A stretch of DNA of 64,000 bases from Cerioporus squamosus (taxonomy: Eukaryota > Basidiomycota > Agaricomycetes > Polyporales > Polyporaceae). Both the position numbers and the translations under genes were made by a program. The number at the start of each line of letters is the position of its first letter. Within the stretch, counting starts at the first letter, position 1. Shown here one piece after another: positions 1 through 64,000 of this stretch. The notes under the pieces were generated by a model that saw only the letters and a list, made by a program, of their open reading frames with translations, was not told the DNA's origin and searched no databases. The stretch is from contig JABYQS010000052.1 in assembly GCA_022592435.1 (NCBI GenBank), forward strand, positions 124,001 through 188,000, written 5' to 3'.

Positions 1-1182
1 CTGGGTGAGTAGCTTCGATTGTGCAATTTCCGACAGAAACGCTGAGCGCTCGACGACAGGTCTGAGATGGTCTCGTTCTTCCAACCGTGTCTCGATGCGA
101 TTGTGGACATCATACAGAAGCAGCGGCAAGGCGCAAGTCGAGCGTTGACCGTACGTCCTCCTGCCCCTCAGTCGAACTCAGTCGGTTGACAACACCGTAC
201 AGACCGTCTTCCTGGTAGGCGGCTTCGCAGCAAGTCCTTGGCTCTACGCCTCGCTGAAGAAGATGCTCACCACGTTAGGGCTCACATTGTGTCGTCCAGA
301 CTCCCACACGTTGGTCCTTCCCACTTCTTCATATGACACCAGCATAGACCGCTGACTACAATGACATACAGGAACAAAGCAGTTGCAAACGGCGCCGTGT
401 GCTTCTACCTCGAACACTTCGTTTCCGCTCGGGTGATCAAGATGACCTATGGTACGGAGATTGTTGTCGACTACCGGGCCGACGACCGGGAGCATTTTTC
501 CCGCCGGGGCTCGCTCTTTACTCGCCCTTCTGGGCGAACCGCGGTCAGGCATGGCTACTCGGCCATCCTCAAGAAGGCGAGTGGTATCCACACGTTCCTT
601 AATCTGTATCTGACCACGGGACGTCCGTCGGTACCAGGGAGCTCGTGTTCGCGAGAACGAAGAGGAATCTCGCTCGTACAGTATCGAGGCGCACAACCCG
701 AGGACTTTGGATAGCATCGTCCAGGACGTCCTCGTCTACAGAGGGAAGGACGGAGATCCGCGCTGGGTCGATTGCGAGCCTGGTGAGTTCTTCTGCTCAG
801 GTGCCCCTTCCATGCCTGACACCCAATCTGGCGCGTAGAGTTGTACACACCTCTCTGCACCATCTACGCTGACACGTCAAAGGTTGCACGACGACCCCTT
901 GCTGGACCGAACGGCGTGTACTACGTGCAGGACTTCAAGATCGTGCTCCTCTGCGGCCTCACGGAGCTGCAAGCGCAGCTCAGCTGGACAGAGAATGTGA
1001 GTATTTAGTCAACCCCCAGGCTGGTGCCAGTTCGGAACTATGCTGACAGCCAGAGAAATTCAGGGTTTGGAGAAACGGTGCGTGACTGTTGCTTTGGTGC
1101 TGCCGTGCATCGCTTGACACGGATTGTCTTCAGTGGTCCCGCAAAGATTGTGTACGACGACGATCTCCAGGTTTCCCACTAA
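1..1182 (+). CDS. Hsp70-like (HSPA12-type) ATPase, 3' part only
   Basis: Only the C-terminal part lies in the window; the gene begins to the left. Spliced exons read EMVSFFQPCLDAIVDII, then VFLVGGFAASPWLYASLKK (about 215-282), which is the phosphate-2/adenosine loop of the actin-like Hsp70 ATPase fold. NKAVANGAVCFYLE follows at about 374. The tail carries YYVQDFKIVLLCGLTELQAQL (split here after Q only in this description) and ends KIVYDDDLQVSH with a stop at 1180-1182. Short GT-AG introns fall at about 148-199, 298-360, 792-838, 997-1050 and 1080-1134. Between about 585 and 660 the frame changes: either an intron (gtatcc...gggag) or a one-base indel breaks the gene there. Such proteins are abundant and mostly uncharacterised in basidiomycetes and lack the canonical substrate-binding domain. 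The family call is firm; intactness is not. Confidence 0.75.
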
Positions 1183-1630
1183 CGTCACATCCCGGCATGT
1201 ATTTTCCTTTTCTAGAGCTCAGTGTCTCATCCTGGTATGCCTCCTTCCATGTATTTCCACACGATAGCGAGATGCTGTATTCACCTATGACCTTTGAAAT
1301 GTGCTGCATCAGTTCCGCTTGCCCCACCGAGGCGTGAATCACTCGGCAAAGAGAGCATCTCACTTCTCCGAGGCATAAGTACCGAAAGATGGCATGATTG
1401 AGTTCAGTCGTCCTTCGTACGGCCGCAGCAGTGATGCCGCTCAAAGGATCACGCCTCAAGTGTTTGAATTTCCCATATGACCGATACAAGCTTACCCTTC
1501 GTCTGTGATCGCGACTGCACGCAGCAGCAGCAGCGGCGTCTTCAGGCTCGAGTCACTCTCGCTGCCGAGCTCCGTCGATAAGTACAGTCGCGCCGGTGAC
1601 CGCTCTCAACCATACAGGAACTCACTCATC
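1183..1630. other. Intergenic, no gene seen
   Basis: This 448 nt spacer separates the Hsp70-like gene from the first hydrolase. It presumably holds the 3' UTR of one and the promoter of the other. I see no convincing TATA box and no RNA gene. Confidence 0.5.
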
Positions 1631-3105
1631 ATGGACCCCGAGTACGCTGCAGCTCTCGCCGCGAACGCGGCCAATGCGCCCACGGCCTATCAGTCTGCAT
1701 CTCCGACCATAGAAGAGCTTCGGGCTGGCTTCGTCCAGGCTGTCACTATTCCTCACAAGAAGTACCACGAAGAGCGCCTCCCGCCCGGTGAGCCTTGCTC
1801 TGTGCTCGGATGATTATCTGGTCCGGCTCTTACTGACTTCACGCACTCGTAGCTTCCAGCTATGTCGTAGAGGACAAGCGCATCCCTGGACCCGAGGGAG
1901 ACATCCTGGTACGCTGCGTCGTACCCGTTGTCTCGGACGAGACGCGGAAGTTCCCTGTGTTGCTGTGGATCCACGGCGGAGGTACGTACCTACTGCGCTC
2001 CTTGTACCGTGCAGTACAGCGCTCACGACCGACAGGTGGATGCGTCGGAGATATCGAGATTGACGATTATCATCTGCGCCGTATCAGCGTTGACCTGCAG
2101 ATCGTCACTGTCAACGTCGAGTACCGGTGAGTGTCTTCTGGGCCGCCGTTACCGTACCAGACGACTCTCAGTCGTATTCTGAAGTTCCTCCAGCTTAGCC
2201 CCCGAACATCCATTCCCAGCAGCACACGACGACTGCTATGCTGCCCTGAAATGGGTGAGTCATCGCCCTCTTATGTTTCCGGCGCGACGCTGATCCCATC
2301 ATCCTCAGACCGCGGACAATGCTGCTACGCTGAAGGGCGACCTCTCGCTTGGCTTCCTCATTGGGGGCCACTCCAAAGGCGCGAACCTTGCTGCCTCGCT
2401 CGCACATGTCGCTCGCGATCACCCTTTCTTCGAGGGACGGCAGCTTACAGGGCAGCTCCTCCGCGAGCCGGCTGTTGTTGATTCCGAGTCCGACTCTGTT
2501 CCAGACGAGTAAGTCGCCTTTTCAAGAGCGTATCGTTGACCGCATCACTCTCCCTTGCTGCTGCGTTAACCGGCTGTTAAATCATCGTACAGGTACAAGG
2601 CCGACTACAAGTCCATGGACGAGAACGGGAACAACCCACCGCTCTCTCGGCCCGTGATCAACTATTTCCGCCGTGAGTCGCTTCGTCCTACTCACGTAGA
2701 GCTAGAGCTGATGTTTGCATGTAATAATTTCCGTCGCAGGCATGCAAGGCGCTCCGCCCACAGACCCGCACTACGCACCCCTTTTGTATCCTTCCCACGA
2801 AGGTCTCCCGCCGGCGTACATCCAGGTCTTGGACCTTGATCCGCTCCGTGACGACGGGATTATATATGAGAAGGCATTGAGAAGGCAGGAGTGCGAACGA
2901 AGATTGATCTGTGAGTGTTCAGTGTGACCATGCACGCTGCATGTCATGGCTCTGGGCCGTAGAGGTCGAGGCTGACGGAGCGCGCAGGTACCCGGGTGTC
3001 AGCCATGGCTTCCATATGAGCTTCCCGACTATCAAGCTGGCGGAGAAGGGCAGAGAAGATGTGCTGAAAGGTCTGAAGTGGCTTCTGGGAAGAGAGGAAC
3101 AGTGA
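1631..3105 (+). CDS. Alpha/beta hydrolase (Abhydrolase_3/HSL-type), copy 1, apparent frameshift
   Basis: A predicted serine ester hydrolase related to hormone-sensitive lipase. Eight exons are joined by 50-85 nt introns. It starts MDPEYAAALAANAANAP and carries the oxyanion-hole motif LLWIHGGGCVGD. YRLAPEHPFPA is the family hallmark, and the nucleophile motif is GGHSKGANLAA (Ser flanked by His and Lys). LDPLRDDGI supplies the acid and YPGVSHGFHMSF the catalytic His. The C-terminus ends GREEQ. Near 2880-2890 the frame shifts: KALR is followed by RQECERR, whereas the other frame reads GVRTKIDL exactly as in the paralogue at 6548. One base appears to be missing, so this is either a young pseudogene or an assembly error. 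There is no signal peptide, so the product would be cytosolic. Substrate unknown. Confidence 0.82.
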
Positions 3106-3544
3106 TCTGGGCCGCCGCCGGGGGCGTTTAAGAGGCGGTTAGTGACGCAAGTACTAGGCGAGATACATGGATGGGCCCGGACACCTACTGTACTTACATG
3201 GAAGTGAATAAATGAATCTCTCCAGCTCTCAAACCAAGATCTGCCGTCGGTGTTCCAATATTGCAAGCCACGCAAGACGATAGAGAGCTTGTAGCTGTAA
3301 GTGTTCCGAAAGTTAAACGCTAGTTCGGGACACGGTCATCAACTGGGCAGTTGTTTGTGCTTGTTAGGATCCAAAGCTATCGGCTTCCCGATCCTGATCT
3401 AAGTACTTAGTCCGCCTGTCAGTGAGCTTACTACTGCGAACAGTCTAGCATGTATGAATGTCATAGCATAGGAAATTAGCAAACGATTGAACAGAATATA
3501 GTGCGCAGTATCGTAGATGGTTCGCTGGCAGTCCACCGTGACGA
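3106..3544. other. Intergenic between convergent genes
   Basis: This spacer lies between the ends of two convergent genes and should hold both 3' UTRs. Apart from repeat copy A at 3351, I see nothing recognisable. Confidence 0.5.
3351..3393 (+). repeat. Short dispersed repeat, copy A
   Basis: A 43 bp segment whose core is TTAGGATCCAAAGCTATCGG, followed by CTTCCCGATC. Related copies lie at 8342-8384 and 22807-22849 on the same strand. It sits about 245 nt downstream of hydrolase copy 1. It is not coding in any frame. Confidence 0.55.
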
Positions 3545-4968
3545 TCACGCCGACGGCTCAGCCGTAGACGGGCTAGCGTCCTCCTCGTCGACAAGTCCGA
3601 GTTCATACACGACAGTGTCGAGCACGACCTTCGGCTTCAGCAGCATCGTCGTCACCACCCCGTCCTCCGCCGCATCCTCCAAGCCTGAGTCCACGCCCTC
3701 GCGCGCATCGACCTTCTCCGACCGCCGCAGGCCGAGGTCCGCGGTGGAGAGAACGCGAGGGACTATCCCTGGAGGCCCGGCAGCGACGATCTCGCCGTTG
3801 TAGATGTCCTCCATCTGCGCGGGGTCGTACACCTCGTCGATGCGCACGACGAGCACCTCGTAGTCACAGGAGACGACGTCCTCGCCAATCGTGCGCTGCA
3901 GCTCGAGTGCGGTCCGGACGATCGTCTCGAGGTGGGAGGCGTAGGCGGCGTAGATGTCGTCCGCAGACGTCGAGGAGCCGGCGACGGTGAGCAGGTCCGC
4001 GATGCGTTCGGCCAGCTGGTGCGCGAAGCCCGTGGCGAGGTCGCGGCCGTTGTAGAGGCGCTGCTTCGAGTACTTCTGGGCGTGGGCGCGCCATTGGGCA
4101 CACGCGAGCTGCGACTCTGCGATAGGACGTGGTTAGCTCGGAGGATGATTATAGTCAGGGGATTCAGCGCACCTGACCGGCGCATCTGCCTGTAGACACC
4201 CGTGAAGACGGACTTGCTCTGGTGCTGGAAGTCCCACGCGGAAGCGATCTCCGCCGCGAAGCCGACCATGTCTGCCTTGAGCGCGATGTCGATCAGGATT
4301 GGGTCGTCCTGGTGCTGGATCGTCTCGAGGAGCTCCGCCATGACCGGGCCAACCGCCTCGCGTGCGCGTTCGAACGCCAGCGTGACCCTCTCTGGGTGGG
4401 GCGGCTCCGCGACACGGAACGCGTTCGTGACCTGCGAAGCGACCTCGGAGATCTCGAGGTTCAATGTCCGGACCATGTGGAGGACGACCTCATCGAATGT
4501 GGACGGGGGCGATCGTACGGCCGGTAGCTCCGTCAGCTGCCCGCTGGCCTCCTCAGACACCCGCGATCCGTGTACGGGCTCCGAGGCAGCTTCGCGGAGG
4601 CGTGCCGTGAGATCGTGGATCTGCTCGCGTTGCGCCACGAGCTCGTCCTCCTTCTCTTGCAACAGGGCGTCTTTCCTTGCCAACTCTGCTCGCGCGAGGC
4701 CGTCCATCCGCCACCAGAAGTTCGTTTCGTTGCGCATCTTCTCGACCGCGTCATCCGCCCTGCTTCGCTCTGCCGCAACCTGCTTGAGCAGCTTCTCGCG
4801 CTCTACCCGCGCCTCGTCTGCGTCCCTCCGCAAGTGTGCGTTCTGCTCGCGCAGCCGGTGCGCGACCACGCCGGCATAGCCGACCGTGGTGAGGACAAGC
4901 GCGAGCTTCGCGACCGTCGCGAAGGAAATGAAGGATGCCGGAGAGGGCATTGCGCGTGTAAAGGACAA
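3545..4968 (-). CDS. Membrane-anchored coiled-coil protein of unknown function
   Basis: Two exons, complement(join(3545..4116,4173..4968)), give 455 residues with an intact frame. The N-terminus has one hydrophobic segment at about residues 15-40 (FATVAKLALVLTTVGYAGVV), which could be a signal anchor or a mitochondrial/ER membrane helix. It is followed by a charged coiled coil at about 42-130, rich in Glu, Arg and Lys heptads. The central part (about 150-260) is predicted alpha-helical. The last third is acidic and ends DEEDASPSTAEPSA. The 56 nt intron begins gtgcgc and ends cgcag. I do not recognise the family. Its GC-rich codon use matches the neighbouring genes. It is convergent with hydrolase copy 1 and unrelated to the repeated modules around it. 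Confidence 0.85.
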
Positions 4969-6547
4969 GCTGTGGTCGTGTCGTGTCGTGTCGTGGCGTT
5001 CAATAACAAGGAGGGGGGTGGTCGTGTTCGCGTTCGGGGTCCATTAGAGATGCGTGAAGTGGGAGAGGGAGAGGACGACCATCGCGCTGCGCGCAAAGAT
5101 ATTGTATGTATGACGACACGCGTCCTCCGCCCGTCTGTGCAGTGCCCCCGTCAAAATAGCGCGCGGCGCGGCGTGCATGCCGCCTGGTTGATGGACAAGG
5201 ACGCGCAAACGCATGTCTCGGCCCCTGGATGGTGAGGGTGGAGGCCGGGTGGCACAATGTTCGGGGCGCGGCTTGAGCGGAGAGAGCGGTCATGACGCGG
5301 GTGCTGCTTGATAGGTTGGACAGCCGTGGGCTAGCCGTGCCTTCTAGAGGAGAGAAGTATCTGTGTGATTCCAGTTAGCGTTTAGGCCCCGACGGACATG
5401 CGAGCTCCTGGACTCACGACGAGGTTTCGACACGCCGGAAATGCGTGGCTTCGTCGAGTATCAGCCTTGAGGTGGCGAGCGGCGTTCGGGTCCGGCTTCC
5501 GCCAACGTGAGAGCTAGTGCGTGTAGTCCACGCGGCGGCGGCGCGACATACAACACGCTGCTCTTCCTGGTTAACGGTTCAGTCGAGCGTGCAGGTACAG
5601 ATGCTCAGAATATGAACACCCAGTGAGTACGTCGAGACTATTCATAGAGGCAGAGACAACGTTGCAACTGATTTTTCGTAGCTGATTGCAGTCCGACGGC
5701 ACCAAGCTGCCAGTCGGCTCACCTCGAGCTTGTCGAAGCTTTTGATTGAGCATGTCTCGCGTCTGAACCGGGTGTATGGACGCTTGTCTGTGCTTTGGGG
5801 CGGTGGCGCATCGCACGGTGAGACGATATAACGTCTAAGTGATCTGCAGTCGCCATAGCCATCTTCCAATCGCCAAGGAATACGCCTGCGTAAGTTCAAT
5901 AGCATGGTGTGGTTAAGTGACGAGAGCACTCACTGGTAGTACTTGGCTGTCTCTACGTACTTGGTGGTTCAAGAAGAAATCGGGTCAACTGCATAAGGTC
6001 CGACTGAGCGTCTACGGTAGGACTGCTTGGCGATATTTGGCACTTCCTGTGCTAGTGTGGGCTTGACGCTTTTGGAACTTGGAGCTTGAAGTTCTGCATT
6101 CCACAATTCTCGGCGGTAGGGCTACATACCTCTTGCTACGGAGAGCAAGATGGTGAGGTCTGGGGCATCAAGAGGCAAGAGAGAATTCTTCACAAGCTAC
6201 TTTCGGAGTTGGAGGTGGGTCACGGTGACTGGGTGTGTATTCCGTCTGTCATTCAGTTGTACGCTCACCGTGTAAGTCATGACCTCCATTCAAACGAACA
6301 TCACGCCCTTGACCAAGAATGCTGACGATAGAGACGTATTCCTCAACATCGCAGTCGAGGTCTTAGTAAGGATCTCGAGGCTCGTTGTGCGAGTGAGAGG
6401 GAGGAGTACCCCGCTCTACGTCCTCAAAGTTCGACTTACTGATCAGGTGTACACTCAACCAACGGCGGACATAAATAGAGGATGACAAACGGGGTCTGTG
6501 GTCTCACACCCTTCCTCATCGTACCCCTCGCTTCGCTGGCACACGTC
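4969..6547. other. Long intergenic region, no gene seen
   Basis: This 1.6 kb stretch has only short, unconserved open frames. The left end should hold the divergent promoter of the coiled-coil gene, including a C/G-biased 5' leader at 4970-5050. The right end holds the promoter of hydrolase copy 2. No repeat or RNA gene was recognised. Confidence 0.5.
6470..6478 (+). promoter_or_regulatory. Candidate TATA box of hydrolase copy 2
   Basis: The sequence CATAAATAG lies about 70 nt upstream of the ATG at 6548. That spacing recurs at several other accessory genes in the window. This is motif position only, without transcript evidence. Confidence 0.4.
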
Positions 6548-7989
6548 ATGGATCCCGAGTTTGCTGCAGCCCTAGCTGAGGAGGCGGCTAACACGCCTGC
6601 CCCATCCGGCCCGCCCACAGTCAAACAGATGAGGGCGGGGTTTGTCGAGCACGTTATCACCCCGAACAAGACGTACCACGAGAAACGGCTTCCCCCACGT
6701 GAGTGTCAGCACTCCCTCCAGTGTCGATCCTCCGTCATTCACGCGCCACGTCCCATAGCTTCCTCGTATATCGTGCAGGACAAGTACGTTCCTGGCGAGG
6801 GTGGGGATATCCTCGTGCGTTGCGTCACGCCTCTTGCAGATGGCAGGGACAAGACGTTTCCAGTACTGGTCTACGTCCACGGCGGGTGTACGTATCATGT
6901 ACTCGATATGAGAGCGCGCAGGCGATGTCTGACCACGGTTCGCTTCATATTGCTTAGGCGGAGTCGTCGGGAGCATCGAGCTGGATGACTTCCATCTGCG
7001 CCGCCTGAGCGTCGAACTTCAGCTTGTCACCGTGAACATCGAGTATCGGTGAGCCGCTCATCTCGTTTCAACTCGCTCGCACACCATCTGATCGGGATCC
7101 AGGTTGGCTCCAGAGCACCCCTTCCCTGCCGGGATCGAAGACTGCTATACCGCCCTCAAATGGGTGAGTTACCCCCCGCCGGTCAGAAGAGTTGTGACAG
7201 GTTGCTCACCGCTTCCTGCCCGAAGGTCGCCGAGAACGCATCGTCGCTGAAAGGCGACCCATCCCAAGGATTCCTCGTGGGCGGCCACTCCGCTGGCGCG
7301 AACTTCGCTACAGTCCTTGCGCACATGGCACGCAAGGATCCGTTCTTCGAGGGCCGGCAGCTCACCGGCCAGCTCCTGCGCGAGCCGTTCGTAGTCCATC
7401 CCGAGTCAATCCCTGACAAGTACGTACTAGCGCACCCTCAGCATGCCGCGCGCGGCTACTGACATGTCGGCGGGCGGTACGCATTCACTCCAGCATCAAA
7501 GACGAGTACAAGTCGATGGAGGCGAACCAGAGCAACCCTCCGCTCCCGCGTGCGGTTCTCCTGAGCCTCTACCGTACGTTACCTCTCCACCCCTTCCACT
7601 ACGTGAGTCACAGACTGACAATCGGCACGAGCAGAGGTATATGGAGCTCCTCCGACAGACCCGCGCTTCGCACCTCTCCTCTACCCCTCCCACGCAGGCC
7701 TCCCCCCAGCATACATCCACGTCATGGACCTCGACCCGCTCCGCGACGACGGAATCGTGTACGAGAAGGCGCTGCGCGCTGCCGGGGTGAAGACCCGCAT
7801 CGAGCTGTACGTACGCTGGCAGCTCTCACTTCTGCACATCGGCCGGGATTGGTCGCTGACGCAGTCGCTTGCAGGTATCGTGGCGTGAGCCATGGCTTCC
7901 ACATGAATTTCCCGTCGATCACGTTGGCGAAGAAGGTAAGGGAGGACCTGAAGGAGGGGCTGCGATGGTTGCTGGGACAGGTAAATTGA
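6548..7989 (+). CDS. Alpha/beta hydrolase (Abhydrolase_3/HSL-type), copy 2, intact
   Basis: Closest paralogue of copy 1 with the same eight-exon layout and an uninterrupted reading frame, giving about 330 residues. The start MDPEFAAALAEEAANTP is preferred over an in-frame ATG 66 nt upstream because it matches the paralogues and leaves a TATA-like box about 70 nt away. Motifs in order are: VYVHGG with an intron inside the oxyanion loop, YRLAPEHPFPAG, the nucleophile elbow GGHSAGANFA, MDLDPLRDDGIVYEKALRAAG (acid) and YRGVSHGFHMNF (His). It ends LGQVN. There is no signal peptide. It is expected to hydrolyse short or medium esters in the cytosol; the substrate is unknown. It provides the reference for the one-base loss in copy 1. 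Confidence 0.9.
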
Positions 7990-9860
7990 GGGCAACCTGC
8001 CGATGGAGTCGGTGGACGCGAACTCTCGTCAATCTCCGGTTTTAGAAGATACTCCCAAAGACGTGAATGCAAGAAGAGTTAATTGTGTCACATCTGCGAG
8101 CTGTTCAAGACTCGGAACGTTATGCCGCGGGACTCGGAGTCTTGGTCGGTAAGTGCTCACTCTATCACATACTAGCGCGCCATCAATCTCGCTCCCGAAC
8201 CCGAACGTTAGGATCCTCCGGGTAAGATCTTCAACTCTACTGCATCTCGCACGCCCTCCTGCTGACATGTGCTCGCTATATTAGATACAGTCTCAGCTGG
8301 ATCCTATCATGAACGGTCTCGAGAAAAAGTGGTGGCTGGCGTTGTTTGTCGCTGTTAGGATCCAAAGCCGATAGCTTCCCGATCTCATCTCTGCGCGCCT
8401 ACCCGCTATGACATTCGAGTCCTCCTCTTCTCCTTCTTCTTTGCCTTCCCTCTCCATCACTCGAGACCAGAAGTCCACAAATTCAGCAGAATGCCCACAT
8501 GACGATCCATATGCCACATACACGAGCTATAGGACGCATGGGAAGCTGTAGGACGGCTCTATGAGGATGGATGGATCGCCATTGGGTTGGATGAGCCCTG
8601 TAACACTCGGCCACCAGCCCCTATTCTTATTTTCTCATATATCCCGCGCAGGAGCGACATGGCCCCGCGGATGCCTGCTATGCAGCGGATGCCCGTGAAG
8701 AGCGGATGCCTGCGAAGAGCGGATGTACCTCGGGAAAATCTCCCTGTTTGGTCTTGGTCTAGCAGTCCTCGCACACAGCGGGGTTGTTACCATGTCTGAC
8801 TGGTAGGGCACGTACGCATGGTCGCTACAGACCTTCCCTCTCTTACGCCGCCATATCAAGCCACGATATCGAAGTATGTTGACGGCTATGATGGCGACTT
8901 GTCTCGTAGTAACCTCATGCCCCGTGTCCCGTTGACGGACCGTGTGCTAGTCTCGTATCACCACTTCAATCGAACCTTCGTCCTTGCGGATGTTCACTGA
9001 ACGATTGGACTCCAGAATACATCGGACCCCGGCATTGGCCTGCTTGCAGGACCATGTTCCCAGTCGGTTACGCCGTTCTGCTGTTTCGGAGCACCAAGTA
9101 CATTCGGAGAGCTATCGAAGTGGGATTTGCGCTCTGCGTATCACGGCCAAGATTCACAAACAACGTCGCGGACTAGGAGATAGCTATAGGAGAAACCAAA
9201 GTCAACTGCCGGCTCGTAACGTCTGCACGTTACCAATTGTCCGTCGCGCACATAGTACGCTTCATGTGTCGTGTACGTCCCGTAGCTGGGCCAGAGACGT
9301 GTTCTACGTCCTCTGTACAATTTGAGACGCTTTCGAGCGGGCAGAGTCCAATTAGGTCGCGTATGGCCCAGGGCAGTCTCCCAGATCCCGGAGCCCAGCC
9401 CACCACGGTAGACGGAGGAGCATCTTCATCTCACAGACTACATGCGAAGCATGAGCCTGGCCATATGCAAGTATACGCCATCGTTTTTGCAGCATATCAC
9501 TTGGGCCGTGCGTCCAGCCACGATAGTGCTCGGTCGAGCAAGGGGCGGATTAATGCAAGCTCAAACGTGTCGCTCTTGTGCCGTTGTCGACGAGATGGTC
9601 GTCCTTCCACGTCTCACCTGCGACGCCAAAAGCAGTTCGATTTATGGATGCTCCTGCCTGTGGAGGTGTAACTCGCAGTCGCGGCGCACACGCCGTGGAT
9701 CTCCAAAAATGCGTGATACTGTAATGCTTGAACATTGCAAGCTATTGTACATTTATCGATGCTCGAGAGACCTATGCGGTCGCCTGGAAGGATAGACCGG
9801 CACAAGCAGATACATCAGACCGCTCTCCGAGCCTTGACCTCGAAGGCATCATACGCAGAC
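7990..9860. other. Long intergenic region, no gene seen
   Basis: This 1.87 kb region lies between convergent hydrolases and holds repeat copy B at 8342. The remaining open frames are short, lack conserved motifs and do not splice into anything I recognise. Confidence 0.5.
8342..8384 (+). repeat. Short dispersed repeat, copy B
   Basis: This matches copy A at 3351 at most positions, with the shared core TTAGGATCCAAAGC and the end CTTCCCGATC. It sits about 350 nt downstream of hydrolase copy 2, so A and B could be co-duplicated 3' flanks. Copy C at 22807 has no such neighbour. Confidence 0.55.
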
Positions 9861-11275
9861 TCACGAGGTCTGTCGGAGACTCAGTAACCACCGCAGCCCT
9901 TCCCTCGCGTCGCGGTCCTGCTTCTGCGCCACAGCCGTGTCGAAGAAGTAGTAGTGGAAGCCGTGCAAGGTACCGCGGTTCCTATGAGCCCAATGGTCAG
10001 CATCATGCAACGCCCTGAAAAACCCACATGCGCGGACGCACTGTACGAGCTGTGTCTTGACCCCGGCCGCGCGCAGAGCCTTCTCGTAGACGATCCCGTC
10101 GTCGTGCAGGGGGTCGACCTCCTGGACCTGAATGAATGCCGGAGGGAGGCCGGCATGAGAGGGCGCCAGGAGCGGGTATGTGCCCAGGTCGCTCGGCGGA
10201 GCCCCGTACATGTCTGTCGACGGGCACGGGCGAAAGCGCCGTCAGAAACCCGGATCCCCGGCGTGTCGTGTTCGGATAACACAATGCTCACCTAGCAAGA
10301 GCCGGGCCAGCTCGCTGCTGAGCAGGGGCGTCCCAGAGTTCTCCCCGAAGGCACGGAAATCCGCCTTGTACTGCTCGGGGTACGCGTCCGGGTGGCAGAC
10401 GATAGGCTCCTGGAGCCACTGCCCAGTGATGTCGTTCCCGTGGAAGAAGGGATCGTCTCGTGCCTTGAGAGCGAGCCCGGCCGCTAGACTTGCGCCTGCG
10501 GACTCTCCTCCGACGAGGAAGCCTTTCTTGAGATCCACACTCAGGTCGGCGGCGTTATGGACGACCTGCAGCCGTTCCGTTGAAGCCTATTGCGGGACAC
10601 GGCAGGAAGGGGGGATACTCACCCACTTGAGCGCTGCGTAGCTGTCGTTGAAGGCGGTCGGGAAGGGGTGTTCCGGAGCGAGCCTGAGGAAACGGATCAG
10701 GCATATGCTCGTCGCGGTCAGAAGGACTGTCGACCGACCTATACTCCACGTTCACTACGACTAGCTGCAGTTCGACGGCGACCGTGCGCAGGTGATAGTC
10801 GTCCATAGAGACATCTCCCACTACCCAACCTCTTTGATGTTGCAGCGCGTGGTCAGCTGGGGTACGATCCTCATGCATACGAACCGCAAGTATCGGACTC
10901 ACCGCCACCGTGGTACCATACAAGGACAGGGAAGGAGGAGGCCTCGGCGCTGACTGGCTTCACGACGCGCACGAGGATGTCCCCGCCCTCGACAGGAACA
11001 CGCCTGTCGTCCACCACATACAGGCTCCCTGCGCACGAATGACATGGCGCATGTCAGCAGTCAGCAGGCGAGGCCGACGAGCGAAGAGATATGCACGGCG
11101 CACCTTCAGCGTCCTCGGGCAGCTTTTGCGCGTAGAACTTCGTGTAGGCAGCGTTCGGCTCGACGAGTTCCTGCCGTGCGTGCTCGACCTCGGAGACGCC
11201 GTCGGGAGGCGGGGTTGGGTTCGTCAGAGCTGAGGTGGCCGCGAGCGCAGCGGCGATCTCGAGATCGATGTTCAT
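9861..11275 (-). CDS. Alpha/beta hydrolase (Abhydrolase_3/HSL-type), copy 3, intact
   Basis: Seven exons on the minus strand form an intact frame starting MNIDLEIAAALAATSALT. The motifs are VLVWYHGGGWVVGD (oxyanion hole), YRLAPEHPFPTAFND, the nucleophile GGESAGASLAAGLALKARDD, VQEVDPLHDDGIVYEKALRA (acid) and NRGTLHGFHYYFF (His). It ends LLSLRQTS. It belongs to the subgroup with GESAG and GDSAG elbows (copies 3-6), distinct from the GHSxG subgroup (copies 1-2). The next gene on the same strand is copy 4, in tandem, 780 nt away. A TATTTAA element at about 11362-11370 lies 90 nt upstream of the start. Predicted cytosolic esterase, substrate unknown. Confidence 0.88.
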
Positions 11276-12056
11276 CCTATACTATCGCGTAGCGTTGATG
11301 ATAATCGGCGGCGGGGAGAGAGACAGAGACCGGTCTTGCCCTCCTGGATATCCACGACACTGTTAAATACAGACACGGAGATGCAGTCAGACGACCGCGT
11401 ATGAGTCCTCAGGCCTGAGTCAGCGGGGACGACGAACCCTTGAACAAAAATCGAAAATGGTTCGAGCCAAGCAAGTGCGGGATCGATCACGACTGGAAGT
11501 CGGCAACCCAATGGCTCCCAGGCCGCTTTCTATGACGATGTAACGAACATCCCGGGGTCTGAGCTGCTGACCGCGCGTTCTGCCATGACCGGTAAACTTC
11601 TGCCGAGCAACGAGGGTCCCGCCGAAAGTGTCCAGCTCCCTGAAGACTCTGGTAACACGTATCAGATGCCAGTTAGCCAGGAGCCAAACCGATACGTCGC
11701 GTACCTTCCAGTCGGGTTCGACACATGTTTGCGGGATTACGTTCTGCGGAGTTTTACAATTTGGACAACGTGTTTTGCGTCTGCAAGGGAACGTGAGAGC
11801 CACAACGGCGGCCGGACACCTACGTGAAGCAGTAACGTGATATGGACGCCGTCGGCTAGGTCTCGCAACGCAATCACCTTGACGGCAGACACTAGGGACG
11901 TACAGTGTACGCAGGGTGATGCCATAGATCCAGCTACTCATAGTCAGCTCGTACATGAAGGAGACTCCCCTGAGTACTTGAGCATGATGTCCGTCGATTC
12001 CCGTGGTTTCCGAGACTGTGTAATGGTATCCACCTTGAGAGTCATAAGTCTCCCGT
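11276..12056. other. Intergenic between tandem hydrolases
   Basis: This spacer holds the promoter of copy 3, including a TATTTAA element near 11362-11370, and the 3' flank of copy 4. The longer open frames here are unconserved. No repeat was found. Confidence 0.5.
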
Positions 12057-13388
12057 TCAAGCCCCGGGGTCGAGTTCGCCGGACCTGCTTCCCAAGCCTA
12101 GCAGCCACCGCAGCCCCTCTCGGGCATCTCGATCGACCCTGACCGCCGCCGCAATGCGAGGAAAGGCGTAGTGGAACCCGTGCACGGTGCCCACGTATCT
12201 GCAACTCGAAACTTCAGCGTCGAGCCACAGCCGAGGCTTGGAGCTCTCTCACTTGACGAGTTTCGTCTCGACACCCGCCTCGCGAAGTACCTGCTCGTAT
12301 ACGATACCGTCGTCCCGGATAGGGTCGAACTGCTGCACCTGGATGAACGCAGGCGGGAGGCCCGCGTGGGAGGGCGCAAGGAGCGGAGAGACGCGTAGGT
12401 CTTCGGGCGGGCCCCCGTATATCTCTGTAGCCAGCAGAAGACAGTGAGAAACGCCACAAAGAGCGGAACTAGGGAAAAGAGAAGATACGAACGGAAGCTA
12501 CCGAGCACCCGCTCGCTGTTGAGCAGCGGCGTGTCGGTGCTCTCTGCGAAGGAGCGGAACTCCGACGCGTAATTGCCTGTCAACGCGTATGCGCCAGGAA
12601 AGATGACGACAGGCTCCCGGAGGTACTGGCCAGTCAGCGGAGTGTGCTTGAAGAGAGGATCGTCTCGAGCCTTGAGCGCAACAGCAGCTGCAAGGTTCCC
12701 ACCAGCGGAGTCTCCGCCGACGAGGAAGCCTTTCCTGAGGTCAATCTGAAGCTCGCCTGCATTGTTGACAACCTGTCCGCGTTCTGAGCACCACACGAGC
12801 ACACCGATCAACGATGAGATGCATCACGTACCCATCGCAACGCGGCGTAGCCGTCGTCGAACGCAGTTGGGAAGGGGTGCTCGGGGGCAAGTCTGTAATC
12901 CACGTTGATGGTGGCCAGCTGGAGATCAAGGGAGATGCTCCGCAAGTGCGCGTCGTCCATGTCGAGGTCACCTAACATGTATCCTGAACACGTCGTTCCG
13001 GGAGAGTTAGTCAACCGCTCGAAATGGACTGGGTCGGTTCGCTCACCTCCACCGTGGAACCAGACAAGGGCTGGCAACGTCGGGTCTCCGAGAGGCCTGA
13101 CATACCGTAGGGTAATCGCGCTGCCTTCCACTGGGATACGCCTGTCAGATACGATGTACTGTGATTCTGTTGCCCATACAGAATATCAGCACTCGACAGG
13201 GAGAGCGATGAAGGAAACGGCACACCATCGGGGAGGTGTTCTCTGTAGTACTGAGAGAATGGTCCGATCGCTGCATTGGCTTGCTGTCTGGCATATTCAA
13301 CGAGCGAAACACCTTCGGGAGGCGCTTGTGGTTGCGTGTACCCCGAATCTGAAGCGAGTGCGGCGGCAAGCTCAGGATCGTAACCCAT
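12057..13388 (-). CDS. Alpha/beta hydrolase (Abhydrolase_3/HSL-type), copy 4, intact
   Basis: Six exons start MGYDPELAAALASDSGYTQP. The motifs are ALVWFHGGGYMLGD (oxyanion hole), YRLAPEHPFPTAFDDG, the nucleophile GGDSAGGNLAAAVALKARDD, VQQFDPIRDDGIVYEQVLRE (acid) and YVGTVHGFHYAFP (His). It ends GSRSGELDPGA. The intron that splits YR|LAPEH in the other copies is absent here, so the two exons are fused without frame change. It lies divergent to the DUF4246 pseudogene at 14543, sharing about 1.15 kb of upstream DNA. The frame is intact and the residue spacing is normal for the family. Confidence 0.88.
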
Positions 13389-13431
13389 GTTGGCAGCTCA
13401 GACGATCTTGGCAGAAACTGACAGGACGGGG

Positions 13432-13440
13432 ATTATATAG
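13432..13440 (-). promoter_or_regulatory. Candidate TATA box of hydrolase copy 4
   Basis: The sequence CTATATAAT on the minus strand lies about 45-50 nt upstream of the start at 13388. Confidence 0.45.
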
Positions 13441-14463
13441 GTGTCGTGAAGAGGACCAATGCCGAGCCTGAGCGCAGGTCTTGGTCAGCGACTCCCACAT
13501 AGTAGAGCCCGAACGTCCGAGTTTGAGAACTGCGCCCGCACTAAGTCAGAGGGATATGGCTCAATCAGTATCTATTTCGACGAGCGGTCCGAACCATGTG
13601 GCTAATGTCAGCTTGGGCCCGTGATACTTGCTCTTAATCTCATCCTCCGCCCATAACCTCTTGAACAAGCGGTTCGCGCGACGTCTTGTTTCACTAGTTT
13701 CGAGTACAAGAGATACGCCAAGAGTCAAGTCAGTCGCGGGTTTGACCTTCAAGCTTGTCGGGCACCAAGCAGAGTGTTCCCACCGGCAGTGTCACATCAC
13801 TCGCCAGGCTCGAGGAGTTGAAGACCTAGGGTTGGAAGCCGAAGAGAATTCAGTTAACCGCAGTTTGTAAATGCGATACTACAGAGAGGAGAGAGGAACT
13901 GCAGAAAGCGTAACTATGGCGCCAAAGCACCTGGAGGTCGAACTTGAGCCGCCACGTGCCAGGTTTAACTCCCGAGTTCACTTCGTTGCAGAGCTGATCC
14001 GCCTGCCATGCCTCCTCCTCCTTCCCCATATGCCATCATCGCACTTCCTCCTCCCCCGTCGCGTCTGAAGTCATGATATATCACACAGATGGGGACTGTG
14101 TCGTGTATGCCTGAGCCTCGGACCTTCAGTGACTCGGACCGTGGGCCTTGGCAATCGGAATCCCATTCGATGTGACTCCGCCTGACGGTTGCAATGCCGT
14201 GAGTCCACCATGCTGATTCGAGTATGCCGACATTGAGACATCTCCGCAAGGTTTCTGGCTTTGTACGACTCATGGAATGTGTCCCAGTTGGCCAATCTGT
14301 CGGGGCTCGGGAGTCGGGAGTCGGGACACGGTCGCGCCGGCAGTGGGGACAGCCCGCATCAACACGATCGCCACGAGTCAGGACCTGTCAGGACCATGAG
14401 GCGCGTGAGGACCTGTGCCTTAGGACAAGTCTCGCCAAGGAGTTTGTCCGCCGCACGTCGTGC

Positions 14464-14470
14464 TTATAAG
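14464..14470 (+). promoter_or_regulatory. Candidate TATA box of the DUF4246 pseudogene
   Basis: TTATAAG lies about 75 nt upstream of the ATG at 14543, the same spacing as at the intact DUF4246 genes. The promoter may therefore survive although the coding region is broken. Confidence 0.4.
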
Positions 14471-14542
14471 AACAGTGCCGCTGTTGAGACGAAGTTGAAT
14501 CCGCCAGATAAGTAATACTCGCCCAACCCACGCTCGAACTCG

Positions 14543-16043
14543 ATGGCTCGCACGAACCTTGACACCGATTCAGAGTCGGATCACGATATGCCCCTACCGT
14601 GCATCACAGACGATGAGGAAGAAACAGCGACTGTGAATGACGCGGAGCAGACGCAGCCTGAAGAACGCGGGGACGGCAACTGGGAGGATGAAGAGGAGTA
14701 TTGTCCCAATGGCTTCCCATCTCCATTCTTCTTCATCAACCGCCACCCCTACACGCTTGTTGAGCTTCGCATGCGCCAGTTCTCGGGCAAGATCCGATTA
14801 AAGCCGAACTGGTGGCAGAAGGTCTACGACGCCTCCATCGTCGCCAAGTGGCGCGAGGAGATCATTGCGCAGGACCGCGCTCTCGTCGAGAAGCTCTGGG
14901 GCGGCAAAGAGCGGTACAAGCTCGGGAGGGGCAAGAAAACAAAGAAGTGGCCGCGGTATCCCATCTCGAAGGCGCAGCTTGACTCGAGTACGAGGTCGCT
15001 CAGCGCGATCCAGAGACCGGGATCTTCGTACGTTCCGAACATGGCTGAGCGCAGGCGGGTGCTGATGACTGCGACAGGCGACGTCAATCGGTGGTGTTTA
15101 CTAGTCGCGGTCGTTAATCCCGTCCGGGCTTAAGGACGACCTTCTCCAGGGCGTTGCGCTCCTCGAGAATGTCCCGGACGATGAGAAGGACTGGCATCCG
15201 GGATCGAACAACCAAGTGCTCGATCTCGTTCATCCGTCGCTCTATTGCCTGCGCATTGGGGAATCTCGCTTCCGCCCGAACGCGGCTGACGAGGACTCGC
15301 TGGAGATCCTCACACAGGAGGCTTACGAGGAGCGCCGTCCCGACGCAGCCAACTTGAAGCAGGTGTGGTACAAGCATTCACGGTACATCATGTCACGCAA
15401 CTACCAGTGGCTGCCGACAGACTTCGCAGTGTCTGAGTCGGGCGACGTGAGGCCGCTAGCGTACATCAACAACCTCCATCCCACCCGTCACGCTGCCCTG
15501 TACCCACCCATCGCTTCCATCCTTGGCCGCTTCATCCCTCTCTTCGAGCGAGTCATCTCCGACGTGCTCTCTCGTGAGCCTCCGCGTGCTGTCAAAGAGG
15601 ACCCGTACAGTTGGTACGACAGCCAGCCTGAACAGCCCGACTGGAATGACCAGAAGGCGTACAGGGCATGGGAGCGCAAGCATCACTGGCCGCGGATTCC
15701 CCAGCCCGCCCCGTTCACCCCTCCAGACACCTCCAAGCGCGTGCAGTACCCGCTCAAGGGGCGCAAGGTGCAGGTGATCGTGAAGCTCGCGAACATCGTG
15801 CTCACGCCCGAGAACCCGCGGTACCCGGGCGGTGCGTGGCACGCCGAGGGCATGGCGAACGAGAACATCGTCGCGACAGGGCTGTACTACTACGCGTGCG
15901 AGAACATCACCGAGTCGCGCCTCGACTTCCGCGTCACGGTCGACACCTCGGACGGGTCCAATATGCGCTACCAACAGGATGACAACCGCGGGTACACGGT
16001 CGCGTACGGGTTCGGGCGCGACCAGCACCAGGTCCAGGAGGAG
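14543..16043 (+). pseudogene. DUF4246 protein, decayed copy
   Basis: Homologous to the intact DUF4246 genes at 19805 and 31690 but with three lesions. First, after KAQLD (14981) about 16 nt present in the paralogues (encoding YIFEEL) are missing, so the continuation EYEVAQRDPETGIF is in another frame. Second, after the first intron the segment ATSIGGVY is followed by a TAG at 15102-15104, where both paralogues have Glu (VYESRSLI). Third, homology stops after YGFGRDQHQVQEE (about 16043), so the conserved C-terminal third, including the second candidate metal His, is gone. The N-terminus also has an acidic extension (TDDEEETATVND). The middle, from NNQVLDLVHPSLYC to NITESRLDFRV, is well preserved, implying recent inactivation. 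Confidence 0.85.
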
Positions 16044-16441
16044 TCTTGCATACTACGATTCATGAATGTACGTCCGAATCGCATGGCTCATCTCGCGGCG
16101 AGTCACAACAAACTAAACTCAATTTTAAACAGGGATGCCCATCTTTTGGACGCCATGAAAACGGACACCATCATCATCGTACATGTCCCCGACTGTGTAT
16201 ATTGGACTCGGTATTGGTATTTACTCAGGTTTCTCATGATAGTACCCACCGCAATCTCTCCCTCATGTTTTGTCTCACTCGCTCACCATGGCAATCGTCG
16301 GGAAGTCCTTGTGGGAACTCTGAGTCACTTCAGGCGAGCAAGTCGCAAGTGCTACGGCTGGCGCCCATGTGGGGTAGGTAGAGAGGTTCACAAGCTGGCC
16401 GTAGAAGGAAGGCTTCCTCAGTACGGCGGGGCTCTTGCGCA
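16044..16441. other. Sequence replacing the lost 3' end of the DUF4246 pseudogene
   Basis: The frame stays open to 16445 but has no similarity to the paralogues. It is probably unrelated DNA joined at the truncation point. Confidence 0.4.
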
Positions 16442-17755
16442 CTAATCTTTGTATTCCTCCTCAGTCAGGCCGTTCTCATCTCTGGGGGATACATCCGCTG
16501 AGTTAGACCACAGACGAAACGGGATGAGATAACGCACACGTCTCAACGACCACCTCGATCGTCCCGCGTCTGACAAAACGGGGCAACAGCGCCTCAGCCT
16601 CTCGCAACCGCCTCTCCGCCTTCCCCGTGTTGTTGTTGCCAAACGCTACGATCTTGAGCCGATGGATGCCATCGAGGGGCTTGAGCGAAAGCAAGTCATC
16701 AAGCCCCTCCTGGCGAAGGAGGAGACCGAGCGCCGCGCTGTCCTCCTCTCGGTCGAGCAAGGTGAAGTCCAGCGTGAATTCCTCGAGGTGCGCAGAACGA
16801 ACTTGGGCAAGTACAGATGCCACCCAGGGGTGGTCAAGGCAGTTCACTTGGAACACCAGGCTGCGCAACTCGAACAGGGTAGAGACCGCTACAATAGACC
16901 CGGGACCGCAGTTGCGTGGACCAGGTCAGTAGAGTCACTTGAGAAAGCACGCACCAAACAGCTGGCTCACCTGCGTAGGTGTCCGGCGCCGATGCATCCC
17001 ACATCCACGCGATTGACAACTTCTCGATAGCTGTGCCCAGCAGCGGGAGCAGATCGTCGACCTTGTCCGTCTCCAGCATCTGGCATGGAATTCCCGTCAG
17101 TTGGCGACGCGGGCTCCACATGGTGAACGTATGGCATGCGTACCTCTACCGTGGTCAGACTCTGGCAGCGACCAGGGAAGTCCGCTGGATCGACTTCTGT
17201 ACCATGCCCGGCCCATCCCGTCTGGAAGATGTTCAACTCCTCAAGCTCTGGGAACGACCATACGATTAGCGCCAGGTCCGCGAGGGTGTCAAAGTAGAAT
17301 CCATCTATCCAGAGTGTGCGCAGCCGTGCGCGCCCGCTCCACTTCTTCATGAATTCCACCTGGACGGTGGTGAGCGCAAGCGAGTTCGTGTAGCATGCGA
17401 ACCTAAGCCCGCACAGCGCAGTGAGTTTCTTAAAGAGACTCTCTGGGAAAGGGACCTGTTCGACGGGGGCAGGCGGGCTGTCGCAGTCCGTTGTCTTGAA
17501 CCAGAATTCGAGGCGCTTGACAAGTGGGCAGATGATGGCTGGGGACTCCTGGAGTGTCCGCGCAAAGAGCCTGATCGACTCAAGCCGGTCGAGCTCGACG
17601 TGCTTGTACAGCTGGCACTGAGCCCGCGGGAGCCAGCTCCGGCACGTCAGCGCGCACGCGCGAAGGTCTGCGTAGTGCTCTGAGGGACCTGCGATGCGGT
17701 CCGGGGCGAGGCTGTCGATGATGCGATCCTGAAGCTCTTGCGGTATGAGCTGCAT
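16442..17755 (-). CDS. F-box-like / LRR-like protein, module copy 1
   Basis: A four-exon model. The chosen start, MQLIPQELQDRIIDSLAPD, opens a degenerate F-box of the type basidiomycetes carry in large numbers, with LRACALTCRSWLPRAQCQLY at about residues 30-49. An open frame continues upstream to an ATG at 17896, but that extension shows no conservation. The body has weak leucine-rich repeats (RARLRTLWIDGFYFDTLADL, VWSFPELEELNIF) and the segment FPGRCQSLTTVEV, shared with the gene at 34185. The C-terminus ends TDENGLTEEEYKD after a short last exon. F-box proteins recruit substrates to SCF ubiquitin ligases; whether this one binds Skp1 is unknown. It sits directly beside a DUF4246 gene, as does its paralogue. 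Confidence 0.72.
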
Positions 17756-18065
17756 GCGGACAGACTCAGCGACGGTCGAGGTGGCTAGAGAGAGCGCGAG
17801 AGAGGTACAATCAAGGTCAGTGCCACGACACGCACGGGAGCCATCGATTGCTGACTTACGAGAACCCGTCGACGCCGCGCGAGTATCGCGTTCCAACCCA
17901 CGTGGTCATATTAGCATTTGAACCTTCGTTCTCACCGCTTCGATTCCGAGAACTTGTCACTCAAATTGGAGTGGTCCGTGCTGCTCTCCGACATCAGGGC
18001 TCTTCCTGCCTCACTGGGCTTCGTGAGCACCATGCAGAGTCGTCATCTTGACACTGCCCATACAC
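17756..18065. other. Short intergenic region
   Basis: It holds the upstream region of the F-box-like gene, where the frame remains open to 17896 and an alternative start is possible, and the 3' flank of the hydrolase pseudogene. Nothing else was seen. Confidence 0.4.
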
Positions 18066-19430
18066 TCAAGCATCCTTCCTTACGAACCCCTGACTGAGGC
18101 TGAGTAACCACCTCAGTCCGTCCCGTGTATCACAGTCCAACTTCAACGCGGTCGGATTCGATGGCCAGATGTAGTGGAACGCATGCGGAGTCCCTTCGTA
18201 CCTGTTGTGGCCAGGACGGAGTAGAATTGTGAAATGAGCTTCAGCCGCTATTTAACCGTGGAGAGTACGTACCGGGCAATCTTAGTCGGTATGCCGGACT
18301 TGCGGAGAATCTTCTCGTACAGGATGCCTTCGTCGCGGAGGGGATCAAGACCTAGCACCTGGATGAACGCGGGAGCGAGGCCGACGTGCGAAGGGGCAAG
18401 AAGCGGCGAAGTGCGCAGGTCTGTCGGCGACGCTCCGTACAAGTCTGTTGGCGTCCGAAGTCTATCAAGCCCGTAGTCACAGACAGAAAGAGTGGGGGAC
18501 GCACTGTAGAAGGTCAAGACAGCTGCGAAGTTCATCACAGGTGCGTCCTTGCCCTCGTCGTACGAGCGCAGGTCGGCTCTATACTTCTCGGGATACGCTT
18601 CGGGATGGCAGACGGGGGGTTCGCGCAGGTACTGGCCAATTACCGGAGTCGCGCTAAAGAAGGGGTCGTCGCGCGCCGCCAGCGCCGGCGCAACTGCGTA
18701 GTTCCCTCCGGCGGACTCTCCTCCGACGAGCAGGCCCTTCCTGGGGTCTACCTTCAGCTCGGCCGCATCCTCTACTACCTGGGAATGGATCAAGCTCAAC
18801 CCTTGCTGAGTGCCAGGGGCGTTGCAAGGCCCGGCTTACCCATTTGAGCACCGTGAGATTGTCATTGAAGCCAGTCGGAAAGGGTGTTCTGGGGCAAGTC
18901 TTGAAGACCGTAGTTAGATCCGTGACCACACCAAAAGTCGAGAGCTAACCTATACTCCACTAGAATGATGACGAGCCCCAATTCAACGCTGACAGTTCGG
19001 AGGTTGTTCTCACCGTGTAGATGTCATCCTGTACCCAACCTGTCCACCAGAGGACCATAAACGTTAAGCATGCCATGAGCTGTCGTACGACGCTTGCAAC
19101 TCGCGAACAAGTCCATTTCTCACCTCCACCGTGGAACCAAAGCAAGACCGGATATCTCCCGTCCTCTGGTCCCGCAGGCTGCAAGATTTGAACCAGTATC
19201 TCACCGTCCTCGACCGGGATATGCCGGTCGAATACGTTGTACGTTGATCCTAGGCGGCCAGTGAGCAGGATTTGCTCTCTCCTCCGTACAACGGTGTATA
19301 TTGAGCGAGCAGTGAGCACGGATGATGGCTCAAGCTTCAAGACTGGCTCAAGGCAAGATCCTTGACGCTCGAAATTTAATATGAGGCAGCAGGCGCTTCC
19401 GGAGCCCGGTGTTCCCGCTGGTGGAAGTTG
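18066..19430 (-). pseudogene. Alpha/beta hydrolase, copy 5, frameshifted
   Basis: Minus-strand remnant of the hydrolase family. Preserved pieces are YNVFDRHIPVEDGEILV, VLLWFHGGG, PFPTGFNDNLTVLKW, the elbow GGESAGGNYA, VLGLDPLRDEGILYEK and YEGTPHAFHYIWP, ending QGFVRKDA. Against copies 3, 4 and 6, one base is missing in the exon reading GWVQDDIYT (the frame must change before LRTVSVELGL, about 19010). Another is missing between LAPEH and PFPTG (about 18885). The first exon cannot be matched to the conserved N-terminus. His-flanking GF has become AF. Two indels plus a lost N-terminus argue for decay rather than a single assembly error. It lies downstream of the DUF4246 gene at 19805 on the same strand. 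Confidence 0.78.
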
Positions 19431-19804
19431 GGCGGTACATCTTCCGGGTGGTTCAACTTCCTCTTCGCGCTCATCTGGATCCCTCTCTGTGCCGAAAGAG
19501 CCAAGAAAGACCAGGTTATTGACTTCGTCCTTGCAGGATGAATGGATGGCCGACTGTTGGCGCACATTCTGGCCATCATGCATCAGGGCTCTCTCCGGCT
19601 TGCAGCGAGCCCGAAGACGGTGGAACGGGCGAGATCTGTAGGGTGTCTATAACAACGCCGGCATGCAAGCCATCTTTTTCAGTGGATCGGCAGACGACTC
19701 AGTGGAGGTTGCATATTCCCTCTCTCGGGATCGTCATGAAGCGGGTATATTAGAACAATCAGATACAATTACATGTCGACAAGGACCTCTGAAGCAGATC
19801 TAGG
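19431..19804. other. Intergenic, possible lost exon of the hydrolase pseudogene
   Basis: This should hold the missing first exon of the pseudogene, but no AAALA-type N-terminus can be found. No other feature was seen. Confidence 0.35.
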
Positions 19805-21551
19805 TTAGTGTTCGCACATATTGAACTCGAGCTCATAGACGTTCTCGTTGTGTTCGACAACGAACCTCGAGCGCTCCTTCATCAGCTCCGCACGGTGGTC
19901 CTCCGCCTTCTCGCGCGACATCACTCCGGGCTTCACGTATTGAGTGACCATATCGAACAGCTCGATCGGCAGCTTCTGCAGCGCCGGCACCTTCTCGACT
20001 TCGTCCATCGACCAGTCCTCCTGCTGCGGCGGGACATGCGTCGTCGACAGGATCTCGGTCTCCGGGTTCACGAGGAAGAAGCACAGAATCTTCCTATACC
20101 CGGGCTTCGTCGGGTCCGCGAGCTCGAACGCGTCGACGTGGTGCTGGTAGATGTTGGGGAACGCGACGCACTTGTCCTCCTCCGCGACGATGTGCCCGAG
20201 CTCCTGGTTCTTGTGGTGGTCGCGTCCGAAGCCGTACGCAACGACGTACCCGCGGTGGTCGGACTGCTCGTACCGCATCGTAAGCCCGTCCGCCGTTCCA
20301 GCTGTCACGCGGAAGTCGAGCCGCGACTCGGTGATGTTCTCGCACGCGTAGTAGTACAGGCCCGTCGCGACGATGTTCTCGTTTGCCATGCCCTCGACGT
20401 GCCACGCGCCCCCGGCGTACCGCGGGTTCTCGGGCGTGAGCACGATGTTCGCGAGCTTCACGATCACCTGCACCTTGCGACCCTTGAGCGGGTACTGGAC
20501 GCGGTTCTCGAGGGTCGGCGGGGCGAACGGCGCGGGGTCTGGGATGATGGGCCACCGGTGCTCCTCTGCCCAGGCCTCGTATGCCGCGTCGTCGTCGTAG
20601 CCCGGGCACTCGGGCGAGACCCCGTTGTACCACTCGTAAGGATCGACCTGCACAGCAGGGGGACGCTCGGGCGAGCGGACGTCGGACAGCACTCGCTCGA
20701 ACATCGCGATGAAACGCGTGAGGACCGACGTGATGGATGGGTACAGTGCGGCGTCGCGCGACGGGTGCAGGTTGTTGATGTATCCGAGCGGCTTGACCTC
20801 CCCGCTCTCGGATACGGCGAAGTCGGTCGGGAGCCACTGGTACTTCTCCGAGATCATGTACGTCCGCCCCCATCGAGTGTAGTTGGTAAGGTCCGCGCGG
20901 CGTTCGGTGTATGCCTTCTCCGTGATGACTTCGAGTGGGTCTCCGGAGCTGGCGTTCTCCTTGCGGACCTTGGACTCGTCGATCACGAGGCAGTAGAGCG
21001 ACGGGTGGACGAGGTCCAAGACCTGCTTGTTGGAACCGGGGTGCCAGTCCTTCTTCTCTTCGGGCACGTCTTCGAGGAGGGTGACGCCCTGAACAAGTGT
21101 CTCCTTGACATGCGGAGAGATGAGCGACCTCGATTCGTACACCTTGGGAATCGACGTCGCCTGTGCAAGTAGAGTGAGCCGAGGGTTCAGCAGGGTCGAA
21201 AACATCATGGCTACTCACGAAGATGCCAGTCTCCGGGTCGCGCCGTGAAGCTTCGTACTTGAGCTCCTCAAATATGTAGTCGAGCTGTGCCTCAGTGATA
21301 GGCTCGCGCGGCCACTTCTTGCTGTCGTCTCGGCAGATGTAGCGCTCTTCGCCTCCCCACAACTTGTCGACAATCGCGCGGTCCTGTTCCACGATCTCCT
21401 GGTGCCACTTCTCGACGATGGTCGGGTCGGTGACTTTCTCCCACCAGTCCGGCTTGGCACGGATCTTGCCAGAGAAACGGCGCATCCGGAGCTCGACGAG
21501 CGTGGTCGGATCGCGTTCTGCGAAATCGAAGGGGGATGGGAAGCCGACCAT
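19805..21551 (-). CDS. DUF4246 protein, intact copy 1 (possible Fe(II) oxygenase-like fold)
   Basis: Two exons, complement(join(19805..21160,21219..21551)), encode 562 residues. It starts MVGFPSPFDFAERDPTTLVE; an N-terminal domain (to about 111) is followed by the DUF4246 body. Conserved blocks are HPGSNKQVLDLVHPSLYC, YQWLPTDFAVSESG, YINNLHP, VIVKLANIVLTPENPRY, GGAWHVEGMANENIVATGLY, AFPNIYQHHVDAFELADPTK and GYRKILCFFLVNP. By inspection, H365-x-E367, H451/H452 and R467 have the order expected of a 2-oxoglutarate/Fe(II) jelly-roll site. That is my inference; DUF4246 remains functionally undefined as far as I know. There is no signal peptide or membrane helix. It is about 78% identical by eye to the copy at 31690. 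The start is supported by that copy and by a TATA box about 70 nt upstream. Confidence 0.92.
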
Positions 21552-21617
21552 TGTGGGTCTGTAGAGGCGAAAGTGGGTGAGGCGGGCTCAGTGAGGTGAC
21601 CGTCGGGACATATCGAC

Positions 21618-21625
21618 TTATATAG
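21618..21625 (-). promoter_or_regulatory. Candidate TATA box of the DUF4246 gene at 21551
   Basis: The sequence CTATATAAG on the minus strand lies about 68-75 nt upstream of the start codon. Confidence 0.5.
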
Positions 21626-22324
21626 GGCGCGCTGGGTGTGGCTGATCCGGACACGTACACGACGGGACCGCCCCGCCGCCCCGCCCTTAGCCATATATGG
21701 TATATCGGCGCATTAGGGCGCACCTCCGCGCATCCGGCGCGAGTCATGCGCACGAGGGTAGCGTCGCTGACGACAGGGCACGAGTCAGAGAAACTCTCGT
21801 TCGATTCGCCAGTCACTGTCAGAGGCGGGGCCCTCTGCGGGCTAGCCGCTATGCTGACCGCTCAGCAAACAACCAGAAGTGTGGCACGAGAAGCATGAGA
21901 GCTGGCATGCGTTACTAACTGATTGAAAAGGTACGACCTCGAGGATGGATAGAAACACGATCAGGAAACCCCGTGCAAACCCAGTGTATCCGGGTTTGTA
22001 GAAGGTGCCATGGCGTCGTACAGGTGGACTGGACCTCTGACTCGTCCACCGGCTCAAAGAGTCATATTGTTCGGGACTGCTCCAGACATATTGAGACCCA
22101 GAGTCGATGGCAGTGGTGCTTACCTGCGCAACAAATTTCGCGTCCTGGCCATGAGGAGTACTGAATACTTATACTGAGCGTAGTTCTTGTCGCTTGTGCG
22201 TTGGCAGTTGATCCAAACTTCAAGTTCAAGCTTCAAGATGTTGCGCTAGAGTCCAGGAGCAAGTGATGGTTAACCTGTCAAAGACGGCGGAGTCGGAGTA
22301 AGGAACTTGGTGAGTTACTTACTA

Positions 22325-22797
22325 GTCGTCCTCAATTCTCATAGTTTAGTTTGAGCGCAGATTCTGGGTGCACGGAAAAGGAAGGACACGAGGTGATGGG
22401 AACCCGACAATCAAACGCCACGGGCAGGTCCTCCTCGAGATTACTCCATTATTCTGGGTGCCAATGGGCGGAGTTCTCTGAGGGGATACTCTCAAGTACT
22501 CTACAGTGAGTGAGTATCGTCGATTTCGCGACTGAAAATACCTCAGAGGACTCCCTCAGTACTGTCAAGTCTACTGGGAGTGAAACGACCCTCTTTCATG
22601 CGGATACGGGACATTCATGCAGATACGGGCAGAAGGTGATTTGAAGTCCGCCGCACACAACCCCAGCATAGGGTCAGAAACAGCGAGACTTCTCCCCAGG
22701 CACATGCAGTTCCCGTCAGTGCGATCACCTCATGGCCTTCCTGTTTCGTCCACCCAGCATCTACCACTCAAACTAAACTATCAGAATTGAGGACGAC
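22325..22797. mobile_element. MITE-like non-autonomous DNA transposon, 473 bp, with TIRs and TA flanks
   Basis: The left end reads GTCGTCCTCAATTCTCATAG and the reverse complement of the right end reads GTCGTCCTCAATTCTGATAG. The match continues through TTTAGTTTGAG and more loosely to about 50 bp (AGAT.CTGGGTG.ACG). The dinucleotide TA flanks both ends (22323-22324 and 22798-22799), as expected of TA-targeting Tc1/mariner-type insertion. The interior has no open frame of note, so it would depend on a transposase elsewhere. The ends match at 30 of the first 31 positions, so the insertion appears young. Confidence 0.75.
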
Positions 22798-22806
22798 TAC
22801 TGTCGT

Positions 22807-22849
22807 TTGTTTGTGCATGTTAGGATCCCAAGCTATCGGCTCCATGATT
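22807..22849 (+). repeat. Short dispersed repeat, copy C
   Basis: It shares TTGTTTGTGC and TTAGGATCC.AAGCTATCGGCT with copies A and B. It begins only 8 bp beyond the right TA of the TIR element, so that element inserted next to it. Confidence 0.5.
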
Positions 22850-23512
22850 TGAATCTCACTGCTTCGTGGCGAACGCTTTCAGCTGAATGGAGCCATCTCC
22901 AACTGTTTAGCTGCTGCTCCCATCGGATAGAAACTATCGGCGGTTCGAGCGCACCATCTTGGAACTCCCGGATCTTGGTCGACTTGTCGAGACTGAGCTT
23001 CTGTCACTGCGATTCCAGTGGCCCAGTGTGTTTTGAGAGTCGCAGGCATGTGTCTTCGCCGACTCCGGTTGCTTCGTCGCCCGATGAACAGTCAGAGGCA
23101 AACACTGGTCGATATCCCGATCTGCCTGCTGAACAGCACAAGACTCCGCCCACAGGACTCTGCCGCTGACCCCGTAACAGCCACCCAACGCAGCACGCGG
23201 TCCTGTCAGTACTTACGTGGATGAGTGCTTCGACCCCGGGTCACTCAGCCGACGCACGGTCTAGGAGCAATCCGCAGAGTCCAAGTCCATATGAACAGAC
23301 ACAGTAGCTAGCGAGTCGATAACTATGGATTACAGCAGCACGAGAGACCATCGATCAGGGTAAAGAGATACGACGGACGACAGGCGACGAGAGGATGAGC
23401 TGTATAGACTGGGGAGAGAGGAACCACGTCCCACGCAGGACGAAACTATGAGCAAAGCCGAAACCAAGAGGATAAAGTAGACTCAACGCGACGCACAACC
23501 CGCCCTCTCACG

Positions 23513-23548
23513 CCCTCCCCCTCCCCCTCCCCCTCCCTCCCCTCCCCA
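23513..23548 (+). repeat. C-rich pyrimidine tract
   Basis: A CCCTCCC/CCCCTC low-complexity run immediately 3' of the TMEM184-like stop codon. On the transcribed strand it is a G-rich tract in the 3' UTR. Confidence 0.6.
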
Positions 23549-23556
23549 GCTCGCAA

Positions 23557-26500
23557 TCATCGCGCGACGCCATACTCGCAGTCCCCACTCGGCCTCGCAC
23601 TCGCATACGCCCCATACCCATACCCGGGCCCTCCCGCGCCCCTCAGCCCAACGCCCGCCATCCCTGCCTCCGTATTCCCAGCGTAGGGAGCATGTCCGCC
23701 GGACCCGGACCCGGAGCTCGTGGTGACGTTCGTCGTCGACTGCGCGCCGCCCTCGTACGAATACGGCGCTAACCTGACGTTCTCGTCGTAGCTTGCCCGG
23801 GGCGCGCGCACAGCGGACATGGACATCGACTCACCGGCCCTGGGGGCAGACCTCGAGTCAACGCGCTGCGTCTGCATCTGCATCTGGCTCGACGAGCCGG
23901 CGTACCCGTTGCTGCCGTTCGTGTTCGGCCGCGGGCTCAACCCGAAGGCTTGCCCGAAGTCCATCTTCGTCTGCTTGCCAGCCTCGTCGGTGACGGGGAT
24001 CCGCGGGCCGTGCGTGCCGGGCTTCCCGCGCGCGTAGTCGATGAAGAAGCTGATCGAGCCTGCAATCTCGTGCGCGAAGTCCGCTGCGGGGGCGCATATG
24101 TCAGCCTGCGAGAGCAATACGTGAGGGGCCGGGACGTACAGTAGTTGATGCTGTCCCAGAGGGCGCGCCATGCGCCGTACCGAGTGGCGCCCTTGACCTT
24201 GGTATACTCCTTCCAGTTGTACGCGTACATCATGAACGCGGAGAAGATGACCATCTCTATGCAGATCGCGAGCGCGTTCAGGCCGTCCGCGATGTTCGTC
24301 TCGGTCCAGTACTGCGTCGCGTGGATCACGCGGCCTTCTAGCGCATCAAACTAATCACAGCGGAGGTCAGCATAAGCATGAGCTTGAACGCGCGCCAGCA
24401 CGCACCACGAGCGACTGGTAGAACGTGAACATGACGATGAGCTTGATTGACAGGAACTTCGCGAGCGGCTTGCGGCCTTTGAGCTCATCCTTCGTGAGTC
24501 CATAGAAGACGAGCAGGCCGTACAGCGCGATGGTAATGCTGACGCCGTCGATCACACTGATGTATGCGTGTGCGGTCTTGAAGCTCCACGGGCCCGACTC
24601 GCAGAGCACGCCGTAATGTTCGCAGATCATGCCTGCGATCGACAATGCTGCATACGAGAGAGGTGAGGGTTATGTGAGAAGCATGTACGGCACTCGAGCT
24701 TACCAGGTCGTAGGATGACGTATTGTAGTACGGACCACTGCAGTCTTGGTCAGTATTGGAGGCGCGCGATGACCATGGTACGCACCTTCACTGTGTACAT
24801 GAAGTATGCCTGCAGACGAACGGTAAGCGCGTTGCAGAACTGAGCACATGTATGCATACCTTCGTCGGACGATATCTCCAACAGCAGAATGGCAGTGGTA
24901 GGCTGGACTTGTCTTTCCGCACGATAGCGTGGTCCACAACGTGCCCCTCTGCAGTAGCCGCGACATATTCGATGAGTAGGAGGCTGACGAACGACAGCAC
25001 TCGGTCAGCTTGAGCACGTAGCGTTAGAGCGAGGCACTTACAGGAAGGCACTGAGGGTCACGGACTGAAGCACAGTTGTTAGCAGACGAGATAACCCGCT
25101 ATGCAAGGACCCATATCAACCTACCTCGTAAGCTGAAATAATGGAATGTGTCAGATGAAGGTTTGACGAGTGATGTGGCGTCGCACTTACCAGTCTCGAT
25201 GAAATCGTAGTATGTGTAGCTGCGGAAGTAGCGGTAGGAGAAGAAGGAGATGATGGCGTAGACTGCGGGCATGTACAATATTCGGAGGCTGTAAAATCAA
25301 GACGATGTTAATCATGCATTTGAACGAGATGCTGGACTCATGAACAGAAAAGAAAACGAGCGCATAGCTTGGAACAACATGCGACATATCCCGCACCCTC
25401 GCGAGGCTCTCGAGCAACGTTCCTCCGCCATGAGGGGTGCGCGGAACGACTCCAGCCTCCTCTAAGCAGGATACAACCCGCGACGTGGGGTCGGGCGCAC
25501 CTCGGTTACTCCAGCACGACTCGCCCTGCCCAGTTGCATTACAAGATTGCTGAAGTGCTGAGTGCTCCCTTCTGCGCGACCAGAGTAACCGCGCAGTCAG
25601 CGGTCCTGCGCGAGCAAACCAGGATTACCAGCGTGTGCGAGTCATACATAAAAAAGGCCTAGTTTCGTCTGCGAGCGCAAGACGAAGCTCAGCAGACGGG
25701 AAGAAGCTTCGCGTCGACGTCGCATGGCTCGCATCGTAACCGGGGAGGTGTTCCGCTGGGAGGGAACGCCGGAGCGACTAAAAACTCTGCTATATGCGCG
25801 ACATCGCAATAGTCTCGCGACATAGCCGAGCAATAGTCCTCCGCCGCGGTGGTGGAGAGAGGGGGGGGTGATATCCCGAACTCAAACTCAAGGCATGCGA
25901 CGAGATACGACCCCACGACTCCATTGAGCAGGTGTGGGGGCGAACCTCGTTACTTCGATATGACCGCCGTCCGCAGGTCGCCTCGAAGCATATTCCAACG
26001 CGGTCATTGCATGAACGGCATTGCGCAAGGAGTCAAATCGCGCTGCATGCATATAAGCATTCGTCGTCCGCGTAGAGCAGCTCCTTGCACAGGCGGCCCT
26101 TTCGGGCCATGGCTCCTCTGTCGTCCTTGCTGTCTGGAGACTCGCAATGTAGCGCATGAAGCCGGCAGTGCAACACCGCGACGCGCTCACACCGGGTCCA
26201 GCTTGTTGCCCGCCGCCGCCTCGAAGCCGTCCGTTCTCCAATCCCCAACCTCTCCGTGGTTCGACACTAAATGGATGGGAGAGTAGAGCTCTGGACTGCT
26301 GGTAACGAGACTGTATGCGCGGGTGGGGGGGCCAACTTTACGGAACAACCACCAGAAAATGGGCCTGAGTTCAAGAGCGTGCGTCGCCACAACAGAACGG
26401 AGATGAGCCCATACTAGGGGTGAAGGTGGACGCACATTTGGCGCTGCTCGCCGCGATTTGTATAGTTTCTGCAAACTTGTCAGCCACGCCGAGGTAGACA

Positions 26501-26758
26501 GAAGGTGTGCGTCAAGACGTACCGACAGTGGAACGAGACATTGATCACAGTAAGGAGGAGGGTCTACGACATCCGACTGAGTTCTACCAAGCTTGGTTCG
26601 GTAACGAGCGTGCCACTTACGACAATTGCGCAACAGCCCGCTATCACCCAGCCAATCTTGTGTGCATCCCAGTCTATGCCATCCGAAGACCAAAAGCCGG
26701 ACTGGTCGATCACTGCCTGGTTTTCCGAGGGACAGAGGGTGTTGTTGGTGCTCGACAT
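23557..26758 (-). CDS. Ostalpha/TMEM184 (DUF300) family seven-helix membrane protein
   Basis: The start MSSTNNTLCPSENQAVIDQS is followed by a first helix (IGWVIAGCCAIV TLLLTVINVSF) and NYTNRGEQRQILRILYMPAV, the family signature. FFSYRYFRSYTYYDFIE, LPLPFCCWRYRPTKAYFMYT and VLQYVILRPALSIAG follow, then two more helix groups and WDSINYSDFAHEIAGSISFF. The C-terminal about 150 residues are a disordered Gly/Ser/Gln-rich tail ending GDCEYGVAR. At least eleven exons are present, including an 8 nt microexon (CTTACGAG near 25125). The intron joining RQ|ILRILY spans 25289-26435 (1147 nt), against 50-100 nt elsewhere. Fungal members are vacuolar or endomembrane proteins of unclear transport role. The core call is secure; exact exon edges in the N-terminus are less so. 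Confidence 0.87.
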
Positions 26759-27786
26759 GGGGAATGTCGCCGCCGGGTCGTCGGAAGTCGTGAGGGTCGC
26801 AAAGCCAGGCGAGATGATGGTAGAAAGGAAGAGAAAGAGTGGATATATGCGCCGGTGTAGCCCCCAGCCCGGCGCAGACGGAGGAGGTGCTTATGGAGGT
26901 GTGAAGTGAACGCTGGGAGGACGTGCCTTGTCCTGCCTGCCTGCGGAATCGGGCGCTTCCCTTCCTTCTAGGCGCCGCAGCGCCGCTACCAACCGTCACG
27001 ATCTCTGCCGTTTGTTCTCGCTTCGTTGTTGTCGTACAGCTCGTTTTCCTGCTATCGGTCCTCTCGGGCTGCCCTCTGCTGTCTCCAGTCTTCTGCTTGT
27101 CCGTGCGCGCACCTCGTATCTCCTTGACGCTTTTGCCCAACCGTTGACTGCGGACGGAGTCCGACGCCGCGCCTCGGTCATTCTGTATGACACCAAGCAA
27201 GTCGGAAGTACTACTTCAGGTGCTGCCTCAAGGCTCTATGCATCCGGCAGCTGGAGTATCCCCTTCATAGCCGGACTCCATGCCGATAGAGCATGGTTCA
27301 TGCGACTAGCACTCGGAGTCGGCATTCCCGGGGCATGGTGGTTAGGTGAGCAGATCCACGCTACCCTCGACTACTTGCATATCCGATCCCACGACTCGAT
27401 CGTACATACCAAGTGGTGTCATACGCTGTTTTCAAACACCTGAAGGCGGTGCGCTGCACAACCACAGCCGAGGCATCGGCGAAAACCTACGGGACTTGCA
27501 GGATGTCTCGGGCGGTGCGAGAATGTCGTTCGAGCCGAGGTTCTATTGTTATACACAATTTGCAGAAATGCTAGTCTTTGCTCAAGCAGGTCCGAGCCGT
27601 GTCTCTCCCCTCATGCAGTCATGCCAGTGGTGCGTCGATACTACACTGCCGCATCACAGCGATAGTTGAAACGTTGACCCTCCAGAATGCATCGAGCGTG
27701 CATCTCCTACCCGCCCACCACCTATCCGCGGCGGCTCCTCGCCCCGGTGGGCACGAGAGCCATCGACGTCGGCACGAGGGCGCCCG
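26759..27786. other. Intergenic, no gene seen
   Basis: Upstream region of the TMEM184-like gene. The long minus-strand open frame across 26187-27200 is a shadow with no motif. Nothing else was recognised. Confidence 0.5.
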
Positions 27787-28458
27787 TCACAGGAGAGAGG
27801 AACGTCCTGGTCGCCTACCCGAGCAGCCCTGTTCAGCATCCAAACATCCACGACCAAACCCACGCAGCAGAGCACTCACTTGCGCATGCTGGGGCCGCTG
27901 GCGCGGCATCTGCGGCGTCCTCGGCGTGTATCCATTCCCACCACCAGCGCCGTTCCCCTGCGGTCGGCCGCCCTGGGCCTGAGGCCGACTCTGGCTGTTC
28001 TGCTGGCGATGGCCACCGCCGTTGCTCTGCGCCCCGCCCCCGCCGCGGTTCTGGTTGTGCGGTGGCGCGCGGGCGCCCATGTTGCGAGCACCGCCGGACG
28101 CACTCCTCGCCTACGTCACGAAAGTCAGCAAGACGAGCGAGCGATCACCCAGTGCATCGTGCGAGCGGTCCACAGCACTGAGGCGTGAAGCGTGAGGCGT
28201 GAGGGAACACACCTGCGTCTGGGGCCTCGCGCCTCCTCCGCCGCCACTGCCGCCGCCGGTCCCCCTCCCTTTCCCGTTCCCGTTCCCGCCGAGAGAGAAG
28301 GTGCGCGCGCCCGACCCCGATCGGGCGTTCGAGCTCGCCCCGACATTCAGATGGAGCGTGATCTTCGTGTTCGTGTTCGTGTTCGCGCTGGCGCCCGTGT
28401 TCGCGTTCGTGTTCGTGCGAGGCCTGCTGGCCTGCGTCTTCGTCCTCGTTGTCGACAT
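27787..28458 (-). CDS. Low-complexity Asn/Thr- and Gly-rich hypothetical protein
   Basis: A tentative two- or three-exon model. Exon 1 starts MSTTRTKTQASRPRTNTNAN and contains an NTNTNTN run followed by GGNGNGKGRGTGGGSGGGGG. A 100 nt intron (gtgtgttccc...gacgtag) leads to RNMGARAPPHNQNRGGGG, then Gln/Arg/Gly-rich sequence to PRQRPQHAQ and a short tail. A further 51 nt GT-AG segment inside the last part is a multiple of three and may or may not be spliced. RG/GG-rich sequence is typical of RNA-binding or disordered proteins, but no folded domain is visible. The microsatellite content could equally mean a spurious frame. Confidence 0.4.
28363..28419 (+). repeat. TTCGTG-type microsatellite
   Basis: Imperfect repeats of TTCGTG/TTCGCG. 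Read on the minus strand they encode the Asn-Thr run of the low-complexity protein. Confidence 0.7.
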
Positions 28459-29094
28459 CGCGAGTTCGGGCGTGAGATCGCGGACAAGCGGCGCGCGGCG
28501 TGTGATGCGGGCGCGGTACTGAGGTCAGTCTGCCCGCGAGAGCGGGAGAGCGATAGAGGGGGGACGTTGGGTCGACTCTCGGACGAGTGGGAAGGTGCTG
28601 CTGCCCATAAGGTCGTGGGAGCTACTACCGCAGCACACAAATGGACCTCTTCTGTGCTGCAGAAGCCTGCAGCATGGGCTTCTGGTGTTCGAAACTGCTG
28701 GCTTCTCGCCAGTGCGCGAGTGCGCGCATGCTCAGCTGTTCACGTTCGGGGCGCGAAGGCCGAATGCACATCCTGAGCTCGTTGTCTGAGTCTCGCTGGA
28801 GTCGGCGAAGGCACACAGCGGGATGCAGTGAGTGACTGCCAAACAGATATCCCTCGTCCACTACGCATAACATTGAGCCAGGATGGAACTCTGCAAGAAT
28901 GAAGCTGTTGTAAGGCTCGACCAGGTGAGACGGGATCGTGTGCTTCGTGACCCTCGTCGATCAGTTGAGGGACACACGAGAAGGCGCAAAGAAGGACCAT
29001 ACGAGTCACTGCGGGACGGTAGCACTGCGACTCGGAGAGATACCTGCTTAACACCCTGATGGGACATGTACCTCGGCATTCAACACGTAGAGGC
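28459..29094. other. Intergenic, no gene seen
   Basis: It lies upstream of the low-complexity ORF and downstream of hydrolase copy 6. No recognisable feature. Confidence 0.45.
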
Positions 29095-30474
29095 TCAGGA
29101 ATCTCGGCTCTGGGTGAGCAACCACTTGATCCCCTCCCTTGCGTCACGGTCCAACTTGACTGCAGCCGCGATATGGGGGAAGCAGTAGTGGAACGCGTGG
29201 AAGCAGCCCGGGTAACTGTCAGGACGACATTCAGGGCGAAGCGAGCTAGGAAGCAAGAAATACCACGTACAGGATCACCTTTGTCGGCACGCCAGCTTGG
29301 CGTAAGAGCTTCTCGTATAAGATCCCTTCGTCCCGGAGCGGGTCGAGTTCCTGGACCTGGATGAATGCTGGAGGAAGGCCGGCGTGCGAGCCCGCCAGGA
29401 GCGGGGAGACGCGCTCATCCCTGGCCGACGTCGGAGGAGCGTAGACATCTATCGGAGTGTAGCAGGTCAGGTTGACAGGCTACAGCGAAAAAAGCCTAGA
29501 ACTGAAGTACGCACTGAGGAAGCGGTGCATGCTTTCGGTATTGAGGATGGGCGTGCTGGTGAACTCTGAGAAAGACCGGATCTCGTCTTGGTACTTCTCC
29601 GGGACGGCCCCGTGATGAAGGACGGTGGGCTCGCGCAGGTACTGTCCTGTAAGCGGGTATTCTCTGAAGAGTGGGTCTTCGCGGGCCTTGATTGTTATAG
29701 CGGCGGACATATTCGCACCCGCCGAGTCACCACCGACAAGGAAACCCTTCTTCAGGTCAATCTTGAGCTCGGATGCATGATTGACCACCTACGGACGACG
29801 TCAGTGCGCGTATATGATGCGCTTGAAATGTCGTATACCCATTCAAGCGCGGTATACGAGTCCTCGAACGGAATCGGGAAGGGATACTCCGGGGCGAGTC
29901 TAGGGGACATGCATGTTAGGGCCGCAAATAACGACTTGGGTATTGGAGACGATCGTATGGCGAACCTGTAATCCACGTTCACGACAGCGATGTTGAGCTC
30001 AACGCAGATCGTCCGCAAATGTGCGTCGTCCGAGTCAATGTCGCCAAGCATCCATCCTGTAGGGGGCGGAGGGGTGTATAGTCAGTCGCACGACTATACA
30101 TGGTAAGCAGTTCGCACATCGCACGCACCTCCTCCGTGAAACCAGACGAGAACAGGGAAAGTGTCCCCATCCCCGGCAGCGGGCCTGACGTACCTGATGG
30201 TTATCTCACCGCCCTTAACGGCGACGCGTTCGTCCGAGAGGATATACTGAGATGCTGCGTCGCTGTTAGCCCTTGCGGCTTGACTTCCATAATTCGACGC
30301 TTACTCACACTCGGGGAGTCGCTTCGCGTGGTACTGGCTAAAAGGCGCAAACGTCACATTGGCAATCTCTCGAGCGTGCACAAGTTCGGATGTTCCTGGG
30401 GGTGGCGGCGGTGGTGGCTGAGTGAGAGCCGGATTGGTAGAGAGAGCCGCAGCGAGTTCTGAGTCGTAGTCCAT
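29095..30474 (-). CDS. Alpha/beta hydrolase (Abhydrolase_3/HSL-type), copy 6, intact
   Basis: Seven exons start MDYDSELAAALSTNPALTQP; an upstream in-frame ATG at 30522 is not conserved in the paralogues. A polyproline run PPPPPPP follows at about residue 20. The motifs are VLVWFHGGGWMLGD, YRLAPEYPFPIPFEDS (Tyr replaces His in the usual LAPEHPFP), the nucleophile GGDSAGANMSAAITIKARED, VQELDPLRDEGILYEKLLRQ and YPGCFHAFHYCFP (His). It ends LLTQSRDS. The frame is open across all junctions. It is positioned downstream of the DUF4246 gene at 31690 on the same strand, mirroring copy 5 with the DUF4246 gene at 19805. Cytosolic esterase of unknown substrate. Confidence 0.88.
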
Positions 30475-31689
30475 GACAGATAATAGATGAAGTTCGTGGT
30501 ACTGTGCGACAGAGGTTAGCAACGAAGCAGAGAAGCTATATACCAGGCGAACGAACCATCTTTAGATGCAGTGGGAAATCTCTCTCGGTCTTCTGTAAGC
30601 AGCTGTCAAGATGTGGTATGGAACTCCGGAACCCTGGTCGGATGACTTCTTAGGTTCAGAAACATACCCGGCGTGTAACAGCACCCAATGCCAATGGGGG
30701 GGGATTGTTCTGTCGTTCTTGGTGGGTGCAATTGCACCACTGGCATGATCATGAAGAGGAAGTCATGAGTTCAACAGAGTACGAGAGAGTGGCTTCATGG
30801 CATACCTCAGTCATACTTGGCATGCACATCCGTGGCATGTGGGTGCGAATTTGTGCGGGTATTACAAACGCTATTGCCAGGGCGATTCATTTGCCTTGGA
30901 AGTTGGTATGGTGGTATCGGGCCGAGTTCCGCCAAGTGCGGATACTTGTACTTGTACTACCGCGAGTCGTCATGAATGCGTGCACTAGTCCCGTAAGCTG
31001 ACGAAGTCGCAGTTCTATACTTTGTTCTCCCGATGTGTTCGTCCTGTGTATCAATTGGCGAAGTACGGAGCGACATGGACTCGGCGGAGTAATGACCCTT
31101 CGACGGTTGCAGCTACAAGCAAGGTGTCAGCTCTGCAGTATGATTGACTTGACAATTCAGCGCACCTGAAGCGTGCAGCCGGCATAGGGTTGACCTTGTT
31201 GCGTTCCGAGCGAGTCCAGGACCCTGCGCCCGCGTAGATGGAAGAATATCGGTGGTTCGTGCAAAGGCTAAGATCGGGGAAGCGCACAAGAAGCTCTCCG
31301 TAAGACGGAGTCTCAGAGGATGTAAGAAGGGCACATGAAGATGGACAGAGTTACGGTGCGTGCTCGTCCGAGTCGTCACGGTGGTCCAGGACAGGATGAG
31401 ATGCGTTGTCATTGGATGGCACCGCCACACTTACCGAAGGTAAGTGGCCTTATACAAGCTGGTAAGCAGCAGTTTGTAGTTGGATAAGTAAAGGTCATCA
31501 CACAATGATATCGCAGAGTTGAAGACGAATCCCGAGAGAAAAACAGCCTGACCGGGGAGGAATGGAAATACTGAGCTTCGTCTAGGCTGTGTGCATATTA
31601 AGTAGGAGAGGATCACGCCCAGATCTGAAGGTGGGTTCTACTCACGGAGCTCGTCAACCGGAGAGTGAGAAGGTCGCTGGGCCGGAGGC
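30475..31689. other. Intergenic between DUF4246 and hydrolase copy 6
   Basis: This 1.2 kb stretch has no recognisable gene. It contains the hydrolase promoter and the 3' flank of the DUF4246 gene. Short open frames at 30705-31430 have no conserved motif. Confidence 0.5.
30537..30544 (-). promoter_or_regulatory. Candidate TATA box of hydrolase copy 6
   Basis: GGTATATAG on the minus strand lies about 65 nt upstream of the start at 30474, which supports that start over the upstream ATG. Confidence 0.45.
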
Positions 31690-33426
31690 TCAGTGCTCGC
31701 ACATATTGAACTCGAGCTCATACACCTTCTCGTTGTGCTCGACGACAAAGCTCGAGCGCTCCTTCATGAGCTCCGCCCGGTGTTCCTCCGCCTTCTCACG
31801 CGACATCACCCCGGGCTTCACGAACTCGGCGACGAGATCGAACAGCTCCACAGGCAAGTTCTGCATCGCCGGTGCCTTGACGAGCTCGTCCATTGACCAG
31901 TCCTCCTGCTGCGGCGGGACGTGCGTCGTCGACAAGATCTCCGTCTCCGGATTCACGAGGAAGAAGCACAGGATCTTCCGGTATCCCGGCTTCGTCGGGT
32001 CCGCAAGCTCGAACGCGTCGACGTGGTGCTGGTAGATGTTCGGGAACGCGACGCACTTGTCCTCCTCCGCGACGATGTGCCCGATGTTCTGGTTCTTGTG
32101 GTGGTTGGGCCCGAATCCGTACGAGACGATGAACCCGCGGTCGTCGTACTGCTCGTACCGCATCTCGATGCCGTCCTCGGTGCCGACCGTGACGCGGAAG
32201 TCGAGCCGCGACTCGGTGATGTTCTCGCACGCGTAGTAGTACAGGCCCGTCACGACGATGTTCTCGTTTGCCATGCCCTCGACGTGCCACGCGCCCCCGG
32301 CGAAGCGCGGGTTCTCCGGCGTGAGGACGATGTTCGCGAGCTTGACGATCACCTGCACTTTGCGGCCCTTGAGCGAGTACTCGACGCGGTCCTCGAAGGT
32401 TGGAGGATGGAAGGGCGCGGGGTCGGGAATGATGGGCCATCTGAACTCGTTCGCCCATATGTCGTACGCCTCTTGGTCGTACCACGAGTCCGAATTTCCG
32501 GGCACATCGCAGTACCAGAGCTCCGGATCGACTTGTACAGCCAGCGGACGCTCAGGGGATAGAGCGTCGGACAGCACCCGCTCAAACATGGGTACAAATC
32601 GCGCGAGGATGGACGTGATGGGCGTGTAGAGCGCGGCGTCGCGTGTGGGGTGGAGGTTGTTAATGTATCCGAGCGCCTCCACCTTTCCCGTCTCGGAGAC
32701 AGCGAAGTCGGTCGGGAGCCACTGGTACTTCTGGGACATGAGGTAGCGGTGTTCCTCAGAGGAGCTGTTCAAATCTGGGCGGCGCGCTGTGTATGCCTGC
32801 GGCGTGATGGCTTCCAGTGGGTCATCATTGCTCGCGTCCTCCTTGCGAACGTACGACTCGCCGATGACCAGGCAATACAGCGAAGGGTGCACGAGATCTA
32901 AGACTTGCTTGTTCGATCCGGGGTGCCAGTCCTTCTTCTCTTCAGGTACGTTCTCGAGGAGCGCGACGCCGTGAACGAGTGCCTCCTTGGTAGCCGGGGA
33001 GATCAGCGACCTTGATTCGTACACATTGGGAATAGATGCTGCCTGTGCAAGATTAGTGAGTAGGTTCGCCAGCGCATCAGAAACAGGACTTACGAATATG
33101 CCAGTCTCGGGGTCACGTCGGGAGGCCTCGTATCTGAGTTCTTCGAAGATGTAGTCGACCTGCGCCTGGGTGATACGTTCGCGGGGCCATCTCTTCTTGC
33201 CATTGCCGTGTTTGAGGTACTCGTCGCCGCCCCATAACTTCTCGACCAGCGCACGATCCTGTTCGACAATCTCCTGGCGCCACTTCTTGACGATGGTCGG
33301 GTCATTGACCTTCTCCCACCAGTCTGGCTTGGAACGGATCTTGCCAGATAATAGGCGCATACGGAGCTCGACCAGCGTGTTGGGTTCGCGCTCTTGAAAC
33401 GTGAATGGCGAAGGGAATCGGGACAT
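31690..33426 (-). CDS. DUF4246 protein, intact copy 2
   Basis: Two exons, complement(join(31690..33042,33094..33426)), give 561 residues. The 51 nt intron is a multiple of three without stops, so the frame also reads through it. The start MSRFPSPFTFQEREPNTLVE matches the other copy; the open frame upstream to 33558 is not conserved. The same blocks as in the 19805 copy are present: HPGSNKQVLDLVHPSLYCLV, YQWLPTDFAVSETG, GGAWHVEGMANENIVVTGLY, AFPNIYQHHVDAFELADPTK and GYRKILCFFLVNPETEIL, so the candidate H-x-E, H and R residues are all kept. The C-terminal 120 residues are nearly identical to the other copy, to KVYELEFNMCEH. It is flanked by hydrolase copy 6 downstream and an F-box-like gene upstream. 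Confidence 0.92.
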   Translation of the reverse strand: MSRFPSPFTFQEREPNTLVELRMRLLSGKIRSKPDWWEKVNDPTIVKKWRQEIVEQDRALVEKLWGGDEYLKHGNGKKRWPRERITQAQVDYIFEELRYEASRRDPETGIFVSPVSDALANLLTNLAQAASIPNVYESRSLISPATKEALVHGVALLENVPEEKKDWHPGSNKQVLDLVHPSLYCLVIGESYVRKEDASNDDPLEAITPQAYTARRPDLNSSSEEHRYLMSQKYQWLPTDFAVSETGKVEALGYINNLHPTRDAALYTPITSILARFVPMFERVLSDALSPERPLAVQVDPELWYCDVPGNSDSWYDQEAYDIWANEFRWPIIPDPAPFHPPTFEDRVEYSLKGRKVQVIVKLANIVLTPENPRFAGGAWHVEGMANENIVVTGLYYYACENITESRLDFRVTVGTEDGIEMRYEQYDDRGFIVSYGFGPNHHKNQNIGHIVAEEDKCVAFPNIYQHHVDAFELADPTKPGYRKILCFFLVNPETEILSTTHVPPQQEDWSMDELVKAPAMQNLPVELFDLVAEFVKPGVMSREKAEEHRAELMKERSSFVVEHNEKVYELEFNMCEH

Positions 33427-34184
33427 GATGGGATGTGATCGGCGTGAGGAGTGCTGATATCGGAGGCTCCGCGAGCAAGTTGGTGGTCGACGTGGTCGTT
33501 CCAGAGGACCTATATACGACAGCACGGCGAGGGGCGGTCGGCGGATACGCGATGTCATCGCCTTCCCGGGGTTCCCCGCCTCGCGTTCTCACATCGACAC
33601 AACACGAGTCTGACGAGACTCGTGTAGACTCAGTGGCGGACACGCACATGACGGAAACAAGGCTTATCTGATAGGAGATCGGCGAGAATAAGAGTTGTCC
33701 TCCATGTATGTGCCAGGAATCTGGTGCAGTCGGAGATTGCGGAACGTTCTCAATGGAGACATGCGACATGCCCCTGCTTGGGAGGAGGGCGACTCCGACT
33801 TCGACTATTGAAAACGCGTTAGCTTGAGCAGTCCTAATTGTCACAGATAATATACTGGAGCTCCGGACTGCTTTTGAGACTGATTGACACCGGGTAGTAT
33901 TGCACGTGTGCGGCCGAATGGCCTATTCGACAGTATAAGACCACTCACCATAGGGAGACTGGTGAGTTCGAAAGGCATGGAAGCAGCCTCGGGAGTCTGT
34001 AAAGGTCATTCTAGTCAGACAGCTCTGGTGTATGAGCGTATACCCCCGCAAGTCACCCCGTATGATCTGCACATCAACAATTGCTTGCGTGATTCCATAC
34101 GCGACACCATTTATTGTCGTTTGGGAGAATATGAGGCGTGACATCAGTCATATGTGAGCCAATCCGTCCAGAACTCTTCCTTCC
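33427..34184. other. Intergenic, no gene seen
   Basis: Promoter region of DUF4246 copy 2 and 3' flank of the F-box-like gene at 34185. No repeat was recognised. Confidence 0.45.
33510..33516 (-). promoter_or_regulatory. Candidate TATA box of the DUF4246 gene at 33426
   Basis: GTATATAGG on the minus strand lies about 85 nt upstream of the start codon. Confidence 0.45.
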
Positions 34185-35474
34185 CTACGGGGCTGTCAGC
34201 GTTGAGACGTTCAACGATCGGGGATACTCACATGGCCGAATGCCTGCTTGCAGAATAGTGCGCTCCTTGCAGCGAGGGAACTGTGCCTCTACACACTTCA
34301 GCCAGACGCCGTCCTCGTCACTGTTGGTCGAGTAAACATTGATGGCCACCTCGGACAAGTGGTGGAATGGGGGGCGGTTGAGAATGTCGTCCAATCGCGC
34401 GTCGTGAATGTCGTCCCATCGCGCGTCGTGGAAGAGCGAGACCACGTCGTCCTTAGGCTGATCGCGGGAGATGTAATCGATCCGGAGAGTTTCCAGCTTC
34501 CTGGCGCGGACGTGTTCCAAAACCAGAAGAAGCCACGCCGTTTCGCTGTTCTCGAAGGTGAGCGATAGCCGGTCAAGCCCTGTGAGCCTGGAGACAGCTA
34601 TAAACGAAGAATGCCAGGTGAAACTCAACACATCGGCGAACTTTCGACTCAAACTGACCTTGATACGTGTCTGGCTGTTCATCGTATTGCATACACCAGA
34701 GCGCCAGACTCTGCAGACCCGGACTCATGAGCTCCAAGAGAGGATCGACCTTGATGGGCAGATATAGCTGTGGCATTCAAGCATTGAGTAACCAGCACGG
34801 GCAACCTAACTGAGTCGTACCCGGAGTTTCGTCAGAGACTCGCACCTCCCCGGAAACATGGCCTCGTCCGGCGGCGGGACCTGAGACTCGTACCAGGCGT
34901 TCTGGGTGATTTTGATGGTTTTGACGTGCGGGAAGGACCATACAGTGCCGGCGAGCAGGTCGAAGGTAATGTAGAGACAGGAATATAGGGTGAGGGAGGC
35001 GAGCTTCTCGCAGACCCCGAACGACCGCATGAAGCAGACGAGAGGGACCGGGACCGGGATCCTCGCATCCGCCTCGAAGGAGATCTTTTTGAGGTTGGTG
35101 AGGCCAGAGACGACGTAGAGAGGTAGAGGCGTCTCGAATTTGCCCGCGTTCATCATGGGGTAGTGCCATGCCCATCCGAGCTCGGGGTTGGTCTGACCAT
35201 GGAGATCACAGCGCAATTCTTGCACGAGTTCCGCCAACTCTGGAGAAGCATGGATAGTTCGAGCGAAGCGGGTGTACACGGCCCGCCTCTCCAGGTAGAC
35301 ATATCCGTAAAGCTGCATCCGCGCGCGCGCAAGCCATGCACTGCATGTTAGTGCACACGCCCGCAGCGTCTTGTAGATGACTTCTATGCTCTCATCTGTA
35401 TCTTCGCCGATGGCGTCAATCACTAGGAAGAACAGCTCGAGGGGAAGAGGGGGAGAGTCTGGGTCGCGATTCAT
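34185..35474 (-). CDS. F-box-like / LRR-like protein, module copy 2
   Basis: Starts MNRDPDSPPLPLELFFLVID, with a degenerate F-box including LRACALTCSAWLARARMQLY, close to LRACALTCRSWLPRAQCQLY in the gene at 16442. The shared layout continues with FARTIHASPELAELVQELRC, a leucine-rich body, VWSFPHVKTIKI and FPGRCESLTKLR. Two introns are placed at gtacgactcag...ccacag (about 34775-34827) and gtcagtttgag...tttatag (about 34602-34662). The last exon carries an exact-frame duplication HDARWDDI/HDARLDDI (plus strand about 34385-34433). It ends at the TAG at 34185 whether or not a last 39 nt GT-AG segment is removed. Probably an SCF adaptor; target unknown. It neighbours DUF4246 copy 2, paralleling the 14543/16442 pair. 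Confidence 0.72.
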
Positions 35475-35842
35475 GGAGATGATGAAGGTTCAGGAGAAGA
35501 TGGCGGCGTCAATATCGTAGATGAGCGCTTGATATTTCATCCACTTAGACGCCTATGTTATCCTGAGTCCGAATCGTTGAACTTCAAGTCGTAGCCGCGA
35601 ATATCTTCGGAAGGAATTACGGAGCTTCACGATACTGTCCTAGCGGGATTCGTGACTGGCTGACGTTGTGCGCTGCCGCCGAGACTGGCGCCCAAAGCCG
35701 CACACGGCTGGGTCGAATAAGTACGGTGTCTCTCCCTCCTCCTCCTCAGCACTACTCGACCACAGTCAGAACTCAACATTTATGTAGTTTTTAAGGAGTA
35801 GAACGCACCTGAATTGTTAGAGCGCTCACTTGCCAGCATGTA
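35475..35842. other. Intergenic, no gene seen
   Basis: Short spacer between the F-box-like gene promoter and the SET-gene 3' end. Nothing was recognised. Confidence 0.4.
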
Positions 35843-37093
35843 TCAATTCCTCGTCTTTCGGCGGGATACTCTCCTGCGGCCCCACCACTCAGTACGCTCA
35901 GGAGCCGCCTCGACTGCAGCCCATCCCCTCTCGTCTCCACCGTAAGCACAGTTCAGAGCTCGCGCAAGCCCAGCCCACCTCCGCGCGCCCTCAGCATCCT
36001 CCACGGCGCAACAAGCCTTGCATAGCCGCGTCACGAAGCCCTCCCAAATCGGCTCGTAGTACAGGTGCTCCGCCTCCAGCAGGTCCATGTACATCTTGTC
36101 GGCGCGGTTAACGTAGTCCTCAGGCATATCGGGATCACGCACCCACCGCTCGAGCGCGGCATCGCGTGCGGCATGGCCCGCATCTGCCCGTGCTATCAAG
36201 CTGCGTCGAGTCTCGCTCTGCTCCAGGGCCGGACCTGCGAGAGAGCAGTATGCGCAGGCGCAGGTGAAGCCGTAGTCCAGTAACGCCTGCTGGCGGGAGG
36301 CACGGGGCAGCGCGGGGTCGATGTAGGAGATGAAGACTTGGGAGCCGGCCCGGATGGGGAACAGCGCGCGGACCTCGATAGAGAACGTGGCCAGGTCGAA
36401 CCGGTACGCGGCATTCGGGGAGCAGCTATAGACCTAAGATGAGTACGTGCACATGTAATCGACCGAGCGGGGACACACTGACCTGTGGTTGATGCGCGAG
36501 ATGTCCTTGCATATCCCAGCGTACTGCTGCCGCGAGCCGGGAAGCAACCCTATGTGCAGAGCGTTCGTGTCGACGATCCCTTTCACCAGCGAAGGCTCCT
36601 CAGAATGGCTATTTGCGAGATGGAAGAATGCATCGCGGCGATTCGGTGGCAGTCGCGATATGGCGTCCTCTAGCTCCGGGTAGGCATGTTCGGGCGGAAG
36701 GCCTCGGTGGAAGGGGAGGAATTGGGGGTATATACAAAGTGGCCTTTCGCACATGATAAGCTCTCCGCGCTCGATGTCTGTAGTCATGAAGACCCCTAGC
36801 CCACTGGAGGCTGCGTCGGCTATGCGATACAATGTGGAGGCGGGGGTATGCGAGCGGCCCAAGGAAGAGAATTCACGCTTGTCCTCGGCCTGGTAGAGAA
36901 GAATGACGCAGTCTGTCCCATGAGACAGTGTCAGTATGTCCAGATGTTTCCCATTGTATGGCTGAGTGTTGTTGGACAGGTCAAAGTCGGTTGTCACTCG
37001 GGGGTCGGGTATAGGAATCTTCTGGCTGGCCTGTTCTCTCCCATCGGGCGGGCACATCTGCCTCGAGGAGCGGATGCAACGTTGATTTGGCAC
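35843..37093 (-). CDS. SET-domain protein (SMYD/SET5-like, no MYND finger)
   Basis: Two exons, complement(join(35843..36425,36483..37093)), give 397 residues. The SET domain starts after about residue 85 with SSGLGVFMTTDIERGELIMC. It continues to ISRINHRCSPNAAYRF (canonical NHSCxPN, here NHR) and VRALFPIRAGSQVFISYID, which holds the conserved catalytic-face Tyr. A Cys cluster, FTCACAYC, follows as in post-SET regions. The C-terminus is helical (EHLYYEPIWEGFVTRLCKAC) and basic at the end. The first 60 residues are not conserved and the start could lie further in. Proteins of this type methylate lysines on histone or other substrates, but many fungal ones are untested. The intron falls exactly within NH|RCSPN. 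Confidence 0.82.
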
Positions 37094-37699
37094 TTCGCTC
37101 GATTATTCAGACGAAGTCAACCACAGCGTGGCAGCTGCTGACCCTCGATACCTCAAGCATTCATTAAGTGAGCAGTTCTTACAATCGAACCAGATAGCGC
37201 GACGTACTACTTCGGCCACAGCCTTGCTTTCGGATCCGAGGTTGGTCAAAACTCTGACTCGGATCGAGTGGGAGGAGGACGCACGTCGTACTGGCCCAGT
37301 ACTCAGTAGTAGTAGTGGTAGGGATCCGAGAGACATGCCATGCAAGCGTCGCTCAGCGCTCGGTGCCGGCAGCAACTTGAGATAAACAAGTCCAAATAAC
37401 GCGGTAACGTGTCTGGGCGCCTGAGTCTCAGAACACGGTTGTCTCCGCGTCCTCCTCCTCCTCCTCCTCCCCCTTCCTAAAAGCCACAAGCTCACGTAGT
37501 ATCATATTGTTATTAGCCGACCACACTTTATACCCTGGTTCTCTACCTTTCAATCCTGACTGTCACGACTCCGAGCGGAAAATTCAAGGTCGGGCCACTG
37601 TAGCTCTGCCACCGTCGTGAGTCAAAGAGTAATAGTACTCGTGCGTTGACTTGATGTTAATTATGATATTTAACATTCGAGGTTGACCCACTGGGATAA
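37094..37699. other. Divergent promoter region between SET and EZH2-like genes
   Basis: A 606 nt shared upstream region. It holds a TCC microsatellite at 37450-37471. No gene or TATA motif was convincing. Confidence 0.5.
37450..37471 (+). repeat. TCC microsatellite
   Basis: Seven consecutive TCC units in the divergent promoter region. Confidence 0.8.
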
Positions 37700-40316
37700 A
37701 TGTGCGCCTCTCTGACGTGTTCTGTCAGAGACGAGGATCAAGTTGTACTCAGCTTATTCCGCGCCACATGGGATGAATACTTCTCATGGGAGCCATCCTA
37801 CTGTGCGGAGACTCTGTTCAGAGTACGAGCAGGCGAAAGTGCAGACGCAGATGCGCGTCGCGCGGTGCTCGACTCAATCGAGGATGCCGCTGGACTAGCG
37901 CATAGCGAAACAGATGAAGCCACTGACACCCCCGTCGCCCTCTCATTTACATGCTACGAGATCTCCTCCTCAAGCGATATCAATAGCAGGCACACCCGTC
38001 CGGAGATGGTTCCGGCTACTGGTTCCCTCTCTGACCCATATCCGTCATACGAGTCATGCGCTCCCATCAACGCCAACATCCTCCACGGCGACGATCCGAA
38101 CTACCTCCCTTTCATCCCGTTTGCGGACGAGCCAACGTTCGATTTCCGCGACTACGTGTACGACCACAAGGGTCTCGCCTGGCAGGAGGGGTACCGCGAT
38201 TCGGACGGTGCGCAGGTATGGTCCCGAGTGGCGTCCTGGTACTGAACAGCTCCCGCAGTTCTGGCGATTGTGTTGGAGACCGCGAGGAGACTGCATCGTA
38301 GCCACGGCATTTCGATGGAGGCGATCGACAGGACTGGCATCCTCCCGCTTACGCTGTGCACAACCTCCGTTTGGGGCGCCATATGGACGGAAAAGATGAG
38401 GTGAAGCTCCGCTAGCCAATCCGCCGTTGTATACTTATTCTGACAGGAGCGTCCTGATAGTGATCCAATACCGTGGCCGGGCTCTTCGAGGGTGTCCGGA
38501 CCGCCTCTTCCCGATGTCGCACCGCCTGCCGCAGACGACGCGAAGACGCGACTCCAGGACTACCTGACGCTGTGGTGTCCCCGCATCGATTGTCTGCAGG
38601 GACATTGCTTCACTCACGGTCGGCAGTTTCCTTCGTCCACGACACGTCTCGGTGCTTACAGTGGGACATGCACTCAGCAACGGAGCAGTATAACCTTGAC
38701 TTCGACACTCCCGCCGTGCCAGGAAATGAGAGATTTAAATTCCTGCTGTCAGCGAAGACGCCGTGCGGAGATGATTGCGCCGTCGAGCATAGGAGGATAT
38801 CTGTGGTGCGTGCGCGACGTGGACAGGTTGCAGCCTGACTCACCGTCTTGCAGGGAGAGGTGTCATGGAGTCATGCTGAGATTGCCGAGCTCAAGGTGAT
38901 TTGTCACGTCGCGCCGCCGACCACGCCCTGCAAGCTTGCCCGCCTGTGTATGAAGCCTTGTTTCGAGGTAGCTGACGTCGCAATCCCCTCTGCTGGCTGC
39001 TGAGCTCAACGAGAGCCTAGGTTGCGGTCGTTGCTTCCACGTTTGCTTTGAAGCCCAAGAAGAAGAAACCCCCTAGACAGCAGGGCAATCAGATCGCGGA
39101 CACCGCTGCGTATCCGAGACACCTATACGGTGAGCCTCGCATTCAATGCCCACTTATGTGTGCTGAAGTCTCGTCAGGATTGGAGCACACCTCAGCCTTC
39201 ATACCGTGAGCGGCGATGTTTCGTGCATCCGAGTCCTTGAGTTACTCAGCCTGTCGGTTGTGCAGGAACAAGCCATGCAACCATCCAGGTCCCTGCGTAC
39301 ACAATGCTGACTGCGCATGCGCCGACAATGCAGCGCACTGTTCTCGCTCGTGCGCCTGCTCAGTGCGCTGTCCGTCTAGCACCCGCATCGAACCCTTCAT
39401 GCTCGCTCACGTACTACGCAGGCGCAAGGAGATGGGCAGGATGCAAGTGCGCGGTCCTCGTCGCGAAGCAGTACAAGAGAGGCCCTCGGGAAGTAACGAT
39501 GAACCCGTGTTCGACCGATCTCTGCCCGTGCCGGAAAGCGAAGAGGGAGTGCGACCCCGAGGTCTGTGCGCCGTGTCCCAAGGACTCGCTCTGTAGAAAC
39601 ATGCAGCTGCAGCGCGGATTCCCGAAGGTATGGTTCACTGACTCTATTATTGCGGTGCGCCGTCCTGATGGAGCGTCTGCGGCCAGCTCGTCCAGGCCAA
39701 GCAGAGCAGACACGGCATGGGCCTGTTTCTCGCCGAGGCGGTGAGGGAGGGCGACCTCATCATAGGTACGATTCGTTTCCCTTGCCGTCTCATTTCTGAC
39801 GTTCTGCCCTCAGAGTACGTTGGCGAGCTAATATACGACGCGACCTTCCACTCCCGCAAGTGCGTCCTGACCTTCGCTGCTGCGTCTGCCTGCGTATGCT
39901 GACAGCCTGCACCCTCCGCAGCGAGCTCTCACGGCACCTACGGCGGAACTACGTCTTCGGGCTCAATGACCAGATCTCCGTCGACAGCATGCGTGCCGGC
40001 AACCCCGCGCGCTTCATCAACCATGCCCATTCTCGTCGAGCGAACGTCGAGGTGTCCAGTGAGTGTCCTCTTGAGTCTTCACCTTGCGTGTTCGGGTCGC
40101 ACTTCTGACTCTTGCAATGCCCAACGTAGTCCTCCTGGTTGACGGAGAACAGCGAATCGGAGTCTTTGCAAGTAAGTAGGGGGCAGAGGCGGTGCCACGG
40201 GATTCTTGGGGCTGATCCGCTTGCTTGATGCAGAGAGGCAGATGGCACCTGGGACCGAGCTGTTTCTCGACTATGGACCGGAGTTCCCGATAACGGAAGA
40301 GGATAGGAGGCAGTAA
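37700..40316 (+). CDS. EZH2: E(z)/EZH2-type histone H3K27 methyltransferase (PRC2 catalytic subunit)
   Basis: Multi-exon gene. The N-terminal region reads FIPFADEPTFDFRDYVYDHK. LWCPRIDCLQGHCFTH is the Cys/His segment found upstream of CXC in E(z) proteins. The CXC (pre-SET) domain runs from RLCRNKPCNHPGPCVHNADC through ARRWAGCKC to CPCRKAKRECDPEVCAPCPK. The SET domain contains SRHGMGLFLAEAVREGDLII, EYVGELIYDATF, RRNYVFGLND, the SAM-site motif NPARFINHAHSRRANVEV (usually NHS) and GTELFLDYGPEF with the catalytic Tyr. It ends TEEDRRQ at 40316. Introns are 45-60 nt, including gtgaag...tgatag (38401-38460). EZH2 needs EED and SUZ12 partners to trimethylate H3K27 for facultative silencing. The family call is strong; the start ATG and the middle exons (38650-39200) are the least certain parts. 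Confidence 0.88.
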
Positions 40317-40492
40317 TACTGCTGGTACTTCGCGTAGGGAAACATTGAGTAGCTCCTATCAGTACTGCATGTGTTTGGAGTATGAATGCGCATTCTGAGC
40401 CAGCAAGTCATATAGGTTATCTCGCTCGTCGGAGGAGCGTCGGAGGGGATGAACGTGCGGTCAAAAAGAAAACCCGCCGATTCATCGAGTAC

Positions 40493-40583
40493 TTCCCATT
40501 AGCCGACTCGAACGACTGACCTCGTCATAGAATCTCTTTAGAGAGTTACTAGTGACGCGCTCTACCAACTGAGCTAAACGGGA
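40493..40583 (-). tRNA. tRNA-Thr (anticodon AGT) with an 18 nt intron
   Basis: Read on the minus strand. The acceptor arm TCCCGTT pairs with AATGGGA. The D arm reads GCTCAGTTGGTAGAGC. Anticodon stem CGTCA pairs with TGACG around loop CTAGTA/A with anticodon AGT. The intron lies between positions 37 and 38 (ACTCTCTAAAGAGATTCT). The T arm is AGTCG-TTCGAGT-CGGCT. The discriminator is A; the CCA end is not encoded, as in eukaryotes. The 73 nt mature length plus intron equals 91 nt. Confidence 0.93.
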
Positions 40584-40867
40584 CTTGCACGTAGTAATGG
40601 GTACATTGCCATGTAGCATACAGCTCTATTATCGCTGTCGTTAATTGTGTTCCTGCTCCTGAATGGCTCCTCTACCTTCTTCCCATCGCGTGTGTTCACG
40701 AGTGGCCAGTACCGGCCTTGCATCATCTTTTCCGGTAAGTGGTATCACTGCAGCCATAACCGCGAACCTATCAGGGCTTCTCTGGTCACAATCCGGTGTC
40801 CGGTGTCATTCCACTGATTACTTACCTTTACGTTCTCATAAGGGGGAACTAATCCTCGTCGATTAGA

Positions 40868-42988
40868 ATGGTTTCTCAGCTCCACCCCACACCAACGGAT
40901 GGATATGGAACATATACCTCAAGGTTACAGAAAGAAACAGAAGAGATCATCACGAAGCACATCCCGGTGCAAGGCACAGCTCAAAGTGAACTACAGAAGA
41001 AGGCGCACTTCGAGTTTCTCCTGCGGAATCTGAGACAAGGATTCCCCGAGCGCTATACATCTCAGGATGCGAGCCAACCATGGCTCATATACTGGACTCT
41101 TCATGGCTTCAGCATCCTCGGTGTCGGGCTTGATGATCAGACCAAGAAACGGTGAGTGGTGGAAGCTCTATGCGAGTTCCGCTTATCCATGTTTGATCAG
41201 AACCATCGACACGTTGCTGGCGCTGCAACACCCGGAAGGCGGCTTTGCGGGCGGTCCTGGTCAGGCTGCTCATCTGCTCCCCACTTACGCCGCCGTCTGC
41301 TCGTTCGCTATTGTCGGACGCCCTGGAGATGGCGGAGGCTGGGACGCCATCGATCGGTACGGCGCTGATGCCTCCGGCTCTCTTCTCGGCATATCTCATA
41401 CTTCGGGGACTTGCACAGGAAGAAGATGTATGACTTCTTCATGTCCTTGAAGCAAAGCGATGGGTCTTTCCTCGTCAGTCATCACGGTGAAGTAGACGTC
41501 AGGCAAGTGGTTCGCCTCCCCCGTCAATCGGAGTCTGATCGCTCGGATGCATAGGGGCATCTACTGTCTGCTAGCGGTAGCGACGTTGCTAAACTTGCTC
41601 ACGCCCGAGCTTCTCGCGGGCGTCCCCGAGTTCCTAGCCACCTGCCAAACCTACGAAGGCGGGTTCTGTAATGCTTCCTTCCCAGGATGGGCTTTCGAGG
41701 CTGGTCAGTTGCACTGTATGACTTCACGTGCGCATCGTTCTCAATATGAAACCCAGACGACCCAGAGACCCCGAGTGGCTCACCGAAGAGTTATGACCCC
41801 TCGGCGCCGCGTCCGCCGCTCGGTGAGGCGCACGGTGGGTACACGTTCTGCGCCACCGCCTCCTGGGTCCTCCTGCAACCATACATCAAACTCTACCATT
41901 CTTCCGCCGGTGGCTCGTCCCCCAAGCCGGCCATCAACACGCCTGCGCTGCTTCGCTGGTGCGTGCAGATGCAGGGATTCCCTATTGAGCTCGGAGGGTT
42001 CAAGGGCCGGACGAACAAGCTCGTGGATGGGTGCTACAGCTGGTGGGTCGGCGGTTGCGTCGTTCTGGCCGAGACACTTCTAGGCGTCGCGCGTGTGCAC
42101 GAGGCCGTGCCGCATGAGCCTCATGAAGAGAACGACGAAGACGGACAGAAGGCGTGGGACGATGCTGACGGTAAGCGGCTGACTGCTCGACTCGCGCGCA
42201 CTGTGCTGAAAACATCAAATGCATCTCTCCTCGGACCTGGATGATCGGTGCCCACTCCATTTGTCCGCTGAACACTATTCGTAGATGCCCTGTTCAACCG
42301 CAAGGCGCTGCAGGAATACATCCTCTGCGCCGGGCAACACCCTGCCGGCGGCCTGAGAGACAAGCCGCCCAAGTAAGTCTTCCTCCGAGCGCCCACACAC
42401 CCTCCGCACGCCCGGAAACGCATGCTGACGTCCTGATCCTCCAGGCCCGCGGACGCGTACCACACGCTTTACTGCACGGCGGGCCTATCGGCCGCTCAGC
42501 ATCGCGTCATCCCTTCCGAGGCGCGCGAGAAGGCTGTTATTTCCGCCTGGAACCCGTCCCAGGCCGATGCCAAAGCCGGTATGTTTTCCCTCTCCTGCTG
42601 CGCGGTCACCCACCCCGTTTGTGGGTTCCGCAGGAGCATGTGCTGAGGAATCCCCGCGCCCAGGCACAGCGTATGCTCCGTTGTCGGACGCAGACCGTGA
42701 GAGGCTGGACGACTTGCGCAAGGGCACCTTCGCACAAGCCATGTCCTGGTCCGAGGAGGAGGGCACGGCTGTGTACGTCGGCGGCGCAGCCAATCGTGTG
42801 GTGAGTCGCAGCGGTCCTCGTGCGGGCGACGGATTGAAGGCTGACCGTGGTTCTTTTTCCCGACCGGTGGATAGAACGCTACCCACCCGTTGTTCAACCT
42901 GACGGCAACCCACTCGGACGGGATGCTGTCCTACTTCTACGGCCAGACTCCGCCGTCGCGATATGTGAACAAACCGGCAACCAAGTGA
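40868..42988 (+). CDS. RAM1: Protein farnesyltransferase beta subunit
   Basis: Multi-exon gene from MVSQLHPTPTDGYGTYTSRL to YVNKPATK. It shows alpha-alpha barrel repeats with GGF/GS signatures: LALQHPEGGFAGGPGQAAHL, SLKQSDGSFLVSHHGEVDVR, TCQTYEGGFCNASFPGWAFE and EAHGGYTFCATASWVLL. The zinc ligands are visible as the Asp and Cys of KLVDGCYSWWVGG and the His of DAYHTLYCTAGLSAAQH; NPLFNLT-like NATHPLFNL closes the fold. It forms a heterodimer with the alpha subunit and transfers farnesyl to CaaX Cys of Ras, lamins and fungal lipopeptide pheromones in the cytosol. One intron uses a GC donor: GACGTCAG|gcaagt at 41503, needed for VDVRGIYCLLAVATLL. The C-terminal region is longer than in animals because of acidic insertions (EENDEDGQKAWDDADG). 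Confidence 0.92.
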
Positions 42989-43990
42989 CGAGAAGTTTGA
43001 AGAGACGCTACGAATACCTCACATCGCTTGACCAACCGGTCTTCCAATCGATTGCAGTGTACGAGTACGTATGCGTTAGATCAACACGTAAGAGACAGTA
43101 CATGGGAGATTGTGTAGGCTGTGCGGATTCTGATGGATTATAGCTCATTGTATACATAGCAGGCATAGCGGAACCAATACAGGAAGCGACTACGCACGAG
43201 GGGGGCAGGCATGTCCGTTCACCGGGGTTACGCCCACAAAACCACGCGCTCTCGAGACTCCGTGCGCGGATAGCTCGCGGCACTGCGCCACGCTGTCTTG
43301 CATGTCGCCAGATTGGACACCACGGGACCTGCAGGCCGACGCTGTCACCGGCTACTTAGGGGTGGTTGCATAAAGCGTGAAACGCACCAGTTGCGGACAC
43401 TACAATGCCAATACTTGAGCCGTTGAACTACGGGAATGCTGCAACGTGCATCCGATATTGTCGAGCAAGAGGTAGGGTGATCGGGGAACAGTAAGCTGCT
43501 GGTACATCCCAAGGGGCATCAGACAAGACTAAGTACTTGCAGGGTGGCGTGCAGCCGGGAGGACCAGTGACCGGCCGCTGACGTGTGAAGACGACGTCTT
43601 GTGGGCGCACTGATCGATAGATTTGTTCCTCCGACGGCGTCCGCGCAATTTGTATGGGAGACATTGACTCTATGATACAGTGATAGGTCGGAGCACTGGC
43701 AGCGGGTCTATACAGTGGAAGGAGTCAGAGGGCGTACTAGGATGAGCCGAGCTCGACCTTGTTGGACGGGCCTGGCAACGAAGTCATTAAATGAAGCAAA
43801 TATGGCATGTGGGAGATAGCGCGGAGCAAGTCGCTGGACGGGCTCGCGATAACTTGGACATCGACGGTCACCACGGCCTCGGCGACGCCTTCAAGAGGCA
43901 ACCAAGATGAAGCACTCACATGCATCCAAGAAGGCCGTCAATGACCATAGGGGAAGCCCAACAACGGCCATGAGCCGAGAAGGACGCACC
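42989..43990. other. Intergenic, no gene seen
   Basis: This 1 kb stretch lies between convergent genes. A tRNA-like stretch near 43371-43450 does not fold properly and was not called. Confidence 0.5.
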
Positions 43991-45858
43991 TCATGGTGTC
44001 CGTCCGGTGCGACCTCGCAAGTCCTGGACCTCCTGCTCCAACCAGTTCAGCTTCTGCCTGTCCTCCCTCCTCGATACTTCCAACTCCATCATCTGTCTCT
44101 CCAGCGCCTCGATATGCGCCTTCTCCTCCATCCTCGCCTTCGTCGCTATGGGCAGCATCCTCGACACCTCGTTCCACCGCACGTGGTTGGTCGACATCTC
44201 CGCACGCAGGCTAACCGGGACGAGCGCATGCTCCATCGCGATGTCGAATGCGTCCGGCCAGCGCAGCCCGAAGGCAATGGTGCATCCGAGCGGGAGGATC
44301 TGGCTGAGGAAGAGCGTGACGGGCTCGGACTTGGCAATAGAAGAGAGCCCGACTGCGAGGGTCTGGAGGCGGCGAAACCGGGGCAGGCTCTGGGACCGCG
44401 GCGTGGGGGCAAGCATCGGGATCGTGCGCGCGTCGACGTGGAGACCGAGGTGACGGATGTTGGGGCAGTAACGAGCAAAGGGGAGGAGGACGCGCAAGTT
44501 GAGCCCGGGGACGTTGGGCTCGGGTACCGGTTCGGGGTTCAACTGCAGGCTCTCCAGAGAAGGCCAGCTGCTCGCGAACTCCTCGATGTCTTCGTCGCTG
44601 ATGGCAAGAGCGTAGTCCCAGCGAAACTCGAATGTCCGGAGATAACGCGCCGAGAAGAGCGGCCGGAATGTTGCGATGGCTGGTCGGTCGTGAAGAGATG
44701 GTGGAGGAGAGGTGAGGCGAGAATCTGGTGCGATGATGTAGTCGACGGACAGTTGGACAAGTGACGTGCATCTGTCCCGGATTACGGAGAACAGATCGTG
44801 CAGCGCATCCGGAGTTGCAATCACTATCGCCTTCAAGTGCAGTTCCGTGAGCTGCGCGGGAAAGAGAGACGAGCGGAGGAGCTGCGCAGCATCCTCTATT
44901 TGAGCACTGAAGGATAGAATGCGGAGGGCTGGGAATGCGTTGTTGGCGATGGCAGGGAAGAAGTGGGCAACGTCGGCGCGGTTCCCCGGCTCAGCGCGGG
45001 CGGGGTGGGCGAGGTTGATTGTCGCAACGTTCTTGAGCCGCGACAGCTCCGTGAGAAGTCGAGGTGTGAGACCGTATATTGGGACCGACACCCGCTGGAG
45101 GTGGGGAAGTCCGCGGAGGAGAACCACGGCGTAGTCTTCGAAGTTACCCATGTGTTCCTCGAGACACAGGTCGAGGTTCGTCAAGGTCGGGCATCGTGAG
45201 CATACTTGACTGATGAAGTCTGTGAGGGAAGGGGGTTCGGATCGATAGAGATGGAGGCCAAGATGTTTTACGCGCCGGTGCATGAAGACAAGGCAGAGAC
45301 GCTGCCTCTCCGGAGCAGATGGGTACCAAATGAGCGACTGGAGGTTCGGGAATATGTCCGATGTTGGGCATGTTGCTGCCAGTTCATCGAAGACCTTCGA
45401 ATGTATCAATGCTGGACGCTTCGACCTGTCCACTGCCGAGCGGAGGTGACGGTGGTCATGACGCAGGCGGCGTACTCGGCCGGAATATCGCTGAAACCTG
45501 TCCCAGTCGGTGGGCAACAAAGACCGCTTGAATGCCTATTTGTAGGGTGTCAGCAGACGTCAAGAACGACGATCGAACGGTTGAGGAGGACTACACCAAC
45601 ATAAGCGCCAGGCAGTCGTCCCGTGGAGATTGAGACTCGTTCTGGCTTGAGTGTCAAGGGAGCAAGGACGGAGAGTACCCGCTTGAGGTCGTTCACCTCG
45701 AACCACAAACTGTCCAGTGCAATTTCCGACCAGTGCTTGCACACACATGCGGCACGGGCGAGGGCGCGATCATCGAGGTACGAGAAAATCATTGCGAGGA
45801 GCTCGTCAATATGCACCAGAGAGCGGGTGGTATGGTGGTCCATGCTCGCCGAATGCAT
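43991..45858 (-). CDS. F-box / LRR-like protein with C-terminal coiled coil, copy 1
   Basis: Two exons, complement(join(43991..45535,45637..45858)), encode 588 residues. The N-terminal F-box is HIDELLAMIFSYLDDRALAR followed by AACVCKHWSEIALDSLW, the canonical basidiomycete pattern. The body has leucine-rich segments (LPHLQRVSVPIYGL, FPALRILSFSAQIEDAAQLL) and ISDEDIEEFASSWPSLESLQ, then FLSQILPLGCTIAFGLRW. The last about 60 residues (ARMEEKAHIEALERQMMELE, then QKLNWLEQEVQDLRG) are a coiled coil. The frame is intact. A paralogue lies 2.3 kb away at 48143 in the same orientation. Likely an SCF adaptor; substrate unknown. Confidence 0.82.
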
Positions 45859-48142
45859 GACCGCGCGGTGTCGAGGAGCGGACGGAAGTGGAGGGAGAGA
45901 ATGAAGAAGGCAGGATGTTCGCCGAGAGAATTTGCCGGTCTATATACCGCATTGCGTTCCACACACGGATAGATGCCGATAAGACCCCGGCATCCCGATT
46001 GGAAAGCCGGCTATGCGCCTTGATCTGGATCTCGTGTAATACGCACATCTTCTCATGCCAACGGCCTTCCCAGAACATCCCGTGCTTCGTACGCAGGCGG
46101 GCGCTGCCACTGAGACCACTGCGAGCGCACCGGAAGGTAGAAAGACAGCGAGCCTGCTCTCTTGTAGGTCACGCATCTTCTCGGAAAGCCCGGGGACAAC
46201 AGAAGCAGTTTAGAGTGAATTCTGAGTGAAATTGAGAAGCACGCTCGGCGTGCGATCATCGATCATCCATGTCTTTGGTCTCTTGATCGCGTGGTTAGAT
46301 GCCGCCCGGTGTCCAACGTGTTTGCTCTCGGCCTTCAAACAGCCCCCGAATATCATCCCCACATGCTGCCTACCACGAAAAATGTCCAGCCAGGATTCGC
46401 GGCGGCAGAGCTATGCGGATAAGTAGCAACGCATCTTGGTTCGCCTCCTCTTTCTGGAAGCTTCCCTGTCGCTTTGCATGCCGCCGTAGCCGTTCCAGGG
46501 ATGTGTCCAGTCTGATAGCCTCGGTGGCTGAGTCAATGACCGAGGTGATATTTGCAAACAGGCAATTGCCGGGCCAAAGTCGGTGCAAGTCGGTGGCGTT
46601 CGGGCAATGACCTCGGCAATTCCTCTTGTTACCGAGAGAATCGGACTGCGGAGGGCACCTGGGCTCTGTTCGTGACCTGTACGACCTCCAGATTGAGTAT
46701 GAGCACGTCAAAGCGGATAGGGGAGGCACTCTCTATCCCCATTTCACCCTAGTGACCTGAGGTGACCAATCGGCTGCGGGGGTCCTCGCGATAGACGGCC
46801 CCGGGCATCTGTTCTCCTCGCAAGATGGGTTATGACACCGCGCTTGCGGACACGTAATCCTGGAATGCCCGAACAACCTGCGATGGATAAGGCAATCTTG
46901 CAGCGATACGCGCGGTTCCCAACATCAGCGAGCCGTTGCTGAAACCCGCAGTCTTGCAATCTTGTTGATTCACCGTCGACGGCGACTAACCGTGAGTCAC
47001 CGGTGAGAACGATGAGCGAAAAAGGGATTGCCGCCAGAACCTTCCGCATACCGCCGACGCCGAAGTGCACCGTGTGGTCGACTCGGAGTACGAATGAGGC
47101 GCGGCCAATAACTCTGAGTTGCAAGCGTTAGAACTGCGGCACGCATGGGCGGACATGAAAGGGCCTGTCACCTGAATGCCGGACGGGTCCTACATCGCGT
47201 CTAATCGAGGTGACGCAAGCACTGTCTCGGCCATGAACTATGACCGCTGGCTGGAAGCACTGAGACTTGGCCTCGTCGCGTACTGGCAGTTTGTTCCGTC
47301 ACAGACCGCCGCGCCTCGTACTTGCACCCCTGCTCCTCGGAGTGGACCTGTGCAAGCTGATGAACTTCCTTCGCTGGCTGGTTGACGTAGCACTCGCCTC
47401 ATGATGCGGAGAGCAAGTGACTGAGAGCTCGTCAAGAGCCTGGTGTTCTGGCTCTTAGTGTTCGCAAGTCCCGAGTCCCGATAAAAATCATGTTACCTGC
47501 AGGCTAATGTAGGAGCTTGCGCGGCGGACATATTTTCATGGCGGCGTTCGGCATCCGAGAAGCCTGTGACTAGTCAGGGCACCGAGCCCGAGATACAGTC
47601 GACCGTTCACGGCGACTCTGGATCAGGGCACTTCGGCGTTTGTACCTTGATATTCGTCCAATAGGATGATCCTAATGGATGAACGCGTTAGAAGGAAGTC
47701 GTGAGCAGTAAAGACCGCTCATCGTGACCCATATTTTGACCACGACTCACTACTCGCCGTTGAGCGCAGGTCCCCCGAATGAACCGAGTTCGCTCGGTGC
47801 GTTGAGGGCCAGTCGGCTCTCCCGGCCGCTCGTACGTTATGTCAGATGCTGTGTGCTCATTTGAATGCCGGGTAGAGTTCGACCCCCCGACCAGCAGGAC
47901 GGCGCCCGCTCACGTTTCACCGTCCTCGTGGCCGGGTAACGTACTTTTCGCGGCCTTCCCCTGATACTGATGCAACGCACCGTCCGAGACGTGTCAAGGC
48001 TGAAAGCAACGGTAGCATAGATGAGAGCATAAACAAGACGTAACACAGATAGCCATCCAACACTGGGCTGCCAGACGTCAGCAAATTACCAGAGACGATG
48101 GAAGGCCACTCACAAGTTGATAGTAGTCAAGCGCTCCAGAAA
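45859..48142. other. Long intergenic region, no gene seen
   Basis: This 2.3 kb region lies between the two F-box paralogues. Open frames at 46370-46729 and 46744-47124 (minus) lack motifs and introns and have codon use unlike the neighbours. I see no inverted repeats that would mark a transposon. Confidence 0.5.
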
Positions 48143-49957
48143 TCACTGCAGAATACACCCGCGGTCTGCGACCGCGCCCATGCCCATGCCCCGCCTCTCC
48201 TCCGAAACCTTGCAGCACGTCCTGAGGTCCTCGACTTCGCATTCGAGCTCACCCCTGCGCTTCTTCTCCTCCATCCGGAGCCTAACTAGCAGTGGCAGCA
48301 CTCGGTTCACCTCCTCCCAGCAGTGATACCACGCGGCACTGGCTTGCGAGATTTTCGACGCTGCCTCCAAATCATCCCGAGTGGCTGCTACGATGGCTCC
48401 CGGCTCCGGCCAGTTGACCCCTGCGACAACCTCGCATCCGAGGGGACACAGCTGGCTGAGAAACAATGCAATCGTCTCCGGCCCGTCAATGCTCGAGGTC
48501 CCGAAGCAGAGCCGCTGAAGGCGCGAAAATGGCCGCGCCGTCAACCCCAGAAGGCGCGCCAGCTGTTCAGCGTCTGGAAGAGGAGTGGCGGGATTGGCCG
48601 AAGCGTCGATGTATAACCCGAGGTCACGGATGTTGGGGCAGTGCTTGGCGAAGGGAATGAGTGCGTGCAGTGTGAGCGAAGACGGCTCCGTGGTGGGCAT
48701 CGGCCCGCCATTCAAATTGAGGACTTCGAGCTGCGGCCAGCTCGATGCGAGTTCCTCGATGTCTGCTTGTGAGATCGCGAGGGGTGTCTCCCAGTTGAGC
48801 TGGAACGAAGTCAGTTCGAGCATTTCAGGACAGGATTGATGGTCTCCCAGGTGAGGAGCTCGTCCTTAGGAACAGCACGCCGGAAGACGTAGGGGGTGGG
48901 ATCGCCGGAGTAGTCGAGCACGAGCTCCGTGAGATGAGGGCACTTCTCCGCCACTGCGACGAAGAATTCGTGCACAAGTTGTGGGGAGACAAGCTGGATG
49001 AGATGGACATAAAGCTGTCGCAAGGTGGAAGGGAAGAATGGCGCATTCATGAAGCGAAGTATGGCCGGGAGTTGGACGTTGACGTTGAAGTCGTACAGAA
49101 CGGGGAACGCGCCTTCTTGCAGGACGGGCTTCCATTCCTGGACATCCGCGACGTCGCCGCCTCCCTGGTGTTCGAGAAATTCGAACTGGACCACACCGAG
49201 GTTCTCCCTTCGAGAGAGCGCTTCGATGACCTTGGTTGTTAGCGTATACTTGGGTAGGGTGATATCCTCTAGCTTCGGGAGCGCGGTGAAGAGCTCGCAC
49301 AGCCCCGTCTCAATGTCGCGCACAGGGAAGGAGAAGCGAAGATCGATTCGTGTAATCTTGGGCATGCGGAGCGCAATTTCCTGGAAGTAGACGTTGAACG
49401 AGTATTGGGCCGATGGGGTGAGCAAGACCGCGAACCGCTTGATGTTCTCGTGCATGAACATGAGGGAGAGGCGGAGGCGCTCGCCTGTCTCGGATGTCCA
49501 TGTCAGCCAAGATAGCTTAGGGAATAGATGCAAAGTGGTGCGCGTCTGCGCGATCTCATCGAACACCAATGGTTCCTGCAGATATTTGTCGATGGAGGAT
49601 GTAACGACGAGCTTGCGCACGCGACTTGCATAACGCATGAAGCGCATCCAGTCGCTTGGCTCGAGTGGCCTACAGAATCGCTTCTGCATGTCAGAACGGC
49701 GTGGACCAATGCAGAGAAGTACGTACCTGTCCTTCAGGGCATTCTTCCGTCGGTGCAAGAAGGTGTAGCATGCGTGGGAGGTCCTCCACATCGCGCCACA
49801 ATATATCCAGGGCAACCTCAGCCCAAGCCTTGCATACGAGTGCATTCCTCCTGAGGTCCCCCATCTCGAGAATCGAGAATATCATCTCGAGGAGTTCCGG
49901 GACGGTCAACACGCGGTGTATGATCGTCACATACAAAGACGGCGCGCGAGTGAGCAT
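48143..49957 (-). pseudogene. F-box / LRR-like protein with C-terminal coiled coil, copy 2, frameshifted
   Basis: Paralogue of the gene at 43991. Exon 1 reads VLTVPELLEMIFSILEMGDL and NALVCKAWAEVALDILW (F-box). A 43 nt intron (gtacgtactt...catgcag) leads to KRFCRPLEPSDWMRFMRYAS. The body includes LFPKLSWLTWTSETGERLRL, FTALPKLEDITLPKYTL and LVHEFFVAVAEKCPHLTELV. At about 48829 the frame breaks: ETINPVL runs to a stop, while the adjacent frame continues EMLELTSFQLNW, aligning with the paralogue once one missing base is allowed. The rest (ISQADIEELASSWPQLEVLN to EEKKRRGELECEVEDLRTCC) is preserved to the stop at 48143. A single lesion means an assembly error is possible, so the pseudogene label is provisional. 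Confidence 0.68.
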
Positions 49958-50849
49958 CCGTGCGCCTGGAAACGGATGGGCTCAGTATCAGAACTCCGTC
50001 ACAGACAAAATTAGCTACCTCTCCTGCTCATCGCGGGGTTGAGCGCCACTGCAGTAGATGTTGGTCGTGGTGGTTTGAAGTCAAGGATGAACCATGGGAA
50101 TATCGAGTACCCAATCTTATCTCATCTAGCCGGAGTTCAATCCCCGATGCTTACCCTCGACTAACGTGACTTACCCCATTAGGTCGGCGCGTCAATTCGA
50201 TGTTACCGGTACACCCGTCGGGACGTTCATCCACAAGTCATCCTTTCCCTTCATGATCACTACTAGAACTGTTGACGTTCCACGCACTCACAATCGCGCA
50301 GGACCTCAAACCAAGCTCAACAGCGAGCCACACTCTCTGCCAAGGGGTGAGCGTCTCAGATATTCGTCCACGGCTGCACGATCACTCATGGATTGAGGAC
50401 AGGCTTCTGTAGCACCTTGGACTGACTCCTCATGGCACGCCTAGGTCTGCTACAGCTTTTCTGGCTGATATATAGTGAGGGCCAATGCGACATGTTATAA
50501 GCAGGTGATGCACTCTCTGGTTAGATGGATGGAGAAGTTGCAGCGGGTACTCATACAATCCGCTCCACGAGTAGAGCTCTCCCGGGCCGTCTGGCGGTAC
50601 GTCACCTCCCTATACTATCATTGAGCTTCGCTTGCGCTTGCGGAACAGGTGCTGCCTCCGAGGAGCTCGAGTACGGACTCTCTAACGGCCCGCAGTCTTC
50701 AGCAGATCACTGCTTCTCGACATGCTGAGGTCAGGTGGACAGCGGCATCTTAGCCGATAGTTCGCATTCGTATGGCGGAGCAGTATAAGAGGTCGCAAAG
50801 TGATCCCGAAGAGCGAACGGAAGGCCGCACCTATTCCCCGACTCGTAGC
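49958..50849. other. Intergenic, divergent promoter region
   Basis: It lies between the F-box copy 2 start and the GDSL esterase start. It holds the esterase TATA box at 50784-50790. No gene was recognised. Confidence 0.5.
50784..50790 (+). promoter_or_regulatory. Candidate TATA box of the GDSL esterase
   Basis: TATAAGA lies about 60 nt upstream of the ATG at 50850 and inside the alternative upstream reading frame (ATG 50772). This favours 50850 as the start. Confidence 0.5.
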
Positions 50850-52304
50850 ATGCACTTCTTAAGTAGCCTCGCCGGACTCGCTCTGTCGGCCGTGTTCCTG
50901 TCCGCACTGGCTACCCCGGTTGCGAACGGAACTTTCGAACCAAGATTCGACTGGGACAAGATCAAGTATGTCTACGCGTTCGGAGACTCATACACCTTTG
51001 TGGGAGGCACCGAAGGCTATCCGAGATGGAGGTCAAGAGCCCTCTACCGCTACTTGCCACTTCGACTGACTTCGAATCTCCGGTCATAGCTTCATAGGCA
51101 GTGCTTTCAACTTCTCGTACACCCCGCAACAACTCTTGGAGGACGAGATCCAGCTCAATGTGGTAGGTCCTTTGTATGACCCGTTTCAGTACATTGACTG
51201 AATCTCGTATGAGACTGGGTCGGATGGTGCTAGCTGGGTACGTCCCTTCCATCTGACTACTCTCTCAGAGGCGTCTGACTTGGTATACCATCACATCCAG
51301 CTGGAATATCTCACTGGGTGCTTCCAAGGAAGACCGTCCGAGTGTGCGCCGCGACAGCTATGGGACTTCGCTTTCTCCGGTGCGGACGTCGACAAGAACC
51401 TGTAGGTGGATATGCCTTCGTTGCTGGGATCCTGATCTCTCACTATATGAACCAGGATCCCGCTTCACCACAACTTCTCTGTCGACCTCGTCGACCAAGT
51501 CAGGGAGTGGGCACTGTACGCATCCGAGGTCGTACCGCATCCTGCAGATGAGACTATCACTGCGTTCTGGATCGGCATCAACGACACGGGAGATACGGTG
51601 AACAACAGCACCGTACGCTCATGTATTCCTTTCCTTATGGGCTTCGCTCACGGCACGACCAATACCAGCTGGATTTCAAGGCATTCTGGGAGCTCGAGAT
51701 GCAGTCGCTCTTTGGTGCCGTGGTATGCTTCCTTACGAGACTATCTCGGTTCTTCATATTCACCATGTCGTTGCTCTCGCTAGCAAAACGCCTACGACCA
51801 CAACCTCCGCGGCGCGTATCTCTTCATGACGCTTCCACCGCTCGAGCGCTCTCCGGACCACATTGGGAACCCCATTGCGCCGCTCTACGAACAGAACATC
51901 AAGGACTACAACACAGCGCTGCTCAATCACGCTGCCCACTTCGCGCGTACCCATCCGGATGTGAACGTTCTGACGTTCGACACGCACCAGTGGTTCTACG
52001 AGATCCTCGACAACGCGGAGCAGTACGGCTTCACTAACATCACTGGGTAGGCGGTCACGCTCCCTACCCCACGTTCTGCGAGGCGAATACTGATGGCCGC
52101 CGGACCCACACTGCAGGTTTTGCCAGTGCAGTGACCCGAGCTTCTTCTGGTTCAGTGAGTTCACGGTCCGGCAACGACTGCCCGTGTGACTGACTTTGAG
52201 AATGCTTTCTAGACACTGGTCACCCGACTGCCCGCGTGCATGGTCTTCTTGCAGAGGCGGTTGAGGCTGAACTCAGAAAGGTCTCAGCCATTGGACCCAC
52301 CTGA
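50850..52304 (+). CDS. Secreted GDSL/SGNH esterase (CE16-like acetylesterase)
   Basis: The start MHFLSSLAGLALSAVFLSAL gives a clear signal peptide, probably cleaved near LATPVANG. The catalytic Ser block is YVYAFGDSYTFVGGTEGYP. FIGSAFNFSYTPQQLLEDEI, LTGCFEGRPSECAPRQLWDF and FSGADVDKN follow. Block III is WIGINDTGDTVNNST, and the C-terminal block is SFFWFNTGHPTARVHGLLAE with the catalytic His. At least nine exons are joined by short introns; it ends VSAIGPT. CE16 enzymes remove acetyl groups from hemicellulose oligomers outside the cell, fitting a plant-biomass degrader. The usual Asp before the catalytic His region is not obvious (NTGHP), a point worth checking. N-glycosylation sequons are present (NDT, NNST). 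Confidence 0.87.
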
Positions 52305-52574
52305 CCGGAGCGCACGGACGTGTATATCCTTTCCGGCGCATGCATATTTCTCTTGTCTTGAGCTCGCGTCCATCTCATGTCTTTATTCGGACGAGGATTG
52401 AATGAAGGAAGCCGGTCAGATGAACAAAGACAACACGGTATATTTCGTAGCAGACATATCTACGCTGATCCTTAGTCAGAAATCTCGTACAGCCATTACT
52501 TCCCATCGCATCCAATTTCTATTCGTACAGTCCTACCATTCACTGCAACCATTTGCACTCCATGCACCCACCAC
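52305..52574. other. Short convergent intergenic region
   Basis: 3' flanks of the esterase and phospholipase D genes. Nothing else was seen. Confidence 0.4.
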
Positions 52575-55500
52575 TCAGATATAGATCGGCAGAGTGGGGT
52601 TAAGGCCACGCCACTCAGGGCCCTGGACGAAGCTGTCCTCATCGATGAGGAAATCCTACAGTAGAATAGTTAGCAAATCAATCCCGACATTGGCACGAGT
52701 ACGAAGATATACCATCGGGCACTCGACAAGCGCACCACGGACCTCCGAGAGGCGCTCCTTGATGCGCTGGAGGGAAATGTCGGGCACGACGTGGCCAGTC
52801 ATGACATCGGGCACGTAGGCCTGCAAAAGCGAGCTTCAGCGAAACATCACGGCGCATCCCAGTGATAACCTACATCGTAGTCCTTCCAACTGCGGATGAG
52901 GTTCGTCGGCACGGGACGGAAGACCTCCGTGAAGATCTCGCGATTCTTGCGCGCCGTGTTGTTCCAAAGGTTGATCGTGTCGTCCGAGAGCGGGTCCGCG
53001 ACGATCTCGTCCTCCTGCTGGCCTGTCTCGTCCTCGTTCGGGTGAGGGGCCGGCTGCATGAACGAGTCGGGGCGGTCTTCATCCCTGCACCACTGCGGCG
53101 GAATGAGACCGAGGTGCTCTGCATTGCGGTCAGCGCACAGACACTACTTGCATGAACAAAGGCGACGGACCGCGATACAGCTTGCGACGGAGTGTCGCAG
53201 CGAAGCGAGCCGCCTGGTACTGCTGGCCGTCCATGTACGTGTCGATCATGTCCTCGTCCTCGACAACGAGGGCAATCTCGGAGTCACCGTCACCCTGATT
53301 CGCATTCTCAATCAGCTGAACTTATGCATGTAGCTACGGCGACATACCTTCTGGCTACGGTCGTTCAAGTTGGCGGAACCCATCTGGAGTGAGTAATCAG
53401 TACCCCTACAACTCCCGCGCAGTGCCAAAACTCACGATGACACGCCTGTCATCCACGATCATGACCTTCGAGTGGATGTACAGCAGCTCCGAAACAAAAG
53501 CGGCGCGCTCCTCGTCCTCAGTTCCGGCCCATTTCTCGTCAAGCAGACTCGTGCTGTCATGCAACATGTGCTGCACGACATTGTCCGCGACGTCCTCCGC
53601 GCCGCGAAGTTCCTGCGCAGCATTGCGCCAGCGGTCGATGATCTCACGCGCCTCTTCCACGGTGGGGGGCATGGGGTACGTCTCCGTCTTCAGTTCGGGC
53701 TTCTTGCCGGACGTGGTCTGCTCAGCGACCATCTTGCCCGTGGGGATCGAGACCGAAACTTCCTTTGGGTCCTCGATGCCCTCGCCGCGGCCAACCCAGA
53801 CACGCGCAAGTGCCACGTTCAGCTGGTGGAACGTTACGCCGCTGCGCTCCTCGATCTGTTTCATGTATGACCCTATGATGTGGGTAAGTAGCGTGGATGG
53901 AGCAAGCAGACGGAGGGGCACGCACCCCATGGCGCGTTGATACGGTCGTACGCGCGCAGGTGATAGAAGCGGATGTAGTCGGACCTGTCGTCAGCTCTCG
54001 TCAGCGTCAAGCGGAACTGAACACGAGGAAGCACTTACGGCTCGTAACCAGCCTTGCGGATCTCCTCGTAGATACTGTGTCCACCCCGGTTCATGGTGCG
54101 GTACTGGGCAGCCATGATCGTCTTCACGGACGTCTCATCCTTGACTACGCGTACGGTCAGCTCATGTTCTCCACGGAGCCGACGCAACTTACCTTGGCCA
54201 GCGAACCCGGGGACTTCGGGGATGACGACCACCACGCGGAACTTGGTTCCCTCACGGCCGGCGCGCACAATACGCTCGACGAGTGCCTTTGCAATCTGAT
54301 TCTGGACGGGACCGTCGTCCTGGGTGTTGGAGATGAAGAACTGGTTCTCTGCGACCCACTGTGAGCGAGTTAACACCAGATTCAGCTGTTAGACTACGTA
54401 CCGATGTAGATGAAGTGCTCAGATTCGCGGATGAGGTCAATGTCTAGCCCAGCGTCAGATCAGAACCTCTTCCAAGATTCCCGAACACGTACAGGCATTC
54501 TGGATACTGCGCTCCGTGAGGACGCCGTGGCTCCAGTCCGACACACTGCGCACCGCCTGCACGCGGCACGTACCCCGGGCAATTGGCTCCTCCTTATCGT
54601 AATCTTGAACGTCGCTCCTGTGAAGGTGGAAGCGATCTTTGAAGTGCTTGCCAATGCCGTGCCAGCGCTCGCGATGAGGGTGACCTGAGCTAGGAGATGA
54701 GGCACGTCGATGTGAACGGAACGTGTCCACCTACGGGCAACGGCTTCATTAGGAGCGGCCTCGACATCATGAGGGAGGGCGAGCCAGTCGAAGCGACTAC
54801 AGCTGGTTAGCTTAGCTTTCATACGTCTGGTCTTGGGACTTACGTATCATTGCGGTACTGTAAAACGCCACGGGTGTCAGTGTCGGACGCTCCCAAGCAC
54901 TGATGCTACACGTACCTTGCGTTTCTTGACCTCGTTCCAGCGCTCAACGAAGTGCTGCACGATATCGAGCACAACGTCTCCAGTGATGGTCATGTGCACA
55001 TCGTGCCAGGGCATCCGCGCGCTCTCGATCGAACTCAGCCCGTTGCTGACGTAGTTCGGGACGTTCTGGAAGTCCATAATGCGCGCGTTGTTGTAGTCCT
55101 GTCCGGGAAAGAGAGTCGCAAACGGGTCGAGCGGGTGCACGTCCGCAAGGGGGTGCGAATGCGTATCCCACCGTCCGAAGCAGAGGTCCAGGCCACCAAT
55201 GCAGGCGTAGTGGTTGTCGACGACGACGACCTTCTCATGGTGCGACCAGAACTCGACGTCGTCCTTGCTGCCGATGTGGTCGGGGTGCCGCATGACGGCG
55301 ATGTTCGGGTGGAGCGCCTCGAGGGTCTCCTTCGTGTGGTGCGAGCTCATCGTCATGGTCTGCACGACCTCCTTGTAGACCACGACGTAGACCTTCACGC
55401 CTTGCTCAGCCTTGCGCTTGAGGATTCTGTCGATGCGCCACTCCGGGTACTTGGCGGGAGGACGGCGGAGGTATAGTTCAGGAGTAAGCCACCAGTCCTG

Positions 55501-56044
55501 GCAACGACTCGAGGTCAGTATTTGGATAGTACCGATGGCGGTTCCTGAAGCAACTGGACAGACAGGGGCACCGCCATGAGGGAACTGGACATACCAGGAT
55601 GAAGATAGCCTCCTGCGCCTTCTCCAGGAGCTCGGACACGGCCCACATGTAGTCATGCCCGTCGATATGCCTGTGAGGCTGGTTTGACAACTGCACCCGC
55701 ACGCAACTCGAAGGACGAACGTACCACTTGACGAAGTTCTGCGCCCTCTGGGTCGCGAATGAGTGGAATCGGTGTCCCGACTGGATCTCTGCGCGGATCA
55801 TGTCCGCGCGTTTCTCCTCAGGATCATCATGGCGACCTGTGGCCTAGTTAGCGACGAGATGCGGTTGTTTGACAAGACGGGTACGGACGATCCGGGTTCA
55901 GTATGCCTGATTAGATTCAGTCAGTCTTTCAGACTCACGGCCAAGCTCCTTTGTTCACGCACCTATCGCCATCGCGCGAGCATGGCCAATGCCCTCCGGA
56001 ACCTTGTCCGCAATGCGCTCGAGCTTGTTGAGGAATTTGGACAT
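52575..56044 (-). CDS. Phospholipase D (two HKD motifs)
   Basis: Large multi-exon gene starting MSKFLNKLERIADKVPEGIG. It continues DMIRAEIQSGHRFHSFATQR, HIDGHDYMWAVSELLEKAQE and DWWLTPELYLRRPPAKYPEW. HKD motif 1 is WSHHEKVVVVDNHYACIGGL (H-x-K-x4-D). The central region has NQFFISNTQDDGPVQNQIAK and YEEIRKAGYEP. HKD motif 2 is LLYIHSKVMIVDDRRVI, followed after an intron by MGSANLNDRSQK. The C-terminus carries MTGHVVPDISLQRIKERLSE and ends GPEWRGLNPTLPIYI. No PX or PH domain is visible at the N-terminus, so it resembles the shorter fungal PLD rather than Spo14. It hydrolyses phosphatidylcholine to phosphatidic acid at membranes. The product is probably about 830 residues; exon edges in 54200-54900 were not all fixed. 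Confidence 0.9.
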
Positions 56045-57692
56045 GGCCGCGGTCGAGGTGGTGGTGGTTGTTGAGCAAGAGGTTAAGCGATGCGAGATGG
56101 TTGTCTGGTGATAGTATGCCGGCAACAGCCGCTGGATACGGGGGCAATGACGGACGCCGAGCCATTGCCAACCGGCTGCTTGGCGCTGCTGCGCGCGATG
56201 ACAGGAGTCCTTCGCTCGACGGCGAGCGCGATGAGGAAGGTGTCGCGCGCGACGCGGAATGACCGTCGGCGGTCCGTCGCCACCGTCGCGAACAGCCGCG
56301 ACTTGGCCGCGTCGCGCAAGCACGTGATGCATACCTCGACCTCCTCCTCCTCCTCCTGAGGCTCCTCCTCCTCTAGCTCTGTGTCTTCCTTCTCTTCCGC
56401 CAGCCGCAAGACTTCATGTCGCGCGCAACATCCTCACAAGTCGTCCATTGAAGTACCGGTAACGACAGCTGTGACGAACGCACGCCTTTCATGCGCCAGC
56501 GGGTCATAGCGCTCGTCAAGCTCGTTCGACCTTGGGCAGAATCTGACAGAGAGCAACATACGACTTGTCGGTTCGCGAGTTAAGTACCTAGGGAGACGGC
56601 AGAGAGCACGCTGGTGGATTAAAGGTCAGGACAGCATTGCCGTCTCACTGTCAACTACCAGCACGAAAGGGCGAATGTCAATGGGCTTGAAGTCAAGGAG
56701 GGTCGGAACTCTAGCCTGTACGAGCGAAACCTATCCGACTCCCGAGGGTCATTGAACGTGTGCGCCCGCTCGGGTATAACCAAAACCTCCATCTCACGAA
56801 GTACAAGGAGACGTGCCCGATGCCGTCCTCAATCGAGTATAGGTTCGTCTCCAGGCTTCAGTCTCAGGGTTCGCCCTTGGACCCTCGTTGGGCCTCGTAT
56901 GCCTTCACATCGGCCACAGCACGATAGGACCGCAAGATCTTCACGGAAGCCGAGGTCTTCCGCCCACGCCGAGGAACCACCAGTGGAGATAATGCGATGT
57001 AAGTTGTCCAATGAGTTGCGCTCCTGCGTAACCAAAGTATTGGCGCTTTGCTTCGTACAGGGTTTACGTTCCAGATGTCATGCATTCATGACTGGCCATG
57101 TTTACTCAAAATCTCCCGATGAGCATTGAGAAGTGGTTCTTGGAGGTTCGCAATGCCCGTGGCGAATTCCCGATGGTAAGACCTCGTATTGCGCGTTCCG
57201 TTGATGTTTCTGCTTCAGGACATCGCTAAGGATGGCTTCATCAATAGGCAAAAGTGACATGGCCTCAACTCTACCTACCCAGGGAGATACACTATTACAG
57301 TGATATACCAAAGTGCGCGCGTTGGACTGTGACTGCTCTACGGATACGAGAGAATTCGATGGGCAGTAACGCTTCACAATAGTGAGCCCTCGTAAGTTAT
57401 GCTGTGGAGTCTATGGAAGATACAGCCTACTTCGTAGTAGACGTATATGTAGCTCTGCGGCCGTACGCAGTTTGATCACTAAGCGGGCAACATAAGAAGG
57501 CTATCAAGACAGTAAGTCTTAGTCAATAGTGTACGAGTAATGCTTCAATCCCGGTTCAATCATAGATAACAATGGATAAGAACGACGGGCTTACCCAAGG
57601 TTTAATAACCCATAGTAGGCTGGCGTCTTCGCCGTCAGCCACACCTTGGTCCGCAGCCACCACCAGCCATTCTTTCCCGTCTCTCAAACAAC
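56045..57692. other. Long intergenic region, no gene seen
   Basis: The PLD 5' flank includes CTC-rich microsatellite sequence at about 56338-56377. Open frames at 56752-57129 are unconserved. No repeat or RNA gene was recognised. Confidence 0.5.
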
Positions 57693-59135
57693 ATGGACAC
57701 AGAACAACATGAGGCTTTGAATAAATCAAGCCATATCGCACACGTCGACGAGCCCCAGGCACTTCCCGCGAACGTCGCCACTAAATCAACCACCGCGACT
57801 GCAGAATCACCACGACAACATGAACCACCTTGTCACTGCTGTATGGGCATTCATACAGACGAGCTTGGACTAACAGTTGCTGACCATACCTTGTACATGC
57901 TAAGGGAAAGGCAATCGTATGCCAAAGGACACGCGAGTCGCCCAAACTCCAGCCGCTCTCGGCCTCGTTCTTCCACAAATACGCGGGAGGTTGGAGCGGT
58001 CTGTACAGGCTTTCGTCCATCTTGTCCACCTCGCCGAAAAGATCGCGGCTGCGCTGGAAGATACTACGGCATTGCTACCTCCTGATATCTGTGACGATCT
58101 CTGTTTGCGCAGGGAGGTAGTCGCTTCCGTAGGTCGAACTGCTCCGCGCATGCGTCTCTGCTAACTCATGCTCATACTTGCAGGGATTCGATGCTGCCAC
58201 TGTGACAATCATCACCACCCCTGGTTATGTGTGCAAGGAGGGCAGTGCGGAGCATGAGCGTCGTTATTCTGAGCGACACAAGGCGCTCACCAACATCGAG
58301 GACGAGCTCACGCGCGGCATCAAAGACGCGGAGTCCCTGTTCGATGCCCGGGACGAGCTCGTGCTTGCAGAGCGTCGTTATCGCCACCGGAAATATATAC
58401 AAGCTGCCTTTCGCACCATGGTATGTGATCGCATAGCAGCATTCTCAACTCATTCGCTGACATGTGCTCCCGCAGTCTATCCTCACCATCCCCTACTCTC
58501 CGCTGGTCTCTGCCATCTTCACTGCTGGTGACTTATTTGGCGTCTCTGTCTTGATAGCGATCCAGCGCGCCGTGTTTCCCGACGCAGGCGAGCAGCTAGG
58601 GGAGACGCTCGACCGAGTCATGTCTCTCGAACGAAACATTCAACGCAAGGTCGAGGAGGTCAGGCGCCTCAAAGACGCCCTCGCAGCTGTCAAGGCGAAG
58701 CTTGAAGAGGAGCAGCGGCATCCGATTGCGACGCAGCTCGCGGGCATATTGGACAAGGTCTATCTCGCCAAGCTAGCCGTCGAGAGCGTGATATTTGCGC
58801 CTTGCGCGAAGTGCACATGCCCCCCGCCCGCTCTACCCGTCCGCGAGGTGGTTGTCGCCCTTCGGGTCATGACGGAGACTCTGGACTCGCCGGAAGGACT
58901 GCAGCTGGTGGATGAACAGCTGGCCTCGCTCAGTGAAGAGCGTTGTGCGGTCCTGGATAGACTTTTCGCGGTCCTACGGACTGTTGTCTCCACCTCCTGT
59001 TCAGCTAGTCTCACATTGATTCCTGCATCGTCACTCGTAGTTTGCTTGCTATCTTTCTCCATCCCTCGGACCTCTGTAACAATCAATCCAAACCTGACAC
59101 GTTCCTCTTCCAACAGCCAACATCCGAACCATTGA
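57693..59135 (+). CDS. Unknown coiled-coil protein, tandem copy A
   Basis: Start MDTEQHEALNKSSHIAHVDE. Introns at gtatgg...ctaag (about 57840-57904), gtaggtcg...acttgcag and gtatgtga...cccgcag join PPCHCW to KGNRMPKDTRV and so on. Recognisable shared blocks with copy B are PPCxCW, then ITTPGYVCKEGSAEHERRYS, ERHKALTNIEDELTRGIKDA, RYRHRKYIQAAFRTM, SILTIPYSPLVSAIFTAGDL and HPIATQLAGILDKVYLAKLA. The segment RNIQRKVEEVRRLKDALAAV is a coiled coil. SPLVSAIFTAGDLFGVSVLI may be a weak membrane or amphipathic segment. The C-terminus (SLTLIPASSLVVCLLSFSIP) is hydrophobic and absent from copy B, so the true 3' end could be an additional splice. I do not recognise the family. Confidence 0.72.
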
Positions 59136-59384
59136 GAACAAAGTTATCAGGACCGCTTCGGTTACAACGTCTCAGGTTCTAGTATATCCGTCGAATGAAC
59201 TTCAATGCGACACCAGCCTGCTAAGTTGATAGAGAGGTAAATACCTTGAAGTTGATAAGTAATAGTAAGTAAGTTTTGTTACCATGATTAGCATACTTAT
59301 CATCGCGCGTCTGGCCGCGGCCCGCGCTGACGCGCCTTGTTCCACAACCACCACCCGCCACTGTATTCACCTCTCAGGATCGGG
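59136..59384. other. Short spacer between tandem copies
   Basis: This 249 nt spacer contains the 3' flank of copy A and the 5' flank of copy B. Nothing distinctive was seen. Confidence 0.4.
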
Positions 59385-60708
59385 ATGGACGCAGCACGAA
59401 CTGATCCTATACCCATTGGAACTCGAACTGTGGAACTTGGAGAACCTCCAGAAGATCCTACAGATGTTGTCACCTCTCCTAACATCGCTAGTACATCGGC
59501 AGATCCGCCGCGCAATGAGGGTCACCCACCTTGTAACTGCTGTATGAGCACCATACGAACGAGTGTAGGAATTGAAGAGCTGACACTTGCACAGGGGAAA
59601 ATCCGAAGGAGAAGCGCAATGCTCAAGGCTTCAAAGCAGTCCCTCTCAACCTCGCCCTTCCACCAATTCGTACGGAGTTGACACGGGCCGTCAGGGCCAT
59701 AAACTCCATCATCACTCTGGTTCAAGAGAAAGTGGCGGTTGACCTTGAAGACCGGGGTACGTCGCCGCCTCCTGAGGTCCTAGACGACTTCTCCTCGCAG
59801 CGGGAAAGCGTTGCCAATGTAAGTCGCCGCGATCGGCATGCGTGTCTCTGCTGATCCTTGCTCTCAGTGCTTCGAAACTGCTTCCTTGTTGATTACTACT
59901 ACTCCGGGCTATGCATGCAAGCAGGGCAGTGCAGAACACGAGCAGCGCTACTTTCAGCGGCACAAGGAGCTCACCGATGTAGAGGACATGTTGACGCGCA
60001 CTCTTGAAGCAGCCGAACCCCTGTTGAAAGCCCGCGACAAGCTCGTGCTCGAAGAACGTCGCTACCGTCTCCGAAAGTACATCCAAACCGTCTTTCGTGT
60101 CGTGGTATGATTTCCGGACATCACTATGCTCTGGTCTTGTCCGCTGACTTGTGCTCTCGCAGTCCATCGCTACTATCCCCTACTCCCCGCTTCTCTCCGC
60201 CATCCTCACTGCTGCTGACGTTTTCGGCATCTCTGTCGACATGGCAATTCAGCAGCTCGAGTTACCCGACGCTGACGAGCTGGGAGCGACGATGAGGAAC
60301 GCCATGGTACTTGAGAAAAGCATAAAGGAGATCCGACGCTCGGTCGAGGAGCTCAAACAGATCAAAGAACACCTCGAAGTAGTCAAGGCAAAGCTCGATG
60401 AGGTGCAGCAGCGCCCCATCGCTACGCACTTGGCGGGCATCCTGTACAAGGTCTACCTCGCCAAACAAGCCGTCGCGGGTGCGCTATCTCCATCCAGCGA
60501 CGAGTGCGCATGTTCCTCCTCCGCCGTCCCCATCCGCGACGTCGTCGCCGCTCTCCGGGACATGGCTGAGGCCCTCGAAGCGCCACAGGTGATCACAGGA
60601 CCGCTCGCCTCGCTGAGCGAGGACGATACGGCCTGCGTGGTGATCGATAGGGCTCTCGAGGTCCTGAGGACTTCGTCACCAGCTTCCGAACCGGCCGGCT
60701 CTGACTGA
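59385..60708 (+). CDS. Unknown coiled-coil protein, tandem copy B
   Basis: Start MDAARTDPIPIGTRTVELGE; an in-frame ATG 48 nt upstream is also possible. The first intron (gtatgagc...cttgcacag) lies at the same position and phase as in copy A, joining PPCNCW to GENPKEKRNAQ. The following exon reads FKAVPLNLALPPIRTELTRA. Then LLITTTPGYACKQGSAEHEQ, RRYRLRKYIQTVFRVV, SIATIPYSPLLSAILTAADV, the coiled coil SIKEIRRSVEELKQIKEHLE and RPIATHLAGILYKVYLAKQA. It ends SPASEPAGSD. Identical gene structure and about 55-60% similarity by eye show a tandem duplication. No known domain; it may be a lineage-restricted family. Confidence 0.78.
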
Positions 60709-60938
60709 CCACCCTTTGTCGTATTCGCACATTTCCCGCTGTAGTCTCTGTCTCTCTCACCTCGCGCACTTGTAACGCTTGTACTTGTAGGTCTCTCGAC
60801 ATCCCCTCTCACCCCTATCGATTTCCTTTATAGCATTCGGATCAAATTATCTGCCCCACGTTCCTGGGTCTAGCCTGACGTCGTACGTACCCGGACTATC
60901 CTCTCCTGCACCCGGTTTCAAGACACTGCGTGTATTAA

Positions 60939-60945
60939 TATATAA
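60939..60945 (+). promoter_or_regulatory. Candidate TATA box
   Basis: TATATAA lies about 53 nt upstream of the ATG at 60998, the spacing seen at other genes here. It is the main reason to consider that short frame real. Confidence 0.35.
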
Positions 60946-60997
60946 CCGCAATAGATTTGCGCAACCTGAAGCAAACGGCCGCACACAGCGCCCTACA

Positions 60998-61246
60998 ATG
61001 CCGCCGAAGCGGGAGCGGTCGCGCCCTGTTGCGCCGCGCTCATCGGCACGTATCATATCAGCTATTGAAGGAATTCAGTCTGAGGGGCTGGCAGGGCCTG
61101 TAGCTGCTCACGGAAGTTTCGTCAACTCCGCCGAGTCAACCCCTCAAGCCCCGTGTATGAGTTCAGGCGACATACTCATTGTGCGCCTGAGCTGCGAATT
61201 CCGTGATGTGAGTCTGACCCTTGGTCGTGTGTTCATGTTGAATTGA
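60998..61246 (+). CDS. Possible small protein or first exon, unrecognised
   Basis: An 82-codon frame starting MPPKRERSRPVAPRSSARII, with a TATA-like motif at the usual distance and a good ATG context (ctacaATGCC). A GT donor (gtgagtctgacc) at about 61208 could end a first exon after EFRD, but no convincing second exon was found. It has no domain or signal peptide. It may be a non-coding transcript or chance. Confidence 0.25.
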   Translation: MPPKRERSRPVAPRSSARIISAIEGIQSEGLAGPVAAHGSFVNSAESTPQAPCMSSGDILIVRLSCEFRDVSLTLGRVFMLN

Positions 61247-61546
61247 ATGCGCTCATGGAGTTCCATGCATGCCGGAGCTCGTGTCCAGGCCAAGACCTGG
61301 GGATGACGGAGGATACTTGAATAGCCATGGATCCGCTGCCCGTCGCCCCAGTTCAGTTGCCTGATGCTACGCGTACCATGCACGGCGACAGTCTCGGACC
61401 TCGAAGTCGCCGCGCCCACACATCCATGAGACACCTCCCTAGGACTTACTGCATGTGAGTTGCAAGACGCCACTCGACCCTGGTACAAGTTCGCATATAA
61501 AGGTCCTACCGACCATGGTAGTGCGGCACATCCCTACCTCTTGAAC
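61247..61546. other. Upstream region of the repeat-peptide gene
   Basis: Contains the strong TATA box at 61496. Nothing else was recognised. Confidence 0.45.
61496..61501 (+). promoter_or_regulatory. TATA box of the repeat-peptide precursor gene
   Basis: A perfect TATAAA lies 46 nt upstream of the ATG at 61547. This is the best TATA match in the window and suggests strong or inducible transcription. Confidence 0.6.
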
Positions 61547-62197
61547 ATGAAGTACTCCGGACTCCTCACTTCACTCGTTGTCAGCATCCTCGTCTTCGTC
61601 GGCGAGGTGCGTTGGCTTCTCTTTTTCTTCCATGCCGTCGCAAACGATTCTGCCTCCCGCCGCTATGCTCGTTATTTCTGCAGCAGCACGCTGATCCATA
61701 TTGATACTAGGAAGCCGCCGTGGCAGGCGCACCCATGACCATAGCCGAACCTGTATACAAACGCGCCTTGTGCACCGGGGGAAGTGCTTCCTGCCCGGAC
61801 TGGAAGCGGCAGGACGGGGGACTCGGGCAGGTACGTCAGCTCGACATGCCGCACAAGGAGACTTCTCACTCGCACTTACCCTTCGGCAGGAAATCGCGCC
61901 CGCCGTCGGGGCTGGTGAGAAGCGACAGGACGGCGGACTAGGCCAGGTATGTCGCCTTACTCGTGTATGACAGTGGGATCGCATCTCCAATGACTGTCAA
62001 ACAGGAAACTGTGCCGCTTGACGCCAATGGCAAGAGGGAGTTTTGCACCGGGAACGGTGCTTCCTGCGCGGACTGGAAGCGGCAGGACGGTGGACTCGGG
62101 CAGGTATGCTAGCCCAACCATTGATTGGGACCACCTCCAAATTGTGATGCTTTGGCAGGAGACTGTACCTACTGGTGGCGCTGGCGAGAAGCGTTAG
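61547..62197 (+). CDS. Secreted Kex2-processed repeat-peptide precursor (KEP-like), 124 aa
   Basis: Five exons, join(61547..61606, 61711..61830, 61890..61946, 62005..62103, 62159..62197), all phase 0 with canonical gt...ag. Exon 1 encodes a signal peptide, MKYSGLLTSLVVSILVFVGE, completed by exon 2 (cleavage plausible after EAAVAG). Exons 2-4 each end KRQDGGLGQ and exons 2-5 each begin E. Six Lys-Arg sites are present, the substrate of the Golgi protease Kex2. Cleavage would free ALCTGGSASCPDW and EFCTGNGASCADW (both C-x6-C, ending D-W) plus three spacer-like peptides beginning QDGGLGQE. This matches the fungal KEP class, which includes alpha-factor-like pheromones, repellent peptides and ustiloxin-type RiPP precursors. 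No UstYa/DUF3328 oxidase is in the window, so modification is unknown. Role unknown. Confidence 0.85.
61765..61803 (+). other. Predicted released peptide 1, C-x6-C
   Basis: Encodes ALCTGGSASCPDW between Lys-Arg sites in exon 2. The two cysteines could form one intramolecular disulphide ring of eight residues. Confidence 0.65.
62038..62076 (+). other. Predicted released peptide 2, C-x6-C
   Basis: Encodes EFCTGNGASCADW between Lys-Arg sites in exon 4. It keeps CTG, ASC and DW of peptide 1 while the first two and several middle residues differ. Confidence 0.65.
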
Positions 62198-62847
62198 GAC
62201 GGCGTCGGAGAACGTTCTATTGAGTACTCGACAGGAGGGTGGACATTGAATTCGCAAGAACGATAGACAGATCGAGCTGCACTGGCTCGCTGTCTGCGCA
62301 ACAAACTTCTACGAGTTCTCAGCGCCACCGTCGATTGATATCGTTCTGACTCCGAGTCCCCAACAATCTGGATATATGTATTGACTTTTCCCTAGTTCGA
62401 CGTCTCACAATTCGAGTCTTTAAGATCATACGCGCGTGCGGAGATACAACTGAATTGAGAACGAAACTGGTCCGAAGACGGATTACAAAGGGGATACATG
62501 AAGGCTTCTCACTCGAACACTCCTCGCTTGTATAGTTTGTGAAGGCGACCATCTGCAATCGCAGTGTGCCCACGACACGATGAACCCACTGCCGCCACCG
62601 TGATTTCTCTTCTGCTCGCGCTCGCGCTCGTTGCTAGACTTCTCGGTATACGACGGGTCTTCTGGGATGAGTTCGGCACAAGTCAATTGAATGACATGAA
62701 GACGTACTCACCCTACACTATGCCCTCTCTCCCTTGAGCCTGCCCGTCAGGAATCGTGACCGGAGGACGCTTCGTCATGGTCCAGAACCAGCGTCCCCTC
62801 ATCATCCGCGCTTCACCTATAGGCAGACAGCGCATCAGCTAGTATAC
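62198..62847. other. Intergenic, start holds a decayed repeat unit
   Basis: The first about 60 nt resemble a further, decayed unit of the repeat precursor: GACGGCGTCGG, then a 21 nt gt...ag-like stretch, then GAGGGTGG. The remainder shows nothing recognisable. Confidence 0.4.
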
Positions 62848-64000
62848 TCAGTAAATTGGGGCAGAACACTCACAAGTGAGTTGCAGGGCGCCGCTCGTTT
62901 CGAGGTGCCGAGCGAGCTGCCGCTGCCATCTCCTCTCCATCCGGCGAGACCCCTCCTCCGAGAAACACATCAAGTCCGTGTCGATGTACACCTGTAGCAT
63001 GAGCCGACGAGCGTGTGGGTAATTCTCGCGATTGCAGAGCGCACGGAGAAGACGCTCCCAGAGCCAGTCGCATCCGGCCACCGTTATCGATTTGAGGTCA
63101 AACAAGCCAAAGTCGAGCCGGACGATGTGCTGCAGCCGCAGCGGACACTCCAAAAGAGTCGCAGAGAGCTTCGAGGAGAGTGGGACAGGGGTCTAAAATG
63201 GGAACAAGCACTACCTGACCGATAGTCAAGCTGCGTAGAATCGTGCATTCCTGCAGTCCGTCGAAGAAGCTGGCATATGCTGTCGACACGTGGGATCAAT
63301 TGTCAGATTAACGCGCTCGAAGAGAGAACTCACAGCGACGCACGAAAGCGGTCGATTTCCGACTGAAACTGAACCCGGTGCGCACAATGAGCCATTGAAG
63401 GGACAGTGCGAGAGCGTGGATGAGCGGCGTCCAGGTCAGGAGAACCATTCTCGCTGATATCCAACTCCAACCACTCGACGGCAAGACGCGGACAGCAATC
63501 CAATAACCCTCGTACGAAGACGTCCTTCCTCGTCACAATCGCCGCAGACAAGTTCCTTGAGGCGGGGCTCCGAGCAGGGGACGTCATGCGGATCTTGTGG
63601 CATCGAAGGACCGCCCATCCGTTGCGGCGCCCAAGCTGGAGGAGTGCGGCATGTCTTAATTGAGGACAGTTCTAGCCGTTCCAGGGTAGGCAGAGTCCGG
63701 AGAGTCGAGAAGAATTCGGCCCATGACCAGGAACGCGAGCCCGCCCAGCGAGAGAGTGGGCAGCTGGGTGAAATTGCCGATTGAGAGTGAACGGCTTGCA
63801 ACCATGCAGCTTTCGTAGCTACCCAAGAACACGTCAATCCGGATAGAGTGCACATACTGTGCGAAATCCAAGATGTTGGGTGCATCATCGACGCACGGCA
63901 TGTCGAGTCCACCTCGGTGTTGAAACGCTCGGAGACCGAACTTGAAGAGCCGAACGCGAGCGTAGGGAGTGAGCATCCGACATATGAGCGTGCCTTTGGT
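62848..64000 (-). CDS. LRR-like (F-box family type) protein, 5' end outside window, possibly broken
   Basis: Minus-strand pieces suggest a leucine-rich protein of the basidiomycete F-box superfamily: FGLRAFQHRGGLDMPCVDD, SLSIGNFTQLPTLSLGGLAF, WAEFFSTLRTLPTLERLELS, EPRLKELVCGDCDEE, VRGLLDCCPRLAVEWLELDI, FFDGLQECTILRSLTIGQ and LRLQHIVRLDFGLFDLKSIT, ending GALQLTCECSAPIY at 62848. The start is beyond the right edge. Two frame changes (about 63715 between GGLAF and WAEFF, and about 63530) have no good intron to explain them, so either indels have broken the gene or the assembly has errors. The last intron (gtagtgcttg...cctcgaag, about 63165-63212) is convincing. No F-box is visible in the part present. 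Confidence 0.5.

Follow-up and report, generated by a model that had tools for sequence, protein, structure and literature searches.

Gene structure and predicted peptides

The window analysed here, the whole 64,000-nucleotide stretch of DNA from the polypore Cerioporus squamosus, a species of the Polyporales in the Agaricomycetes (contig JABYQS010000052.1, positions 124,001 to 188,000), carries at 61547-62197 a five-exon gene for a 124-aa protein. This structure had been proposed in an earlier note on the sequence, and splicing of the window sequence reproduces the product, with all introns reading GT...AG. In a protein database search, the spliced product is identical over its full length to hypothetical protein C8T65DRAFT_779878 of Cerioporus squamosus, a model that represents the same splicing picked by another gene caller and is a prediction rather than an RNA observation. 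The exons measure 60, 120, 57, 99 and 39 nt, and since each is divisible by 3, skipping of an internal exon would preserve the frame. The introns, of 104, 59, 58 and 55 nt, all have phase 0, with introns 2-4 at an equivalent point, directly after QDGGLGQ. Exon and intron positions are those given by splicing.

61496..61501, + strand: TATAAA, candidate promoter element by its position alone, 51 bases ahead of the start codon
61547..61606, + strand: exon 1, with the start codon and the greater part of the signal-like N-terminus (splicing, with a crude hydrophobicity check)
61711..61830, + strand: exon 2, leader with PVYKR end, Cys core 1, KR, QDGGLGQ
61831-61889, + strand: intron 2
61890..61946, + strand: exon 3, cassette without Cys core, EIAPAVGAGE-KR-QDGGLGQ
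61947-62004, + strand: intron 3
62005..62103, + strand: exon 4, ETVPLDANG-KR, Cys core 2, KR, QDGGLGQ
62104-62158, + strand: intron 4
62159..62197, + strand: exon 5, ETVPTGGAGE-KR-stop

Upstream of the gene, an open reading frame of nine codons (MVVRHIPTS, then a stop) occupies 61515-61544 and ends two bases short of the start codon at 61547; it would be relevant only if transcription starts above 61515-61544. The N-terminus of the protein contains the hydrophobic run LVVSILVFVG, followed by possible cleavage points at AVA|GAP or VAG|APM, as judged by the crude hydrophobicity check.

Behind this N-terminus, the precursor is ordered as MKYSGLLTSLVVSILVFVGEEAAVAGAPMTIAEPVY-KR-ALCTGGSASCPDW-KR-QDGGLGQEIAPAVGAGE-KR-QDGGLGQETVPLDANG-KR-EFCTGNGASCADW-KR-QDGGLGQETVPTGGAGE-KR-stop. 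The six KR sites described earlier are present at residues 37, 52, 71, 89, 104 and 123, and other dibasic pairs are absent. Residues 26-124 hold six Lys and six Arg, all of them paired as KR, and 20,000 shuffles of this region gave at most 3 KR pairs against the 6 observed. Cleavage at these sites would release five peptides, all of which the earlier note had predicted and the spliced product contains: two of 13 residues with the spacing C-x6-C, and three of 17, 16 and 17 residues that share the start QDGGLGQE and diverge in their tails (EIAPAVGAGE, ETVPLDANG and ETVPTGGAGE).

61765..61803, + strand: predicted peptide ALCTGGSASCPDW, with flanking KR at 61759-61764 and 61804-61809
61810..61919, + strand: predicted peptide QDGGLGQEIAPAVGAGE, split by intron 2 (splicing and KR cutting)
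61926..62031, + strand: predicted peptide QDGGLGQETVPLDANG, split by intron 3 (splicing and KR cutting)
62038..62076, + strand: predicted peptide EFCTGNGASCADW, with flanking KR at 62032-62037 and 62077-62082
62083..62188, + strand: predicted peptide QDGGLGQETVPTGGAGE, split by intron 4 (splicing and KR cutting)

Repeats within the gene and proposed growth of the array

The three copies of KRQDGGLGQE differ from one another by 2, 4 and 5 codons in pairwise comparison, with zero amino-acid changes, and the two stretches running from a Cys core through KR to QDGGLGQ are identical at 56 of 63 bases. Taken with their flanking KR, the Cys cores span 17 codons, of which 7 differ between the copies. 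Five of these differences alter the residue, and the two silent ones both fall in the leading KR; at CTG, AS, C, DW and the trailing KR, the copies use the same codons. This two-copy pattern would fit a constrained Cys frame whose surroundings are free to vary, and a young duplication would look alike, given the identical codons at the conserved core positions.

The segments EIAPAVGAGEKR (exon 3) and ETVPTGGAGEKR (exon 5) have 8 of 12 residues in common. Together, the phase-0 introns and the location of introns 2-4 at the same place after QDGGLGQ point to growth of the array from exon cassettes ending in KR-QDGGLGQ, and the basis of this cassette duplication is exon sequence and intron position. 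Likeness among the introns was discarded as support for duplication, as the scores of the pairs 2/3, 2/4 and 3/4 lie inside the shuffled range, being reached by 153, 66 and 39 of 300 shuffles, respectively. At the end of the array (window 62195-62210), the TAG stop occupies the place of CAG in the QDGG units and is followed by GACGGCG as in those units, which suggests that the array was once longer.

Apart from the gene itself, no second copy was found in the genome by protein searches; weak matches on contigs C125, C285 and C501 proved on reading of the sequence to hold no Kex2-processed repeat protein (KEP). The pattern KCNGAYTGGAARMGN occurs at 36 places in the genome, against 41 for its reversed control, and is thus not enriched. 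Among 30 of these 36 places (L031-L060), only the gene itself has two or more DWKR in the 600 bases to either side, and L034 and L038 were rejected as paralogues after further reading, neither being a KEP. Four of the places, L044 and L045 on C184 and L057 and L058 on C645, are near-identical and read KCQASTPADWKRDSP, which probably belongs to a repeat element rather than to a KEP. The KR-QDGG pattern occurs at 5 places, 3 of them inside the gene, against 3 for the reversed control; the other two, on C31 and C486, have the same sequence throughout the stretch compared and are not KEPs.

The solitary status of the gene in these protein searches, together with the QDGG-like bases behind the stop and the seemingly shortened array, would suit a gene that is in decay or not expressed, with its array left as a relic. 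Such decay is very unlikely in our judgement: the frame is open across five exons, the splice sites are intact, and the QDGGLGQE units vary only silently.

A relative in environmental sequence

Protein searches covered 5.77 billion proteins and considered predicted proteins inside a length range. The full protein and a two-row alignment, used as queries, each returned 2 proteins (from 183 and 232 candidates, respectively), namely the gene product itself and P0002. The latter, a 93-aa open reading frame on a 546-base environmental ENA contig that reads GCTGSQNCADW-KR-QDGGLGQ, is the only clear relative found there, with an E-value of 8.5e-6 by the protein query and of 5.3e-13 by the alignment, which already contained part of P0002. 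A mixed query that included published peptides returned 5 proteins from 152 candidates, among them two from Lentinula and one from a metagenome. Pfam assigned no family to P0001, P0002, P0004 or P0005 among the proteins from the searches, the match of P0003 lay far under the cut-off, and P0001 had no PDB match.

P0002 begins with MVGAPTAVAEPVYKRGCTGSQNCADWKRQDGGLGQ followed by VC, as expected from a splice site CAG|GTNTGY, deduced here from the protein alone. It keeps PVYKR, CTG, C, DWKR and QDGGLGQ, and within its 546-base contig it has a single Cys core, of 11 residues, with the spacing C-x5-C. Further downstream lie EAAPAV, comparable to the EIAPAV that exon 3 encodes, and VRTAGWARY. The latter is similar to DRTAD*ARYV, obtained when exon 3 is read one frame off its QDGGLGQ; by this similarity, P0002 may contain a second unit in another frame than its EAAPAV.

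All three rows of the core alignment share KR, CTG, the second C, DWKR and QDGGLGQ, and the spacing is C-x5-C in P0002 versus C-x6-C in the Cerioporus gene. The conserved Cys spacing claimed earlier thus holds between the two copies within the gene but not in the relative, so C-x6-C is not strictly conserved; the check for a homologue with conserved KR sites yielded one relative that retains those sites but not the Cys spacing. Since the spacing varies while QDGGLGQ is identical, the most constant element is QDGGLGQ and not the Cys loop. This raises the reading in which the QDGGLGQE peptides provide the main activity, or serve the processing machinery as a recognition element, with the Cys peptides as secondary products. 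In its favour, the three copies carry no residue change and the heptamer is identical in P0002, whose core differs in both length and sequence; moreover, pyroglutamate peptides with N-terminal Gln are among the KEP peptides detected in Coprinopsis (PMC9769878). The three peptide tails nevertheless differ, and the Cys cores retain CTG, ASC and DW in a pattern that recurs in P0002, and we consider this reading rather unlikely.

Membership of the Kex2-processed repeat proteins

The gene adds an unstudied member to a known class, the KEPs, and is not a new kind of system. The Kex2-processed repeat architecture recognised from the sequence is borne out by the six KR sites and the repeated peptides between them, behind an N-terminus that may be a signal peptide. 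KEPs are defined in PMC7329392 by at least three repeats, of at least 8 aa, between Kex2 sites (KR, KK, RK or RR); by this definition, applied here outside the published pipelines, the precursor carries two Cys 13-mers between its KR sites, along with three QDGGLGQE peptides of 17, 16 and 17 aa. The same paper counts 7878 predicted KEPs, spread over 1345 of 1461 strains; 2560 of these KEPs lack homologues. KEPs often combine two or more repeat types. To meet an orphan KEP in the genome of a mushroom is expected.

The description of the precursor as undescribed stands for the protein itself, which is absent from the main text of the literature searched: QDGGLG, CTGNGASC and C8T65DRAFT have no occurrence there, and 'Cerioporus' is absent from the main text of PMC7329392. 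It does not stand for the core, since an ending in -(A)DW before KR has already been reported. Contrary to the statement that the core was not recognised, its [AP]DW ending before KR resembles mushroom KEP peptides verified by mass spectrometry in PMC9769878, where a shiitake KEP releases SGTGEASAADW and oyster mushroom KEPs release SGVAADW, either bare or preceded by M or L, all detected in fruiting bodies. An XSDW repeat motif is also reported in Basidiomycota (PMC6339444). With (A/S)DW before a dibasic site as the criterion, EFCTGNGASCADW-KR fits and ALCTGGSASCPDW-KR has PDW instead; the P0002 core GCTGSQNCADW also carries the (A)DW ending.

When the three cores were scored against the -ADW peptides, the best score was reached by 9, 2 and 6 of 2000 full shuffles and by 295, 73 and 184 of 2000 shuffles that preserve DW, so that, apart from the shared DW, the similarity lacks significance. 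Common descent with the -AADW precursors of Lentinula or Pleurotus is possible on these sequences. The passages of KEP literature examined offered no counterpart to a Cys pair within a -DW core or to the exon-cassette layout.

Pheromone, ustiloxin and repellent readings

The C-x6-C core also recalls mating factors, and the earlier note had named alpha-factor precursors among its models. An alpha-pheromone-like hormone of the kind found in Sordariomycetes would share with the Cerioporus peptides the layout of Fusarium alpha-pheromone, likewise C-x6-C with Trp near the C-terminus (PMC7289986), as does the Trichosporon oleaginosus peptide QSWGGCGGRGTPCW (PMC6339444). The Ste13 signature (X-A or X-P) directly after KR is nevertheless found at 0 of 6 sites, and the similarity of the three cores to two published alpha-type peptides lies within shuffles (878, 118 and 550 of 2000). 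The receptor family STE2 (PF02116) had no match in the genome, in which the same method found 16 for STE3; this search had no direct STE2 positive control, as 14 prokaryote control genomes were also without a match and could not serve as one. With no Ste13 dipeptide and no STE2 found, a canonical alpha-pheromone precursor is not supported, and a mating factor of this kind appears very doubtful.

A disulphide in the Cys peptides is plausible by geometry, by analogy with the equal C-x6-C spacing of Fusarium alpha-pheromone. In that peptide, an intramolecular disulphide can form in micelles and does away with activity, according to PMC7289986.

The surroundings of the gene, on contig C468 (216,733 bases), bear on two further readings. 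In window numbering 30,000-89,700, 132 open reading frames of at least 120 aa were collected, and 8 of the 30 scanned had Pfam matches: a PLD motif, a hydrophobin, DUF4246 twice, a sugar transporter, a transposase, a prenyltransferase and a spermidine synthase. Four of these, as placed by Pfam, are as follows.

Window 31693-33588, - strand: DUF4246 open reading frame, strong match, on one side of the gene
Window 54880-55797, - strand: open reading frame with phospholipase D active-site motif
L012:4854-5453, - strand: fungal hydrophobin open reading frame (PF01185), about 2.7 kb past the gene and outside the window
L012:8014-9444, + strand: DUF4246 open reading frame, strong match, on the other side of the gene

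A dikaritin precursor, that is, an ustiloxin-type RiPP with cores cyclised by UstYa oxidases, would have the same signal-like N-terminus and Kex2-delimited repeats, and the genome contains 16 UstYa (DUF3328) matches. None of these 16 lies on the contig of the gene, which leaves the dikaritin assignment unsupported, and no peptide-modifying family was recognised among the 30 neighbouring open reading frames scanned with Pfam. Tyr, which is typical of dikaritin cores, is absent from both cores and from all five predicted peptides. The ustiloxin-type model raised earlier can hardly be credited on this evidence.

The products might instead act as hyphal surface peptides, like the Rep1 repellents of Ustilago maydis. 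Rep1 is also a basidiomycete KEP without the Ste13 signature, and the hydrophobin frame downstream would suit a surface role, although its proximity is quite possibly chance. Rep1 peptides measure 37 residues, however, against 13-17 in the Cerioporus gene, which makes a repellent role a long shot.

Processing and proposed mechanism

The genome has one match to the kexin P domain, on C112, which represents a candidate Kex2; the open reading frame adjoining it contains a putative subtilisin-like stretch. DPPIV_N has two matches, both on C789, as candidate Ste13. Glutaminyl cyclase, searched by the family PF05096 only, had no match in the genome. Pyroglutamate KEP peptides, formed from N-terminal Gln, have been detected in Coprinopsis, and pyroglutamate also arose in Pichia, a host without such an enzyme (PMC9769878 for Coprinopsis).

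The best explanation overall, to which we assign a probability of roughly 0.6, is a KEP that releases five extracellular peptides from an array grown from cassettes. The precursor would probably enter the secretory pathway, where a Golgi kexin would cleave after every KR and a Kex1-type carboxypeptidase would trim off the basic residues. The products would be two Cys-pair 13-mers ending in DW and three 16-17-mers starting with QDGGLGQE, whose N-terminal Gln could turn into pyroglutamate. The array itself may have expanded through duplication of phase-0 exon cassettes, and the Cys peptides would combine a likeness to the -(A)DW peptides of other agaricomycetes with an added cysteine pair. Most likely, the peptides would act outside the cell, as signals or in biotic interactions. 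The functions of KEP peptides are described as largely unknown; in Coprinopsis, six kep knockouts had no phenotype and the synthetic peptides tested had no antibacterial activity (PMC9769878), so that function in the class as a whole is unproven.

Two features stand out in this gene: its -DW cores enclose a Cys pair, and its exon cassettes also encode a companion peptide with a constant start. They invite the speculative and rather improbable proposal that a polypore lineage made the linear mushroom -(A)DW peptide disulphide-bonded and co-produces it with a pyroglutamate-capped peptide from one cassette array. If this were true, exon skipping could shift the ratio of the two peptides, the exons being in frame, and the Cys pair could be a redox switch, as reported for Fusarium alpha-pheromone. 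The predicted [M+H]+ values are 1267.5082 (reduced) and 1265.4925 (disulphide) for ALCTGGSASCPDW, 1360.4933 and 1358.4776 for EFCTGNGASCADW, and 1568.7550, 1570.7343 and 1572.7136 for the QDGGLGQE peptides, or 1551.7285, 1553.7078 and 1555.6870 as pyroglutamates. With five defined masses, a 2.016 Da shift for the Cys pair and a constant companion, the precursor is a compact test case for -DW signalling in mushrooms and for disulphides in such peptides. The picture of how KEP peptides are produced is left unchanged.

Comparison with known systems

Ustiloxin precursors share with the Cerioporus gene a signal-like start and Kex2 repeats, and differ in having UstYa nearby and Tyr in the core. Ustilago maydis Rep1 was compared by peptide length and class only. 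The alpha-pheromone precursor of Fusarium oxysporum resembles the Cerioporus gene in KEP-type processing, C-x6-C spacing and a C-terminal Trp, whereas ascomycete alpha-pheromone precursors have Ste13 dipeptides and an STE2 receptor, neither of which was found for the Cerioporus gene.

Among mushrooms, the Pleurotus precursors bear Ste13 motifs (PMC9769878), unlike the Cerioporus precursor, and the agaricomycete -AADW KEPs have no QDGGLGQ companion. The Lentinula and metagenome relatives carry SGT...SAADW-KR units behind a signal-like start, with no Cys in the units, in contrast to the Cerioporus gene. Lentinula edodes KEP 2599 and Pleurotus KEPs 1091723 and 1439342, as described in PMC9769878, are likewise built of Kex2-delimited repeats with short cores ending in (A)DW.
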